Shown here: positions 1 through 64,000 of the stretch, piece by piece
How positions within the stretch are numbered: the stretch's first letter is position 1
How the letters are laid out: each line of letters begins with the position of its first letter
From: Lentisphaerota bacterium
GTDB taxonomy: Bacteria > Verrucomicrobiota > Kiritimatiellia > CAIQIC01 > Lenti-01
Reading direction: 5' to 3'
Assembly: GCA_012514035.1 (NCBI GenBank)
Contig: JAAZBB010000063.1
Coordinates: 1-64,000, forward strand
Length of the DNA: 64,000 nt
Made by a program: the position numbers and the translations under genes
Notes under the pieces: model-generated
Seen by the model: only the letters and a program-made list of their open reading frames with translations
Told to the model about the DNA's origin: nothing
The model's database searches: none

Positions 1-422
1 CGCGCGCGCCCCCGAAAACGAAGACGAGAAGACGGGCGGAACGAACCGGGCGGCGTCAGCCGCCTCGACGGTGGCCACCGGCGACGGGCAGCCAGCCTCG
101 CCCCGACGTTCAGGAGGGGCGACCGACGACCGCGCCCACGCGGGCGGCGGAAGCGCAGGCACGCGGCCAGCGTGCCGAGCATGAGCCGCGCGGCCAAGCG
201 CGGCACCTTGCTCCGAGCCGCGTCCAGCGGCGAGGAGTAGAAGCAAGGCGAGCGGCGCGAGCCTTGCGGTAGTCCGAGCGGCGCATCAGCGCCGCGAGGT
301 ATCCTGTAACCACCACCTCGACATGGACGGCCTACCGCTGGTAATACTTTCGAGCGGCGTCCAGGAAAGACGACCACTTTTCCGGATACGGGTAGCGTCC
401 CGACTTCGCAGAAGGTCGGGAC

Positions 423-680
423 TTGGGGTGTCCCGATCGCGCCCGCGCATCGGGAGCCACGAGTACCCCGCCACAGGCGGGCTCGCCTACGGCAAGAAAT
501 CTCGTCGCCCCGACCACTTCTAAACCCCAAAAACCCTCTGGAAACAAGGGGTTGGGGTGTCCCGATCGCGCCCGCGCATCGGGAGTCACGAGTTCCCCGC
601 CACAGGCGGGCTCGCCTACGGCAAGAAATCTCGTCGCCCCGACCACTTCTAAACCCCAAAAACCCTCTGGAAACAGGGGG
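423..680. repeat. Tandem direct repeat, 2 x 129 bp, each unit containing a tRNA 3'-end-like sequence (AAATCTCGTCGCCCCGACCA)
   Basis: TTGGGGTGTCCCGATCGCGCCCGCGCATCGGGAG... starts at 423 and again at 552 (period 129); units nearly identical. Each contains T-arm/acceptor-like ATCTCGTCGCCCCGACCA ending in CCA at 516 and 645. Confidence 0.9.
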
Positions 681-689
681 TTTTTCTTT
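660..689 (+). terminator. Intrinsic terminator at the end of the second 129-bp repeat unit
   Basis: AACCCTCTG-GAAA-CAGGGGGTT hairpin followed by TTTTTCTTT. Confidence 0.7.
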
Positions 690-1152
690 GTTCTCATTTC
701 GGCCCCCTGTCTCTTACGTTCCCATAAGTTGCCACTTTTCCAGACAGTCAGGGGTGGCAAAAAAGGGTGGCAACTTTTCGGTCATTCGTTCGGCCAGTAT
801 TGGCCGGGGCGCCAATTTTCCCTATCTGCCGCGAAAGTGCTAAAAAAGAGGTGGGCCGCCACGCCGCTCCCGCAAGGCCCTGCGCCGCCGTTTCCCGCGT
901 CCCGCGTCGCCGTCCGTTAGCGCCTAGCCCTGAGGATCGGCCCCGCAAATCGCATCCTGCGGCCCTGACGATCGAGCCGCCTCCGGATCGTCTCGCCAGC
1001 CTCGCTGCCGCCGCCAAGTCCCGCCGATGATGAATCCGTCGCCCGGTAGTGCGGCCCACGACGTGCGCACCGGTTAGCTACCTGAAGGACTGCCAAAACA
1101 GCCATCACTTCGGAAAAATATGCCGAAAATTTACACCCAAATTTATTTGAAA

Positions 1153-4100
1153 TCAGGGATTACTTGCACACAAGCGAATACGAATGACGAGTTCATCTCG
1201 AGCACCGATAGGAATCCGCACGGTATCTTCTAAATCTATGAAATAGTCACTGTCCTTGTTTGCCAGCTGCCAGTCAAATTCTTGGTTGGGCAGCACATCA
1301 AATGTTGCAAATTCCACTGCAAACACCGTGTATCCGGTCGGCACTTTGAATTCGAAGTTTTCACTACCATCCGCAGCTAGAACGATATCTTCTTGGGGCA
1401 TTTGCACCGACAGAGTCCCTGCGAAATATGTAATGGTGTAATTTTCAAGGCCCGTGCCCTGTGCATGGCTGATGATAATATCATAATCACCTACTTCCGC
1501 CGCTGTGCCGGCCCCATCACTGCGCAGATCAACGCTGGTAACCTCGTCGTCACCGATGAGACCGCGGGAAGTAAATTCGTTGCCCGTAAAAGAATAAGTC
1601 AGCAAGTAGCCTTTGGTGATATCCATAGCTGTTATTGCCAGCGCCTTCGACGTGATGTCCGCGATCAGGACTGGTGGCGTCAGGCTGTAGTTGCCGGCGT
1701 CCGCCCCGCCCAGACTGTAGCCGGCCGCCGCGATTGCGATGTCCGCGCTGACGTCCGCCGCCGCGAACGTGAAGACCGGCGTCCCCTCCAGGGTTACTTC
1801 GTCCGGCGTTACCACGCCGGTCAACTCCGCCGTCCCGCTGGCCGTGGCCGCGGTCGTCCCGTCGTACACCTTGTCGTCCCCGGTCAGCCCCGTCACCGCC
1901 AGCGCCTTCGCCGCGATGTCCGCCGAGAGGTCCGCCGGCTGCGTCAGATCGTAGTTGCCCGCCTCGTCGCCCGCCAGCGTCAGCGCCGCGGTCACCGCGA
2001 TGTTCATGCCCACGTCCGCCTGGGCAAAGGTGCCGACCCGCGCGTCCAGCGAGACGTCGTCGCCGTCCACCACGCCCACCAACGCAGCGCCGGAAATTGT
2101 CGCGTCCGTCGTTCCGTCGTAGGTCTTGTTGTCGGCCACGGCCCCCGCCGTCATCAGTTCCTTGGCGGCGATGTCCGCCCAGAGGTCCGCCGGCTGCGTC
2201 AGATCGTAGTTGCCCGCGTCGTCGCCCGCCAGCGTCAGCGCCGCGGTCACTTCGATGCCGGTGCCGACGGTAGCCTGCGCGAACGTGCCGACCAGCGCGT
2301 CCAGCAAGACGGCGTCGCCGTCCAACACGCCTACTAGCGCGGCGCCGGAAATCGTCGCGTCCGTCGTGCCGTCATAGGTCTTGTTGTCGGCCACGGCCCC
2401 CGCCGTCGTCAGTTCCATGGCGGCGATGTCCGCCCAGAGGTCCGCCGGCTGCGTCAGATCGTAGTTGCCCGCGTCGGCGCCCGCCAGCGTCAGCGCCGCG
2501 GTCACCGCGATGTCCGTGCCCACGTCCGCCTGGGCAAAGGTGCCGACCCGCGCGTACAGCCAGACGTCGTCGCCGTCCAACACGCCCACCAACGCAGCGC
2601 CGGAAATCGTCGCGTCCGTCGTGCCGTCGTAGGTCTTGTTGTCGGCCACGGCCCCCGCCGTCGTCAGTTCCTTGGCGGCGATGTCCGCCGAGAGGTCCGC
2701 CGGCTGCGTCAACGCGTAGTTGCCCGCGTCGGCGCCCGCCAGCGTCAGCGCCGCGATCACCACGATGTCCGTGCCCACGCCCGCCTGAACAAAGGTGCCG
2801 ACCAGCGCGCCCAGCGAGACGTCGTCGCCGTCCACCACGCCTACTAGCGCGGCGCCGGAAATCGTCGCGTCCTGCGTGCCGTCGTAGGTCTTGTTGTCGG
2901 CCACGGCCCCCGCCGTCGTCAGTTCCTTGGCGGCGATGTCCGCCCAGAGGCCCGCCGGCTGCGTCAGATCGTAGTTGCCCGCGTCGGCGCCCGTCAAGGT
3001 CAGCGCCGTCGTCACTTCGATGAAGGTGCCGACGGTAGCCTGCGCGAACGTGCCAACCAGCGCGTCCAGCGAGACGTCGTCGCCGTCTACCACGCCTACT
3101 AGCACGGCGCCGGAAATCGTCGCGTCCGTCGTGCCGTCGTAGGTCTTGTTGTCGGCCACGGGCCCCTCCGTCGTCAGTTCCTTGGCGGCGATGTCCGCGA
3201 TCAGGGCTGGCGGTATTAGCGAGTAATCCTCGGCATCCGCACCGCCAAGGGTATAGCCCGTGGTGATGATCTCGATGTCTTCGCCCGCGCCGGCTGACGC
3301 AAATGTAAAGGTTGGCGTGCCTTGAAGCGTCACATCGTCATCCGCAAACACCCCTTCAAGGACCGCCGTCCCGCTGGCCGTGGCCGCGGTCGTCCCGTCG
3401 TACACCTTGTCGTCCCCGGCCAACCCCGTCACCGTCAATTTAGGTTGATATATCTTCAGCCCGTTGAAATAGAGATCGCCATCGAAGCCGCCTACGTTCG
3501 AAAATCCGTTGTAAATCGCCAAGCTGTCCAATCCTGCTCCCGGCGTGCCAGCCAAGGGTTTATCCGAAAATATATTCGTTGTCCCGGCAGGACCCAGGGT
3601 CACGACTCGCAAATCATACGTATCGGGAGACGACAGGATCAGAGTTATCCGCAATCCATTCGTCGTCATGGGGATGCCGGTGTCCCAGCGCCCGCCCCCA
3701 TCCACGATTTCATAATTGTTGCTCCCACCATTGTAGAGAAATTCAAACCGGAGTCCCGTGTTGTAGTCGGCCTCTGAATTGGTTGCGTTACCGTGCCGGA
3801 CAACAAATCCGACATATCCGCCTTCCGCGACTTGCGAGTTCTCCATCGAAAGCTGGAGCGCCTGAGACACGGCCAGGGAACTCCGGGTGAACGGGCGGTA
3901 CGCAACCGCCATGCTATATTCGTCTCCATTGGCCCATAGACCCCACGCGTTTGAATTCTCACCGGATTGGATATAGTTCAAGGTTGCGTTGTTCAAAGGG
4001 CCCGCAGTGGCAATGAAATGCCCGGCCGAGACTCCGGTCATTAGGGTCCACGGTCCCAGTCCGCTGCCGCCATTGTCGCCCGTCTGCCAGTTATCCGCAT

Positions 4101-5442
4101 ATGCCGGGTCGGAGGCATCGTCGTATGCAGGAAGGGCGGTCAAGCCATTCGGGGCGATGTCTGCATTCAACCCGGAAAAGGTGAGCGAATAGTTGCCGGC
4201 GTCAGCGCCGCCAAGAACAAAGCCGGTCACTGTAATCTCGATATCATTCGCAACATAAGGATCGACAAACGCATACACTGGCGACCCTCCCAGCGTCACC
4301 TCGTCCGGACTGATTATACCGGCAAGTTCCGTGCTTCCCGTCACGGTTGCGGTCGTGGTGCCATCAAAAAGCTTATCGTGGGCAGTAAGCCCTGGGATGG
4401 TCAAAGGTTTCGCTGAAATATCGGCACTTAGGACGGGCTGTAACAACGTGTAATCGCCGGCGTCTGCGCCTCCCAAACTGAACTCTGTGGTCGTGATTTC
4501 GATCCCGGTGCCGACATCTGATGACGCAAAAGTGAAAACCGGCGTGCCGATCAAGGTCACATCGTCCCCAGCGGCCAACCCGTCGAGACTGGGCGTGCCC
4601 CTCGCCGTCGCGGCCGTGGTGCGATCATACCCTTTGTTATCACCCGTCAAGCCCACGACAGTTAATTGGCCCGGTTGTTCGATTTCTAGACTATTGAAAA
4701 AGGCATCTCCTCCAGACTCCGTATCACGGCAATACATAACTAGGCTGTCCAGCCCCGTCCCCGATGTCCCGCCCAGGGTTTGACCGGTGAAAATATTTGT
4801 CGCACCACCGGGCCCCAACGTCACAACGCGAAGGTCATACGTATCGGCGGAAGACAACCTCAAGTTGAATTGCAGGCCGTTTGTTGTAAAAGGTATACTG
4901 GTGTTCCAACGGCCAGAACCATCGATGATTTCATACGTATTGCTTCCGCCGCTGAAGAAGAACTCGAAGCGGGCATCGGTGTTGTATTGGTCCACGGAAT
5001 TGGTTGCGTTCCCGGTGCGAACGGCAAAGCCCACCCGACCGCCAGGTGCAACCAGCGAATTTTCCATTGCCAAGAGGAGTCTTTGCGAAATGGCCAGTGA
5101 ACCGCCCGTAAAGGCGCGGAACGCAACCGCAAACTGGCGGCTATCATCACCGTTTGCATACATCCCCCATGCTGAATGGTCCGTACTGCACTGGATGTAA
5201 TTCAAGTCCGTGTTTCCCGAATTTGCACAAAAATGACCCGCCCATCCGGAGATCATGTCCTGTTCAGCCAGAAGCATCCAGGGGCCCAACCCGCTGCCAC
5301 CATTGTCGCCCGTCTGCCAGCCATCGTCATAGGCCACTCCAGAAGCTTCGTCGCTTCCGGAAGTAGCCGCAGATAATGTCTTGACGGTCCCCATCAACAT
5401 GCCCAGTACAGCTAATACAACCCGCGCAACCCGCATTCTCAT
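1153..5442 (-). CDS. Large secreted protein with tandem YDG/MBG-type repeats and two copies of a beta-rich 'WANG/GHF' domain
   Basis: 1429-aa ORF, signal-peptide-like N-terminus, repeated ...ADNKTYDGTTDATISGA...GADAGNYDLTQPADL.ADIAA units; CAGGAGAAC RBS-like sequence before ATG. Confidence 0.92.
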   Translation of the reverse strand: MRMRVARVVLAVLGMLMGTVKTLSAATSGSDEASGVAYDDGWQTGDNGGSGLGPWMLLAEQDMISGWAGHFCANSGNTDLNYIQCSTDHSAWGMYANGDDSRQFAVAFRAFTGGSLAISQRLLLAMENSLVAPGGRVGFAVRTGNATNSVDQYNTDARFEFFFSGGSNTYEIIDGSGRWNTSIPFTTNGLQFNLRLSSADTYDLRVVTLGPGGATNIFTGQTLGGTSGTGLDSLVMYCRDTESGGDAFFNSLEIEQPGQLTVVGLTGDNKGYDRTTAATARGTPSLDGLAAGDDVTLIGTPVFTFASSDVGTGIEITTTEFSLGGADAGDYTLLQPVLSADISAKPLTIPGLTAHDKLFDGTTTATVTGSTELAGIISPDEVTLGGSPVYAFVDPYVANDIEITVTGFVLGGADAGNYSLTFSGLNADIAPNGLTALPAYDDASDPAYADNWQTGDNGGSGLGPWTLMTGVSAGHFIATAGPLNNATLNYIQSGENSNAWGLWANGDEYSMAVAYRPFTRSSLAVSQALQLSMENSQVAEGGYVGFVVRHGNATNSEADYNTGLRFEFLYNGGSNNYEIVDGGGRWDTGIPMTTNGLRITLILSSPDTYDLRVVTLGPAGTTNIFSDKPLAGTPGAGLDSLAIYNGFSNVGGFDGDLYFNGLKIYQPKLTVTGLAGDDKVYDGTTAATASGTAVLEGVFADDDVTLQGTPTFTFASAGAGEDIEIITTGYTLGGADAEDYSLIPPALIADIAAKELTTEGPVADNKTYDGTTDATISGAVLVGVVDGDDVSLDALVGTFAQATVGTFIEVTTALTLTGADAGNYDLTQPAGLWADIAAKELTTAGAVADNKTYDGTQDATISGAALVGVVDGDDVSLGALVGTFVQAGVGTDIVVIAALTLAGADAGNYALTQPADLSADIAAKELTTAGAVADNKTYDGTTDATISGAALVGVLDGDDVWLYARVGTFAQADVGTDIAVTAALTLAGADAGNYDLTQPADLWADIAAMELTTAGAVADNKTYDGTTDATISGAALVGVLDGDAVLLDALVGTFAQATVGTGIEVTAALTLAGDDAGNYDLTQPADLWADIAAKELMTAGAVADNKTYDGTTDATISGAALVGVVDGDDVSLDARVGTFAQADVGMNIAVTAALTLAGDEAGNYDLTQPADLSADIAAKALAVTGLTGDDKVYDGTTAATASGTAELTGVVTPDEVTLEGTPVFTFAAADVSADIAIAAAGYSLGGADAGNYSLTPPVLIADITSKALAITAMDITKGYLLTYSFTGNEFTSRGLIGDDEVTSVDLRSDGAGTAAEVGDYDIIISHAQGTGLENYTITYFAGTLSVQMPQEDIVLAADGSENFEFKVPTGYTVFAVEFATFDVLPNQEFDWQLANKDSDYFIDLEDTVRIPIGARDELVIRIRLCASNP
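1900..3180 (-). repeat. In-frame 255-bp (85-aa) tandem repeat array in the YDG/MBG gene
   Basis: AGGTCTTGTTGTCGGCCACGG recurs at 2121, 2376, 2631, 2886 and 3141, exact 255-bp spacing. Confidence 0.92.
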
Positions 5443-6209
5443 CGATATGTTCTCCTGTCAGGCAAACGTTCTTGATCGATTCAATCCACTGGGAACTCGA
5501 TTTATATTGATTACCAAGGTCAGTTTAACAGTGATTCAGATTAACTAGCAACTGCAATGTTTTTTTTCAGCTTCTTGAGAGATAACATTTTGGTTGTCGA
5601 TCTGATTTGGTTCCCTCCACCATGTCTCCGATTCAGATATATGGGAATTCCATTCAACGATAATTCTCCATGTGACCTGCCCCAGCTTGCGGTGCCAATT
5701 TTCGCCGTGAAGGGGTCCCGTAATCTAGTAATCGCTCTCTTTTTTCGATCTGTCCGCCCATCCATATTCCGCCTCGTCTCTCCCCTCTTGGTCAACACAT
5801 CGCGTAAGTCAATCTAACATGCAGAACTACCCGCCAGAGGTTTTATCGTACCGCCCTGCCGTAAAAGCATTCCACACACAATGGAATCCGGTAGCGGCCG
5901 GACCACACAGTGGAACAGCCGAGGGCCGAGCCAAAGTCCGACACTGCCGGACGCAGGGCGAACGCGAGGTTTATAGCGTCTGATCCATGCCGGACGAGCG
6001 AGAGCGCCTTGGCGAACGGAGCGGCAGAACTCGGATTTCGGGCTGTTATCGTGGCATAATTGGCTGTTCGGCTGGCGTTGGAATTGTGCTGTTTAGATGC
6101 GTTTGTTTTCCGTCGGCGGCGTTTTTCCCCGCTTGCGTGGGGGCCAGGGGCTTTGGCACACTTGACTTCGGCGCCAATCGCCAAGGTTTCGTCAACGCAG
6201 GAGGACACG

Positions 6210-7052
6210 ATGCTCTGGAAAGGCCGTCGGGAGAGTGCAAATGTGGTGGATCGGCGGAGTGTCCGCGCGGGAACGGTGGCCGCCGGGGGTTTGGGCACGG
6301 TCGTGCTGGTGGTGCTGTATCTGCTTGCCGGGGGCAGCGGGGAGGACCTGCAAAAGCTCCTGCCCGCTACCCAGCCCAGCGCCACCAGCCAGCCCCTGAC
6401 GCCGGCCCAGGAGGAGGCCGGGCAGTTCGTCGCGGTGATCCTGGCGGAGACCGAAGATGTCTGGCACTCACTGCTGGATGGCACCGGCGTCCCCTATCGC
6501 GAACCCAAACTGGTGCTGTTTTCCGGCGCGACGGAATCGGGCTGCGGCTTTGCGCAGTCGGCCATCGGGCCGTTCTACTGCTCGGCGGACGAATCGATCT
6601 ACATGGACCTGGATTTTCTCTCGGATCTTCAGAACCGGCTCGGGGCGGATGGGGATTTCGCGGTGGCGTACATCATCGCGCACGAGGTGGGCCACCATGT
6701 GCAGCATTTGCTGGGGATCCTGGGGCAGGTCAACGCCCGGCGCGGCGGCCGGCAGGAAGCCGGCAGCGACTCGCTGTCCGTCCGGCTGGAATTGCAGGCG
6801 GACTTTCTGGCCGGGGTCTGGGCGCATTACGCCCACCGTACCAAGGGACTGCTGGAGCCCGGCGACGTCGAAGAAGGCGTGGCGGCGGCGGGCGCGGTTG
6901 GCGACGACCGGATTCAGCGGCAGTCCCAGGGCTATGTGGTGCCGGATTCCTTCACCCACGGGACTTCCGCCCAGCGCACGGCGTGGTTCATGAAGGGGTT
7001 CCAGACGGGAGACGTGAGCCAAGGCGACACGTTTGCCACGCAGGAACTGTAG
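6210..7052 (+). CDS. Neutral zinc metallopeptidase family protein (YpfJ-like)
   Basis: MLWKGRRESANVVDRRS..., single TM, HEVGHHVQ zinc motif; AGGAGG upstream of ATG at 6210. Confidence 0.9.
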   Translation: MLWKGRRESANVVDRRSVRAGTVAAGGLGTVVLVVLYLLAGGSGEDLQKLLPATQPSATSQPLTPAQEEAGQFVAVILAETEDVWHSLLDGTGVPYREPKLVLFSGATESGCGFAQSAIGPFYCSADESIYMDLDFLSDLQNRLGADGDFAVAYIIAHEVGHHVQHLLGILGQVNARRGGRQEAGSDSLSVRLELQADFLAGVWAHYAHRTKGLLEPGDVEEGVAAAGAVGDDRIQRQSQGYVVPDSFTHGTSAQRTAWFMKGFQTGDVSQGDTFATQEL

Positions 7053-7198
7053 GGACCGAGCCCGAACAGCCCCGCGCCCACCGTGCGCGGCTACAACGAA
7101 GCCGGAAATGCGGCAGCGATTCTCCTGCGTCTCTGGCGTCGTTTGCGTTGAACAGACCGGAATTTTTCCATGCGCTTTCCCTTGGGGGCGGAGAAGTT

Positions 7199-7696
7199 CT
7201 ACTCTTCTGCCAGAGCGGGCGGGCGTTCCAGGGCAAGGGACTGGCTGAGGGCAAGCCGGCGCTTGGCGTAGTCTTCCAGGGCCCGGTCGGCATCGGTTTG
7301 GGGCTGCCAGGCGGGCACCGGGGCGGGCTGGCCCTCGGCGTCCAGGGCCACGAACACAATGACGCAATGGGTGGTGGCGACAGCGGCCTGGGTGCGCAGA
7401 TCGCGCGAGAGAACATCCACGGCGATGTGCATGCTGGTGCGGCCGGTATGGATCAGGCGGGCGCGGACCTCCACCAGGTGGCCGACCAGAATGGGCTGAT
7501 AGAAGCGGATGCCGCCGACGTACACGGTGACGCAGGCCTGTCCGCACCAGCCCGTGGCGCAGGCGTAGCCGGCCTGGTCGATCCACTTCATCACGGCACC
7601 GCCATGGACCTTGCCATAGAGGTTTTCATCGGCGGGTTCCGTCACGAACCGCAGGGTGATTTCATGTGGTCGGCGGGGCGTTTCTGGTGAGGTCAT
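7199..7696 (-). CDS. Acyl-CoA thioesterase (hotdog fold, YciA-like)
   Basis: LRFVTEPADENLYGKVHGGAVMKWIDQAGYACATGWCG...; start MTSPETPRR with GGAGGAACC upstream. Confidence 0.85.
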   Translation of the reverse strand: MTSPETPRRPHEITLRFVTEPADENLYGKVHGGAVMKWIDQAGYACATGWCGQACVTVYVGGIRFYQPILVGHLVEVRARLIHTGRTSMHIAVDVLSRDLRTQAAVATTHCVIVFVALDAEGQPAPVPAWQPQTDADRALEDYAKRRLALSQSLALERPPALAEE

Positions 7697-7772
7697 GGTT
7701 CCTCCGCAAATTTTACATCCGGTCGGAATCAGTCTCCCCGGGCTTCCGCGCCTTGGCAAGACCTTTCCCGGG

Positions 7773-7991
7773 CACGCCTGTTTCGTTGACTACGATCGGC
7801 CACATTTGGAGTGCGGCGGGAAGCGAGGCTCGGCGAGCGCCACGCCGCTTTGGGGGTTGGAAACCGAACGGTCAGTCCAAACAGCTAAAGCGGGGCCGCG
7901 GCGCCAAGCACCTTGCCCCCGCACTCCTAAATAGCCAACCATGGAAGTCGGCGGTTCGATTCCGGTCGGTCAATGAAACGAAGATGCGCCC
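7773..7991. mobile_element. MITE-like non-autonomous element, copy 1 (degenerate termini)
   Basis: TTTCGTTGAC.../...GTCAATGAAA termini; internal GTGCGGCGGGAAGCGAGGCTCGGCGAGCGCCAC shared with copy 2; flanked by perfect 11-bp direct repeat CCTTTCCCGGG (7762-7772, 7992-8002). Confidence 0.78.
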
Positions 7992-8020
7992 CCTTTCCCG
8001 GGGGCAGTGTTCCGGACGGG

Positions 8021-8049
8021 TTGACAGGGGGCGGCGGCGCCATTATCTT
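8021..8049 (+). promoter_or_regulatory. Sigma70-type promoter for tRNA-Cys
   Basis: TTGACA (8021-8026), 17-bp spacer, TATCTT (8044-8049), ~17 bp before the tRNA. Confidence 0.75.
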
Positions 8050-8065
8050 TTGCGGTGACTTGAAT

Positions 8066-8140
8066 GGCGCGGTAGCCAAGTGGTAAGGCGAGGGTCTGCA
8101 AAATCCTTATGCATCGGTTCGATCCCGATCCGCGCCTCCA
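8066..8140 (+). tRNA. tRNA-Cys (GCA), CCA encoded
   Basis: GGCGCGG acceptor, anticodon loop CTGCAAA, T-arm ATCGGTTCGATCCCGAT, CCGCGCC-T-CCA; complete cloverleaf folded by eye. Confidence 0.95.
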
Positions 8141-8156
8141 ATTGCCTTTGGATCAT

Positions 8157-8180
8157 GGGCACCGGCAGGTGCCTTTTTTT
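8157..8180 (+). terminator. Intrinsic terminator after tRNA-Cys
   Basis: GGCACC-GGCA-GGTGCC followed by TTTTTTT. Confidence 0.85.
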
Positions 8181-8195
8181 GCAGAATGAGGTCGC

Positions 8196-10892
8196 ATGAA
8201 CTTCCCGCATACCCGGCCGGTGGAGGAGATTCTCGGAACCTTGGGCTCCGCGACCCGGGGCTTGTCCGCCGGGGAGGCCGCCCGGCGGCTTGCTGCACAC
8301 GGCCCCAACGAGTTGCAGGAAACCATTTCCCGTCCGGCCTGGAAGATGCTCGCGGCGCAATTTACCGAGCCGATGATCCTGATTCTGGTGGCGGCAGCAG
8401 TCTTGTCGCTGTTCCTGGGCGACCTCACGGAAGCGGTGGCGATCCTGGCCATCGTGATTCTGTTCGGCGTGCTGGGGTTCATCCAGGAATACCGGGCCGA
8501 AAAGGCCATGGCCGCGTTGAAGCAGATGGCGAGCCCCGTGGTGCGTGTGCGGCGCGACGGTGTCCTGCTGGAACTCCCCGCGCGGGACCTGGTGCCGGGC
8601 GATGTTGTCCGGCTGGAAGCGGGCAACATCATCCCGGCCGACATGCGCCTGATGGAAGCGGTGAACCTCGGCGTGATGGAAGCGGCGCTGACGGGTGAAT
8701 CGGAGGCGGTCAGTAAGCAGACCAAGGCACTCGTCAACGACGATATGCCGCTGGGCGACCGTACAAACCTTGCCTACATGGGAACGGTGGTGGCCCATGG
8801 TCGCGGCGAAGGAGTCGTGGTCGAAACCGGCATGCGCACGGAGCTGGGCAAGATTGCCGGCATGATCCAGGGCATGGAGGGCGTCCGCACCCCCCTGCAG
8901 CGCAAGTTGGCGCAGGTGGGCAAGCACCTGTCGCTGGCGGGCCTGGGAGCGGCGGGCCTGCTGATGGGTATCGGACTGGCGGGCGGCCATTCCTTCGGCG
9001 AAATGCTGCTGACGGCGGTCAGCCTGTTGGTGGCGGTGGTGCCGGAGGGCCTGCCGGCGGTGATTACCGCCACACTGGCGCTGGGCGGGCGACGGATGCT
9101 CAAACGCCGCGCCCTCATCCGCAAACTGCCGGCCGTGGAAACTCTGGGTTCCGTCACGGTCATCTGCAGCGACAAAACCGGTACGCTGACGGAAAACCGG
9201 ATGACCGTGACCAACCTGCACACCTTGCACCGGGATTTGGTTCTGCCAAACGAGCCGGCGCGGCCCGCGCATCCCGCGCCCGGCGACGAACCGGAACTGG
9301 CCCCCCTGCTGCTATGCGCCGCGCTGTGCAATGACGCCCATCTGGTCTTCGAGGAATCCGGAATTCCGCCGCGCATGATCGGCGATCCAACGGAAACCGC
9401 CCTGCTGGCCGCCGCCGAACGCTTCGGCATCGCCACCCAATCCCTCGGCGAGGAACTGCCGCGCCTGGCCGAGTTCCCGTTCGATTCCGAGCGCAAGCGC
9501 ATGAGCACGGTGCATGCGGGCAATACCGGCGATTATCCTCTGCCCGACTGCCTGGCGGCACCCGTGCTGGCCGCCGTCAAGGGCTCGCCCGACGGACTGA
9601 TCAAACTGGCCACGCAAGTCATTGCGGACGGCCGCATTGTTCCGCTCACCGACGAAGCCCGCCGGAAATTCCGGGCGGACAACGAACGCATGGCCACGGC
9701 GGGCATCCGGGTGCTGGGGGTTGCCTTCCGGCTTCTGGATTCTCCGCCCCCGCCCGGCGCCGGGGCGCAGCAGTTCGAGTCCGACCTCGTCTTCTGCGGA
9801 CTGATCGGCATGCTGGATCCGCCGCGCGCCGCCGTCCGCGCCGCCGTAGCCACCAGCCATGCCGCCGGCATCCGCACCATCATGATTACCGGCGACCATC
9901 CGCTCACGGCCGCCGCCATCGCCCGCAACCTGCAACTGGCGCCCGCGGGCGCCGATCCCGTGGTCCTCCCCGGCGCCGAACTCGCGGCACTGTCCGATGC
10001 GCAACTGGCCGCGCGGGTCGAGCAGGTCTCCGTCTATGCCCGCGTTTCGCCGGCCGACAAGCTGCGCATCGTGACCGCCTTGCAGAACCGCGGGCACATC
10101 GTGGCCATGACGGGCGACGGGGTGAACGATGCGCCTGCGCTCAAGCGCGCGGAAATCGGCGTGGCCATGGGCATCACCGGAACCGACGTCGCCAAGGAAT
10201 CCTCCGCCATGGTTCTGCTCGACGACAATTTCGCCACCATCGTGGCGACGGTCGAGGAAGGGCGCACGATCTTCGACAACCTGGTGCGGTTCATCAAATA
10301 TTCTTTCGGCGGCAACCTGGGCAAGGTGCTGGTGATGATGCTGGCGCCGGTGGCGGGGATCGGGACCATGGCCTTGCGCCCGCTGCATCTGCTGTGGCTG
10401 AACCTGCTGACCGATGGCCTGATGGGGCTTGGCCTGGGCCTGGAATCGTCCGAACCGGATGTCATGCACCGCCCGCCGCGGCGGCCGGATGCGGCGATTC
10501 TCGACCGTCCCGCTCTCCTGCATGTGGGCTGGATGGGCGTATTCATTGCGTTTGCCTCGCTGCTGCTGGCCGGAATCTGGCATCGCTACGGCCTGGGCGG
10601 CGGCGAGTGGCAGACGGTGTTGTTCTCGGCGATCGGCTTCGCGCAGATCGGACAGGCCTGGGGCTTGCGATCGCTGACAGACCGGCCCTTCCGCTTTGGA
10701 CGCAATCCCGCGCTGGCGGGGCTCACGCTGCTGACGCTGGTCCTGCAACTGGGCGTGATCTACGTTCCCGCGCTGGCGAAGGCCTTCCGGCTTGTGCCTC
10801 TCTCCCGCGCAGGACTGGCGGCTACAGCGGCCCTCGGCGCGCTGACCTTCGTGCTGGTGCACGTTGAGCGGCGCCGCGCGCGGAAACAGTAA
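8196..10892 (+). CDS. Cation-transporting P-type ATPase (PacL/Ca2+-ATPase-like, P2 type)
   Basis: 898 aa; CSDKTGTLTENRMT phosphorylation motif, TGES, MTGDGVNDAPALK hinge. Confidence 0.93.
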   Translation: MNFPHTRPVEEILGTLGSATRGLSAGEAARRLAAHGPNELQETISRPAWKMLAAQFTEPMILILVAAAVLSLFLGDLTEAVAILAIVILFGVLGFIQEYRAEKAMAALKQMASPVVRVRRDGVLLELPARDLVPGDVVRLEAGNIIPADMRLMEAVNLGVMEAALTGESEAVSKQTKALVNDDMPLGDRTNLAYMGTVVAHGRGEGVVVETGMRTELGKIAGMIQGMEGVRTPLQRKLAQVGKHLSLAGLGAAGLLMGIGLAGGHSFGEMLLTAVSLLVAVVPEGLPAVITATLALGGRRMLKRRALIRKLPAVETLGSVTVICSDKTGTLTENRMTVTNLHTLHRDLVLPNEPARPAHPAPGDEPELAPLLLCAALCNDAHLVFEESGIPPRMIGDPTETALLAAAERFGIATQSLGEELPRLAEFPFDSERKRMSTVHAGNTGDYPLPDCLAAPVLAAVKGSPDGLIKLATQVIADGRIVPLTDEARRKFRADNERMATAGIRVLGVAFRLLDSPPPPGAGAQQFESDLVFCGLIGMLDPPRAAVRAAVATSHAAGIRTIMITGDHPLTAAAIARNLQLAPAGADPVVLPGAELAALSDAQLAARVEQVSVYARVSPADKLRIVTALQNRGHIVAMTGDGVNDAPALKRAEIGVAMGITGTDVAKESSAMVLLDDNFATIVATVEEGRTIFDNLVRFIKYSFGGNLGKVLVMMLAPVAGIGTMALRPLHLLWLNLLTDGLMGLGLGLESSEPDVMHRPPRRPDAAILDRPALLHVGWMGVFIAFASLLLAGIWHRYGLGGGEWQTVLFSAIGFAQIGQAWGLRSLTDRPFRFGRNPALAGLTLLTLVLQLGVIYVPALAKAFRLVPLSRAGLAATAALGALTFVLVHVERRRARKQ

Positions 10893-11053
10893 CTCCGCCG
10901 ATCTCACCGCGGCCGGCTGCAAGTGATCCGCAGAAGAGTTGGGACGGTTCCCGGCCGTCCAGAAATCCATTGGAATGGGGTCGTTTTTCTAATCCGGGAG
11001 CGAAGTATTGCGCGCCCGTATGCATCACCCGGATTCCGCGGCAGAATCCGTGC

Positions 11054-12106
11054 TCAATCATCGTCCATGTGCCCGTTGCCGGCCCGGCGGAAATGGGGAT
11101 CGTTTTCGTCAAAGCGGAAGCAGACTTCCTGTTCGCGGTCCAGCACCAGGCGGGCGTTGAAGCCCTCGTGGGCGTCAGGAACGAAGGCAGCGGCCGTCAC
11201 GTCGGGGATGAGGTGGGCTTCGCCATTGATGCGGAACTTATAATCATGGCTGCCCGGTCCCAGGCGCTGGCGGATTTCCCATCGGCCCAGGCCAACCGGG
11301 TTCAAGGGCAAGCCGCCCTCCCAATCGTTCAAAAAGCTGCCGACCACTTCAACCCGTTCAATGCGGGCCGGCAGCGGAATGCGCGGCAGGACGCACTGGA
11401 TTTCCGGCGATGTCTCCTCTTCCGGAATAAGGGCGGCGGATAGATACACCCGTTGATAGGCGGGGGCCCCGACCCGGATTTCGTAGGCGCCGACCGGCAA
11501 TTCGATGGCGAATTGTCCGGCCTCATCGGTCTGGGTGCGCCAAATGCTGCGGCCTTCGACCGCGCCGGGGGCGGGGGTCCGCGCACGGATACGCACGCTG
11601 GCTTGGACAGGCTGGTGACCGTCCCACAGCGCAACGGTTCCGCGCAACACCCGCCGCAGGGCGGCCCGTTCCGCGGCCAGCCGGGCCGCCAAATCCGGGA
11701 AATGATCCTGGACCACGTCCAGCCACGCCGCGGAAGCGGATTCATCGGAACCGGTCTCCTCGGCCAGACGCAGGAGGGTGCGGGCGGCCGCCTCGCGCAG
11801 CTCGGGGGCGGCGTCGCCGATGTTCAACAAGTCCAGATGGCGGGCGGCGGAATCGGCGAGGCGCCCCACCCGCTCCAGGCACAGCCCGGACCGCCAGCGG
11901 GCCTGGGCTGCCAGTTCGGCGTTGGCGGAAGTATCGGCCAGCACCTGTTCATAGAGAGCGAGGGCAGCGGCGGGATCGCTGGCGCCGCGTTCAAGATACA
12001 AGGCCTGTTGAAAAATATCTTCGGCGGGTTCGTTGGAACCGCACCATCCGGCGGCGGTCAGCAGGGCCAGGGCAGAGGCGAAGAAAAGCAGACGGCAGGT
12101 TTTCAT
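11054..12106 (-). CDS. Exported TPR-like protein with carboxypeptidase-regulatory-like and C-terminal AMPK/CBM48-like domain
   Basis: Start MKTCRLLFFASALALL (ATGA overlap with response regulator stop); TPR-like DIFQQALYLERG...; C-terminal VEVVGSFLNDWEG..MNP-like..GSHDYKFRINGE resembles glycogen-binding CBM48. The upstream part of the ORF-track entry is out of gene. Confidence 0.72.
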   Translation of the reverse strand: MKTCRLLFFASALALLTAAGWCGSNEPAEDIFQQALYLERGASDPAAALALYEQVLADTSANAELAAQARWRSGLCLERVGRLADSAARHLDLLNIGDAAPELREAAARTLLRLAEETGSDESASAAWLDVVQDHFPDLAARLAAERAALRRVLRGTVALWDGHQPVQASVRIRARTPAPGAVEGRSIWRTQTDEAGQFAIELPVGAYEIRVGAPAYQRVYLSAALIPEEETSPEIQCVLPRIPLPARIERVEVVGSFLNDWEGGLPLNPVGLGRWEIRQRLGPGSHDYKFRINGEAHLIPDVTAAAFVPDAHEGFNARLVLDREQEVCFRFDENDPHFRRAGNGHMDDD

Positions 12107-12789
12107 CGGGCGAACTCGTAGCCGTGGGTGCGCACGGTCAGGATGTGTTGGGGGTTGCGGGGGTCGCGCTCGATCCGCTGGCGCAAGGTGGTCACGAAGC
12201 GATCCACGGTGCGTTCGGTGCCCTCGTAATCGGGGCCCCAGACGCGGTCGAGCAGTTGCGCCCGGGTGAAGGCCTGGCCCGGATGCAGCGCCAGGAATTC
12301 CAGCAGGGCGTACTCGCGGGGGGTCAGGTCCACGCGCCGGCTGTCCGCGCACAGGGTGCGCGCAGCGACATCCAGCACGAAGGACCCGAAGACGATCCGC
12401 GGCGGCGAGTCTTTCAGGGTGACGCGCAGCAGCAGGGCCTTGATCCGCGCCACCAGCGCTTCCATCTTGAAGGGCTTGCGCACGAAATCATCCGCGCCAA
12501 GCTGGAAGCTCAGCAGTTCATCTTCGTCGGCGGTCTTGGCCGTCAGCACGATGATGGGAACGCCGGAGTTGCGCCGGCGCAGCTCCTGGCAGACCTCGAA
12601 ACCGCTCCGGCCGGGGAGCATGATGTCGAGCAGAACGAGATCGGGCTGTTCGGCCAGAGCGAGCTGCACGGCGCTTTGGCCATCGCCGGCGGACACAACG
12701 GCGAATCCATGGTCCGGCAAAGTGATTTCCAGCGCGGTGCGCAGCGGCAGATGATCTTCCACCACAAGGATTTTCTTGCGCGGGCTCAC
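12103..12789 (-). CDS. OmpR/PhoB-family response regulator
   Basis: Receiver domain VVEDHLPLRTALE...DLVLLDIMLPGRSGFEV...LTAK; winged-helix LTPREYALLEFLALHPGQAFTRAQLLDRVWG. Confidence 0.95.
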   Translation of the reverse strand: MSPRKKILVVEDHLPLRTALEITLPDHGFAVVSAGDGQSAVQLALAEQPDLVLLDIMLPGRSGFEVCQELRRRNSGVPIIVLTAKTADEDELLSFQLGADDFVRKPFKMEALVARIKALLLRVTLKDSPPRIVFGSFVLDVAARTLCADSRRVDLTPREYALLEFLALHPGQAFTRAQLLDRVWGPDYEGTERTVDRFVTTLRQRIERDPRNPQHILTVRTHGYEFAR

Positions 12790-14840
12790 GCCGGGTCTCC
12801 GGATGGCACGCCCAGCGGCAGGCGGATGGCGAAGGTGGAACCGTTCGGCGGCTGGGAGCGTACGGTAATGGTGCCGCCATGCGCAGTGACCAGGCCTTTG
12901 ACGATGGCCAGTCCCAGGCCCAGCCCCGGAACGCGCGCGGCCAGGCGGGAATCTGCCCGGAAATAGGGTATAAAGAGACGCCGCCGCATGCGCGGACTCA
13001 TGCCCGGACCGTTGTCGGCCACTTCCAGCAGGGCCTCGGAATCCTCCCGGCGAAGAGACAGCCGCACCCGGGCGGGCGCGGCACAGTATTTCACGGCGTT
13101 TTCCAGCAGGTTGCGCAGGATTTCCGCGAGGGCTTCACGATCGAATTCACCGGCGTAGTCGGCTCTCTGAATCGCGAAGTCCAGCCGCTCGGGCGCCAAG
13201 CCGGTTTTTTCCGGGAGGCCCGGGAGGATCGCGGCCAGGAGTTCATCGAGGCGGCCCGCTTCCCGGACCAGGGGCACAGGCCCGGTGCGGTGGCGGGCGT
13301 AATTCAAAAACCGGTCGTTCAGCCTCATCAGGCTGTTGATCTCGTCCTGAACCAGTTGGCGAACCCGGCGATCGACGGGAGAACCGCTGGGGGCATCGTC
13401 CGGCTGCAGCTTGTCGGCCAGGACGGCCAGCGCGGCGATGGGGGTCTTGAGTTCGTGGCTGATGCGATCCATCACATCGGCCTGCAGTCCGGCCAGGCGC
13501 AGCGAACGCCGCAGATAAAGGAACGGCGCGACCAGGCCCAGGAGGGCCAGGATGATGGCCAGGCCCAGCAAGACGGCGCGGGTTTTCGTGTGGGTGGCCG
13601 CGAGCGCGGCCCACATCGAAACCGGTTCGGCGCGGTATTCAATGGCCCAGGCCCCCAGCGGTGCCGGCAGCCCGAGGACCAGTTGTCCGGATTCCGCGGC
13701 GGACCGACTGCCCGCCGGCGCCGGGGCCGGAATCAGTGCAGCCCGGCCGCCGTGGCGCACGGTGAATTCCTGCAGGACGGGCTCCAAAGCGGCAGTCTGC
13801 CAAACGTCCCAATCAAGTACCACTGCCAAGCGAGAACCATCATGCCGGGCATCGGGTGAATCTACCAGCAGGAGGCACTCCGCGGCATTCCCGGGCAGGC
13901 TTTCGGGAAACAGGAAACCGGAACGAAACGGGCCACCCCCGCAAACGCGAACAAACGCCTCCCCCGCGGCGCGGGCTGCCGTCGCTTGTTCGGTTTGGGC
14001 CAGCATCTCCGCCAGTTCGGAGGGCAGATCCGGCCAGGCCCGCCGCAAGCGCTGGCTGACGATCTGCAGTTCCCGCACCTCCAGATCCAGACCGCGGCGC
14101 AAACCATCGGCGAGCATTCCATCGGCCCAGTCGCGGGCCAAGGCGTCTTCGCCGGACTCCAAGGCCATTTCCACGGCGCGCAACCACGCCAGCGGCGGCG
14201 GAACCAGCTTTGGGGTCAACGCCAGCATGTTCCGGCAGGCATCGAGCGCCGCCGGCAGGTCGCCCTGGGCGCGGGCGCAGGCGGCCATTTCCGCCCAGAC
14301 CGCGATCCGGATGGACGCCGGCAGGCGCGGTTCGGTCAGCACCTGCCGGTAGTGTTCGCGCGCCCGGGAAAAGTCCCGATCGGCCCAGTGCGACCGGCGC
14401 GCGGCCTGGAGTGCGGCATGGGCGGGATGGACGGCCGACAACCCGGGCAGATCCCCGATCCGGGTTTGCCGGGCCGGCCATGCCACGCGCCCGTCGGCAT
14501 CCAGCGCCAGCACCGCGCGGACGGCCGGTTCCGCCGCCATCCATTGTCGGACATCGATCCAAAACCGCATTTCGGATGGCGCCGACGAATTCAGCGCGTC
14601 TCCGGCACCCGCCAGCAGGTCCCGGAGGCGGCCGTGAAGCTGCACGCCGATGTCCTGCAATTCGTGCAGGCAGGCTTCGCGCTGCTGGGCCTGCGCGGAT
14701 TCGTGCAGAATTTGAACGCTTTGCCAGGCCAGAAAAACCAGCAGCAGGCAGGGAACCGCCACGAAAATCCCGAGGACCGCCAACAGGCGCCGAACCTCGC
14801 GCTGCGAATACAGGCTTGAGCCCATCATGTTTCCAAGCAT
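12786..14840 (-). CDS. Membrane sensor histidine kinase with large extracytoplasmic region
   Basis: HisKA MDRISHELKTPIAAL, N-box LLENAVKY, VADNGPGM, GLGLGLAIVKGLV; overlaps response regulator by ATGA. Confidence 0.94.
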   Translation of the reverse strand: MLGNMMGSSLYSQREVRRLLAVLGIFVAVPCLLLVFLAWQSVQILHESAQAQQREACLHELQDIGVQLHGRLRDLLAGAGDALNSSAPSEMRFWIDVRQWMAAEPAVRAVLALDADGRVAWPARQTRIGDLPGLSAVHPAHAALQAARRSHWADRDFSRAREHYRQVLTEPRLPASIRIAVWAEMAACARAQGDLPAALDACRNMLALTPKLVPPPLAWLRAVEMALESGEDALARDWADGMLADGLRRGLDLEVRELQIVSQRLRRAWPDLPSELAEMLAQTEQATAARAAGEAFVRVCGGGPFRSGFLFPESLPGNAAECLLLVDSPDARHDGSRLAVVLDWDVWQTAALEPVLQEFTVRHGGRAALIPAPAPAGSRSAAESGQLVLGLPAPLGAWAIEYRAEPVSMWAALAATHTKTRAVLLGLAIILALLGLVAPFLYLRRSLRLAGLQADVMDRISHELKTPIAALAVLADKLQPDDAPSGSPVDRRVRQLVQDEINSLMRLNDRFLNYARHRTGPVPLVREAGRLDELLAAILPGLPEKTGLAPERLDFAIQRADYAGEFDREALAEILRNLLENAVKYCAAPARVRLSLRREDSEALLEVADNGPGMSPRMRRRLFIPYFRADSRLAARVPGLGLGLAIVKGLVTAHGGTITVRSQPPNGSTFAIRLPLGVPSGDPA

Positions 14841-14850
14841 TCCACGGTGA

Positions 14851-14912
14851 TGTTACCCGATTGTTACCGAAAAAGCGGGGAAAATTCTGCAACCGGTAAC
14901 AATCCGGTAGCA
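14851..14912. promoter_or_regulatory. Pair of facing OmpR/PhoB-type direct-repeat boxes in divergent promoter
   Basis: TGTTACC-CGAT-TGTTACC (14851-14868, +) and, on minus strand, TGCTACC-GGAT-TGTTACC (14912-14895); 16/18 identity. Confidence 0.72.
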
Positions 14913-14954
14913 TGAGACGGGCAGGATGGACGCGGAAACCGTAAGGAGAGCGTT

Positions 14955-17900
14955 ATGAAAATTCATCCGCCAACATGGCTTTGTCGATTCGCTTTGGTGC
15001 TGGCCGCGGCATGCCCGGCCGGGACAACCGCGGCCGCGCTGGTGCGCGGGCCCTATGTTCAGATGGGGCATTACACCAACCAGGCCACGATCGTCTGGCG
15101 CACGGATTCCTCATCCGACAGCGCGGTGGACTATGGACTGACCACCAGCTACGGGCAGACCGCCACCGGCCCCAGCGGCTGGCAGCATGAGGTGACCCTG
15201 ACGGGCCTGATTCCGGGCACCACCTATTATTACCGCGTCCGCAGCGGCGGGGCCACGCTGGCCAGCGCCAGCTTCCGCAGCGGCAAATCCCCCGGCACGC
15301 CGTTCCGCATCGGCCTCTTCAGCGATGCCCATTACGGCGCCAATCCTGCTATCGGCACGCTGCTGGCGCAAGCCGCGCCCGACCTGCTGCTGGCCGTCGG
15401 CGACGTCAGCGATGACGGCCTGTATGCGGACCTGGATACCAATATCTTCGGTCCCCTGGGCCAGGTCCTGTCGGCCGCGCCGTTGTACTGGACGCCTGGC
15501 AACCACGACGTGCGCGATGATTTCGCCGTCTGCCGGGAGGCATTCGTTCTGCCGGGCAACGAATTGAGCTACTGGTTCGAATATGCCGATGCCCAGATCG
15601 TCTCGCTCAACGCCGAAGGCCTGCCTGGCACCGGCTGGCTGGCCAACGCGCTCGCCGCCTCCTCCAAGCCTTGGAAGATCGTGTTCTTCCATGAACCCGC
15701 CTACTCGCCCGATGGCGGCCACGGCGAAGAGGAAACCATCCGGGACCAGTACGTGCCGATTTTGGAACAGCATGGCGTAGACCTCGTTGTCTCCGGACAC
15801 AACCATTTCTATTGGCGCAGCGCGCCCATCGACGGAGTTCAATATCTGATCACTGGCCCGACCGGAAGCCGCACCCGCGAGGCCGGCAACACGCCCTGCT
15901 ATTCCCAATGGGTGGTCAACGGCTCCGAAGCCCAGACCTTCATCCTGCTCGACATCGCCGGCACCCGCCTGCGCGTGCAAACCTTCGATGCCGCCGGCAA
16001 CCTGCGCGATGAAACCGCGTTGGACCGAACCTGTCCCTTCGCGCTGGACGGCGAACTGGATCCCGGCGCGGTACAGGTGGCCGCGCGCCCCGGAGGCCAG
16101 ACCATCTGGGCCGTGCAGTCGAACAATTTCCTCTATGTGGCCACGCCGGACGCCGGCGAAGGCAGCGACGCCTTCCTGTTCCTGGCCTCGGCCCCCGATG
16201 CCCTCGCGAATCCCGCGCCCTGGGGGAAGGCCGGCAACACCCTCGCCTACGACGCGTTCCTGGCGGATGAAAACGACAACAATTACAGCCATGGTTTTGC
16301 GGAAGACGGACTGGCGGCCGACGTGACCATGATCCGCACCGCCACGCCCTGGTGCAACAACGGCGTGCTGGAAGCCGTGATCGACCTGAGCGCCTACTAC
16401 GGCGGCGCGGTGCCCGATTCCGTGTTCCTGGCCGCCGCCCTGTATGGCAACGCCGATGCCGGCGCGCTGGCCGCCGCCTCGCAATGCCCGGCCGGCAACG
16501 GCGACGGCAACCTCGACCCCGACGAAGTCGTGGAAATCCCGCTGAGCCCCGTTACCGGTCCCGTTGGCCCGGCCCCCTCTGCCTCCTTCTCGCCGCCGAC
16601 GCCGGTGGACTGCGGATCCATCACCGTCACCTTCAACGCCGCGACCTCGGTGCTGGCCAACGCCGCCACCGTCAGCGCGTTTTACCACTTCTCCACCAAC
16701 AGCGACGACTGGGTCCTGGCGGACATGTCCCGCACCGGCTCCAACACCTTTGTCCTGGTGTTCGATAGCGTGCCCGACAATGCCCCGCAACTGGAAGTTT
16801 GCTTCACCGACGGCATTCACTGGGAGAACCGCGGCGGTGCCAACTGGAAGGTCGTCATCCGCGATTGCGAGGCCCCGTTGACGGTCAGCCGCGTCACCAT
16901 CACACCCGGCGTGCCGACAGTCGGTCAGCCCGTGGCGGTTTCCTACGATCCGGCAGGTGGCGGGCTCGCTGCCGCCTCCATCGTAAACATTCACCATGGC
17001 TACAATCGCACGGAAGGCTGGACCGCCGTTCCCGGTGTGCCCATGACGAAATCCGGTGCGGCCTGGACTTGTTCCTACGTCGTGCCGGAGGGGGCGCTCA
17101 GCATCACGATGTGCTTCAACGACGGCACCACCTGGGACAACAACGGCGGCGCCGACTGGGACTTTCCCGTCATGGCGGCCGCCCGGCCGCCCGTGCCCGC
17201 GGACGTGGTGATCACCAATCCCCCGGCTTCGGTCTTCCAGGTGGATCACGACATCACCCAATTCGTCCTGGAAGGCACCGCGGGATACAACCTGGCCGGA
17301 ACGCTGTACTGGACGAACTCCGCCACCGGCCAGGGCGGATCCTTCCCCCGCACGCCGTTCTGGAGCCAATCCGTCGAACTGGCCGTGGGCGCCAATGATC
17401 TGCAAATCACCGGCATCATTCCGGGCGCGCCCGGCGGAGCGGTGACAATTGCCTGGGACCGCGCCTCGGCCTATACGGAGTGGGCCAATGACAGCGCACA
17501 GGGCAGCGGCTGGAGCGCCGGCTGGACCCTGTTCGCCGAGGGCGAAACCGCCGGCCACTTCCTCGACACGGTCTCCACCAACTGTTCCGCCGGCAGTCCG
17601 GCCTTCGGCCTGTGGGCGAACAACGGCGCCACCGCCCGGGCGCGCCGGCCGCTGGCGGAAGCCCTGCAGCCGGGGGATACACTTTCCTTCGTGTTGGACA
17701 ATAATTGGATCAACGATGGCGGATCCTCCGGCTTCTCCCTGGAAAACACCCATGGCGAAGCGCTGCTCACCTTGTATTTCATCGGCGGGGAAACCGTCTA
17801 TAAGCTGCAGGATGGCAGCCCAGAAATCCGCGAAACCGGAATGTCTTGGACCGGCGACGGGGTGACCGTGGCGTTCACGCTGGATTCGGCCACGAATTAT

Positions 17901-18356
17901 ACCCTGGTCGTTAATGGAAATTCCTTCACCGGCACGCTGATCCCGGCGGCCGGCGGAACCGGCGTCCAGCAGTTCCAGACCTGGAACTACAACTGCGGAC
18001 CAGACACGGAGCGCAATGTCTACTTTAATAACCTACAAGTGACCCGGTCACAGAGCGGGGAAGAGGATGTGCATCGCGTTGCGACGGTGAGCATTATCCG
18101 GCTGTCGGGCGACATTCCGGAACCGTTCATCGCCGGCATGAACGCACCGGAAGGCGGCGGCCTGCGGATCAGCATGGCCAACAGCGTTCCGGACGTCCCA
18201 TATGCCATCTACGTCAGCGAGACACTGATCCCGACCCAGAACTGGCAGTTGGTGACCGGCACACTGCAGGCCGGGAACGGAGGCACCCTCGAGCTGGTCA
18301 TGACCAACGACCTGCCTGTGTGCGGCTTCTACCGGATTGGCGGCGGGCAGCCCTGA
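14955..18356 (+). CDS. Secreted purple-acid-phosphatase-like metallophosphoesterase with two CBM25/53-like modules and a C-terminal beta domain
   Basis: PAP N-terminal FnIII-like domain; GLFSDAHYG..GDVSDDG..GNHDVRDD..VSGHNHFY; two modules ...CFTDGIHWENRGGANW and ...CFNDGTTWDNNGGADW; RBS AAGGAG. Confidence 0.88.
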   Translation: MKIHPPTWLCRFALVLAAACPAGTTAAALVRGPYVQMGHYTNQATIVWRTDSSSDSAVDYGLTTSYGQTATGPSGWQHEVTLTGLIPGTTYYYRVRSGGATLASASFRSGKSPGTPFRIGLFSDAHYGANPAIGTLLAQAAPDLLLAVGDVSDDGLYADLDTNIFGPLGQVLSAAPLYWTPGNHDVRDDFAVCREAFVLPGNELSYWFEYADAQIVSLNAEGLPGTGWLANALAASSKPWKIVFFHEPAYSPDGGHGEEETIRDQYVPILEQHGVDLVVSGHNHFYWRSAPIDGVQYLITGPTGSRTREAGNTPCYSQWVVNGSEAQTFILLDIAGTRLRVQTFDAAGNLRDETALDRTCPFALDGELDPGAVQVAARPGGQTIWAVQSNNFLYVATPDAGEGSDAFLFLASAPDALANPAPWGKAGNTLAYDAFLADENDNNYSHGFAEDGLAADVTMIRTATPWCNNGVLEAVIDLSAYYGGAVPDSVFLAAALYGNADAGALAAASQCPAGNGDGNLDPDEVVEIPLSPVTGPVGPAPSASFSPPTPVDCGSITVTFNAATSVLANAATVSAFYHFSTNSDDWVLADMSRTGSNTFVLVFDSVPDNAPQLEVCFTDGIHWENRGGANWKVVIRDCEAPLTVSRVTITPGVPTVGQPVAVSYDPAGGGLAAASIVNIHHGYNRTEGWTAVPGVPMTKSGAAWTCSYVVPEGALSITMCFNDGTTWDNNGGADWDFPVMAAARPPVPADVVITNPPASVFQVDHDITQFVLEGTAGYNLAGTLYWTNSATGQGGSFPRTPFWSQSVELAVGANDLQITGIIPGAPGGAVTIAWDRASAYTEWANDSAQGSGWSAGWTLFAEGETAGHFLDTVSTNCSAGSPAFGLWANNGATARARRPLAEALQPGDTLSFVLDNNWINDGGSSGFSLENTHGEALLTLYFIGGETVYKLQDGSPEIRETGMSWTGDGVTVAFTLDSATNYTLVVNGNSFTGTLIPAAGGTGVQQFQTWNYNCGPDTERNVYFNNLQVTRSQSGEEDVHRVATVSIIRLSGDIPEPFIAGMNAPEGGGLRISMANSVPDVPYAIYVSETLIPTQNWQLVTGTLQAGNGGTLELVMTNDLPVCGFYRIGGGQP

Positions 18357-18366
18357 AACCCGGCGT

Positions 18367-19188
18367 TCAGGCCGGCGACCAGTATGGCCACATGTGATGC
18401 ACCGGCCCGTGGCCGTGGCCGATGGCGTAGTCCGCGCCGGCGCGGATGGCTTCCGTGATGTAGCGCTTGGCGCGCCGGACGGCCTCTTCCATGTCGTCCC
18501 CGTGCGCCAGGCGCGCCGCGATGGCGGAAGACAGCGTGCAGCCCGTGCCGTGATTGTTGCGGGTGGCAATCCGCTCTCCCGCCAGATGAACTATGCGCTG
18601 CTCCGCGCCGAGAAAAAGCACATCGTCGCATTCCGCACCATCCAGATGGCCGCCCTTCACCAGCACGTTCCGGCATCGCAGGCCCGCCAGTTCCGCGGCG
18701 GCGCCCGCCAGTTCGTCCGCGCGGGATAACTTCCGCCCGAGCAGAACCGCCGCTTCCGGAATGTTCGGGGTGATGATCTCCGCCAATGGAACCAGGCGGG
18801 TTTTCAGCGCTGCGACCGCATCGCCCTGGAGAAGCGGGTCGCGGCTTTGCGCCACCATCACGGGATCGAGCACAATCTGCCCGATTCCATATTCCTGTAG
18901 TTTGCGCGCCACGGTCTCGATCAGTTCAGGCGAATAGAGCATTCCGATTTTGACCGCATCGACGCCAATATCCGAAAGCACCGCGTCGATCTGCTGCGCC
19001 ACGAACCCCATCGGCACCGGATGAATGCCGGTTACCCCCCGGGTATTCTGCGCCGTCAGGGCCGTGAGCACGCTCATGCCGTAGCAGCCGTTGGCCGCGA
19101 AGGTCTTCAAGTCCGCCTGAATGCCCGCCCCGCCCCCGCTGTCCGAACCTGCGATGGTCAGCACGCGCCGATAGAGTTTGCTGGTCAT
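18367..19188 (-). CDS. thiD: Hydroxymethylpyrimidine/phosphomethylpyrimidine kinase
   Basis: LTIAGSDSGGGAGIQADLKTFAANGCYGMSVLTALTAQNT..., GTGCTLSSAIAA. Confidence 0.96.
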   Translation of the reverse strand: MTSKLYRRVLTIAGSDSGGGAGIQADLKTFAANGCYGMSVLTALTAQNTRGVTGIHPVPMGFVAQQIDAVLSDIGVDAVKIGMLYSPELIETVARKLQEYGIGQIVLDPVMVAQSRDPLLQGDAVAALKTRLVPLAEIITPNIPEAAVLLGRKLSRADELAGAAAELAGLRCRNVLVKGGHLDGAECDDVLFLGAEQRIVHLAGERIATRNNHGTGCTLSSAIAARLAHGDDMEEAVRRAKRYITEAIRAGADYAIGHGHGPVHHMWPYWSPA

Positions 19189-19211
19189 GATTTTCTCTCC
19201 CTGCCTGAAAC

Positions 19212-19256
19212 TATAATATTTGCAACTATTATACTATACTATTTGCAAATACTATA
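19212..19256. promoter_or_regulatory. Two tandem 22-bp AT-rich palindromes (candidate operators) between thiE and thiD
   Basis: TATAATATTTGCAACTATTATA (19212-19233) and TATACTATTTGCAAATACTATA (19235-19256); each 20/22 self-complementary, 19/22 identical to each other. Confidence 0.65.
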
Positions 19257-19950
19257 GCAAGAAGCCTGGCGTCTCTCGATGGCCTGGATCCTGCTGTTCA
19301 ACCTGCCGCGCTCTTGATTTCCGGCCCGCTTCGATGGCCTGGCACAGTCGGGCGGCGGCGGCGCGCGGGGAATCGGCGGCGACGATGTCCGACACCACGG
19401 CCAGGCCATCCGCTCCGGCGCGGATCACCTCCCCGGCGTTTTCCCCATTGATGCCCCCGATCGCCACGACGGGGATTTTGACCGCGGCCCGAATGGCACG
19501 CAGCCCGGCCAGTCCGAGCGGCGGAGCATGATCGGCCTTGGTCGGCGTGGCGAACACGGGGCTGGCCCCGATATAGTCCGCGCCATCCCGCTCCGCGCAA
19601 ACCGCATCTGCAACGGATTCCACCGAGATGCCGACGATCCATTCCGCCGGGACCAATCGCCGCACCGCCGTCACCGGCATGTCCTGCTGCCCAACATGCA
19701 CGCCGTTTGCCCCTGTGGCCAGCGCCACATCCACGCGGTCGTTGATAATCAGGGGCACGCCCGTGCCCCGCAGCACCGCCAGCACCAGGCGGGCCTCGGC
19801 CAGGAATTCCCGCGTGCCGCAGATCTTTTCCCGGAGCTGCACACAGGTGACACCGCCAGCGACCGCCTCCTGAACGATTTCGGCGTTCGAGCGACCGCGC
19901 GACCGGACCCGGTCGGTCACCAGATAGAGCGTGTAGTCGATCCGGCTCAT
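19252..19950 (-). CDS. thiE: Thiamine-phosphate synthase
   Basis: LYLVTDR...VQLREK...VPLIINDRVDVALATGANGVHVGQQDMP...VVAIGGI. Confidence 0.95.
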   Translation of the reverse strand: MSRIDYTLYLVTDRVRSRGRSNAEIVQEAVAGGVTCVQLREKICGTREFLAEARLVLAVLRGTGVPLIINDRVDVALATGANGVHVGQQDMPVTAVRRLVPAEWIVGISVESVADAVCAERDGADYIGASPVFATPTKADHAPPLGLAGLRAIRAAVKIPVVAIGGINGENAGEVIRAGADGLAVVSDIVAADSPRAAAARLCQAIEAGRKSRARQVEQQDPGHRETPGFLL

Positions 19951-19951
19951 T

Positions 19952-20767
19952 TCAATTCTCCTGGATTCGTGCTCCCCGCTCCAGTTCCGCCGGAGTCAGG
20001 GCATGCAGGGCATCAAGGAACCGGATCAGGAACGAGCCGGGTCCCGTCGCCCCGGCCGCGGCCTGTTCCCCAGCCAGCCCGTAATAGGCCAGCGCCGTGG
20101 CTGCCGCCGAGACCGGGTCGGGATCCACGGCGGCAAAGGCGCCAATGATGGCGGTGGCGCCGCAACCGGTGCCCGTCACCCCGCCCATCATCGCATGTCC
20201 GTTGGCCACGCGCAGCGTTCGGCATCCGTCCGTAATGAAATCCAGCGTGCCGGTGATCGCCACTGGCACGCTCAATTCGCGGGCCAGGGCATTGGCTCGT
20301 TCTGCCGCCGCTTCCACGGAATCGGCGGAATCGACGCCTCTGGTTTTGGCCTCACCGCCGCCCAGGGCCAGAATCTCCGAGGCATTGCCGCGTACAAGGG
20401 CCACCTGAGTCTCTGTCAGGATCCGCCGAGCGGCCGCCGTGCGGAGCCGGGTCGCCCCCGCGCCCACGGGATCGAGGATGATCGGCACGCCCAGCTGCAT
20501 GGCGCGCGTCCCGGCTTTGACCATGGCGGCAATCCAGGCATCCTCCAGGGTCCCGATATTCAACACCAGCGCCCGGGCCAGGGACACCATTTCCTCCACC
20601 TCGTTTTCCGCGTGCGCCATGACCGGCGAGGCTCCGGCCGCGAGCAGAACGTTCGCCGTAAAGTTCATCACCACGAAGTTCGTGATATTGTGCACCAAGG
20701 GCCGCGCGAAGCGGACTGCCTCCAGGTTGATCGCCGCCCGCGCGGCCCATTCTGCCTTCGGATTCAT
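19952..20767 (-). CDS. thiM: Hydroxyethylthiazole kinase
   Basis: RPLVHNITNFVVMNFTANVLLAAGASPVMAHAENEVEEMV...; VTGTGCGATA; start MNPKAEW overlaps cytX stop (ATGA). Confidence 0.95.
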   Translation of the reverse strand: MNPKAEWAARAAINLEAVRFARPLVHNITNFVVMNFTANVLLAAGASPVMAHAENEVEEMVSLARALVLNIGTLEDAWIAAMVKAGTRAMQLGVPIILDPVGAGATRLRTAAARRILTETQVALVRGNASEILALGGGEAKTRGVDSADSVEAAAERANALARELSVPVAITGTLDFITDGCRTLRVANGHAMMGGVTGTGCGATAIIGAFAAVDPDPVSAAATALAYYGLAGEQAAAGATGPGSFLIRFLDALHALTPAELERGARIQEN

Positions 20768-22026
20768 GCCGGTTCCCTCCGTTGAAATGAAATCGCGAAA
20801 TACAGAGCCGCTGCCGCCGCCAAGGCAGGGAGCGACGCCCCTCCCGCAAACCCGGTCTGCGCGCACCAGTGGTAGACGCCGAATCCGGCGGCCCATGCCA
20901 GCATCGCCCGCCAGTTCACCCCGCCGCGGTACCAGTAGGACCCGCGCCGGTACAGATCCTCCGCCGCATAGCGGCCGCGCCTCAGGAAGAAATAATCCGT
21001 CAGCACCACGCCGAACAGCGGGCAGAACGCGGAACCGATGAACAGCAGGAAGCCCTCATAGCGGGTTGCGTCGAAGAACAGCGCGAGCAGCGTACCCGCC
21101 ACCCCGCCCAGCAGTATCAGCGGGCGCATCCCGATCCGTGGGAACAGGCTTTGCGCCGACACCGCGTTGGAATAGATATCCAGAAACGTCGTGGTGAGCG
21201 TGGAGAGCAAGACAATCGCGACGGCCGGCACCAGCCATCCCCGGTCGCCGACCAGCCCCAGCAGCGCTGTTTGCGGCGCACCCGATCCCGTGGCAATCGC
21301 CGCGACAAGCCCCACCGCGTACATCCACGAGCTGATGAGGAAATACCCCCACCATGTGCCGCGGATTCCGTGTCCGGGCACGGCCGCGTAGCGCGTGTAA
21401 TCCGAAACCAGCGGCAGCCATGAAATCGGCATAGCAATGACCAGATCCAGTCCCAGCATGACGGACATCGCCGGCACGGGGCGAACCGCAAGCAGGTCCC
21501 GCCCCCCGTAGGTCCGCAGCGCCAGCCCGGTCATGGCCAGCGACAGCCCCAGGAGCAGCACCACGCCGATTTTTTGCAACCCCTTCCATGCCCGGCTGCC
21601 GGCCAGCGCCCACAGGGTGGTCAACGCCCCCAGGAGCAGAATCCAGCCACGGGCGGCCGCTTTGCCGCCGGCGAGTCCGGCGGCCGCCTGCCCGCCGATC
21701 CAGAGCATGACGGCAGTCCAGCCGACCAGTTGCACCACGTTCAGCACGGCCGGAAGCACCGATCCGCGGTTGCCAAGGGCGCCGCGGGTGCTGACGATGG
21801 CCGGTACGCCGTGCCGGCTGCCGATGAGCCCACCCAGCGCCATCGGGGTATTGCCCAGCAGATGCCCCAGCAGGATAATTCCCAGCCCCGCAGCCAGGCC
21901 GAAAGACGCCAGCAGGCCCCCCGCCCAGATTTCGGACAGGGAAATCGCCGCCCCCGCCCAGAGCAGAAAGAAATCCCGCTCGTACAAGTTCCGTTCCCGG
22001 CTTTCCACCGGGGCATTCCGCGCCAT
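20764..22026 (-). CDS. cytX: NCS1-family transporter, putative hydroxymethylpyrimidine transporter CytX
   Basis: ~420 aa multi-TM; FLLWAGAAISLSEIWAGGLLA...; first gene downstream of TPP riboswitch. Confidence 0.88.
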   Translation of the reverse strand: MARNAPVESRERNLYERDFFLLWAGAAISLSEIWAGGLLASFGLAAGLGIILLGHLLGNTPMALGGLIGSRHGVPAIVSTRGALGNRGSVLPAVLNVVQLVGWTAVMLWIGGQAAAGLAGGKAAARGWILLLGALTTLWALAGSRAWKGLQKIGVVLLLGLSLAMTGLALRTYGGRDLLAVRPVPAMSVMLGLDLVIAMPISWLPLVSDYTRYAAVPGHGIRGTWWGYFLISSWMYAVGLVAAIATGSGAPQTALLGLVGDRGWLVPAVAIVLLSTLTTTFLDIYSNAVSAQSLFPRIGMRPLILLGGVAGTLLALFFDATRYEGFLLFIGSAFCPLFGVVLTDYFFLRRGRYAAEDLYRRGSYWYRGGVNWRAMLAWAAGFGVYHWCAQTGFAGGASLPALAAAAALYFAISFQRREPA

Positions 22027-22072
22027 ACCAGCTCCTTTTGGGGTGCATCGGGGAGCCTGCCGCGGAAATAAT

Positions 22073-22103
22073 GAAAACCGCGGTTCCATCGGAGAAACCA
22101 CGG
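22073..22103 (-). terminator. Candidate regulated terminator in thi leader
   Basis: Minus strand CCGTGGTT-tctccgatgg-AACCGCGG followed by TTTTC, between the riboswitch and cytX. Confidence 0.55.
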
Positions 22104-22119
22104 CTTGTCCAAGCGATCC

Positions 22120-22210
22120 GCTGTCCCTGCGCTGGAATGATCCAACAGGTTCCAAGGGTTATCCCGCCTGACGGGAACTCTCAGCCCTCTTACTCGAGGA
22201 CACCCCTAGC
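22120..22210 (-). ncRNA. TPP (THI-box) riboswitch
   Basis: Minus strand CTAGGGGTGTCC...GGGCTGAGAGTTCCC...ACCCTTGGAACCTGTTGGATCATTCCAGCGCAGGGA matches THI-box core. Confidence 0.95.
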
Positions 22211-22233
22211 GACCAATTCAGTTGTCACGGGTC

Positions 22234-22261
22234 AAAGTACCATCCTGTTGGCGACCGTCAA
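22234..22261 (-). promoter_or_regulatory. Sigma70-like promoter for thi operon
   Basis: Minus strand TTGACG-16 bp-TACTTT, ~25 nt upstream of the riboswitch. Confidence 0.5.
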
Positions 22262-22286
22262 GCCCGTCCATGATCTGGCTGCCGCG

Positions 22287-22318
22287 TTTGTTTCAATGTT
22301 TATAAACATTGAAACAAA
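22287..22318. repeat. Perfect 32-bp palindrome
   Basis: TTTGTTTCAATGTTTA|TAAACATTGAAACAAA; 16-bp arms, no mismatches, no loop. Confidence 0.95.
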
Positions 22319-22900
22319 TTACTCCAATGCGTTTTCGATCGCCGCCCGCAGCCCCGGATCATCCGGTTCGGTGCGGCTGCCGTAGCGGGCGAGGACCTGA
22401 CCAGCGCGGCCGATGAGAAACTTGTTGAAGTTCCAAGAGATGGCCCCGCCGAATTCCGGATGGATTTTTTTATCGGTCAGGAAGGCGTAGAGCGGGTGGA
22501 TGTCCGTGCCCCTGACGGAAATCTTGGAGAACATGGGGAAGGTGACGCCGTAGGTCAGGGAACAAAACTGCTTGATCTCGGCCTCGGTGCCCGGTTCCTG
22601 CCCCATGAAATTATTGGCGGGGAAACCCAGAACGACAAATCCGCGGCCCTTGCAGGCCTGATACAGCTTCTCCAGCCCGGCATATTGCCGGGTGAAGCCG
22701 CATTTGCTGGCGACGTTGACCACCAGCAGGACCTTGCCGCGGAACTCCGCCAGGGACAGGTCATGACCACCAATGTCCTTCATCGTGAAATCATAAATAC
22801 TGTTCACGGGGTCTTCTCCTCGGGCTGGGCTGCCGGCTGCCAGCAGGCCGAGGACCACGACTTGCGCCAACCATGCGTTCATCACGGGCTTCTTCATCAT
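22319..22900 (-). CDS. Glutathione peroxidase family protein with signal peptide
   Basis: IYDFTMKDIGGHDLSLAEFRGKVLLVVNVASKCGFTRQYAGLE..., GFPANNFMGQEPG, WNFNKFLI; start MMKKPVMNAW. Confidence 0.93.
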   Translation of the reverse strand: MMKKPVMNAWLAQVVVLGLLAAGSPARGEDPVNSIYDFTMKDIGGHDLSLAEFRGKVLLVVNVASKCGFTRQYAGLEKLYQACKGRGFVVLGFPANNFMGQEPGTEAEIKQFCSLTYGVTFPMFSKISVRGTDIHPLYAFLTDKKIHPEFGGAISWNFNKFLIGRAGQVLARYGSRTEPDDPGLRAAIENALE

Positions 22901-22946
22901 GCCCCGGAACCTATGCCGGGCCGCCCCGTTTGGCAAATCCGCCGGG

Positions 22947-23174
22947 AGACGCATCCCTCTTTCATTGACAACGATCGGCCCAATTTGAAGTGCGGCGGGA
23001 AGCGAGGCTCGGCGAGCGCCACACCGCTTTTGTTGGGGGGGCAATCGAACTGGCAGCCCAAACAACCAAAGCGGGGCCGCCTCCCGTTGGTCGTTGTCCC
23101 CGCACTCCAAAAAGGCCGGCCGACGGGAGCAAGATGTTTCATGTCCGGTCGGTCAATGAAACGGGGATGCGCCC
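22947..23174. mobile_element. MITE-like non-autonomous element, copy 2
   Basis: TIRs GACGCATCCCTCTTTCATTGAC / GTCAATGAAACGGGGATGCGCC (19/22 complementary); flanked by perfect 9-bp direct repeat TCCGCCGGG (22938-22946, 23175-23183). Confidence 0.82.
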
Positions 23175-23245
23175 TCCGCCGGGGCCGGAGGAATTAATGA
23201 ATTGTCAACCGAAACGCGAATCGGCAAGCTTGCGCGCCAGAATGG

Positions 23246-24913
23246 ATGAGCCTAATGAAGCGTAATCTGGATGAACTGCAAGCCGGCCCGCACGATCTGC
23301 TGATCGTCGGGGGGGGCATCTACGGAGCAGCACTGGCCCGCGAGGCGGCCAGTCGCGGTCTGAAGACGGCCCTGGTGGAGCAGGCGGACTTTTGTTCCGG
23401 CAGTTCCGCCAACAGCCTGAAAATCATCCACGGCGGTCTGCGCTACCTGCAGCAGGCGGACCTGCCGCGGGTGTTTGAATCCATCGGCGAACGGAGCACC
23501 GTGCTGCGGACGGCCCCGCACCTCGTGGCCCCCGCGCCGTGCCTCATGCCGACACGGGGCATATTGATGAAAAGCCGCTGGGTCATGGCCTGCGGCCTGG
23601 GCGTGAACGACATCCTCAGTTGCCGCCGCAACCGCCACCTGGACCCGACGCGGAGAATCCCGAACGGCCGCACCTTGTCGCGCCGCGACTGCCTGGAGAT
23701 TCTGCCGATGCTGCGCACCACCGGCACCACCGGCGCCGCGCAATGGTACGACGGACTGGCCCACGACACGGAACGGCTGGCCATTGGCATGCTGAAGGCC
23801 GCCACGCGTGCCGGGGCGACGGCAGCCAATTACGTCAAGGTGCGCCGCTTGTTGCTCGAGGGCGACCGCGTGACTGGGGCGGCGGTGGAAGACCGGCTGG
23901 GCGGCGGCACCTTCGACATCCGGGCCGGGCTGGTCATCAATGCGGCCGGGCCGTGGATCGAGCAGGTGCTGGCAGGCATCGGCCGGCCTGTGGCCAACAC
24001 CGCTCCGCATCTCGCGTTGGGCATGAACCTGGTCATCCAGAACTGGCCCGTCACCACCCACGGGCTGGGACTGCAATCCACGCGCAGCAGTCGATTGTAT
24101 TTCTTCATGCCCTGGAGGGGCGCAGTGCTGGCGGGCACCTACTACCGCGAGCACCAGGGGCCGCCCGAGGCCTTGCGCGTGACAGACCGGGACATCGACT
24201 CCTATCTGGATGCGATCAATTCCTGCCTGCCGGGCACCGCCATCACGCGCAATGACATTCTGGCGATTCAAGCCGGCATTGTTCCCAGCCTGAAGCCGGC
24301 CCGGCCCGACCGCGAACCGGTCCTCCTGCGCCACTACCGGCTGGTGGACCACGCGCGCCGCGACGGCATCGAAGGCCTGCTTTCCATCTGCGGGATCAAG
24401 TACACCACCGCCCGCGGGGTCGCGGAACAGGTCATCGAGGTCGCGGCGGCCAAGCTTGGCCGGCTGATCGCGCCTTCCACCACGCGTCGGGATCCGCTTC
24501 CGGGCGGCGAAATCCCCGACTGGGCCTCCTTCCGCCGCGACATGGCGGCGGCGCATGCGGACGTGCCGGCGGAGGAATTGGAGCGGCTGCTGGTGCTCTA
24601 CGGCACCGAGGCCAAAGACATCCTGGCCAGCGCGGCCACGCTGACCGGAGCCGATGCGTGCATGCGGGCCGAAGTCCTGTTCACATTGGACGAGGAAATG
24701 CCGCAGACGCTGGCCGACCTCGTCTTCCGGCGCACGGGACTGGCCTCGGCGGGTCGCCCCTCGTCTGCCGTCCTGCGGGTTTGCGCCGAAACCATGGGAA
24801 CCGCCCTGGGCTGGACCAACGGCCGGCTCCAAGATGAAATTGCAGCGGTCGAGAACGCCCCCACTCTTTGGCAGGCGGGATGCGCCTTGGCCCCCGATGG
24901 GACGCGCGCATGA
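23246..24913 (+). CDS. FAD-dependent glycerol-3-phosphate dehydrogenase family protein
   Basis: DLLIVGGGIYGAALAREAASRGLKTALVEQADFCSGSSANSLKIIHGGLRYLQQADL...; INAAGPW. Confidence 0.88.
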   Translation: MSLMKRNLDELQAGPHDLLIVGGGIYGAALAREAASRGLKTALVEQADFCSGSSANSLKIIHGGLRYLQQADLPRVFESIGERSTVLRTAPHLVAPAPCLMPTRGILMKSRWVMACGLGVNDILSCRRNRHLDPTRRIPNGRTLSRRDCLEILPMLRTTGTTGAAQWYDGLAHDTERLAIGMLKAATRAGATAANYVKVRRLLLEGDRVTGAAVEDRLGGGTFDIRAGLVINAAGPWIEQVLAGIGRPVANTAPHLALGMNLVIQNWPVTTHGLGLQSTRSSRLYFFMPWRGAVLAGTYYREHQGPPEALRVTDRDIDSYLDAINSCLPGTAITRNDILAIQAGIVPSLKPARPDREPVLLRHYRLVDHARRDGIEGLLSICGIKYTTARGVAEQVIEVAAAKLGRLIAPSTTRRDPLPGGEIPDWASFRRDMAAAHADVPAEELERLLVLYGTEAKDILASAATLTGADACMRAEVLFTLDEEMPQTLADLVFRRTGLASAGRPSSAVLRVCAETMGTALGWTNGRLQDEIAAVENAPTLWQAGCALAPDGTRA

Positions 24914-26523
24914 AAAAAATCTGGATGCATCCCGGTTTTGTCCCGCTGCTGCTGGTGGCATTCATGGCCGTCCTGATGGCGCAAACGCAGCACCGGGTGG
25001 CGCGGGTGGATACGCCCCGGGGGTTTGCGCTCGACGACTCGTGGATTCACGCCTCGATTGCCAAGAACATGCTCCAGGGCCAGGGCTATGGCATCAATAG
25101 GGGCCAGTGGATTCCGCTCTCGACGGCCCCGGCCTGGACGTTTCTGATGGCGGGCGGAATGCTGCTGCTGAAGGATCCGGTCGTGGCCGGCCTGGCCGCG
25201 GCTTTCCTGTGCCAGACGGGGGCGGTTTTGTTGATCTATCTGCTCATGTTGCGCCTGACCCGCCACCGGTTCTGGTCGCTGGTGCCAGCGGTACTGCTGA
25301 CCCTGAACCCGGTGCTGCTATGGGGCTATGCCTCGGGAATGGAATTGCCGCTGGTGGCATTCGCCGTGGCGCTTTGCCTGTACATCTTCGACCGCACCGC
25401 GCCGGCCGGCCGGGGCCGCATGTTCGGCCTGCCGCTGGCACTACTGCTGGCGGTCTTGTCTCGTCCGGAGCTTTTCGTTCTGGTGCCTTTGGCGATTCTG
25501 GCCACGGCCTATCAGATCTGGCAAACGCGCAGCCCTGAAGATCGGGCGTTCCTGCCCTCCGCATTCCGGATGGCCGCAATTCAATCGGCGGTGTTTCTCG
25601 CCGGGATCCTGCCGTACTTCATCTTCAACGCGACCACAACCGGGCATTTGTTTCCCACGGCTTTCCATGTCAAGGCCGGGTTGCGCGATGTGGGCCTGCT
25701 GCCGGCGCTGGCGGCGGGCGATTGGAGCCGCGCCGTTCATCTGCTTACCCTGGGAGCCTACAATGAATTGGCCAAGAACGTTTTTATTTTCACCAAGTTC
25801 AACATGATGATGACGCTGCTGGCGGTGCCGGGGTTCGTGGCATTCTGCCGTCCCTTCCGTGATCAGGACCATGGCCGGGCGGCCATGATTCTGGCGCTGG
25901 CGGTCCTGCTGCCCTTGATCACGGGCATGATTTCGCCGACCGGCGCCTTCTCAAACTACGCCGAACGCTATCTCGCGCCGTATGTTCCCGCGGTCGTGCT
26001 GCTGGGCGGCCTGGGCCTGTGGCTGCTGTGGAGCCGGCTGGGCCAGCGCACGGTGGCGGTCGCCTGTTTGCTGCTCGCGCTCGTGCCCGTCCACCAGAAA
26101 TTCAAGCCAACCCTGGTGATGTATGCCCGCGACGTCAAGAACACCAACGCGCTGTATGTCGAATCCGGCCAATGGATCCGCGACCATATCGACCCGTCCA
26201 TTCCGATCGCCGTCAACGACATTGGCGGCATTTCATATTTCATTGAAAACGACATCATCGACATCATGGGCCTGGCCTCTCCGGAAATCTGGCCGGCGCT
26301 GGAGGGAACCTCCACGGAAGGCAAAATGACCATCGCCCGGGCCGTGGCCATCGAGCAATATCTGCGTGACCGGCAGGTGGCCTATCTGGTCATGAGCCCG
26401 CGCTATTACCCCGACCTGCACCGCCAGCCGGAGGTCTTCGTCCCGATGATGACCTGGAACGCCGTCTTCCCCACCCAGCGCTCGATTGATCCGCAAATCC
26501 TGTACCGACTCCAGTGGGAGTGA
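24910..26523 (+). CDS. Integral membrane GT-C-like protein (putative glycosyltransferase)
   Basis: ~537 aa multi-TM; DDSWIHASIAKNMLQG, GT-C-like acidic loop after TM1; ATGA overlap with upstream gene. Confidence 0.7.
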   Translation: MKKIWMHPGFVPLLLVAFMAVLMAQTQHRVARVDTPRGFALDDSWIHASIAKNMLQGQGYGINRGQWIPLSTAPAWTFLMAGGMLLLKDPVVAGLAAAFLCQTGAVLLIYLLMLRLTRHRFWSLVPAVLLTLNPVLLWGYASGMELPLVAFAVALCLYIFDRTAPAGRGRMFGLPLALLLAVLSRPELFVLVPLAILATAYQIWQTRSPEDRAFLPSAFRMAAIQSAVFLAGILPYFIFNATTTGHLFPTAFHVKAGLRDVGLLPALAAGDWSRAVHLLTLGAYNELAKNVFIFTKFNMMMTLLAVPGFVAFCRPFRDQDHGRAAMILALAVLLPLITGMISPTGAFSNYAERYLAPYVPAVVLLGGLGLWLLWSRLGQRTVAVACLLLALVPVHQKFKPTLVMYARDVKNTNALYVESGQWIRDHIDPSIPIAVNDIGGISYFIENDIIDIMGLASPEIWPALEGTSTEGKMTIARAVAIEQYLRDRQVAYLVMSPRYYPDLHRQPEVFVPMMTWNAVFPTQRSIDPQILYRLQWE

Positions 26524-26659
26524 AGCGCGGCCTCCCCGCCCAGCCAGAGCCCCGCGTCATCGCGTCATCATGGGCCGGGATTTATGTTGGAAACCAGCGA
26601 TGCGGAATGCTATTGTGATTAATCAGTACCGAATTGAAGTCCATTACGTGGAGAGATCG

Positions 26660-27187
26660 ATGACGCGAGCATTGTCCATCATCCGGGGGGCGTTGGGCGC
26701 CTGGATGGCTGCATTCCTGGTTGCCGGGTGCGAATTCACCACCTCGGATCAGAGCGAGGGCACGGTGAGCCTGGCCGAGCTGCAAGGGCAGAACGTCGCT
26801 CCGGAAACACAGCCCCCTGCGCAAACCGAATCCACCAGCAGCGCCCCGGCCACCACCCCGGTTGTCACGGGCGGCTCCGGCATCGGCCCGCGGGGTGGAG
26901 GCGGCGGGTTCCTGTGGAAGCCGGTGGGTGAAAATTCCCGCAAACTGGTGATCCTGCTGCCGCCCCAATACACCGGGCAAGTCAGCGGCGTCTATGTGGC
27001 CAATTCCAAGGGCGGCGCCATTGAGGCGGGCTCCTATACGGGCGTGGGCAACGGCAACCGGACCCACTGGCGCTTTTCCAAGCCCGGTTCGGGGTATGGC
27101 CAGAACATACTTGCCGTGGCGAATTTGAAATCCGGCGGCGCGGTACACTGGCCCATCCCCAACGGAGCATCCCGCACCAGCTACTGA
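26660..27187 (+). CDS. Putative lipoprotein, 'GGGFLWKPVGENS' family, copy 1
   Basis: Lipobox LVAGC; C-terminal ~90 aa paralogous to the product at 35563-35982. Confidence 0.75.
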   Translation: MTRALSIIRGALGAWMAAFLVAGCEFTTSDQSEGTVSLAELQGQNVAPETQPPAQTESTSSAPATTPVVTGGSGIGPRGGGGGFLWKPVGENSRKLVILLPPQYTGQVSGVYVANSKGGAIEAGSYTGVGNGNRTHWRFSKPGSGYGQNILAVANLKSGGAVHWPIPNGASRTSY

Positions 27188-27260
27188 GCGCAATGCCTTT
27201 CCCCGTTGTTTCCCAACCCGCATGGCCGCTGACCGGCTGCATGGAGGGACGGCAGGGGTC

Positions 27261-28442
27261 ATGAACATCCTGCTGCTGGCGCCCCACCCCTTCTACCAGG
27301 AGCGTGGCACCCCGATCGCGGTCGATCTGCTGCTGCAAACCCTGGTCGAACGGGGGGAACAGGTCGACGTGCTGACGTATCACGAAGGGACGGACCGCGA
27401 CTATGCCGGGCCCGGCACCGTGCGCATTTTCCGGATTGCCGCCCCGCCGGGCTGCCGCAACATCCGGCCGGGATTTTCCCTGAAAAAACTCGTGGCGGAT
27501 GTCGCGCTCTACCGGCTGGCCGTGCGGATGACGCGGCAGCAACGCTACGACCTGATTCACGCCGTGGAGGAATCGGTCTTCATGGCCCAACGCCTCTCGC
27601 GGCGCATGGGCATCCCCTACGTCTATGACATGGACTCGTGCATGTCGCAGCAAATCGCGGATAAAATTCCGCTGGCGAAGTTATTGCTTCCGCTCATGCG
27701 CTGGAAGGAAGGCCGCGCGGTGCGAAACGCGGCGGCCGTGGCCGCAGTCTGCGACGCGCTGGCCGACCAGGCCCGGCAGCATGGCGCCCCGCGAACGGTG
27801 ATCCTGCGCGACGTGCCTCTGCTGGAACCGGCCACGCCCGCCGGCGGCGCCCGGGGCTTCAGGAGGGAACTTGGCCTCACCGGCCCCGTCCTGCTCTACA
27901 TCGGGAACCTGGAACCCTACCAGGGCATGGACCTGCTGCTCGACAGCTTCGCCCGCGTGCCGCGCGACTTGTCCGCGCATCTGGTTGTCGTGGGAGGAAC
28001 CCCCGCGCATGTTGCGCGCTACCGGCACGCCGCGGAAAAGCAGGGCCTCCAGGACACGGTCCATTTTCTCGGCCCGCGGCCGGTCGCTGAGATGGCCGCC
28101 TTGATGGGCGAAGCGGACATCCTGGTGTCGCCGCGCATCCACGGCACGAACACCCCGATGAAAATCTATTCCTACATGGCCGCCGGCAAGGCCATCCTGG
28201 CGACCGATCTGTTCACGCACACCCAGGTGCTGGACGCGGAAACCGCCTGCCTCGCCGCCCCGGAGCCTGTGGCTTTTGCCGCCGCAATGGCGGCGCTGAT
28301 CCAAGATCCGGAGCAACGCCGGCGCCTGGGTGCGGCGGCGCAGCACAGCGCCGCAACCCGGTTTTCCCGCGATGCATTCCAGCGCGCGGTGAACGACCTG
28401 TACGACGGGTTGGGCCAAAGAGGAGCTTCATCCAATTTGTAG
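27261..28442 (+). CDS. Glycosyltransferase family 4
   Basis: MNILLLAPHPFYQERGTPIAVDLLLQTL...; LYIGNLEPYQGMDLLLDSFA; TNTPMKIYSYMAAGKAILATD. Confidence 0.92.
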   Translation: MNILLLAPHPFYQERGTPIAVDLLLQTLVERGEQVDVLTYHEGTDRDYAGPGTVRIFRIAAPPGCRNIRPGFSLKKLVADVALYRLAVRMTRQQRYDLIHAVEESVFMAQRLSRRMGIPYVYDMDSCMSQQIADKIPLAKLLLPLMRWKEGRAVRNAAAVAAVCDALADQARQHGAPRTVILRDVPLLEPATPAGGARGFRRELGLTGPVLLYIGNLEPYQGMDLLLDSFARVPRDLSAHLVVVGGTPAHVARYRHAAEKQGLQDTVHFLGPRPVAEMAALMGEADILVSPRIHGTNTPMKIYSYMAAGKAILATDLFTHTQVLDAETACLAAPEPVAFAAAMAALIQDPEQRRRLGAAAQHSAATRFSRDAFQRAVNDLYDGLGQRGASSNL

Positions 28443-28510
28443 CCGGCCCGGGGGGGGGGGGCCGGACCAAATTCCACAGAGGACCACGCCCAGCGGGCGC
28501 GGCTACAACA
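28437..28510. repeat. REP-like inverted repeat overlapping the GT4 stop codon, enclosing a G12 homopolymer
   Basis: TTGTAGCCGGCCC...GGGCGCGGCTACAA; right half resembles 7052-7096 (CGCCCACCGTGCGCGGCTACAAC). Confidence 0.55.
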
Positions 28511-28555
28511 GATCCGAAACACGCTGAACCCGTCGGTGCGGCGGGCGGCGGTCGA

Positions 28556-28656
28556 TTTTCCACACCGTGGAAAAAAAGGGCGATTTTTTCCACACAATGG
28601 AAAAAGTTTTTGGCGATTTTCCACACAATGGAAGAAATGTTTCCAGTGCGTGGAAA
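28556..28656. repeat. Cluster of four short inverted repeats (TTTTCCACAC..TGGAAAA type)
   Basis: Units at 28556, 28584, 28617 and 28640; three contain TTTTCCACA at 28556, 28586 and 28617. Confidence 0.8.
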
Positions 28657-28664
28657 TGCTCGCT

Positions 28665-30023
28665 TTAATTCAGCCTTTCGTTCTTGCGCTTGCGGCGGCG
28701 GGCGTATTTGCGCTTTTTGAGCCACAGGCGGATTTGGATGAGGGGGATGGCGGCGCGGGAGGTCAGGAAACCCATGACCGCGATCCGGAACGGCTTCCAC
28801 TGGCCGGCGCGCAGCAGGGCGGAGGACAGGCGTTCGGTCAGGCGCTCGGCCACGGTAACGTCGTCGGGCAGGCCCCGGTCGTAGGTGGGCACCCGGCGGC
28901 CGGCTTTTTTCCAGCGGTCCGCGCGCAGGGGCGCCAGCGAGCCCTTGCGCCGGGTCTGCAACTTGTGGGTCTGGTAGCTGGGGTCGGCGGAGACGTCGTG
29001 CAGGACGATGTCGCCGGCCGCCACGGCCTGCCGGACGAGTTCAGCGCCGCGGGCGGTGCGGACCAGGAGGCGCGAGTGCGCCTTGAATTTGTATTCGCCT
29101 TGTTCGTCGCGGGTCCAGGCGTCGCTGACGGCGACATCGGCGAATTCGTTGGAGCCGTCGAGGCAGGTCTGGCAGCGCTCGGGCATGTAGAGGGAGGTCA
29201 GGTAATTGTAGGCGCCGTCCTTGTAGTTGGAATAATGCAGCGGGCGGACCTGCCCGTCCTTCAGGACGGCCTGCATCCGGCCGGGCCATTCACCGCCGCG
29301 GAACTGGAAATCGGCGATGGCCTCGCGCCGGATGCCGCGCACGGCAAGCATTTCGGGGGCGAGATTGGGTTCGAGCGATCCGCCGCAGAACAGGCCGATG
29401 ACGACGTGGATTTTCGCGGCGAGGGCGGGATCATGCCGCTGCAGAAGGCGAATGCCGTGGGTCTGGCAGGGCAGGAGCGCGGCGGCATAGCGCCCCGGGC
29501 GGGAGCGCAATTCGCGCCACAAGCGGTTGACGGGAATGACGGCATAGCGCGACCCCTGGCTGGCGCGCAATTCTTCGGGCGTGGTGGCGATGAACGGTTC
29601 GGCCGCCCAGGGCCGCTCGCGGTTCATGCGGGTGACGAGACATCCATCCACCGCGCCGGATTTGAGCAAGTGGGCCAGCAGGCCGGTAACCAGGCCGCCG
29701 CCCGCGCCGCCGGAGCGGAGGGATTCGTCGGCGGCATAGCCAACGCAGGTTTTCTGAACGTAGCCGTCGAAGCCTTTGCTGACGAAGCGTTCGCCGAAGA
29801 CTTGTTCGGCGAAGTCGCCGTAGATGACCTTGGCCCCGGGGCAGACCTGGCCGCAGAGGCCGCAGGCGGTGCACCGGTCGGCGATCAAGCGAGGAAATCC
29901 GCGTTCATCGAGCGCGATCGCGTCCGCCGGGCAGACCCCGGCGCAACTGCCGCAGCGCGTGCAGAGTTCATGGGCGGCGAACCCGATGCTCAGAAACGGC
30001 GCGTCTGGCGGGACGCCGCTCAT
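28665..30023 (-). CDS. Coenzyme F420 hydrogenase/dehydrogenase beta-subunit family ferredoxin-like protein
   Basis: Two 4Fe-4S motifs CTRCGSCAGVCP and CTACGLCGQVCP; GGAGGGLVTGLLAHLL; SLYMPERCQTCLDGSNEFADVAVSDAW. Start MSGVPPDAP. Confidence 0.88.
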   Translation of the reverse strand: MSGVPPDAPFLSIGFAAHELCTRCGSCAGVCPADAIALDERGFPRLIADRCTACGLCGQVCPGAKVIYGDFAEQVFGERFVSKGFDGYVQKTCVGYAADESLRSGGAGGGLVTGLLAHLLKSGAVDGCLVTRMNRERPWAAEPFIATTPEELRASQGSRYAVIPVNRLWRELRSRPGRYAAALLPCQTHGIRLLQRHDPALAAKIHVVIGLFCGGSLEPNLAPEMLAVRGIRREAIADFQFRGGEWPGRMQAVLKDGQVRPLHYSNYKDGAYNYLTSLYMPERCQTCLDGSNEFADVAVSDAWTRDEQGEYKFKAHSRLLVRTARGAELVRQAVAAGDIVLHDVSADPSYQTHKLQTRRKGSLAPLRADRWKKAGRRVPTYDRGLPDDVTVAERLTERLSSALLRAGQWKPFRIAVMGFLTSRAAIPLIQIRLWLKKRKYARRRKRKNERLN

Positions 30024-30790
30024 GGGTTCGCGGGCGCGGCGGCCGCGGGCCGTTCCCGCCGCGGTTCCGCCGGTATGCCCCAGGCGATCATGCCGGCGGG
30101 CACGGGTTTGTTCACAAGGGAATGGGCGCCGATGATGGATCCGGAGCCGATGGAAACCCCGTCGAGCACGGTGCAATGGGACCCGATCCAGACATCGTCG
30201 CCGACGGTCACGCCGCCCTTGCTGATGAAGCCCTGACGGATGATGGGCACGTGGGGGTCGTCGTAACGATGGTGCCCGCCGGCGGAGAGGTAGGTGTAGG
30301 CGGCGATGAGCACGTCGCGCCCGATCTCCAGCCGGCTGTCGGTGGCGAGCAGGCAGTTGGTTCCCACGTCGCTGCCGGCGCCGATGGCGATGCGCCCGTT
30401 GCGGGCGCGGATGACGGTATTGCGGGAAATGAGGACGCCATCGCCGATCTCGATGGAGGCTTCCGGTCCGCGGGCATCCAGCACGGCGTTGTCGTCGAGG
30501 GCCACGTTCTGGCCGAGGCGGATGCGGGCGGCGCCCCGGATCGTCACGTTGCGGCCGATGATGAGTCCGCGTCCGAAGGCGGCAAAAAGGCCGCGATAGA
30601 GCTTGCGCCGCAGCCAGAGGCCCAGCGCGCCGCCCCACCCCGCCAGCAAGCCGGTCAGGAGTTCATAGCGGATGAGGCCGGAAAGGGATTCGCGGCCAAT
30701 GGCCAGGCGGGCATATTGCCGCCAGGATGATTGGCCGGATTGATGCAAATTTTTTTGAATTTGCTGGTCGAGATGGGGCTGTTCATTCAT
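30020..30790 (-). CDS. Left-handed beta-helix acyltransferase
   Basis: Hexapeptide repeats VTIRGAARIRLGQNVALDDNAVLDARG...VTVGDDVWIGSHCTVLDGVSIGSGSIIGAHSLVNKPVP. Confidence 0.92.
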   Translation of the reverse strand: MNEQPHLDQQIQKNLHQSGQSSWRQYARLAIGRESLSGLIRYELLTGLLAGWGGALGLWLRRKLYRGLFAAFGRGLIIGRNVTIRGAARIRLGQNVALDDNAVLDARGPEASIEIGDGVLISRNTVIRARNGRIAIGAGSDVGTNCLLATDSRLEIGRDVLIAAYTYLSAGGHHRYDDPHVPIIRQGFISKGGVTVGDDVWIGSHCTVLDGVSIGSGSIIGAHSLVNKPVPAGMIAWGIPAEPRRERPAAAAPANP

Positions 30791-30794
30791 GTAG

Positions 30795-31889
30795 TCAGGA
30801 TTCAGAGGAGCCCGTCGAGGCCGGCACGCCTTCCAGCCTCTCGCCGGCCTGCGCGAGCATGCCGATTGCGCCTAACATAATGATTTTGAGGCGCAAGAGC
30901 AAACCCATCGCCAAGGTTAATTCGCTGCTCATGCCCAGGAGGCCGAAGAAATAGACATAAGAGCCTTCGGCGATGCCCAGGTTGCCGAGGGTGATGGGGA
31001 TCATGGCCACCATCAGGGAGACGGGCAGGATGCAAGCCACGGACCAGGCCTCGGGCCAGACGCCAAACGTGCGATAGGCCAGGACAACATTGCCGACGGC
31101 CAAGGCGTAGTGCAGCGCGGTCAGTCCGAACACCGCCCAGAGGGCCGCCGGGCGCCGGCGCAGAATGCCCCAGAGCTCGACCGCGCGAACGCCGAAGCGC
31201 GAAAGCACGGCGGAGACTTTTTCCCACAGGCGCGCGGGGCGGCCGGGCCGATCGGCGCGCACCCAATGGCGGATTTTTTCCATGCCGCGCCGCGCCGGTT
31301 CAGAACGGAGGCCGGCGCGGCCCACCACCCAGGCCAGGGCGATTCCAATCAATCCGCCCAGGGCCACAACGATGCCCAGGATCACGGCGGGCTCCCGCCA
31401 CAGGTTGGCCAGCCCGAAGGGCAGGATCACGGCCATGGACAACAGGAAAATCATTCCGGTGAAGCGCTCGGCAAAGACGGATACCAGCGCGGTTTCGGTT
31501 GCCTTGACCTGCCGTCCAGCCAGCCAGGCGCGCACAACATCCCCGCCCATGTTGGAGGGCACGAAGTTGGAATAGAAATAGCCGATGAAATACCAGCGGT
31601 ACATCCGGGCCAAGGGGATGGCGAATCCTTGCAGGCGCATCAAGTACCACCATTTCCACGCGCTGACCGCCACCATCGTGAGGGACAACATGATGCTGGC
31701 CATGAGATAAACGGGATCGAGGTTGCGCACCCGGGCCGCCAGTTCCTTGGGATCGAGCGAATGGATAACAATGGCGATGAACAAGAGGCTGACGGCCAGC
31801 TTGAGCCACGTCATCAGGTTTTTCTTGATGCGCCCACCTGACGGCGGGGTGCTCGTCGGGGCGGTTTGTTCTTCGGGGTTTTCGTTCAT
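30795..31889 (-). CDS. Lysylphosphatidylglycerol synthase TM-region/UPF0104 family flippase-like protein
   Basis: LVSVFAERFTGMIFLLSMAVI, YFIGYFYSNFVPSNMGGDVVRAWL, ITLGNLGIAEGSYVYFF. Confidence 0.85.
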   Translation of the reverse strand: MNENPEEQTAPTSTPPSGGRIKKNLMTWLKLAVSLLFIAIVIHSLDPKELAARVRNLDPVYLMASIMLSLTMVAVSAWKWWYLMRLQGFAIPLARMYRWYFIGYFYSNFVPSNMGGDVVRAWLAGRQVKATETALVSVFAERFTGMIFLLSMAVILPFGLANLWREPAVILGIVVALGGLIGIALAWVVGRAGLRSEPARRGMEKIRHWVRADRPGRPARLWEKVSAVLSRFGVRAVELWGILRRRPAALWAVFGLTALHYALAVGNVVLAYRTFGVWPEAWSVACILPVSLMVAMIPITLGNLGIAEGSYVYFFGLLGMSSELTLAMGLLLRLKIIMLGAIGMLAQAGERLEGVPASTGSSES

Positions 31890-31923
31890 CGGGGAGAAAG
31901 GCGATTCTCGAGGCGTGGCCGCG

Positions 31924-33150
31924 TCAGGGTGATTCGAATTGGCTCCATCGGGCGGCAAAGGTTTCGTCGCCTTGATCCAAGGCGGCGACCAGTTCGGCGC
32001 TGCGGGCGGCCTTGGCCTGCAATACGGGAATGCGGGCTTTCAAGGCGGCGGACAACTCCGCGCGGTCGTGCCATCCGCGCAGCAGGTGGCGGCGCAGGTT
32101 GTCGGCCGTGAAGTCGTCAAACGAGAGGGTCCGGTCCGACAGGCCCAGTTCGCGGAAGTAGTAGGCCACCTTGGGCTGGTAGGTGATCCCCACGACCGGC
32201 GTCAGCTCCGCGGAGGCCAGGATCAGGGAATGCAGGCGCATCCCGCACAGGAGGTCCAGATGGCGCAACACGCCCTTGATGGCGGCATGGTCATGCTGAC
32301 GGTTGTCGATCAGAGCCGTATGGATCGTGGGCGGCAACCGGCGCCGCAAGGCTTCGGTGATCTCCAGGTCGTGGTGCTGCGTGGTCACGAAGACCATGGG
32401 CACGGACACCTCTTGATGGAAGCCCGCCAATGCTTCGGCAAAGATGTTCAGGAACGCCTCGGGTCCCATGGAGGTCCGGTTGGCCGAGGCCCAGGTGTCC
32501 AGGTAGCGATTCACGTTGATGCCAAGCCGGGGCTGATCCCATTCGATGCCGGCCGCCTGGAAGATGGCATCCACGTCTGCGGGCGGCAGGGACGGCGCAT
32601 TGAGGGCGGCATCCGCGGCCAGGCGGATGCGGGGATTGGTGGTGCCCACTTCTTGAAGCAGGTCGAGGGAATCCTGGTCGCGGACGGTGATGAACGTCAT
32701 GCGGTCGGCGACGGCCTTGAGCATCCGCCGTCCCGCCGGGGTGTGCACCGGGCCCACCCCGACATTGTATCCGATGATCGGGATGCCCCGCCGGCTGGCC
32801 AGCGGCAGCAGCAGATAGATCGAGGACAGAAAATTGAACAGCGGATTGAACAACGCGCGATCGAACAGGACCGCATCGAAAATGATCACGGCATCGGCGC
32901 GCATCAGCGCGCGGGCGGTGGGCAGGCCCAGCATGCGGAGCGCGCCGTGCCAGGGCATCATGCCGACCGGGCGGGTGCGATTTGGATAATGGTCCCGGAT
33001 GTAGGCGGGGCGCAGCGTGGGAATGTCGTAGGTCAACGCCCGCCTGCAGGCGCGGTCCACGCCGTCCATGATGGCGGCGATCAAGGCCGCGTCCCCGGCA
33101 TTCCGCCCGGAAGAGGAGCCCAACAAGGTAATGGTGTTCAGTTTGCCCAT
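31924..33150 (-). CDS. Polysaccharide pyruvyl transferase family protein
   Basis: ITLLGSSSGRNAGDAALIAAIMDGV...; LDLLCGMRLHSLILASAELTPVVGITYQPKV. Confidence 0.88.
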   Translation of the reverse strand: MGKLNTITLLGSSSGRNAGDAALIAAIMDGVDRACRRALTYDIPTLRPAYIRDHYPNRTRPVGMMPWHGALRMLGLPTARALMRADAVIIFDAVLFDRALFNPLFNFLSSIYLLLPLASRRGIPIIGYNVGVGPVHTPAGRRMLKAVADRMTFITVRDQDSLDLLQEVGTTNPRIRLAADAALNAPSLPPADVDAIFQAAGIEWDQPRLGINVNRYLDTWASANRTSMGPEAFLNIFAEALAGFHQEVSVPMVFVTTQHHDLEITEALRRRLPPTIHTALIDNRQHDHAAIKGVLRHLDLLCGMRLHSLILASAELTPVVGITYQPKVAYYFRELGLSDRTLSFDDFTADNLRRHLLRGWHDRAELSAALKARIPVLQAKAARSAELVAALDQGDETFAARWSQFESP

Positions 33151-33260
33151 GCGCTTCCACCCGTGCTTGGTTGATTGCTGCATGGTTATAGCCGCAGCGA
33201 ATGGTCGTTGGCAACAGCAAGGATTTCCAGTAGGATTACAGGTAGTAGGAAAATCCGCCT

Positions 33261-34256
33261 GTGGCACATGAACAACCGACCTATCTGGTGACCGGCGCCG
33301 CCGGGTTTGTGGGCTCGGAACTGGTGCGCCAACTGGCCGGGCGCGGCTTCCGGGTTCGGGCCATGGCCCGCCGCACAGAGCAATTGGGCGACCTGACTCA
33401 TCCGGCCATCGAGCCATGCAAGGGCGATGTACGCGACCGCGCGGCGCTGGACCGGGCCATGCAGGGTGTTGCCGGCGTATACCACATCGCCGCGCTGTTC
33501 CGGCAGGCCAACGAGCCGGATTCCGCCTACCATGAAACCAACGTCCAGGGCGTGCAAAACGTCATCGAGGCCGCCGTGGCGGCCGGCGTGCCGCGCCTGA
33601 TTCACTGCTCAACGGTCGGCGTGCTGGGCCATGTGCGCCAGCCCCCCGCCGACGAACACACCGAGTACAATCCCGGCGACATCTATCAACGCACCAAAAT
33701 GGAGGGCGAAAAACTCGCCCTGGAGATGTTCCGGAGCGGTCGGATCGGCGGGGTGGTGATTCGCCCGGGCATGATTTACGGTCCCGGCGACACGCGGCTC
33801 CGCAAGTTGTTCCGGATGATCGCCCGCCGCCAGTTCTTCTATGTCGGCCGGGGCGACAAGCTGGTGCATTTCATCGACGTGCGCGATCTGGCCCGGGCCT
33901 TCATCCTGGCGATGGAACACACGGAACGCAACGGGGAGATCTACATCATCGCCGGGGAACGGTCTATGCCGCTGCGGGAATTCGCCGAGGAAGTGGCCCG
34001 GGCGCTGCAGGTTCCGCCGCCGTGGCTCCATCTCCCGGTCAAGCCCATGCAAATGCTGGGCACGCTGTGCGAAACCATTTGCGTTCCGCTGCGCATTCAG
34101 CCGCCGATTTTCCGGCGGCGCGTGGATTTCTACACCAAGAACCGGTCCTTCGATACCCGCAAGGCGCGGGAGGAACTGGGCTTTGCCCCCGCGCAGGATG
34201 TGCAGGGCGAAATCCGGGACATCCTTGCGGACTACCGCCAACGCAACTGGATCTAG
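33261..34256 (+). CDS. NAD-dependent epimerase/dehydratase (extended SDR)
   Basis: YLVTGAAGFVGSELVRQL; HCSTVGVLG; YQRTKMEGEKLA; GTG start. Confidence 0.92.
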   Translation: MAHEQPTYLVTGAAGFVGSELVRQLAGRGFRVRAMARRTEQLGDLTHPAIEPCKGDVRDRAALDRAMQGVAGVYHIAALFRQANEPDSAYHETNVQGVQNVIEAAVAAGVPRLIHCSTVGVLGHVRQPPADEHTEYNPGDIYQRTKMEGEKLALEMFRSGRIGGVVIRPGMIYGPGDTRLRKLFRMIARRQFFYVGRGDKLVHFIDVRDLARAFILAMEHTERNGEIYIIAGERSMPLREFAEEVARALQVPPPWLHLPVKPMQMLGTLCETICVPLRIQPPIFRRRVDFYTKNRSFDTRKAREELGFAPAQDVQGEIRDILADYRQRNWI

Positions 34257-34265
34257 GCTGCTGCC

Positions 34266-35555
34266 TCAGGGGGTCCGGGCAGTCCCGGCGAGCTGAACGA
34301 TGCGGTCGTACAACTGGTCTGCAATCAGATCCAATCCGGCGCCGTTCATGTGGATGCCGTCGGCCTGCATCAACCCGGACGGATCCCGCCGGGCGAATTC
34401 CGCCGCCAGGTCCAGCAGGTCGGCCCCGGTCTCCCGCGCCACTTGGCGCGTAAGATCCACGTAGAGATCGTGCAACCGGATGATTTCCTCCACCGACTCC
34501 GCATTTCCGCGTCGAACCAACAGGCCCGACGGCCGCGCGGTGCGGGGGGCGGTAATCAGGATCGGCACAGCGCCGCTCCCGCGGATGGCGGCCACAAAGC
34601 GGGTCAGAGTGTCCACGTATTCGTCCGGGGGAACGCGCAGATAGCCGCCTGGGCGGGCGCGCGCCTGCGGCCGTTCGGAGGGAACCAGCGTCAGCAGCCA
34701 TTGCCCGAAGCGTTTGTTCCTGAGTATGTCGTAGATCGCCGCGCGAAAGGATCCCATGTGCACCCCCAGGCGTACCCGGTCCGGCATGCGCCCGCCCCAC
34801 CAGTGATCATTCCACCCGTAATAGAGGGTCACATAGTCCGGTTCCAGGGCCCGGGCCCGGCGCTCAAACAACCGCAAGCCAATCACACTGGAGTAGCCGT
34901 GAACCGCCATGTTGAATGCCTCCCACTGGGCCGCGGTGGGGGGCGCGGCCTGCAGCCGGGCATGCAGCCGCCCGGAATAGGGAGGGATGCCCTGGGCGGT
35001 GATGGAGTCGCCCATGCAAATGATGCGAACGGTCCCGGGAGCCTTGCGCGGTTCAACTTCGCGGTCAAGAAATCCCAGTTGGTTGACCCGTCGGCCCCGC
35101 CAGACCACACCCGGCACAAACCGCCACCGATACTCATCGGAATGCACCAGTCCCAGGGCGTCTCCGGGTTGACCGGCCGCCGTTGGTTCGGCGCCCTGGA
35201 CGATGACGGGCGGTGCGTGGGCTTCGTAGCCCGCCCATTCCAACAGTTGTTCAACCACCACGAAAAAGGCAAACGGCACAAACACGGCCAGGCAGATTTT
35301 CCGGTAAAGAGCGGATTCCGCCAGCCCGTGAAGGCCCGGTTTCCGCCGGCGCAACGCACCTTTCAGCCCGCACCGCAACGCCAGCAGGACCACGGGCAAG
35401 GCCAGCCATGCGCGATGCCACGGCAGCTCCAGAGGCAAGCCCGGAATCCGGAGGGGCGTGGCCAGCCAAATCGCGGGCAGCAGGCCCAGCGCCACCAGCA
35501 ACATGGCATCGACCCCGCCGAGCAGAAACCGCGCGAGAGACTGACGGCGGCACAT
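34266..35555 (-). CDS. Membrane-anchored SGNH/GDSL hydrolase
   Basis: IICMGDSITAQGIPPYSGRLHARLQ; VTLYYGWNDHWWGG; DGIHMNGAGLDLIADQLYDRI. Confidence 0.87.
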   Translation of the reverse strand: MCRRQSLARFLLGGVDAMLLVALGLLPAIWLATPLRIPGLPLELPWHRAWLALPVVLLALRCGLKGALRRRKPGLHGLAESALYRKICLAVFVPFAFFVVVEQLLEWAGYEAHAPPVIVQGAEPTAAGQPGDALGLVHSDEYRWRFVPGVVWRGRRVNQLGFLDREVEPRKAPGTVRIICMGDSITAQGIPPYSGRLHARLQAAPPTAAQWEAFNMAVHGYSSVIGLRLFERRARALEPDYVTLYYGWNDHWWGGRMPDRVRLGVHMGSFRAAIYDILRNKRFGQWLLTLVPSERPQARARPGGYLRVPPDEYVDTLTRFVAAIRGSGAVPILITAPRTARPSGLLVRRGNAESVEEIIRLHDLYVDLTRQVARETGADLLDLAAEFARRDPSGLMQADGIHMNGAGLDLIADQLYDRIVQLAGTARTP

Positions 35556-35562
35556 GGCCGAT

Positions 35563-35982
35563 CTAGTATTCGACCCGTGCGGCGCCGGAGGGAATCGGCC
35601 AGTGGACAGATCCGCCTGCATTCAGATCGGCCACCGCTAGGATGTTGTTGCCGTAGGCCCCACCCTTCTGGGGAAAGCGCCAGTGGGTGCGGCCACCGTT
35701 CCCCACGCCGGTATATACGCCCACATCGAGCACTTGACCGTCACCGCTGGCGACATGGACGCTGCCGGCCTTCCCCGTGTATTGGGGCGGCAGCAGGATC
35801 ACCAGCCGCCCGGAATTCTCGCCCACCGGCTTCCAGAGGAATCCACCGCCTTCCCCCTGGTCTCCGCTTCCGCCCCCATCGGAACCACTGTCATCCGACC
35901 AGCGATCACAACCAGCGGTCAGCAGCAACAACGTGGCTCCCAGAAGGACCACCCATCGGGCCGGGGGGAATGTTTTCTTCAT
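35563..35982 (-). CDS. Putative lipoprotein, 'GGGFLWKPVGENS' family, copy 2
   Basis: Lipobox LLTAGC; shares GGGFLWKPVGENSGRLVILLPPQYTG...YTGVGNGGRTHWRF...NILAVADL with copy 1. Confidence 0.75.
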   Translation of the reverse strand: MKKTFPPARWVVLLGATLLLLTAGCDRWSDDSGSDGGGSGDQGEGGGFLWKPVGENSGRLVILLPPQYTGKAGSVHVASGDGQVLDVGVYTGVGNGGRTHWRFPQKGGAYGNNILAVADLNAGGSVHWPIPSGAARVEY

Positions 35983-36222
35983 GAGCATGTCTCCATTGTT
36001 TTCAAGCATCCGGCGACCATTCATGATCACACGGGACCCTGCCGGATGCGATCATTTCGAATGGGCGCAATATGATGATTCCCCACCCAAACCGCAAGCC
36101 CGGAGGGGGGACAGATCCGTTGCCGTATGGGTAGAGTCTGAATCACCCATCGGCCTGGCGGACTCGATTCGGGGTGGTGGATGCCGGGCTTTAGGATTGC
36201 CCCGGTTGGCAGATTGAACTAA

Positions 36223-38436
36223 ATGTTCGCCATGTTTGAACGGACGAAGAAGTGGACGCAATCCGCGCACGTCCGCTGGGCCGGCGGAACCGGAACCGCC
36301 GCCATTCTGGCCCTGGCCACGCGCCATGGAAACGGGGCCTGGCTGGATCCGACCGTGTGCGGGGCGCTGCTCCTGGGTCTGGGAGCGATCGCCGCCACTC
36401 TCTACGCGCGCCGGGCCGCCACTCCCGACTGGGAAGCGAACCGGCCGGCGGAACCGGCCCCCCCCTGGCCGATGACCGGTTTTTTGCTGGGAATCCTGCT
36501 CTTGTATGCCGGGTCATCGGCCATTACCGACAACTGGTTTTTTCCCACCAACTGGAAGATATCCGGCGCGGCGGGAACGCTCGTATTGAAATCGGGATAC
36601 TTCCGCAGCCTGATCCTCACCCTCGCCCTGGCGCTGGGATTCAAACCGCTGTTGCGCACCCCGCGGGCCCTGGCCCTGGCCTGGGTGTTCGGGGCCGGCC
36701 TGGCCGTGCATCAGTTGTATTCCGCCACCGGCTTCGGCATGATCTACCGGGTGGACAGCCCGGCGTTTGTCTATCGCTTCTGGTCGTTCCAGCATCTGTT
36801 CCCCCGGCCGGACGGCTACGATCCGAACTGGAACGCGGGCCTGCCGGTGACGGCGCTGGTCGCCAGCGGCATCTGGTCGGTGGGTCTCTGGCTGCTGCCG
36901 TTCCTGCGCTGGATTCCGGCCGAGCAGGTCTATACGCCGTTTCTCGCGGTGTTTTTCCTGGGCGTGCTGCCGCTGCTGGCCTGGGCGTCGCTGGCGTGGG
37001 TCGGGGCGGGCCCGCGGGCCCGGTGGATCGCCGCGCTGCTGGCCCTGGCGCCCACCCAGCGCTTCTGGGTGCACCTGCTGCACTACGGGACCGCCCCCGC
37101 GCTTTTTGCCATGGCCATGGCCCTGCCCCTCGCCGCCCTCGGCTACCGCTTCCTTTATCTGGAAGAGCTCCCCCGCCACGCCACGCTGCTCCTGCTCCTG
37201 CTGATCGGGTTCACGTTCCTGGCCTGGCCCGGATCGCTGGTGATCGCCATCCCTTTCCTGCTGTTGCTGGCGGGACATGCGCACCGGCTGGTTCCCGGCA
37301 AATGGAAATGGGCGTTGGGGATCGCCGCCGTGCTGGGTCTCCTGTTGCTGCCTCTTGCCATGGTGCCTGTGCGCCACGATACCATCGGCGGTTTCATGTC
37401 CGTGGCCGCCCGCAAGACTTTCTGGGAACACGTCCGCAACGGCTGGGGCGTTTTCGGTCACAATCTGCGCGGAACGAATCCCTTGATTCTCGTGCTGGGG
37501 TTCATCGGCGGCTTTGCCGGCCTGCCGCGTTCCGTCCGGCGGTTTTTCGCCCCGCTGGCCGCGATGCTGCTGTTGATGTCCGGATGGGGCGAGGAAGTGA
37601 AAAAAATCCTCCAGACCGAACGCCTGATTATTCCCGCGGCGCTGGTCGCCATCGTTCCCACGGCGCTGTGGCTGGATCGGCTGATCGACCAGGTGCTCGC
37701 CGCGCCCCCCTGCCGCAGCGCAGGGAGCGTGATACGGCGCACGGCCACTGCGTGGGCCGTCGCGATCCTGCTGACCGGCGCCTATCAGGGCGCCAAGACC
37801 TGGAACGGGAAAGGACTGGCACCGTTCCATGCCCGGCCGGAATCCAACCGCCAGCTGACGGACTGGCTCGCCGCGAATGTTCCCGAAGGCGGGCGCGTCC
37901 TGTTTGCCGGCCGGGCCGTCCACGCTTACGGCGGCGCCAAGATCGCCGCCCTGCCCTTGTTCGCCGGACGCGAAATGATGGCCGCCGACTTCTACGGTTT
38001 CTCGCCCAAGTTGGTGGAATACCAGTATCCCCCGCGTGAATTCCGCTATGAAGGCCCCGATGTCCTGTTCTCTTTCATGGAACTCCACAATGTCACCCAT
38101 GTCGTCACGTGGCACGACGATTGGAAGCAAGTCTTCCGCCGCACCACAAACTATTACCGCCCGGCGCACGAAATCGGCCGGACCGCCATCTTCGAAACCC
38201 GGCTCGAACCCTCGCTATTTCTGGAAGGCTCCGGGCGCGTGCAGGCGGACTTCGATCGGATCGATATCGTTTTGGACACCCCGCAGGAGCGGGTGGTGAT
38301 CAAATACAACTGGGTGCCGGGCTGGCAGGCGCCGGACGGCGTCACGCTCTTCCCGCACGACGCTGGGCGCGGAGTCGTGTTCATCGGCCTGGACCCGGGC
38401 GACCGCCGCCGCATCACCCTCCGCTACCGCCCATGA
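36223..38436 (+). CDS. Large integral membrane protein, GT-C-like (737 aa)
   Basis: Many TM segments; C-terminal soluble domain; translationally coupled (ATGA) to the next gene. Confidence 0.7.
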   Translation: MFAMFERTKKWTQSAHVRWAGGTGTAAILALATRHGNGAWLDPTVCGALLLGLGAIAATLYARRAATPDWEANRPAEPAPPWPMTGFLLGILLLYAGSSAITDNWFFPTNWKISGAAGTLVLKSGYFRSLILTLALALGFKPLLRTPRALALAWVFGAGLAVHQLYSATGFGMIYRVDSPAFVYRFWSFQHLFPRPDGYDPNWNAGLPVTALVASGIWSVGLWLLPFLRWIPAEQVYTPFLAVFFLGVLPLLAWASLAWVGAGPRARWIAALLALAPTQRFWVHLLHYGTAPALFAMAMALPLAALGYRFLYLEELPRHATLLLLLLIGFTFLAWPGSLVIAIPFLLLLAGHAHRLVPGKWKWALGIAAVLGLLLLPLAMVPVRHDTIGGFMSVAARKTFWEHVRNGWGVFGHNLRGTNPLILVLGFIGGFAGLPRSVRRFFAPLAAMLLLMSGWGEEVKKILQTERLIIPAALVAIVPTALWLDRLIDQVLAAPPCRSAGSVIRRTATAWAVAILLTGAYQGAKTWNGKGLAPFHARPESNRQLTDWLAANVPEGGRVLFAGRAVHAYGGAKIAALPLFAGREMMAADFYGFSPKLVEYQYPPREFRYEGPDVLFSFMELHNVTHVVTWHDDWKQVFRRTTNYYRPAHEIGRTAIFETRLEPSLFLEGSGRVQADFDRIDIVLDTPQERVVIKYNWVPGWQAPDGVTLFPHDAGRGVVFIGLDPGDRRRITLRYRP

Positions 38437-40754
38437 CCGCCCGTCCTCCATCCCGGGGACCTCTCGCGGCGCTGGCCGTCATGCTGCTGCTGGCCGGCGG
38501 ACTGCGGCTCTATCTCGCCTGGTGCGCGCACGTGCCGACCCTCGACACCGCCGTTGTCGGCCAGATGGCCCTCGACATTCTCGACGGCGGCCGCCCGGCA
38601 TTTTTTGCCGGGCAGTCCTACCTCGGCGCGCTAGAAGCGTACCTGACGGCGCTGGTCTTTGCGGTTTTGCCCGCGGGCCGCGTCACCATGACGCTGGTGC
38701 CGATTGCCTTTGCCCTGCTGTGGATCGCCGCCACGTTTGGATTCTTCCGCCGGGAATACGGCGGCTGGGCGGCGGTGGCCGCCGCGCTCGTGCCGGCTTT
38801 TCCCGGCTGGCCGGCCGCCTGGTACACCACTGCGCCCTACGGCGGCTATCCGGAAACCTATTTCTTCGGCCTCGTTCTGCTGGGACTGGCCCTGCCGTTT
38901 GGATTGAGCGACCGGTTCCGGCCCACGCCGCGCCATGCGCTGGCGCTGGCGGCGACGGCCGGCATCGCCCTGTGGGTCAACTTGCAGGTACTGCCCTGCC
39001 TGGCCGCAGCCGGACTTGCCGGGATCCTGGCCTGGCGCCGCCGCCCCGTCCCCCTGCGGCCCTGGCTGGTCTATCTGGTCGTGCCGGTCGCCGTTGTCGC
39101 GGCCTTTCTGCCGCAGTTTCTGGCGGAACCGTCCCACGTCGAACCGCCCCTGTTCGCCGGCGGATCGCTGGCTGCCGCCGCCCGAAGCGTTCGCGCCCTG
39201 ATCCGCCACGACCTGGCGTATTCGGTGCTGTGGACCTATCCGCCGGCCCTCCTCCACCGCCTGACCGCCGTCGGCCTGGCGCTGCTGGCCGCCGGGGGCC
39301 TCTGGCTGGGCTTCCGCCGCCGCCCCCTGGCCGCCGGCCGGACAACCACGCGGCTGGTCGCAGTCACGCTCGCGGTTTTTGCCCTGACCTATTTTCCCCA
39401 TCCGATGTCGGGATTCGTCCCGCGCTATCTGATTGCGCCGGTCACCCTGCTGCTGGGCTGGTGCCTGGTCCAGTGGTGCACCGCTCCGGCCCGGTGGATG
39501 CGCCGGGCCGGATTCGCCTTCGCGCTGCTGCTGGCCGTCTACAACGCCGGAGGCATGGTTCGCGCCGCCCGCGCCCGCGCCCCCGAGGCCCGGCAGACCC
39601 TCGCGGAATTCTCCGGCGTCATCGACGCCGCGCGCGCCGGCGGATGGGACGCCGTGCTGCATGCCGGCTCGGAAACCGAGGGCTACGACGGCGCGCGGCT
39701 GACGTTTCTTTCCCGTTCCCGCCCGGTCTTTGCGTCCGCCTTCAGCGACCGGTTCCTCGAGCATCAGCTCGCCTGGGAATTCGGCGGGCGCGGCGCCTGG
39801 CTGGCGCCCCGACGCCACCTGCCGTTTCTCGCCGGCAGCTACGCTGCCGTGAACGTGCCGCTGGGAGAATTCCGCGAGGCCCCGCGCTACGTTCTGCTCG
39901 ACGCCCCGGACGTCCCCCGCCGCCTGGAACGCAGCCGCCGGCCCGATTCGGTGGACGGCTGGCCCGGCCCGGTCGAAGCGCACCCGCTGTTCGACCGCGC
40001 ATCCGGCGCCGCCTGGCCGGAATCCGCCGGCGAAGACGGCCTGGCGCTGACGCTGCGCTTCGACAAGCCTGCCCGCCTGGCCGGACTGCGCGCCTGCGCG
40101 CCCCATGCCGCCGGCCTGCCTTCCCGCTACGCCGTGCGCGTGCAGACACCCGACGGACGCTGGATCGCCGTCCAGGAGTGCGAACGCCGCATCGGCGCTT
40201 CCTGGCTCAGCGGAACCCGCCTCTATTTCCGGGGGCATCATCCCTGGATGGACATTCGGTTTGACCCAGTGGACGCCCTCGCGCTGGAATGGGCCATCCC
40301 GCCCGGCCCCGGCGCCCCGCCACAGCTGGATGAACTGATGGCCCTGGAATCCTCCGGCGAGGCCTGGCCGGCGGACATCCGCCTGCTGCCGCACGTCGAA
40401 GAACTTCTGGCAGAGGCCCCTGGCGCCCGGCTCATCGCCGAGCGCGGCATCCTGCGCCTACTGCACCGGGAAGCGGAGGGGCGCGACGGGATCCCACCGC
40501 TGCCCCTGCCCTACAATCCCCGCTTTTCCCGAACCCAGCCGGACGTGCAGCCGCTGACCGCCGGCCGCTATCTGCTGGTGATCGAAGAAGCCTATCTCGA
40601 AGACGCGCGCGCCGTGTTTCACCGCGCCGGCATCCGCATCGAAGAAGAACGCATCGCCGCTCCCTTCTGCCTGCTGGCGGTCACCGTGGAGCCGGCCGCC
40701 AGCGGCCAAACAGCCTGGCAAGGCTTCCGGCCCGTGCGAACCTCACCGCCGTAG
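38433..40754 (+). CDS. Large integral membrane protein, GT-C-like glycosyltransferase
   Basis: MTARPPSRGPLAALAVMLLL...TLDTAVVGQMALDILDGGRPAFFAGQSYLGALEAY; multi-TM then long soluble region. Confidence 0.7.
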   Translation: MTARPPSRGPLAALAVMLLLAGGLRLYLAWCAHVPTLDTAVVGQMALDILDGGRPAFFAGQSYLGALEAYLTALVFAVLPAGRVTMTLVPIAFALLWIAATFGFFRREYGGWAAVAAALVPAFPGWPAAWYTTAPYGGYPETYFFGLVLLGLALPFGLSDRFRPTPRHALALAATAGIALWVNLQVLPCLAAAGLAGILAWRRRPVPLRPWLVYLVVPVAVVAAFLPQFLAEPSHVEPPLFAGGSLAAAARSVRALIRHDLAYSVLWTYPPALLHRLTAVGLALLAAGGLWLGFRRRPLAAGRTTTRLVAVTLAVFALTYFPHPMSGFVPRYLIAPVTLLLGWCLVQWCTAPARWMRRAGFAFALLLAVYNAGGMVRAARARAPEARQTLAEFSGVIDAARAGGWDAVLHAGSETEGYDGARLTFLSRSRPVFASAFSDRFLEHQLAWEFGGRGAWLAPRRHLPFLAGSYAAVNVPLGEFREAPRYVLLDAPDVPRRLERSRRPDSVDGWPGPVEAHPLFDRASGAAWPESAGEDGLALTLRFDKPARLAGLRACAPHAAGLPSRYAVRVQTPDGRWIAVQECERRIGASWLSGTRLYFRGHHPWMDIRFDPVDALALEWAIPPGPGAPPQLDELMALESSGEAWPADIRLLPHVEELLAEAPGARLIAERGILRLLHREAEGRDGIPPLPLPYNPRFSRTQPDVQPLTAGRYLLVIEEAYLEDARAVFHRAGIRIEEERIAAPFCLLAVTVEPAASGQTAWQGFRPVRTSPP

Positions 40755-40771
40755 GCGCCGGGGAATGGAAG

Positions 40772-41680
40772 TCACGTCGCCTGGCCGGCGACCGCGTCGG
40801 CCTCCTGCCGGTCCGCGCGCAGCAGGATAGGCGATCCCATGCAACGGGTCAATCCCAGCAGTCGACAGCCCCATTCCACAAGCCGGATCAAGCCAACCCA
40901 CCGAACCACCCGATGCAACACCATTGGCGTGCAAAAGAGCGGAGCGCGGCTGGTCACGTGAAAGCCCTGCTCCAGAAGCATGCGTTCAATGTCCGCTTCG
41001 GGAAACACCGTGTAGGGACGAGTCGAACCGTTTTCCAGTTTCTGTTTCAAGGGGAATAGAAGCCGATTGAAAATGTTGAAGCTGCGCTGGGGCGGAAAAT
41101 CAATCACAACCGCCCGCCGAGCCACCCGGCACAATTCGCCCAGAAAAGCAGGTGGATCGTCCACATGCGCCATCTGGCGGGTGCTGATCACGACGTCGAA
41201 TGCCCTGTCCGGAAAGGGCAGGCGCATGAAATCCCCGGTCTCAAACCGGCATTTTCCGGCGGACACTTGGGCCTGGATGCGCCGGCTGGTTTCCGGTGCG
41301 CTGCCCAGAACCGTGAGCTGGCAACCGTGGGCGATCAATTCCGCAGTGTATTGTCCATGTCCGCCGCCCACATCCAGCACCGGAACATTGTGACCACTGC
41401 CCAATAACTTCAGTAGTGCGGTATTCTGCACCCGGAGTTGCCAGGCACCCACGGCGCCCCGGAATCGGCGGGCATATTCGTCGGATGACGATACAATGTC
41501 CGGAGCCGCGGACAAGGCGGAAATACCCGCCATAAAAAACGACAACGGATGGGCCGCCAGCCAATGCATGATATGACTGACAAACGGCAGGTGGACGATC
41601 GCACCGGCATGAAAAGGGACAACCAGAACATTCATACTGATCCGAGATATCTGACTTGCAATAATCATCCTGAACGACAT
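40772..41680 (-). CDS. Class I SAM-dependent methyltransferase (exact start uncertain)
   Basis: VPVLDVGGGHGQYTAELIAHGCQLTVLG; MRLPFPDRAFDVVISTRQMAHV. Confidence 0.87.
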   Translation of the reverse strand: MSFRMIIASQISRISMNVLVVPFHAGAIVHLPFVSHIMHWLAAHPLSFFMAGISALSAAPDIVSSSDEYARRFRGAVGAWQLRVQNTALLKLLGSGHNVPVLDVGGGHGQYTAELIAHGCQLTVLGSAPETSRRIQAQVSAGKCRFETGDFMRLPFPDRAFDVVISTRQMAHVDDPPAFLGELCRVARRAVVIDFPPQRSFNIFNRLLFPLKQKLENGSTRPYTVFPEADIERMLLEQGFHVTSRAPLFCTPMVLHRVVRWVGLIRLVEWGCRLLGLTRCMGSPILLRADRQEADAVAGQAT

Positions 41681-41774
41681 GCCAAGTTGGCAGAAATCTT
41701 CGAAAAATCAAAGTTTTTTCTGGAATCCAGGCCGAATCCAGGCCGGGGCGGAGACGGGCTTTGCCGCCGCCGGA

Positions 41775-43526
41775 CTAGGGCCCGAAATAGACGGCGCGGG
41801 CGGGACGGGACGGCAGGACCCGGCCGGTCTTCATGGCGTGGGACAGATCCGCGGCGGCATCCGGATCGTACCACCAGTAGGCGTGGGCACTGCGTTCATC
41901 GCCGAACTTGCCCAGGGGCGCATCCGGCAGGCCGAATTTGTTCCACCACACCAGGCGCGTATCGCTCTTGTTCCACAGCAAGACATAGGGCATGTCCTTG
42001 GTCACGATCGCGTCGATCCGCCGCACGATGTCATGACGCTTCTGCACGTCGAATTCGGTCCGCTGCGCCTCGATCAGCGCGTCCACATCCGGATTTTTGT
42101 AACCCGTGATGTTCTGGCCGGAGGGCCGGTCGGCCTCCTTCGAAAGCCACATGCTCTCGGGATTCTTGAAGATTCCGGCGCTCCACGCGGCCCAGGTCAT
42201 GTCGAAGCTATATTCGTCCATATCCTTTGTCCACGCCGCCCAGTCCTTCTTGTCCACAATCAGTTCGATGCCGACATCCTTCAAGTCCTCCTGGAAGATG
42301 GCGGTGAACTTGTCGTCGGTGGCCCCGCGCGACAGGTAGCGCAGGCGCAGGGGCTGGCCATCCTTCGCCAGCCGCCCCGTGGCGGGATCGGCCTGCCAGC
42401 CGGCCTCGGCCAGCAGCGCCCGCGCCTGCTCCTTGTCGAAGGGGATCCCGTCGTTGGGGCACGGCCGGTTCGCATCGTACAAGTCCTCGTAATAGGAGCG
42501 GTGCAGAAAGTAGGCGTTGAACATCAGGGTTTCATTCATTTTTTCGCGGTGATAGAGGTGCGCCAGGGCGCGCCGCACGCGCGGGTCGTCCAGCGGAGGG
42601 CGGCGCTGGTTCAGGGCGATGCCCTGGAAGCCGACGGGCTTCTGGTTCCAGATTTCCTGCTTCACCAGCCAGTTGCGGTCGTACTTCTCCCCGCTCGTCT
42701 GGTTGGCCCATACGTGCGCCGTATAGACCGGAAACAGGTCGATTTCCCCCTTTTTGAACGCCTCGAACGCGTTGTCGCGCTCCTCGAAGAACCGGAAACG
42801 CAGTACATCGAAGTTGGCCACGTTCCGGAAGCGCGGCAGACCGGCCGCCCACCAGTCGGATCGGCGCTCCAACGTAACCTGGAGGCCCTCCCGGATGGCG
42901 CCGAGCCGATAGGGACCCGACACCACCGGAAAATCGAAGTTCTGCAAATTGAAGTCCTTGCCGGCAAAGGCATGTTTCGGCAGCACCTGCAGACCCGCCA
43001 GCGTCAGGAGATTCTCCCAGTGGATTTCCCTGGCGACGAACCGGATGGTGGCTTCGTCGAGGACTTCCGGGGCTTCGAACCGCTCCAGCCCGATCTTGTG
43101 CGGGCCGGTCAGGTTTTTCGGGTCCAGAATGGTTTCAAAAGTCCAGCGCACATCCTCGGCGGTGACGGGCCGACCGTCGCTCCACCGTGCCCGGGGATTC
43201 ATGTGAAAGGTGAACGTTTGCAGGTCGTCGGCCAGCACGCAGCGCTCGGCCAGCAGCGGCTCCATGTCCAGCGTGACGGGATGCTGGCTCAGGAGCGTCT
43301 CGTAGAACTGGCCGAACAACTCGGCGGACATCACGTTCTGGTCAAGGTAATAGTTGAAGCTTTTGGGATATGGCCCCATGTAGACCACCAGCATCCCGCC
43401 CTTTTCCGCGAATTCCGAAGCCAGGGGATTCGGCGCTTCAACCCACCCCTCCCGCGGGAAGACCTGCTCCGCCGGGGCTCCGCATGCCAGCGCCAACGCC
43501 AGTGCCATCCAAGCGATGTTCTTCAT
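41775..43526 (-). CDS. ABC transporter substrate-binding protein, family 5 (oligopeptide/YejA-like)
   Basis: LAERCVLADDLQTFTFHMNPRARWSDGRPVTAEDVRWTFETI...; signal peptide. Confidence 0.93.
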   Translation of the reverse strand: MKNIAWMALALALACGAPAEQVFPREGWVEAPNPLASEFAEKGGMLVVYMGPYPKSFNYYLDQNVMSAELFGQFYETLLSQHPVTLDMEPLLAERCVLADDLQTFTFHMNPRARWSDGRPVTAEDVRWTFETILDPKNLTGPHKIGLERFEAPEVLDEATIRFVAREIHWENLLTLAGLQVLPKHAFAGKDFNLQNFDFPVVSGPYRLGAIREGLQVTLERRSDWWAAGLPRFRNVANFDVLRFRFFEERDNAFEAFKKGEIDLFPVYTAHVWANQTSGEKYDRNWLVKQEIWNQKPVGFQGIALNQRRPPLDDPRVRRALAHLYHREKMNETLMFNAYFLHRSYYEDLYDANRPCPNDGIPFDKEQARALLAEAGWQADPATGRLAKDGQPLRLRYLSRGATDDKFTAIFQEDLKDVGIELIVDKKDWAAWTKDMDEYSFDMTWAAWSAGIFKNPESMWLSKEADRPSGQNITGYKNPDVDALIEAQRTEFDVQKRHDIVRRIDAIVTKDMPYVLLWNKSDTRLVWWNKFGLPDAPLGKFGDERSAHAYWWYDPDAAADLSHAMKTGRVLPSRPARAVYFGP

Positions 43527-43569
43527 TGCGCCAGTATCCGGCAGGCGCCTGCGCTTGAAAAGGAGGAAG

Positions 43570-44322
43570 TCAGCCGAAGACCGGATAGAGCCCGAAGACC
43601 ATTCCTGCCCCCAATTCCGCGGTCAGACGCCACTTGCGCCCGGCGGACGGCCGCAGGTGGAATTCCTCCAGCAGGAAGGGCAACCGCATGGGCAGGTAGA
43701 GAAAGACAAACAACACCGCCAGCACCGGCAGCAGCGCCAGCCGCGGGCCCAGCGTCCCCGCTCCCAGCGCCTCCAAATCCATGATGGCCTCCCACCAGGC
43801 CGTGTAGGCCACGCCCCCGTACGCCAGCAGGAGGAGATCGGCCAGGTGCTCCTGCCAATGTCCGGGAACCCGGCGAGCCCGACTCCGGCCGCCGGCGGCG
43901 ATCAGGCCGATGAATTCCTTCAGGATCAGCGCCACCATGACGCCGCCCCACCATCCGGAGGCGTCGTCCGCACCGGACCCAACCGCCCCCCAGGCATCCA
44001 GCGCCAGCATGCCAACCATCATCGTCACGATCACATGGGCAATGGTCGTGACGGACCAGAAGGCCAGCATCGGGCCCTGCGGAACGAAACCTTCATCGGC
44101 GTTCCGTCGGCGCAAAAACTGCAGTTTCCAGCGCAGCCCAAACGGCTCCAGCAGCAGGATGGCGAACAGCAGCGCGCCGGGCCACCATCGGGGGTCGGCT
44201 TGTTCCAGCCCCGCTTTCAGCGCCCGGGCCAGAGGCGGAGCCCCAAGCAGGGCATAGAGATAGAAGGCCAGCGACATCGCCCACCGGCCCAGGCCGTCCC
44301 GACTGCTGCGATCTGCTGACAT
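43570..44322 (-). CDS. Conserved-looking integral membrane protein, function unknown
   Basis: 250-aa ORF with several hydrophobic helices; opposite-strand ORFs lack coding character. Confidence 0.55.
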   Translation of the reverse strand: MSADRSSRDGLGRWAMSLAFYLYALLGAPPLARALKAGLEQADPRWWPGALLFAILLLEPFGLRWKLQFLRRRNADEGFVPQGPMLAFWSVTTIAHVIVTMMVGMLALDAWGAVGSGADDASGWWGGVMVALILKEFIGLIAAGGRSRARRVPGHWQEHLADLLLLAYGGVAYTAWWEAIMDLEALGAGTLGPRLALLPVLAVLFVFLYLPMRLPFLLEEFHLRPSAGRKWRLTAELGAGMVFGLYPVFG

Positions 44323-44422
44323 GTCCGGCCTATATCATCCCCGCGCCGCGGGGCCAAGAGCCATCTTCCGCCGCGCGTCTGCACAGTTGCCATCGGAGGG
44401 GAGGACAGGATACAGTCTGCTC

Positions 44423-44719
44423 ATGACTCCCGGCCTCAAGCGTGCTGTGTGGCTACTCAACACCTTGGGATTCGTGCTCTACCTGGTCTGGCTGTCCACG
44501 CTGGATGCCCGGGCCACCTTGCGCTCCCAGGAGGGCATCCTCTTTTATCTGCCCTGCATCCCGTTCCTGTTCGTTTACATGCTGATGATCAACCCCAGGA
44601 CGGGCCCCAAAGGCAAGCCTTGGTGGCAGAGCGACGAAGACTACGAGCGGGAGCAGCGCGCGAAGCAAGCCGCCACCCTTCCGGCAGCCCCCGGATCCAA
44701 GCCAGGCAAGCCCTCATGA
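44423..44719 (+). CDS. Small membrane protein (98 aa)
   Basis: MTPGLKRAVWLLNTLGFVLYLVWL...; ATGA overlap with CDF gene. Confidence 0.6.
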   Translation: MTPGLKRAVWLLNTLGFVLYLVWLSTLDARATLRSQEGILFYLPCIPFLFVYMLMINPRTGPKGKPWWQSDEDYEREQRAKQAATLPAAPGSKPGKPS

Positions 44720-45597
44720 TGTCCCCCGAGCGCAAGATCACGCACCTGTCCATCTGGATCAATATCCTTCTGACAGGTCTCAAGTTTGTCGCGGGCGTGT
44801 TCGGCCGCTCCCAGGCGCTGATCGCTGACGCCATCCACTCGCTGTCCGATTTCGCCACCGACATCGCCGTCCTGGTCGGCCTGCGGTTCACGTCCAAGCC
44901 GGTGGACAAGGACCACGCCTATGGCCACGGCAAGTACGAAACCATCGTCGCCGCCGTCATCGGGGTGGCCTTGGCCTACGTGGGCGTCCGGATCGCCGGC
45001 ACGGCCATCCAGCGCATCTTCCACGCCATGCACGGAGACGCCCTGACCATGCCTTCCGCCTTCGCGTTCTGGGCGGCCGTCCTGTCCATCGTCGTCAAGG
45101 AATGGCTCTACCGCGCCACCCTCAAGGTCGCCCGGAGCACGGGCAACGCCTCGCTGGTCGCCAACGCCTGGCACCACCGCTCCGACGCGTTTTCCTCCAT
45201 CGCCACGGCGGCGGGCGTCGGCGCGGCCGTGTTTCTCGGCAACGATTGGCTCATCCTCGATCCCATCGCCGCTCTCTTCGTCAGCATCTTCCTGCTCAAG
45301 ATCGCCTGGCGGATCATCCGGGAACAGCTCGGTGAACTGACCGACCAGAGTCTCGCCCCCGAGGTCTGTGCTGAAATTCTGGCCTTGGCTCGCGGCATCC
45401 CGGGCATCGAGCAACCCCACAATCTGCGGACCCGGATGGTCGGTCGCCATCCCGTAATCGACCTGCATGTCCGCCTGCGGGCGGACCTGCCGCTGCGCGA
45501 GGCGCATGCCATTGCCACCACCCTGGAACACGCCCTTCAGCACCGCTTCGGACCGGAAACGATTGCGAATCTTCATCTGGAACCTTATTATGTTTAG
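44716..45597 (+). CDS. Cation diffusion facilitator family transporter
   Basis: SQALIADAIHSLSDFATDIAVLVGLRFTSKPVDKDHAYGHGKYE; NAWHHRSDAFSSIA. Confidence 0.95.
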   Translation: MMSPERKITHLSIWINILLTGLKFVAGVFGRSQALIADAIHSLSDFATDIAVLVGLRFTSKPVDKDHAYGHGKYETIVAAVIGVALAYVGVRIAGTAIQRIFHAMHGDALTMPSAFAFWAAVLSIVVKEWLYRATLKVARSTGNASLVANAWHHRSDAFSSIATAAGVGAAVFLGNDWLILDPIAALFVSIFLLKIAWRIIREQLGELTDQSLAPEVCAEILALARGIPGIEQPHNLRTRMVGRHPVIDLHVRLRADLPLREAHAIATTLEHALQHRFGPETIANLHLEPYYV

Positions 45598-45623
45598 ATT
45601 GGTTTCGTTTTGAAAGGCCCCCC

Positions 45624-45848
45624 ATGGAACAAGGCTCCAGAACCCTGCTGATCATCCTGTGCGCCGCGCTGCTGCTGGGCGCGCTGGTCGTCGGGTTCAA
45701 CCCGGCGTACCGCCAGGCTTTCCTGTCCATCGCCAAGGGCCGCCCCGCCGAATCGCCGATCTGGAAATCCAACAGCCAGTACTACCCGGACATCGCGCTG
45801 TCCGCCCCTGCCGCTGCCGCCCCGGAGGCCCGCCATGACGCAGAATAA
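45624..45848 (+). CDS. Small single-TM protein upstream of comEC
   Basis: 74 aa, overlaps the start of the next ORF by 14 nt. Confidence 0.5.
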   Translation: MEQGSRTLLIILCAALLLGALVVGFNPAYRQAFLSIAKGRPAESPIWKSNSQYYPDIALSAPAAAAPEARHDAE

Positions 45849-48800
45849 GCTCATTGCGGTCTGCTATTTCTTCATCATCGGCATCACCGGCGCCATGGCC
45901 TGGCCGTTGGGCCCCGCGGCGCTGTCCGGCCTGTGGTACGCCACGGCGGGGCTGGGCGCCCTGGCCGTCGGCACGCTGGTCTGGAGCCGCCGCCGGCGCG
46001 TCCCGTCCGCGGACGAAGCGCCCCATGCCGCGCCGGCGCGCATCGACGCCATCCAAGTCGGGGTCTGGATTCTCCTGCTGCTCGCGGCCTTGGTATTCGG
46101 CTACACGCGCTATCTCGCCATGATCCAATCGCCCGACCGCCTGGTTGGACAGCTCCGCATCGCGCCGCAGGGCGCGGCCTGGTCGCCCGGCGCCGGCATG
46201 TCCGGCACCTCGTTCCTGAAGGTCAAAACCCTCGCCCCCGTGGCGGAGGACATCCGCCTGCGCCTCCGGGGGCGGCTCGAAGCCCTGCAGCCCACGCGCG
46301 ACGACCAGGGCCTGCCCGTGCTCTCCGCCGATGGCCGCTGGACCTTCACCCAATTCAACGTGGACCAGCAAAGCGATGAAATCGAAATCCCCGCCGGCAC
46401 GCCGGCCGGTGCCGAGCTGCTGATCCAGCAGCCCTTCACCCATTTGGATGCGGTCGAGCTGCTCAGTCCGCCGGCCGGCGGGGCCCTGGCCGTGCTGCAA
46501 CCCGTGAACACGGTCGCGCTCTTCGCCCGCAGCGGCCGCAACGTGGTGCCGGTTTCGATCCTCGGCCGCATCACGGCCGACCCGTGGGTCTATTCGTTCA
46601 AGACGGTCCTGGCCGTCACCCCGGACTACATCCAGTACCAGCCCGACGGTCCCTATTTCGCCATCGACCGCCAAACCATCCGCGTGACCGTCAATCCCGA
46701 CATGCCCGGCTACGAACGGCTGGCCCGTTCCGCCGCCTACGGCTATGACGTTGCGCTGACCGGCGAGCTGATCGCCCCGCCCTCCGCCGCCAACGTCGGA
46801 GCCTTCGACCAGGCCCGTTACCTGCGCAACTACAACATCGGCGGCCAGATCATGCTGCGCACGCCCCTGGACGGCTCCACCGCCCTGTCCATCATCGTTC
46901 CGCAGGGCGCCGCCGAGCCTCGCGCCGGCAACAGCCTTGTCGAGTTCTCCCTGTATCTGCGCGACGAGATGGTCCGGGTGATCAAGCAGACCATGCCACA
47001 GCCCAATTCCGCCTTCCTTGGCGCCGTGACCGTCGGCCTGCGCTACGGCATGCAGAACACCGTCTCGGTCGCCTCCGACGATTATGACACCGCCGCGGTC
47101 GCCCCCATCCTCGATCTGGGCCGGGATACCGATGCGCTGATTGCCGACGAGTTCCGGGCGTCGGGCATCAACCATGTGCTGGCCGTCTCCGGCCTGCATG
47201 TCACCATCATCACCATCATGTTCATGGGCATCTTCACGCTGCTGAAGGTGTCCCGTAAAGTCTATGTCCCCTTCGTCATCTTCGCCCTCGTCATCTTCGC
47301 CATCATCACCGGCGCACGCCCCTCGACCCTGCGCGCGGTGATCATGAACTCGCTCTTCCTGCTGACCTGGGGCTACCTGGACCAGGGCGTGCGCTCTTCG
47401 GCCCTGCTGGGCGTGCCCGTCGCCGCGTTCATCATCCTGCTGCAGAATCCCGCCATGGCCGTGGATCCGTCGTTCACGCTTTCCTTCGGCGCGATTCTTT
47501 CGCTGGCCCTGCTGACCCAGCCGTTCTTCGACCTTTTCAAGAAGTTCCACGGGAATAATTTCATCGCTTTGGTCCTGATGGTGGCCGTTCTCACCTTGGC
47601 CTTTGCCGCCCACTGGCTGCTAGTGGTCACCGTGCGCTTCTGGCTCGCCTACGCCCTGCTGGGCATCGCCCTGTTCGGGCTGGCCCGCTTTCTGGACCGC
47701 CGCAACATCCATCCCATCGGCCACTATGGCTTCGCGGACATCCATCCCGGCGTGGCCGGTTTCATCGCCGCCCAGTTTGGGATGCAGATCGGCATGATGA
47801 TCCCACTGTCGGCCTACTATTTCTACCGCTGGCCGGTCGCCGGCGCCTACGCCAACCTGCTGGCCATTCCCCTGGTCGGCGTCGTGCTGCAGCTCTCGAT
47901 GCTGGCCGGCCTCATCGGGCTGGTGCCCGGCATCGGCATCTACCTGGCGCTGCTGCTCAATGCCGCCAACTGGATTTTCTCCACGATGTTCCTGCTCATC
48001 GGCCATTACTTTTCGCGCTGGTTCCTGTATCCCTTCGTCGCCCGGCCGACCTTGCGCTGGATGTTCGTCTACTATGCCGGCGTCTGTCTCTTCGTCTGGT
48101 GGCGGCCCATCTGGTTCCGCCTTGTCCGGCCGCGCTGGCAGAAAGCCTCCACGGCCGGCCGCCTCGTGGCAAGCGCCGGGATCGCCCTGCTCATTGCCGC
48201 GCTTGTGCTGTCCCTACAAAGCCAGAAGAAAGCCCTGCGGCCCGCCGGCGAACTGGCGGTCACCATCCTCTCCGTCGGCTACGGCTCCGCCGTCCTGGTC
48301 GAGGCCCCCGACGGCCGGGCCATCCTGATCGACGCCGCGTTTGTCCAAACCGATCGCGGCCGCCGCAACGATGCGGAACGCACCATTCTGCCCCATCTCT
48401 GCGCCAAGCAGATCAAGCATCTCGATGCCCTGATCCTGACCTCGCCGGCGCCCGAACGCACCGCCGGCGCCGCGACTATCCTCCAATACCTCGACGTGGA
48501 TGAGCTCCTGCTTCCCGCCGCCGCCCGTTCCGTCCTGGAAGGCGGCGCAACCGCCCGCCTCCTCGACGAGCGTTCGCCCCGCCGCCTCAAACACCGTTTG
48601 TCCGCCACCACCATCGAATCGCGTTCGCCGGTCGCCGGCGAGCGTTTGTTCGAGACCATCTGCGATGGCCAGCCCTTCCATGTCGAAGTCCTCGGCCCGG
48701 CCCCCGGGAATGATGCTGCCCCGCTTGTCCTGCGCATGGTCTACGGCAACTTTGCCATGCTCCTCCCCTCCGATCTGACCTTTGACCAGCAGCAGGCCTT

Positions 48801-49206
48801 GATCAAGTCGGTTCCCGCGGAACAGTTGCGCGCCAATGTGGCCATCGCCCCCGGCCACGGCACCACCGGCCTCGCCGACATCACCATCGGCATCCCCGAC
48901 GACATGGACCAGCGACTGGCCGAAACCACCGGCGGCCTGCTGAAGGCCATCGCTCCCGACACGGTCGTCTTCGAGTTCGGCAATCCCCGCCCCGTTGTAG
49001 GCATGAAATACAAGTCGGCGGTCAAGCTGCATGGCGCCTCGCGGCGCGCCGCCGAAGATGCCTTGCCGCAGGCCAGGATCTACGCCACCGACACGGATGG
49101 TGCCGTCACCATCCGCTCCGACGGCGTCGGGTACGAACTCCATGCCCGGTACGATGCCGATGTCGGCCTCGCCGACGCCCCCACCTCCCTCGAAATCGGC
49201 TGGTAA
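45835..49206 (+). CDS. comEC: ComEC/Rec2-family DNA internalisation protein
   Basis: HVLAVSGLHVTIITIMFMGIF, ITGARPSTLRAVIM, DPSFTLSFGAILSLAL; C-terminal metallo-beta-lactamase-like region. Confidence 0.9.
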   Translation: MTQNKLIAVCYFFIIGITGAMAWPLGPAALSGLWYATAGLGALAVGTLVWSRRRRVPSADEAPHAAPARIDAIQVGVWILLLLAALVFGYTRYLAMIQSPDRLVGQLRIAPQGAAWSPGAGMSGTSFLKVKTLAPVAEDIRLRLRGRLEALQPTRDDQGLPVLSADGRWTFTQFNVDQQSDEIEIPAGTPAGAELLIQQPFTHLDAVELLSPPAGGALAVLQPVNTVALFARSGRNVVPVSILGRITADPWVYSFKTVLAVTPDYIQYQPDGPYFAIDRQTIRVTVNPDMPGYERLARSAAYGYDVALTGELIAPPSAANVGAFDQARYLRNYNIGGQIMLRTPLDGSTALSIIVPQGAAEPRAGNSLVEFSLYLRDEMVRVIKQTMPQPNSAFLGAVTVGLRYGMQNTVSVASDDYDTAAVAPILDLGRDTDALIADEFRASGINHVLAVSGLHVTIITIMFMGIFTLLKVSRKVYVPFVIFALVIFAIITGARPSTLRAVIMNSLFLLTWGYLDQGVRSSALLGVPVAAFIILLQNPAMAVDPSFTLSFGAILSLALLTQPFFDLFKKFHGNNFIALVLMVAVLTLAFAAHWLLVVTVRFWLAYALLGIALFGLARFLDRRNIHPIGHYGFADIHPGVAGFIAAQFGMQIGMMIPLSAYYFYRWPVAGAYANLLAIPLVGVVLQLSMLAGLIGLVPGIGIYLALLLNAANWIFSTMFLLIGHYFSRWFLYPFVARPTLRWMFVYYAGVCLFVWWRPIWFRLVRPRWQKASTAGRLVASAGIALLIAALVLSLQSQKKALRPAGELAVTILSVGYGSAVLVEAPDGRAILIDAAFVQTDRGRRNDAERTILPHLCAKQIKHLDALILTSPAPERTAGAATILQYLDVDELLLPAAARSVLEGGATARLLDERSPRRLKHRLSATTIESRSPVAGERLFETICDGQPFHVEVLGPAPGNDAAPLVLRMVYGNFAMLLPSDLTFDQQQALIKSVPAEQLRANVAIAPGHGTTGLADITIGIPDDMDQRLAETTGGLLKAIAPDTVVFEFGNPRPVVGMKYKSAVKLHGASRRAAEDALPQARIYATDTDGAVTIRSDGVGYELHARYDADVGLADAPTSLEIGW

Positions 49207-49327
49207 TTCCCGCCCGCGGCCTTTCCTGCATCAGCTCTGACACATCCAATCTCAGATGCGCCTCTTCTGCTCCACACTCCGCGCGGAGATTGGATATTCC
49301 GGCGCGGGCCTGCTATAAGAACCGTGC

Positions 49328-50032
49328 ATGAAGCTGCGGATCGCCAAATTTCTGGCGGGGCTGCTGCTGCTGCCTTTGTGCGCGGCACTGGCAATGACCT
49401 TATGGCGGGCCATGGTCATCCTGGCGCAATCCCCCGCCCGCCGACCGATGCTGCCGGCATTTGCCTGCATCTCCGGCATCGTCATCTGGGCCATCATCTG
49501 GCTGTTGCTGCCGCCGCTGACCCGCACCTATGTCCTCGGTCATGAGTTGACGCATGCCCTTTGGTCCATGCTTCTGGGCGGCAAAGCCTCAGACCTGAAA
49601 GTCACCGACCGGGGGGGCAGCGTGCGCGTCACCCGCAGCAATGCCTGGGTCACCCTGTCTCCGTATTTTTTCCCCCTCTACACCGTTGGGGTGGCTCTGG
49701 CCTGGATCTTCAGCGTGTGGTTGTTCCCCGCCATCCGGCCCTATGCCCCGGTCTTCCTGTTCTGGATCGGCCTGACCTGGTCATTCCATCTGACCTTCAC
49801 GGTGCGCTTCCTGGCCTACAATCAGCCCGACATCCGCGAGCATGGGCGGCTGTTCTCCTATGCGCTGATCGCCGCACTCAACCTGCTCTCAGTCGCGGCG
49901 GCCCTGACCGCCATCAGTCCCTGGACATTTCCGGAAGCGACCGCTGACCTGCTTGGCAACCTGCGGCGGCTGGGGACCGCCACCCATGTCTTCTACGAAT
50001 GGATGCTGACGCGGCTGCCGGCTTTTTCGTGA
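49328..50032 (+). CDS. Membrane M50-like zinc metallopeptidase family protein
   Basis: GHELTHALWSMLLGGKASDLKV in a multi-TM protein. Confidence 0.65.
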   Translation: MKLRIAKFLAGLLLLPLCAALAMTLWRAMVILAQSPARRPMLPAFACISGIVIWAIIWLLLPPLTRTYVLGHELTHALWSMLLGGKASDLKVTDRGGSVRVTRSNAWVTLSPYFFPLYTVGVALAWIFSVWLFPAIRPYAPVFLFWIGLTWSFHLTFTVRFLAYNQPDIREHGRLFSYALIAALNLLSVAAALTAISPWTFPEATADLLGNLRRLGTATHVFYEWMLTRLPAFS

Positions 50033-50117
50033 ACCGCTCCGCCTCGCGGAAATGAAGTCCGCCCCGAGGGCGGGCCGGCTCCATTCTGAATCCTGACTTC
50101 TGAATCATGAATTCTTC

Positions 50118-53100
50118 TTATTGCCCCATCCAGCGCGTGGGCGGCTGGTAGAAGTTGGTCGGGTGGTAGGTCCAGATCCAATGATTGCCCAGGCCGCCAT
50201 TCACGGAAATGATGATCAGGATGTCGTTGGGCTTGAAGAACGGCCCGTTCACCGGGAGTTGACTTCCGACAAAGCGCCATGTCCCGGTGGAATCGCAGAA
50301 AATCTTGGTGCTGCCGCGCACTCCTTTGGTGGAGGTGTCCACCGTGTAGATCTGATCGCCGTAGGACGGCGCGCTGCCCGCCGGGGTCTTAACGAAGCCC
50401 GATGCAATCAGGTTGAGGTTGCTCGGATGCGTCGAGACCGGCAGGTTCAGCGCCACCAGATTGTAGACCGGCTGGTTGGTGCGGCCGGAGATCATTCCCG
50501 TATATATGATGTTGGTGAAGCTGCCGTCTTCGGCCGGACCGTTGGTCGGAACCTTCAGAATGGAATGCCAGACCATGGCGGGAATTGAAACACCCGGCTG
50601 GCTCTCGTCGGAGGCGGTGGTGGTGGCATAGCCCCGGCCCACCAGGTTGGTCGGCAGCGTGATCGAGAACCCCCGCTGGAAGAAATCGGGCGACTGCTCG
50701 ACGTGTGTTACGGGCGTGTACGGGTTCGTGACATTGTACCAATTGCCGTCGAGGCCGAAGAAATAGGAATCGGTCGCCACCGCTTTGATGCCCGACGCAT
50801 AGAATTCGATCTTGGTCGAGCCCGCCGCGGCGCTTTCGCCGGCCGGCCAGATGTTCGTATCGGTCCCGAACACGCCGGAGAAGGTGTTGGTGAAAGGCTG
50901 TCCATGCAAGCCCACGTAGTTGAATCCTTCGGAAATGATGAGGTTGTGCAGGGCGTACACGTCCTCGCTGGCCAGTGGCCGCTGCGGCAGACCGCTCAGG
51001 ACGTTGGTTCGTTGCCAGCGGTCCTTGTAGGACGCGCGATAGAATCGCATTTGACCGCGGTCGCCCGAGAGACCGACATCCTGTCCCGGCGCATCCGTGA
51101 ACCAGTTGGTCTGGATCGTGCCAACCTTGCTCCACGTCCAGTTGGTGTTATCCTGGAAGGAAGCGGCGTCTTTGTAGATCAGGTCGTACTCCTTGGTGAC
51201 GCTCGTGTACTGTCCGTACGCGTTGGTCTGTCCCGCCGCAATCCAGTACAGTGCCGCCCCGCTCTTGTCACCGGTCCGCAGGTTGTTGTTCGTCGGGAAG
51301 GCGCTTTCGATCATGCTCCGCGCCTTGAGCACGCCCTGGGTCACCGCGAACCGGATGGTGTTGTTCGTGGCCCAGCTGGTCACTCCGGCCGGACCTTCGT
51401 TCCCGGCCCGGTCCAGGCCGACCACGATCACGGCGTAATCCTGGTCGTAGTCCAGATCATAGAGGCGGATTCCGCCCTGGTAGGAATTGGTCAGGTCGAG
51501 ATAGTCGGCGCCGGAGGCGGAGGGATCGGTGATCGCGTTCGTCGCGGTGACGCTGGTCCAGGACTGATAGGCCCCGGTGGCAATGAAGTTCGTGAAGATG
51601 AACTTGTCAGCCGGACTCTTGAGATAGTCGTCGAGAGGCACCTTGTTGATGTCAAAGGCTCCGTAATAGATCTTGTAGCTCTTCCACGGCGAGAACAGGT
51701 CCTGGCCCGCGAGAGGATTGGGATGGTTCGGATCGTTCCGGTCGTCAGGCCCGACATCGCCCGAGTCCCATTCCAGGTCGAACTGCGTGGTAGGATCGTC
51801 TACGCCTTCGGTGGAAGCGGTCACGTCCGGAACTTCGGTCGGCGGGGTGATGTCGTAGGCAATTCCGAAGGCGGGGATGTAGGCATCGTCCGGGACGCTG
51901 CTGGCCAGGCGGTCGCCCGGCCGATTGTTGTCCCGATCCACCGCGAACAGATAGTTGGTGGTCAGGCCCTGCTCGGTCGCCGTGAAAACCGCCGTGACTT
52001 CATTGATGGGCGAGCCATCCTCCAGCAGCTCAATTTGAATCCGGATGTCATCCCAGTAGGTTCCGGCCGCGGAAGACAATTCCACCTCGATTTGATCCAC
52101 CGCGGAATCCAGGGCGGTTGCGGCGGAGAGGCCGTTCGACCACCCCCCGGCCGCGCCGGCGATTTCAACGTGGAAGGTGGCGCCCGAAACAGGATCTCCA
52201 TTGGCGTCGAGCCCTGTGACCGTGAGAGTGCCGGTGCCCGCGCCGCGATACTGCGCGCCAAGAACCGTCACGCGCGGCACCCAATGGTAGTCGTTGCATA
52301 GCGAAACCGTCTGGACGACGGTGGCCCCGGTCATCTTGAGCGAATTCGTGCCTTCAAAGGATTGTTCCGCCGTCACGACCGCGCCGGACAACGTCCAATC
52401 GGTCGCACCGAGTTCGAAACCATAATTGGCCAGGGCGCCCTCCGCCGGCACGGCCAGCGGAATGCCCAGATCCGGTCCGATGCCGCTCGTGGAAGTCGCG
52501 GTGCGGTGCTCGCCCACGCCGGTCACCTCCAGGTCGTCGGCGGCCTTGACCCCGTCCGCCGCGGGCTGGAAAGAAACGCGGAATTCGGGGGTATTGGTCC
52601 AGGCGGCCGTGTACCGGTCCAGCGGACCGGTGAATTCCGCTCCGTTGACGGTCACATTGGTCGGCTGACTGGGTTTGACGGTATCGTTATCGAATACCTG
52701 CAGCGTTCCCAGGGCGACATCCAGGCGGGCGCGCTGGTCCCCCCCCCGATTGTCATCCGCATCATAGAGGCTGGCGGTCATCAGGTGATCTTCCCAGACG
52801 GCCGGATACGGCAGCCAATCGCCCACCTCGGCGTAGGAGAAAGAACTGAACGCCCAGGTGCTGGTGGGGAACTGCGCCGCGATGCGGGTTGACTCCAGCC
52901 CCGAGCTCAGGTCGCTGCGATAGTTTGCCGTGTTGTTCGCCGCGACGGCGCCGATGGTCAGCGAACTGTTGGTGATGTCATAACCGCCGTTGACGGATTC
53001 CTGCGTCAGGGCGGTGCCGCGCTGGACGCCCTTGATGGTGCGCCCTTGCCCGCCGCCGCCGGTGTCGTAGAGCGGCAGCACCACGCTCAAGGGCGCAGCC

Positions 53101-56100
53101 GCGGTCACCTTGGCCAACTGGCTGTCATATACCCGGTTGGTCAAACTAGCCAGTTGCGCGGGTGAATTGGTGTCCGCCAGAACGGTGTCCCCGTTGATCA
53201 GCAGGTTGCTGCGGGTTGCAGCCCCCGGCAGACCCAGATAGATCCGGGGAATCGCCCAGTTGGAACGGGCCGGGCTCCAACTGCTCTGGATGTTGGGCTG
53301 GCCAACGTCATTGTCGATGAACGTCACATAGCCAATCCGGACGTTGCTCAGCTCCAGATTGTCAATATTGATCCCGGTCCCGTCTTGGCGGTCATCGTCC
53401 TTGTCCCAGACCGAAACGATTCGGAATTCGTTGATCACGCCTTCGTAATCGTTGAACAGCGCGGCGGCCTGCCCCAGGGAAAAAGTCCATTCCAGCGCGG
53501 CATCGGGCCGATTGGTCGTGTTGGCGGCCAGATCCTTGCCCGTCAGCCAGCCGTTGGTCGAAATCAGGTCGGCCAGGGCGTTCGAGAAGGACAAGGCCGG
53601 CACCGTCCAGCCGCTGAAGTCATACAGGTTGACCCGGGCCGTGATGGAAGTTGCCGCGGCCGCCTGCAACTGCTCATCGTTGATCCGGTATTCCCGGTTG
53701 TTGCCGCTCGATACCGCCTTGGTAATGACCCCATTGACGAAAATGCCCAGCGGGCCGCCGTAGAGATAGCCGCGCACCGGCCGGGCCGTGTCCTCGTCAT
53801 AGAGAGTGGCCGTGGTGACATTGGTGGCCGTGCGTGAATCCCCCTCGCGATCCACGTCATAGTCATCCACCCAATAGCGCGCCTGGTAAACCAGCGCCCC
53901 GCCGCCGGAGCCCAGCACGATCTGTTTCTTGTCGGCCGCGGGCGCCGTGTTCGAGATGATGGTCGCCGTGGTGGCCCCGCCATTGACAGCGAGCCCGTTG
54001 GTCAGGAAGGCGTTCGTCACCGGCACGCTTCCTGAGGACACATTCCAGAAGTCCACCCGCGGCGCCCGGCCCGTGTTGGTCACGGCATACAGCCCGCTGT
54101 GGCTGTCGTGGGCCGACAGCGCGAAGGTGACCGTGCCGCGCGCCAGATCCTGGTCCGTCACCTGCGTGCCGCCTTCGGGCCCGAGGATGTAGCCCGAAAC
54201 CGTCAGGTTGTCGATGTACCAGTTGGCGTTCTGTTCCGATACCAGGTGGTTCGTGTCGGCGACGCGCGCCAGCAGTTTGAACAGGACGGTGTCCGTTGCC
54301 GCCGCGGTCATCGCCACACTCACGCCCGAGGAGATCACCAGGTAGTTGTTCCAGTTGGTGCCCATCAGGTTTTCCGGATCGTACAGGTCGATGGTGTTCG
54401 TGGCCCAGAGAGTTTCGGACCCGCCTGGCATGGTGCCGTACAATTCGACCAGGTCCGGGCCGTTGGCGCTGCTGACCCGAGTCTCGAAGCTGATGGATTC
54501 CGCCTTGAAGCTCCGGCCCGCCGCCGGCGTCAGGGTGAACGTGAGATAGCGGTTGGTGGCCGTCTTGTAGAACTGAGCGTTCATGAAAAGGTTGGAGGTC
54601 CCCTGCAACGTGGTGCCGGGCGGGCCGTTCACGATGTTGCCGGCGGTCATGTTGGCCGCCACGGCCGCAGGACTCAAGTCCGCCGCGCCGCTCGGGAAAG
54701 TCCATTCCACCAGGTTGGTCAGCACGTACTCCCGGGCCAGGCCGGTGCCGGTCACGGTCAGGTTGGTGAGCACCGGATTGGTGGAATCGTCGTCAAAGAC
54801 CCGCAGACGGCCGAAGGTCGTAAGCGCCGACGCCTGGTCATCGTCGCGGTCGTTGTCCACATCGAACAGGTTCAACTGAATGAAGTTGGTGTGGCCAACC
54901 GGGCCGGCCGGGTCGGCGGCGCCCCACAGAGCGGTAATGTCAGCATCGGCCAGCGGAGAGAAGGACCAGGTCAGCAGGGTATGGGCATCGGTGGTGTCGT
55001 TGGTTTGGCTGGCGGCGGCATTGAAACCCGCCCAATTTGTTTTCCAGCCCGCGACCACGAAGGAAGTGTTGGTCAGGGTCCGGCCCTCAGTGACATATGT
55101 TTCGCTGTTACCGGCGGCTACTCCCTTGTAGTATTCGTCATAGGCGTTGAAGTTGAACCAGAGCGCGCGGCCAGTCAGGTCGCCATCAGACACCTCATAG
55201 AGCACATCCTGGCCTTCCCCCACGACGTAGTTCAGGCGACCGGCGGCATTGGAGACCACCAGCGATACATTCGTGCCGCTGTTCTCCAGGCCCAGGTTGG
55301 TGGTGGCGACCGGTGCCCGGATGTCATCGTCCGTCACGCGGATCTGGATCAGGAAGTTCGTCGTGATGTTCCGCACCGTGTTGGGACCGTCCTGGCACCA
55401 GCCGCTGTAATACGGCTCCGCCGAAGAGGAACTGACGAAGCTGTTCCAACTGCCGTATTCCGACCAGCTGCCGCCGGAGGAATAGGCATCCTCAGCGCTG
55501 AGCGTAAGATAGTACTCGATCGTTGGATCGTAGTTGGTCACGTTGAACGCCGCGCGAACGTAATTGGTCATGATGACATCGGAGTTGCCGGCAGCCAAGG
55601 TATTGGAGGCGTGGAAGGGCTTGTCCACGCCCCACAGGTCGTTGGTCGTGCCGGTGACCGTGTCAATTTCAATCAAGTCCCAGTTCGGCGATACTCGCCC
55701 ATCCGTGCTGATGATGTTGTAGGCAAAGCCGCCGGGCCCGTTGGGCGGAGAATCCGCATCCTTCATCTGGTTGGTCGCGTAAACACCGCTGGCATCGTCC
55801 CAGCGGATCACGAAGCCAAAGATGTTGTTCGTGTCGCGGATCTCGCTGTCCAGCACATCCTGAATGTAGCCGTAGCGGGCGATGCGCTGGTCATAGTCAC
55901 CGGCCAGATAGCCGACCACGTTCGTGCCGATGTAGACCAGAGTAGGCTGCGGCCCGTCCGCATCCAGCTTGCCGACCACCCGGAACCAGCGGGTCGTGGC
56001 CGCTGACAACTCGCCGGCCGTGTCGCGCGCCCGCACCCGCCACCAGTAATACTCGGCCGAGGTCGAAAGGGTATAGTTCGTGGTGTTGGCGTCCAGGTTG

Positions 56101-59100
56101 ACCCGCAGCTCGATCGTCCCGTTCTCCGCGCCCGACACGCCGTTGAACTGGTCGTTGGTGCTGACCTCCAGCAGGTAGCCGGTGATCTTTCCGTCGCTGT
56201 CGCTGGACGCCTGCCACTCGAGGGTCGGGTTGGCCAGCGTGGTGGCCGCGTTCGTGGGCGTGGTCAGCACCGGCCGGGACGGTTTGACATTGTCGGACAG
56301 CCCCGCCGGGCCGAACTTCACGTCGAACCAGAAGTCGATGTCCCCGTCGCTGATGTCCTCCTCCCAGGCCGTGCGTTGCAGCGCGTTGTCGGTCACTGTC
56401 CACGGCGGGATGGAGATCGCGTCAATGGCGTCGATCGATCCATCCGAATTGATCTGGAGGGTTCCATCGCCGTCGTTGTTCCACGCGCCGGTGTTGAGGA
56501 AAGTGGCCACGGTGAACCGGCCCACCAGGGTGCCGGCCAACCCCAGGTCGGCGCGCGGGACCTTCAGCTCGATGGTGTCATGGACGGCACTGATCACCGC
56601 GTTGGTCTGGCTGTTGGGAGCCCCGGTCGGCGGCGCATGCCAATCGCCCCGGTCGGTGGAGAACAGCTCGACCTGCGGCGCGCCGGCGGCCGAAACGTAA
56701 TGCACGTTGACCTGGTATTCAGGGAAGTGCTCGTTGTCGCCCTCGCAATACTGCCCGCCGATCATGTTGTTGCCGGCATTGTCGCCCAGGAAGGTCTGGC
56801 CTGTGCTGCCGGTGTTCGTACGCGTATCCACGCCGATGGCGATGTACGGCTTGGTGATGTCGGTGATGTCGCTCATCCGAACGAGGAAATACACCCAGGT
56901 GTCGTCGGCAAACACACGGAATTCCCGCAGGTCGCCGTTCGGATGATCGGCCTGTTCCGGCCGGACCTCGCCTTGCTTGTCTGTCCAGATGAATTCCTGG
57001 ACCGAGCTGGCCGAGTTGTTGATCGCCGCGGAAGGCGATCCCACCCAGTCGGCCGGGCTGCCGTCCAGGATGATTGTCTGTCCCCCGGCATCGGTCGTGG
57101 CGCTGGCGGCGGCATAGGTGACGGAATAATACGACCAGTTTTCGGAGAAGAACCGGTAGTAGTAGGTGGTGCTGGGGGCCAGGCCCGTGTCGGCAAACGC
57201 CTCCAGGTTGCCGCGATAGACGACGGTCCCGCTTCCGCCCAGCAAGTCGCCGGGATTGTAGGTGGTGCCGTTTTCCGGCGTGCTCCAGCCCGTCTCGGCA
57301 GTCTGCCGCACCACCAGCACATCCTTGGCCCAACCCGAGACTCCGCGCGTCCATTCCAGATTGATCTGGCTGTTGGTATTGCTGGAATCCTTCGCGGCCG
57401 TGACAGCCGTGGGCGGGTTGAGATTTTGCACCATCACGACAGGGTTGTTCGTCCGCACATCGGCACACCCGCTGCCGACGGTCACATACCGGCTGGTCAT
57501 TGCTCCGGCCGTGGTCATCTGCACTTGATTGGTCCAGGAGCTGTTGTTGTTGGCATTCTGCCACCAGGTCATGGCATAGGAGGCAGAAAAGGCGCCGTTC
57601 TGGGCCCAGTCGAACTCAATGGCCGCACTGTGCCCCAGGCTGATGGGATAGGACTGGAACTGGAAATTCTCGGTGTCGCCCAGCCAGACGTTGGTCGCGG
57701 CGGTCCACGCCGCGCCATTGACCATGTTGCTGCCCGCCCACGTCGGGCAGGTCACCGTCAGCAGTTGCGACCAGTTGGTGGCAAAGCGGATCTCGTCATA
57801 GAACACCTTGCCGATGGTGTTGCCCCCGTCGGTGGAACCGGCATTGAGCTGGATCCGCGCAATGTTGTCGATACCCGCCATGGTCTGGCTGACAAGCCAG
57901 CTTGAGGGCTCCGTGCTGGGAAACTCGGCTGTGTCCAGAATCCGGTAGGCGTTCGCTTGGAACACATCTGTGTCGAAGTCGTACTTGCCCACCACCAGGT
58001 ACACGTTGCCGGTGCTGCCGGTACCGGAATAGAACTCGCCCATGTCGAAGCCCGACCAGTAGGGGGTCGTGCCATCGCCAATGGCGAATGTGCTCCAGTT
58101 GCCGCCGGCGCCCTTTCCGAGGAAAGCCTTCTCGGAGCCGCTCGAGTTGAGCAGGCTGACCCCCGCCCACTTGTTGGCACCGCGGTACTGGTACGCCATT
58201 TGAAACGCGATGAAGAACTGTCCGCTGTTGATGGCGCTGGACAAAGCCCGTTGGGCCTTGGCGTTCCCTCCGTTGCCCGGGTCGCTGCAATACACCAGGT
58301 TGCCGGCCATGGCCGGATAGTTGCTCAGGTTGAGGAACTTCGGAACGCTGTCCGCCACGGCGGTGCTGAAGTTCGTCTGCACGTTCCACGTGCCGGTGTC
58401 CATCGACCAGGCATTAGCTCCGAAACCCTGGCCGCCCGCCGTCGCGGCGCCCAGCGTGGTCCCGTTGGTGTAACTGAACGGATTGACCTGCTCGTAATCG
58501 GCATAGGCGTGGTTGGTCGCGCTGGCGCCTACGCCGTCGGAGTAATAGTTCGCCCCGCTGTACGAATGGAACTGGTAGTAGTTGGTGGTGCCGGGCACGA
58601 CCACATGCTCCACCGCCGTGGCGGATCCCTTGTAGATCACCGTGGCTCCGTCGATCGTGTTGCCCACGCTGTAGCCGGTGCCATCGGTCGGATCCGTCGA
58701 AATCGCGCTGGTCTTGTGCAGGATCATCACGTCGCTGCCGGTGCCGTTCTTGGTCCACGCCAGCCGCACCATTTCACTGCCGTCCGGGGTGGCCGTCTGG
58801 CCCGAGGGATCGGACGGCTTGGTCGGCACCACGCCAATCAGGTCCACCCAGTTGGTCGCAATGCGCACTTCGTCGAAGGTGCAATCGCCCGGCGTGCCGC
58901 CCGAAGTCGCCCCCGCCGCCAGCCGGATCGAATTGACCCACCCCACCGTGTTGCTGGCCTTTGAAACCGTCACGTCCCAGGAGGACGGTTCATCGGTCGG
59001 CACACTCTGGGAACCGATCTTGTAGGCCTTGGCCTTGGCCTGGCCCGCCGCCCAGTCGTAGTAGCCCACAATGATGTAGTCGTTGCCGCTGCCCTTGGAC

Positions 59101-62100
59101 AGGGTATAGGAAGAGCCGGTGGTGTCGATCCCCAGCTGCTGATCCGCCCCGGCGATTTCGCCCACAAACAGTTTTTCGGTCGAGTCGTAGAACAACGAAA
59201 GCCCTTCGTATTTACCCGCGCCTTCGTACAGGTAATTCATCACATAGCTGAAGTAGATCCGCCCGCTCTTGTAGACCTGGCCCAACGCACGGAAGGCGGT
59301 ACTGCTGCCGGAATCCGCCACCGTGGTTTTAATCTTGTTGCCGGTCATGGCTGGATAATCCGCCTGGTCGGCGAAACTCCCGCTGGCGATGGAGAAACTG
59401 CCGGTCCCCACGCTCCACGCCCCGCCCCAGCCGGTTTCGCCGCTCAGCCCTGCCAATGTCGTGCTGTTCGTGTAGGAGAAGGTGTCCACGACCTCCCCCG
59501 TAGCGAACGAGGTCGTGGGCTCGCTGTCCGTCAGGCCGGCCGAGTAGTAGTTGCCGCTGTAGGAATAGAAAGCGTAATGGTGTGCCGTGCCCGAAGCCAC
59601 CACGTGCTCCAGCGCCGAACCGTTGCCTTTGAAGATCACCGTGCCGCCGCCGCACGCGGAACCCACGCTGTAGACCGAACCCTGCGTGGGCGCGGCCGAG
59701 GCACTGCCGGCCTTGTACACGATCATCACATCGTAGCCGTTTTCGGTCCAGGCCAGGTCGATCAATGTCTTGCCGTCGGCCGTCGCCGTCCCCGCGGATG
59801 GATCCGGCAGAATCACCACGCTGCCGGTTGCCGGGGAGGCAGTCCGGTAGTTTAGGAAGCTGCCCGAGCCGTTATAGGGATAGATGGCCGCATGATAGGT
59901 CGTGCCCGCGCTCAGTCCGGTCACCGTCACATTGCCGGAACTGCCTGCCGCCAGATAGACCACATAATTGCCCGTCCCGATCTGGGTCCCGCTGCCGAAC
60001 GTTGTGCTGGCGGCATAGCCGCTCCAATCCACCGGATCGGAGTTCACCGCCGAACCGGACTTGGCCAGAATGATGGTGCCGTCGGCGCCGGAGCCCGTCC
60101 AGGTGAGCGTGGCGCTGCCGCTGCTGGCCGGAACAAAGGACGTGAGCGTCAAACTGGTACCGGGCTCGGCGGGACCGGTGGTGGCGGTGGCCCATGGCAC
60201 CGGCGAGTCGGTACGATAGTTGTAGGTGGCATTGGCCGGGATCCCGTTGTCGGCATAGGGAAAGATCTCATAGTAGTAGGCCGTACTGGCGGCCGTGCTG
60301 TAGCTGTCGGTGACCGAGCCGGCGCCGGCTGCCGTGATGACGAAGACCGCCGTGCCGTCGCCGATGGCATTGCCTTGGGAATATCCCGTTCCGTCCGCTG
60401 GGCGGCCCGTGGGCAGCGCGCCCGAGCGGCGCACGATGACAAACCCGCTGGCACCCGTGGCCGCGCCCCAGTCCAGCTTGATCTGCGTGTCCGACAGCGC
60501 CGTGGCCGTGAAAGCGACGGCATGGGCCGAGGGCTCGGTCGAAAGCGTGTAGCGGCTGGCCGGATTGCCCGAGGCGGGGTTTGTGTTGTAGTTCAGCGTC
60601 AGGTTCGTGCCCTGGTATTCGTAGACCCGGACATGGTATTCCGTCTGCGCCGACAGGCCGGAAAGTGTGAACGGGCTCGTGCCCACGTGCACCAGCTTGT
60701 TGCCGTCCCCCAGGTCGGTCGCCGCGCCAAAGTTGTTGTTCTCGCCGGAATACGCCGTGGCATCCGTTGGGAGCCAATTCACCGCGCTCCCTGCCTTGGC
60801 CACCACAAGCCGGCTCAATCCGCTCCCTGCCGCGAACGACACCGTATAATTAGTGCTGCCCAGGGTACTGAAACCGATGCTGGCGGCCTGCGTCGGCTCC
60901 GGCATCAGGGTGAATGCACTGGTCGAGGCCGGGGTGCCCCGGTAGTTTTCCGAACCGTCGCTGCCGTTGAAAGAGGACGCTTCGATGGTATAGGAGGTGC
61001 CAGGCCCCAGGTTGGTCACCATCACGCTGCTGCCGGTGCCGTTATACACGACATAGCTGCCGGATCCGAGATCCGAGCCAGAGCCGAATGTTGCGCTGGC
61101 GGTATAACTGTTCAAGTCGGTCGGATCCACGGGATTGCCTCCGGCGCGGATCACGATCAGGGTATTGGTGCCGGTCGTCCCTTTGGTCCAACTGACGGTC
61201 AAGGCATTGCTGCCGATGGCGGAGACGGTCAGGCCGGTCGGATTGCCGTCCGGGGTAACGGCCATGGTCTTGAGGCTGATTGGATTCGCCGGGGCGGAAC
61301 TGGCGAGATAGTTAGCCGTGGCCCCACTGCCGTTGAACTCGAAGACGCGGATGTGGTAAGCGGTGTCGCGCGACAGACCGCTCAAGGTCGCCAGCGGCCC
61401 GCTGCCGGCGTGCACCACGTAGTTGCCCGTGCCGATCTGCGTGCCCGAGCCGAAGGTCGCATTGGCGGTGTAGCCCGCCCCGTCCACGGGAAAGCTGTCT
61501 ACCGCGGCCCCGGCCTTGACCACCACCAGCCGGCCGGACCCGTTGCCATCCGTCCAGTTGATCCCGGTCAGTGTGACTTCGTTGGTGCCCGTGACATAGA
61601 TGCTGTTGGCTTGCGTCGTGGGCTCGGCCATCAGCGTATACCGGCTGGCAACCGGCTCGTCGTTCGTGCGATAGTTCGGCGTGTCCGCTCCGTTGAACTC
61701 ATAGACCGCAAAATAGTACTCCGTGCCCGCCGTCAAGCCCGTCACCGGCACGGATGTGCCCATGCCCTTGTAGACCACGTAGCTGCCCGCCGCAGTCGGA
61801 TCGCCGGAGCCGAAGGCCGCATTGGCGTTGTAGACCGTGCTGTCGCCCGGATCCGCCGGCGCCGAACCCTGCTTGACCACCACCAGCACGTAGTCCCCGT
61901 TGCCGCGGGTCCAGCCAACGGTCATGGAAGTATTCGCCAGGCTGCTGAACGTGATGACCGAGGCCGGCGTCGTGGGCTCCGTCAGGGTTTTCATGCCGGC
62001 GTCCGACAGTCCGAAGTCGCTCATGCTTGCGCTGGTGCTGTTCGTCGCCCGCACCCAATAATAGTAGCCCACTCCCGCCGTCGCCGTCGTGTCGTCGTAC

Positions 62101-63998
62101 GTCAGCACATCCCCCGCCACACTGCCGATGCACGTGGCCGAACCCGAGACGTCGGCCGTGTGCCGCCAAATGCCAAACCCCGTCTCGCCCGTCACGTTGC
62201 CCCACGTCACCGTTACTTTGTCCGACAAATTCTCGGTTGCCGTCACGCTGGCGGGCGCCGTCAGTTTGCGGTAGCCGGAATCGGCCGTGCTCCAGTCGCT
62301 GGTACTGCTGCTGGTGCTATTCGAAGCCACCACCCAGTAGTAGTAGAGTTGGCCCGGCGTTGCCCCGGTGTCCGCGTAGCCGCTGGACTGCGGACCTAGG
62401 GCGGTCGCTCCCGCTGGCGTCGCGTCCTCGTCCCGATACACATGGTAGGAACTCGCTCCGGTCACCGCATCCCATGTCACTGTGACGTTGGCGGTAGCCC
62501 CCCCATCCGTCGCCGCCACGTTCGCCGGCGCCGCCAGCCGCCGGTAGCCGGAATCTGAAACGCTTGCGGCACTGGCACCCGTTACATTGGTGGCCGTCAC
62601 AAAGTAGTAGTAGAGCTGACCCGGATTCGCGCCCGTGTCGTTATAGGTGACGGTGCCCGCCGCGTTCGTGCGGATCGCGGTCGCCGAACCAAACACGTTG
62701 GCCGTGTTTCGCCAGATCACGTAGCCCGTTTCACACGACACGTCGGACCAGGAGAGTCCCACTTGCGCCGACGAGGAACCGTCCGAAGCGCTCAGGCCAT
62801 CGGGCTGCGCCGGCACCGACGGGGTATGGGTCACGACGATGGTGTTGCCGGCCACCGTCAGGCCGAACACCCCGCTGCTGGACCACTTGGTTCCCAGCGA
62901 CATGTTCGCCAGGTTCACCGAACTGCCGCTCATGATCGTCCAGCTGTAGGAACTGCACTCGTTGAATCCGCCCGGCGCCGTGGCCGGCAGGTTGATCGTC
63001 AGTGTCGAGGCCGCCGCCACCGCGCCGCCGGCTGCGATTTTGTCGCAATCCGTACTGCCGGTGCCCGTGATGTCGCAGGTGTAGGTGCCGCCGCCCAGCG
63101 CCGCCGTGCCGGTCAACGTCAGCGTCCCCGCCGCGCCGGCGGAATTGCCCGGGCTGACTGTGCCGGCGAGGGAGGCGATCGCCCCCGCCGATCCCGCCCC
63201 CGCCAGCGTCGTCCCGCTCGAGACCGTCACCGCCGAACTGCCCAGCGACCCGCTGACCAGCAGCGTCCCCGCGCTGATCGTCGTCGCGCCGCTGTAAGAA
63301 CTGCTGGTGCCCGACAAGGTCAAGGTACCCGCCCCCTGTTTCGTCAACGTGCCCGAGCCACTGAGCGCCCCGCTGTAGGTCGGCGAATCGGACCGGTACC
63401 AAACCAAGGCCGAGTTGTTCACGATGTTGCCGGACACCGAACCCGCCAAGCCATCATTCCCGATTTGCAGCGTGCCGGCTGAAATCGTCGTCCCGCTGGC
63501 ATAATCGTTCTCCCCGGCCAGGATCATCGTGCCCGAACCCGCCTTGGTCAGCCCGCCACTCGAGATTTTTCCGGACATCGTGACCTGGTTGTTGTTGGTC
63601 ACGATGCGCGTGCCGCTGCCCAGGCTGACAGAATTGGTGATCACCAGCCCCCCCGTGCTGTTGACCGCAAGCCCCACATTGCCGTTGATGGTCAGGGCCT
63701 TGGTCAGCGTGCGCTCGCTGGTCCCGTCGGAACTGTACTTGGTGCCGTCCGCCATCGTCAGGGTGCCACTTCCCGTCATGGTGCCGGTGTACTGCCGGAT
63801 TTCTCCCTGGTTCAACGAAATGTTCCCACTATGAGTTCCTGGATAGAGCCGGAAAACACCGGCGCCGTTTTTCGCGAAGGTCCCGGACCCGGTCATGGCG
63901 CCACCCGAGGCCATGCCGGCCTCGACCGTATTGGTGAAGTTCAGGGTGCCGCTGGAGATGTCGATGCCACCGCCGAAATACAGCGTGCTGTCCGTCAC
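50118..63998 (-). CDS. Giant multidomain surface protein (at least 4626 aa; 5' end outside the window)
   Basis: N-terminal part: autotransporter-associated beta-strand repeats ([17 protein letters not shown]...[11 protein letters not shown]). Then many FnIII-like modules, a CBM9/DOMON-like segment and D.D.DR..D modules. Confidence 0.92.
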
Positions 63999-64000
63999 TG

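Follow-up and report, generated by a model that had tools for sequence, protein, structure and literature searches.

Paired OmpR-type boxes between a two-component operon and a metallophosphoesterase gene: a predicted operator and its probable regulator

Results

The 64,000-nucleotide stretch of Lentisphaerota bacterium DNA analysed here (the window) contains a minus-strand operon, in the order kinase, regulator and third gene, which diverges from a plus-strand metallophosphoesterase gene. The features of the locus are as follows.

11054-12106, minus strand: third operon gene; signal-peptide-like start, CarboxypepD_reg and AMPK1_CBM matches
12103-12789, minus strand: OmpR-family response regulator; Response_reg and Trans_reg_C domains, recognition helix RTVDRFVTTLRQ
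12786-14825 (listed as 12786-14840), minus strand: sensor histidine kinase; HisKA and HATPase_c domains, long N-terminal region with a weak TPR match
14836-14841, minus strand: AATGCT, predicted to be the -10 of the kinase-regulator operon; follows the kinase-side box after 9 bp
14851-14868, minus strand in gene direction: kinase-side box, TGTTACCCGATTGTTACC on the plus strand (TGTTACC-CGAT-TGTTACC), GGTAACA-ATCG-GGTAACA towards its gene
14869-14894, no strand: inter-box spacer of 26 bp; sequence poorly conserved, length the same in all congeners but 10 bp less in G026, a species described below
14895-14912, plus strand in gene direction: phosphoesterase-side box, TGCTACCGGATTGTTACC on the minus strand (TGCTACC-GGAT-TGTTACC), GGTAACA-ATCC-GGTAGCA towards its gene
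14922-14927, plus strand: CAGGAT, predicted to be the -10 of the phosphoesterase gene; follows the phosphoesterase-side box after 9 bp
14955-18356, plus strand: secreted-looking metallophosphoesterase, the proposed target; Metallophos, Pur_ac_phosph_N and CBM53 matches

The regulator matches both PF00072 (receiver) and PF00486 (winged-helix Trans_reg_C) well above the cut-off and thus has the domain layout of the OmpR/PhoB family. This confirms the sequence-only reading, an earlier annotation of the stretch, which had placed an OmpR-family regulator in the adjoining operon; the histidine kinase lies upstream of it in the same operon. The 'secreted phosphatase' of that reading is indeed a secreted-looking metallophosphoesterase, but 'phosphatase' is a fold-family assignment only: the domain matches predict a calcineurin-like metallophosphoesterase with a purple-acid-phosphatase N-terminal domain. 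The carbohydrate-binding matches in the third operon gene and in the phosphoesterase may offer a hint, and only a hint, of the signal and of the phosphoesterase's substrate.

Both boxes have the form heptamer-N4-heptamer with an 11-bp period and lie in the divergent promoter; they are identical at 16 of 18 positions, with 26 bp between them and their centres 44 bp apart. The earlier description of TGTTACC-N4-TGTTACC on the plus strand, with a 16/18-identical copy on the minus strand and this distance between centres, is therefore correct. From base composition, a genome of 2.78 Mb is expected to contain 0.007 exact copies of the box and 0.36 copies at up to one mismatch. A scan of the host genome, proposed by the earlier reading as a check, returned these two adjoining boxes as the sole matches at up to two mismatches. 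The paired boxes are real and far beyond chance. (A scan of the window alone at up to three mismatches is uninformative, with 2 boxes found against 1.2 expected.)

Orthologous loci with the same divergent arrangement and both boxes are present in three further genomes, G012, G010 and G026, whose kinases are 68%, 56% and 40% identical to that of the window. The first two are congeners of the window's host, and G026 belongs to another family of the same order. Across the 28 genomes of the order, close orthologues of the kinase and regulator, the metallophosphoesterase and the paired boxes occur in exactly the same four. The phosphoesterase orthologues are 62-80% identical and are found only in genomes that have the regulator and the boxes; the CBM53 match of this species' phosphoesterase has no counterpart in that of G026. 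The earlier reading had named loss of the boxes where the gene pair is kept as grounds for its refutation, and we found the boxes in all four species with the pair. Among the three congeners, 17 of the 18 columns are invariant in each box, against 10 of 26 in the spacer. The box centres of G026 are 34 bp apart rather than 44 bp, about one helical turn less. When 346 genomes of the class were searched for the operator at up to one mismatch, all seven matches fell in this divergent promoter, in four species.

A search of the four genomes for further targets (box plus -10 element, up to three mismatches) gave, outside this locus, nothing above the reversed-pattern control and no match that recurred between species, so we do not claim a wider regulon. 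Side matches at G010:C175 and G012:C415 fall within open reading frames whose coding status is doubtful.

We then sorted 50 regulator loci of the class, that of the window included, by recognition helix, counting motifs only over loci with enough upstream sequence. In group A (helix R[TSN][VI]DR[FC]), which includes the window locus, TGTTAC-N5-TGTTAC is present in 6 of 8 loci; group B (RTLDQH) has TTTTAC-N5-TTTTAC in 8 of 10, and group C (RTVDNF) has TGTCAC-N5-TGTCAC in all five. Read in gene direction, the box is GGTAACA-N4-GGTAACA in group A and CGTGACA-N4-CGTGACA in group C. At period 11 each group's motif is absent from the other groups, with the exception of one group D locus; other periods from 8 to 14 gave no matches in group A and scattered single matches overall. 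The loci counted had also served to define the motifs and groups; what counts as evidence is accordingly that the motifs are specific to a group and to a period of 11, and not the bare numbers. Since the operons of related regulators carry boxes of 11-bp period that differ where the recognition helix differs, the boxes appear to be tied to the neighbouring regulator itself. The residue that follows the conserved aspartate of the helix is R, N or Q depending on the group, and an ungapped match would align it with Ser216 in the residue list of PMC4832192. Other positions of the recognition helix also differ between groups.

The groups differ in their surroundings as well. Group B loci (L156, L157, L159, L160, L161, L233, L236, L237 and L239) carry up to four tandem TTTTACA-type heptamers with an 11-bp period, roughly 100 bp ahead of the first gene in the measured cases; in these sibling operons another first gene is followed by the kinase and then the regulator, and their promoters have no fixed -10 hexamer at 9 bp. 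Group C operons (L231, L238, L240, L241 and L227) begin with a B12-binding radical SAM/DUF4070 protein (Pfam assignment for L240) and have a single box of TGTCACG type some 50 bp ahead of the start codon. Group D (RS[LI]D[ST]FV; 25 loci, L202-L220, L222-L226 and L229), the most abundant of the related regulators, showed no common 11-bp repeat upstream beyond the GC-rich background.

Alignment of 16 promoters of groups A and C showed that in every one of them the box is followed, after exactly 9 bp, by a -10-like hexamer, xAxxxT. At other offsets it occurs in at most 3 of 16, and in shuffled sequences in at most 7; with near relatives removed, 11 of 11 promoters retain it at 9 bp. A2 and T6 are the strongest positions of the -10 element, and apart from these two the hexamers are weak. 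The rule also held out of sample, in three of three further promoters of another genome of the class, G074, which were found by a later search and had not been used to derive it; they lie within a few kilobases upstream of the G074 regulator operon. A standard scan detected no consensus sigma-70 promoter, and the boxes cover nothing that evidently resembles a -35 hexamer.

Because the -10-like element begins exactly 9 bp downstream, each box stands at the -35 place, and the arrangement appears to be that of a PhoB-like class II promoter, with the box replacing the -35 element at a fixed distance from the -10. As each box lies 9 bp upstream of the -10-like element of its own gene, there is one box per gene, pointing outward. 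The earlier view of 'facing' boxes thus holds as regards an OmpR-type operator, but functionally the boxes face outward, and a pair of independent activator sites describes them better than one face-to-face operator. Transcripts are predicted to start near 14829 (minus strand) and 14934 (plus strand). Since the former lies downstream of the ATG at 14840, translation of the kinase probably begins at 14825 (MGSSLYS) and not at that listed upstream codon; the G010 kinase orthologue starts at the position matching 14825. The kinase transcript would be nearly leaderless, with an implied 5' leader of only about 4 nt.

Discussion

The boxes, their conservation, their co-occurrence with the genes, the fixed -10 geometry and the correlation between helix and box can be read directly from the DNA. 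The conservation, the co-occurrence and the match of helix to box give good comparative support to the OmpR-type operator, autoregulation and shared target predicted by the sequence-only reading. We think it quite probable that the operon's own regulator binds each box and activates both its operon and the phosphoesterase gene in a PhoB-like manner. The intergenic region would then contain a pair of divergent promoters built alike when read towards their genes: in each, a box of its own (GGTAACA-N4-GGTAACA) would be followed, after 9 bp, by a weak -10 hexamer. A head-to-tail dimer of the regulator (12103-12789) would bind each box and, when phosphorylated, recruit RNA polymerase by class II activation as PhoB does, turning on its own operon (positive autoregulation) together with the phosphoesterase. 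Recruitment of polymerase seems the most likely role, because the box occupies the -35 place without any evident -35-like hexamer. That the regulator binds, that it activates and does not repress, and that it depends on phosphorylation are predictions. Several points count against this model: the lack of a sigma-70 consensus, the weak -10, the leader of about 4 nt, the absence of the 9-bp layout from group B, and the loci in which the motif is missing (2 of 8 in group A and 2 of 10 in group B).

Alternatively, the regulator could repress both promoters by covering the -35 region until a signal arrives (negative autoregulation). The boxes do overlap the expected -35 contact region of polymerase, and many OmpR-family regulators both activate and repress. 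A repressed strong promoter, however, would not need boxes without a -35-like hexamer beneath them or a weak -10, and the fixed 9-bp spacing is what an activator in contact with polymerase would require. Neither argument is decisive, and we consider repression unlikely.

We give much less weight to binding by another regulator of the cell, such as a PhoB-type or other OmpR-family protein. Further regulators of the OmpR family are encoded in the genome, including a PhoB-like one at G000:C66, yet the locus of the latter is without such boxes. Moreover, the boxes are confined to genomes and loci with the neighbouring regulator, and their type shifts with its recognition helix.

Together the boxes also make up an inverted repeat, nearly perfect over 18 bp and with a loop of 26 bases, such as a hairpin or attenuator in one transcript would have. 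This we regard as scarcely credible: the arms differ at one or two positions in each species with none of the differences compensated, related loci have a single unpaired box, the group B copies are tandem and not inverted, no terminator-like site is found, and the predicted starts lie outside the repeat. Equally negligible is chance resemblance, or conservation due only to recent common descent. Although a single genus accounts for three of the four species, flanks and spacer have diverged where the boxes have not, the fourth species, of another family, has a kinase only 40% identical, and all seven class-wide matches fall at this locus.

Direct-repeat operators of this format are well known in the OmpR family (PMC4832192, PMC6988585, PMC10704036), and the system is ordinary in kind; what is unusually good is its comparative support. 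Like E. coli PhoB and Streptomyces PhoP, it combines tandem heptamers of 11-bp period, predicted head-to-tail binding and a kinase-regulator pair, here of predicted autoregulation, adjoining a phosphoesterase-type target. The PHO box of Streptomyces PhoP is built of 11-nt direct-repeat units, GTTCACC (PMC6988585), and PhoB, which in a published model occupies the -35 region jointly with sigma (PMC3348028), likewise has its box over the -35 region of target promoters. Unlike in those systems, the heptamer here is GGTAACA, the kinase has a long N-terminal sensor region, and there is no sign of a pst/phoU context. The regulator is not PhoB proper, falling short of the PhoB equivalog model (207.1 against 296.2 bits), and the kinase is not PhoR (111.8 against 334.2 bits, over the kinase core only). 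A more PhoB-like regulator elsewhere in the genome scores 238.7 bits, still below the PhoB cut-off. MtrA, the closest solved structure (2gwr), resembles the regulator over its full length; identity with MtrA was rejected by the equivalog model (207.1 against 300 bits). Searches of genome contigs and of the PDB returned distant regulators only.

M. tuberculosis PhoP binds TCACAGC-N4-TCACAGC as a tandem dimer with a strict 4-bp spacer (PMC4832192); the 7-bp repeats and strict spacer are shared with the present boxes, and the heptamer and recognition helix are different. The site of actinomycete GlnR and AfsQ1, GTnAC-n6-GTnAC (PMC6988585, PMC10704036), is matched by the kinase-side box (GTAAC-AATCGG-GTAAC) and is one change away from the phosphoesterase-side box (GTAAC-AATCCG-GTAGC). 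This likeness is of site spacing and predicted head-to-tail OmpR-type binding, not of protein family: those regulators belong to another phylum-level lineage. AfsQ1 acts on its own expression, and GlnR is an atypical activator of nitrogen genes with four sites (PMC6988585, PMC10704036).

A search for literature on two-component systems of the Kiritimatiellota-like lineage found nothing relevant. The locus provides a precise, testable prediction of operator, start sites and target, and the three groups, each pairing a helix type with a box type, amount to a compact natural experiment in heptamer choice by OmpR-family recognition helices. We lean towards a helix code, followed across the class by a sub-lineage of OmpR-type regulators, in which R[ST]VDR, RTVDNF and RTLDQH predict GGTAACA, CGTGACA and TTTTACA, respectively, in gene direction, the first two groups with the layout of box, 9 bp and -10. 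This pairing within the class is what might be new. If the code is true, dedicated local regulons would be predictable from genome sequence alone in uncultured bacteria, and the 9-bp rule offers a route to more targets. At the G074 regulator locus (L262 2716-6389, that is G074:C5:421215-424888) each of several preceding genes has a box and a -10 element of its own; these genes, which include those for an RDD-family and for ChaN-like proteins, likely form a small local regulon.

Follow-up and report, generated by a model that had tools for sequence, protein, structure and literature searches.

The window, a stretch of 64,000 nucleotides from an assembly of 2.78 Mb in 86 contigs (94% complete), contains a short non-coding segment with terminal inverted repeats (TIRs) between two divergently oriented genes. 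A first-pass annotation made from the letters alone had described it as a MITE moved by a parent element acting in trans. The locus raises the questions of whether this segment belongs to a mobile family, which kind of transposase would move it, and what its interior represents.

A MITE family with 9-bp target duplications

Direct reading and a script both placed the element at 22947-23174. The annotated length of 228 bp was retained, while the match between the TIRs, given as 19/22, is rather 19 of 23 positions between 22947-22969 (left TIR, plus strand; AGACGCATCCCTCTTTCATTGAC, family consensus GGGCGCATCCCTGTTTCATTGAC) and 23152-23174 (right TIR, minus strand, with the minus-strand sequence GGGCGCATCCCCGTTTCATTGAC). 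The element is enclosed by a perfect 9-bp direct repeat, as had been claimed: the target-site duplication (TSD) TCCGCCGGG is present at 22938-22946 and again at 23175-23183. Five parts follow each other on the plus strand between the TIRs. The left arm of the shell (22970-22983; AACGATCGGCCCAA) is common to most copies. It is followed by the REP half A5 (22984-23030; TTTGAAGTGCGGCGGGAAGCGAGG...CGCTTT), a hairpin with a GGAGT-type foot that occurs as the same module at the RAYT gene of G000:C27, by a variable spacer separating the REP halves (23031-23067), and by the REP half A3 (23068-23111; AAAGCGGGGCCGCCTCCCGTTGGTCGTTGTCCCCGCACTCCAAA). The right arm is of type R1 (23112-23151), has a hairpin of its own (CCGGCCGAC...GTCCGGTCGG) and is present in copies with REP type B too. 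When folded, the whole element forms one long hairpin. No transposase gene was found within 22947-23174, and the open reading frames crossing the element are chance readings of the repeat. The element fills the intergenic gap between a minus-strand gene for a glutathione peroxidase homologue (gpx), which starts near 22900, and a gene whose start is at 23246 and whose product resembles glycerol-3-phosphate dehydrogenase (GlpD-like).

The second copy that had been annotated at 7.8 kb, with its own flanking repeat, was recovered at 7771-7991 on the plus strand. It combines A5 with an older half, A3b, and a right arm R2, one base is missing at its outermost left end, and it is flanked by the perfect 9-bp TSD CCTTTCCCG at 7762-7770 and 7992-8000. 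Other repeats are also present in the window. At 1888-3207 a 300-nt stretch occurs five times at a spacing of 255 bp and with 84-93% identity, with further repeats at 1639-4664; these repeats probably belong to a gene of repetitive structure for a surface or adhesin-like protein. Two inverted-repeat pairs of 125 and 146 bp (72-78% complementary) connect 26878-27168 and 35582-35872, which are likely paralogous genes in opposite orientation.

When the source genome was searched with the element, 55 matches were obtained. A TIR pattern of 19 bases with at most three mismatches gave 62 genome matches versus 0 for the reversed control. The length of the TIR was set at 23 bp by a position matrix (GGGCGCATCCCYGTTTCATTGAC; consensus GGGCGCATCCCYGTTTCAYTGAC). 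The census resulted in about 41 TIR-bearing places in the own genome rather than only two, 36 with an interior of type A, three with type B and two with neither. Across the class, the shell TIR was found in 31 of 348 genomes. Copies with paired ends, those of relatives included, span 108-507 bp.

The flanks of the 25 copies with both ends were compared with those of shuffled partners. Flanking 9-mers were 62.7% identical versus 28.6 ± 3.2% for the shuffled partners, whereas at lengths of 4-8 and 10-13 bp the identity was only 0.26-0.40, so that the peak lies at 9 bp alone and the duplication is significant over the family. Seven of these copies have a perfect TSD at the predicted position, and the TSDs of C36 and C39:7771 are also perfect once a frayed end is allowed for. 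In shells of relatives, further TSDs were perfect or matched at 8/9 positions. A 9-bp direct repeat enclosing TIRs that match at 17/23 positions or more was found once in the real window and not in any of 20 shuffled windows, and chance is excluded for this reason.

In the sister species, no element was present beside the homologues of the flanking genes. The position is thus not conserved between orthologues, and on the time scale of the genus the insertion is a recent one. The element is absent beside each of the two genes, but a strict empty site was not found in the sister genomes, where gpx and the GlpD-like gene either match separate contigs or have another gene as their neighbour.

These data also bear on the idea that the element is a conserved regulatory or RNA element (a terminator, attenuator or riboswitch-like hairpin) and not mobile DNA. 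Its strong hairpins, its intergenic location between two divergent genes and the near invariance of the 44-bp half A3 would fit such a function. However, 9-bp TSDs occur at many sites, and their statistics refute regulation as the primary nature of the element; it is absent beside the orthologous genes in sister species, the interiors of the family are mosaic and a transposase-bearing relative exists (see below). A primarily regulatory nature is therefore hardly credible, while a secondary regulatory effect on the neighbouring genes is possible. The element has TIRs, belongs to a set of short copies with a TSD of fixed length at independent sites, lacks a transposase gene and has an autonomous partner with the same TIRs. 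It is confirmed as a member of a real MITE family. The mobility proposed in the first-pass annotation is supported by the many copies with independent TSDs and by the sister orthologues without the element.

An ISKra4-family insertion sequence with the same TIRs

A transposase gene flanked by the same TIRs was identified in the relative G185. At G185:C367:2143-3901, two TIR copies that are perfect at 23/23 positions lie 1,759 bp apart and enclose a gene of 495 codons. The encoded protein matched PF06782 above the cut-off (E=4e-11) and NF033572 with E=1.1e-49 and 169.7 bits, which does not reach the curated cut-off of 205; because of this score the transposase is regarded as a divergent member of the ISKra4 family. 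Fragments of homologues that are 84-85% identical to the G185 protein were found at G191:C485 and G192:C374, and there the TIR begins 9 bp past the coding match. The target duplication of the G185 element is clear over 8 bp only and lies in low-complexity flanks. Members of the ISKra4 subgroup make 9-bp target duplications.

The shell and the G185 insertion sequence have only the TIRs in common. As perfect TIRs bound an ISKra4 transposase in G185, the missing parent is identified by its family, and the earlier proposal of a parent acting in trans is supported by the sequence of this full-length relative. In the own 94%-complete assembly, no intact ISKra4 element bounded by these TIRs was found, and inspection of the orphan TIRs in this genome yielded no TIR-paired transposase gene. 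An ISKra4 element in C19 (about 22718-23648) was considered as the autonomous partner and rejected; it is decayed or truncated and has a different TIR (GGGCGCATCTGCGAT...). The shell of 23-bp TIRs is a non-autonomous unit that would be moved in trans by an ISKra4-family DDE transposase generating the 9-bp duplications.

Upstream of the transposase, ISKra4-type elements carry a small divergent gene (G000:C19:22718-23650, L206 1082-2012; L186 2217-2549). In the own genome, the small gene upstream of the C19 ISKra4 transposase matches DUF6788 (PF20586, E=6.5e-12), pointing to a putative conserved accessory gene of this group of ISKra4-type insertion sequences.

REP pairs inside the shell and their RAYT genes

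The interior of type A consists of the half A5 (TTTGGAGTGCGG...CGCCGCTTT), the variable spacer and the half A3 (AAAGCGGGG...CCCCGCACTCCAAA), and the two halves form inverted hairpins closed by GGAGT/ACTCC feet. In the own genome, module A is also found without shell arms on both sides of a gene in C27 that encodes the 183-aa protein P0001, the motif lying 57 bp before the gene and 16 bp after it. P0001 matched NF047646 with E=2.2e-19, but its 69.8 bits do not reach the curated cut-off of 80, nor was the Pfam threshold for Y1_Tnp reached; among solved structures, TnpAREP (PDB 4er8) is its best relative. By these comparisons, P0001 is identified as a RAYT. A contig search with the RAYT protein gave two loci, one of them a homologue with 73% identity in another MAG (JANYBJ010000138.1), which has diverged A halves on both sides. 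The second interior type was tested with a module-B query of 84 bp, which led to a second RAYT at C57:655-1176. This protein is 51% identical to P0001 and matches NF047646 above the cut-off (E=4e-26), and its gene is flanked on both sides by module B, which has three hairpins and differs from module A. Module B was also found inside TIR shells, in the own genome in C5, C42 and C55 and furthermore in G003, G006 and G016.

The association extends across the class. For 31 RAYT homologues, the 20.9 kb up to 350 bp away contained the REP end motif TTTGGAGTGCG or its complement 86 times and the other 59.4 kb only 12 times, an enrichment of about 20-fold; the motif was present on both sides of 15 of the 31 genes. 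In G056, REP halves are present and a TIR match is absent. Altogether 17 Y1_Tnp matches were counted in the own genome (2.8 Mb), most of them only distantly related to the RAYTs linked to modules A and B.

Because the same modules flank RAYT genes, the interior is, at the level of sequence, a RAYT-linked REP pair comparable to a REPIN or BIME, and thus a second mobile repeat whose movement by RAYT is predicted. The foot is GGAGT/ACTCC in both types A and B and neither GTAG nor CGTC; as the foot differs, the interior is said to work like a REPIN and is not filed in the GTAG superfamily. The first-pass annotation had correctly observed that the interior recurs, but since the interior is found outside the MITE as well and comes with a transposase of its own, part of this recurrence does not belong to the MITE. 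The earlier MITE reading is therefore supported yet incomplete, as the two-system nature of the interior was missed.

It was considered whether the RAYT (HUH) system might move the whole element, the TIRs being only an outer REP-like stem as in the arrangement of TIR-associated tyrosine transposases (TIRYT; PMC3733652). The folding into one long hairpin and the many Y1_Tnp genes in the genome are in line with this, but at the RAYT genes that were studied closely it is the inner module and not the TIR (GGGCGCATCCC) that lies on the flanks, and in G185 the shell TIR bounds an ISKra4 element. The 9-bp TSD does not fit HUH/Y1 transposition either, which is not known to duplicate 9 bp of the target, and movement of the entire element by RAYT is very improbable.

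The divergence of the parts indicates that shell and REP pair have separate histories. The left ends of the shells in the own genome are on average 91.6% identical and the TIRs have diverged by about 8%, whereas 18 of the 23 copies of the 44-bp half A3 in this genome are 100% identical, inside shells and beside RAYT alike. In 16 copies, 5 mismatches were observed in A3 versus 59 expected at the divergence of the left ends when one decayed copy was omitted, and 14 versus 62 when it was included. As A3 is identical in spite of the diverged TIRs, it would have spread or been homogenised separately from the shell. Within one shell each in C15, C55:7854 and C55:29680, an older A5-A3b pair is joined in tandem by a complete A5-A3 pair. 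Most simply, REP pairs would have been added to, or refreshed within, pre-existing shells; alternatively, the identity of A3 could result from strong selection or local gene conversion.

In other genera, shells with the same TIR hold other palindromic interiors. A TIR shell of 507 bp at G188:C65:46307-46813 (L190 808-1314) contains about four repeats of a palindromic unit that is about 120 bp long, and is an array that grew inside a MITE. In the own genome, a TIR-bounded copy of 414 bp at G000:C53:52232-52645 (L150 2233-2646) has a different interior. Sequence like this copy, with the TIR-like ends GGGCGCCTCTCCGGTTCATGGAC, lies beside other copies (C19:1766, C53:80308), which suggests that this interior and the GGGCGCCTCTCCGGTTCATGGAC ends represent yet another repeat family.

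These observations also weigh on a reading without a second system, according to which the interior is the decayed middle of a MITE, the ISKra4 transposase is the sole amplifier and copies without TIRs are MITEs that lost their ends. Most copies of module A are indeed borne by shells (about 36 of 41 TIR-bearing places), and several have lost one end. On the other hand, the modules on either side of RAYT genes in several genomes show no remnant of the shell arms, the interiors of sister shells that share the TIR are unrelated, A3 is far less diverged than the surrounding shell, and G056 has REP halves in a genome lacking a TIR match. An explanation by a MITE alone is therefore improbable.

The best overall explanation, held with high confidence, is a MITE shell of the ISKra4 kind with a RAYT-linked REP pair inside. 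The REP pair would belong to a separate HUH/Y1 system with RAYT genes elsewhere in the genome, and RAYT activity may place or homogenise REP halves inside pre-existing shells, so that both routes would spread the repeats through intergenic DNA. A more far-reaching version is put forward tentatively, as one possibility: two unrelated chemistries might share one vehicle, a shell that repeatedly acquires REP cargo which RAYT refreshes or homogenises in place while the DDE transposase spreads the loaded shells, forming a modular, cargo-swapping composite across the class.

Relation to known mobile repeats

The family shares the 23-bp TIRs found in G185 with ISKra4 insertion sequences (NF033572, PF06782), and its 9-bp TSD fits a subgroup of these; the element in the window differs in that it has no transposase and only the TIRs in common with them. 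Like bacterial MITEs such as NEMIS/Correia, RUP, ERIC and Nezha (PMC3733652, PMC10969869), it is on the scale of 70-300 bp, has TIRs and a TSD, is non-coding and occurs in many intergenic copies. Its TIR, TSD length and partner transposase are different, however, its interior is a REP pair of another mobile system, and several interiors are found for one TIR shell. ISKra4, RAYT and REPIN are not mentioned in a 2024 review on MITEs (PMC10969869).

Paired inverted REP hairpins with a spacer, adjacent to RAYT and extragenic, are shared with REPINs/BIMEs and the REPtrons of RAYT (TnpAREP) (PMC3116915, PMC8266576). Here the foot is GGAGT/ACTCC instead of GTAG, and most copies lie within a DDE-type MITE shell; the published REP superfamilies have GTAG and CGTC feet (PMC3733652). 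The closest precedent is the REP dimers of Anabaena variabilis, which according to a passage in the same paper are regularly embedded in a longer palindrome (PMC3733652). That passage gives no TSD, transposase partner or comparison with RAYT flanks, whereas the outer palindrome described here is a MITE for which an insertion-sequence partner was identified. DDE-type elements also meet REPs in the case of REP-targeting insertion sequences (PMC1525189, PMC8450116), but those enter a REP, while here the REP pair lies inside a non-autonomous DDE element.

Literature searches (ISKra4 with MITE; REP inside MITE) did not retrieve a description of this arrangement, the nearest being the remark in that passage of PMC3733652, and the family, with its partner named, is a candidate MITE family of the ISKra4 type, of a kind not found described in the literature searched. 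How REPs and REPINs spread is an open question, because RAYTs look domesticated and the dissemination mechanism of REPs is poorly understood (PMC8266576). REP pairs riding in a DDE-type MITE would represent a second dispersal route for REPs. They would also provide a natural dating system, in which the divergence of the shell reports when an insertion took place and that of the REP halves when RAYT last acted. What is new in comparison with the known systems is a MITE family of the ISKra4 kind that carries RAYT-type REP pairs.
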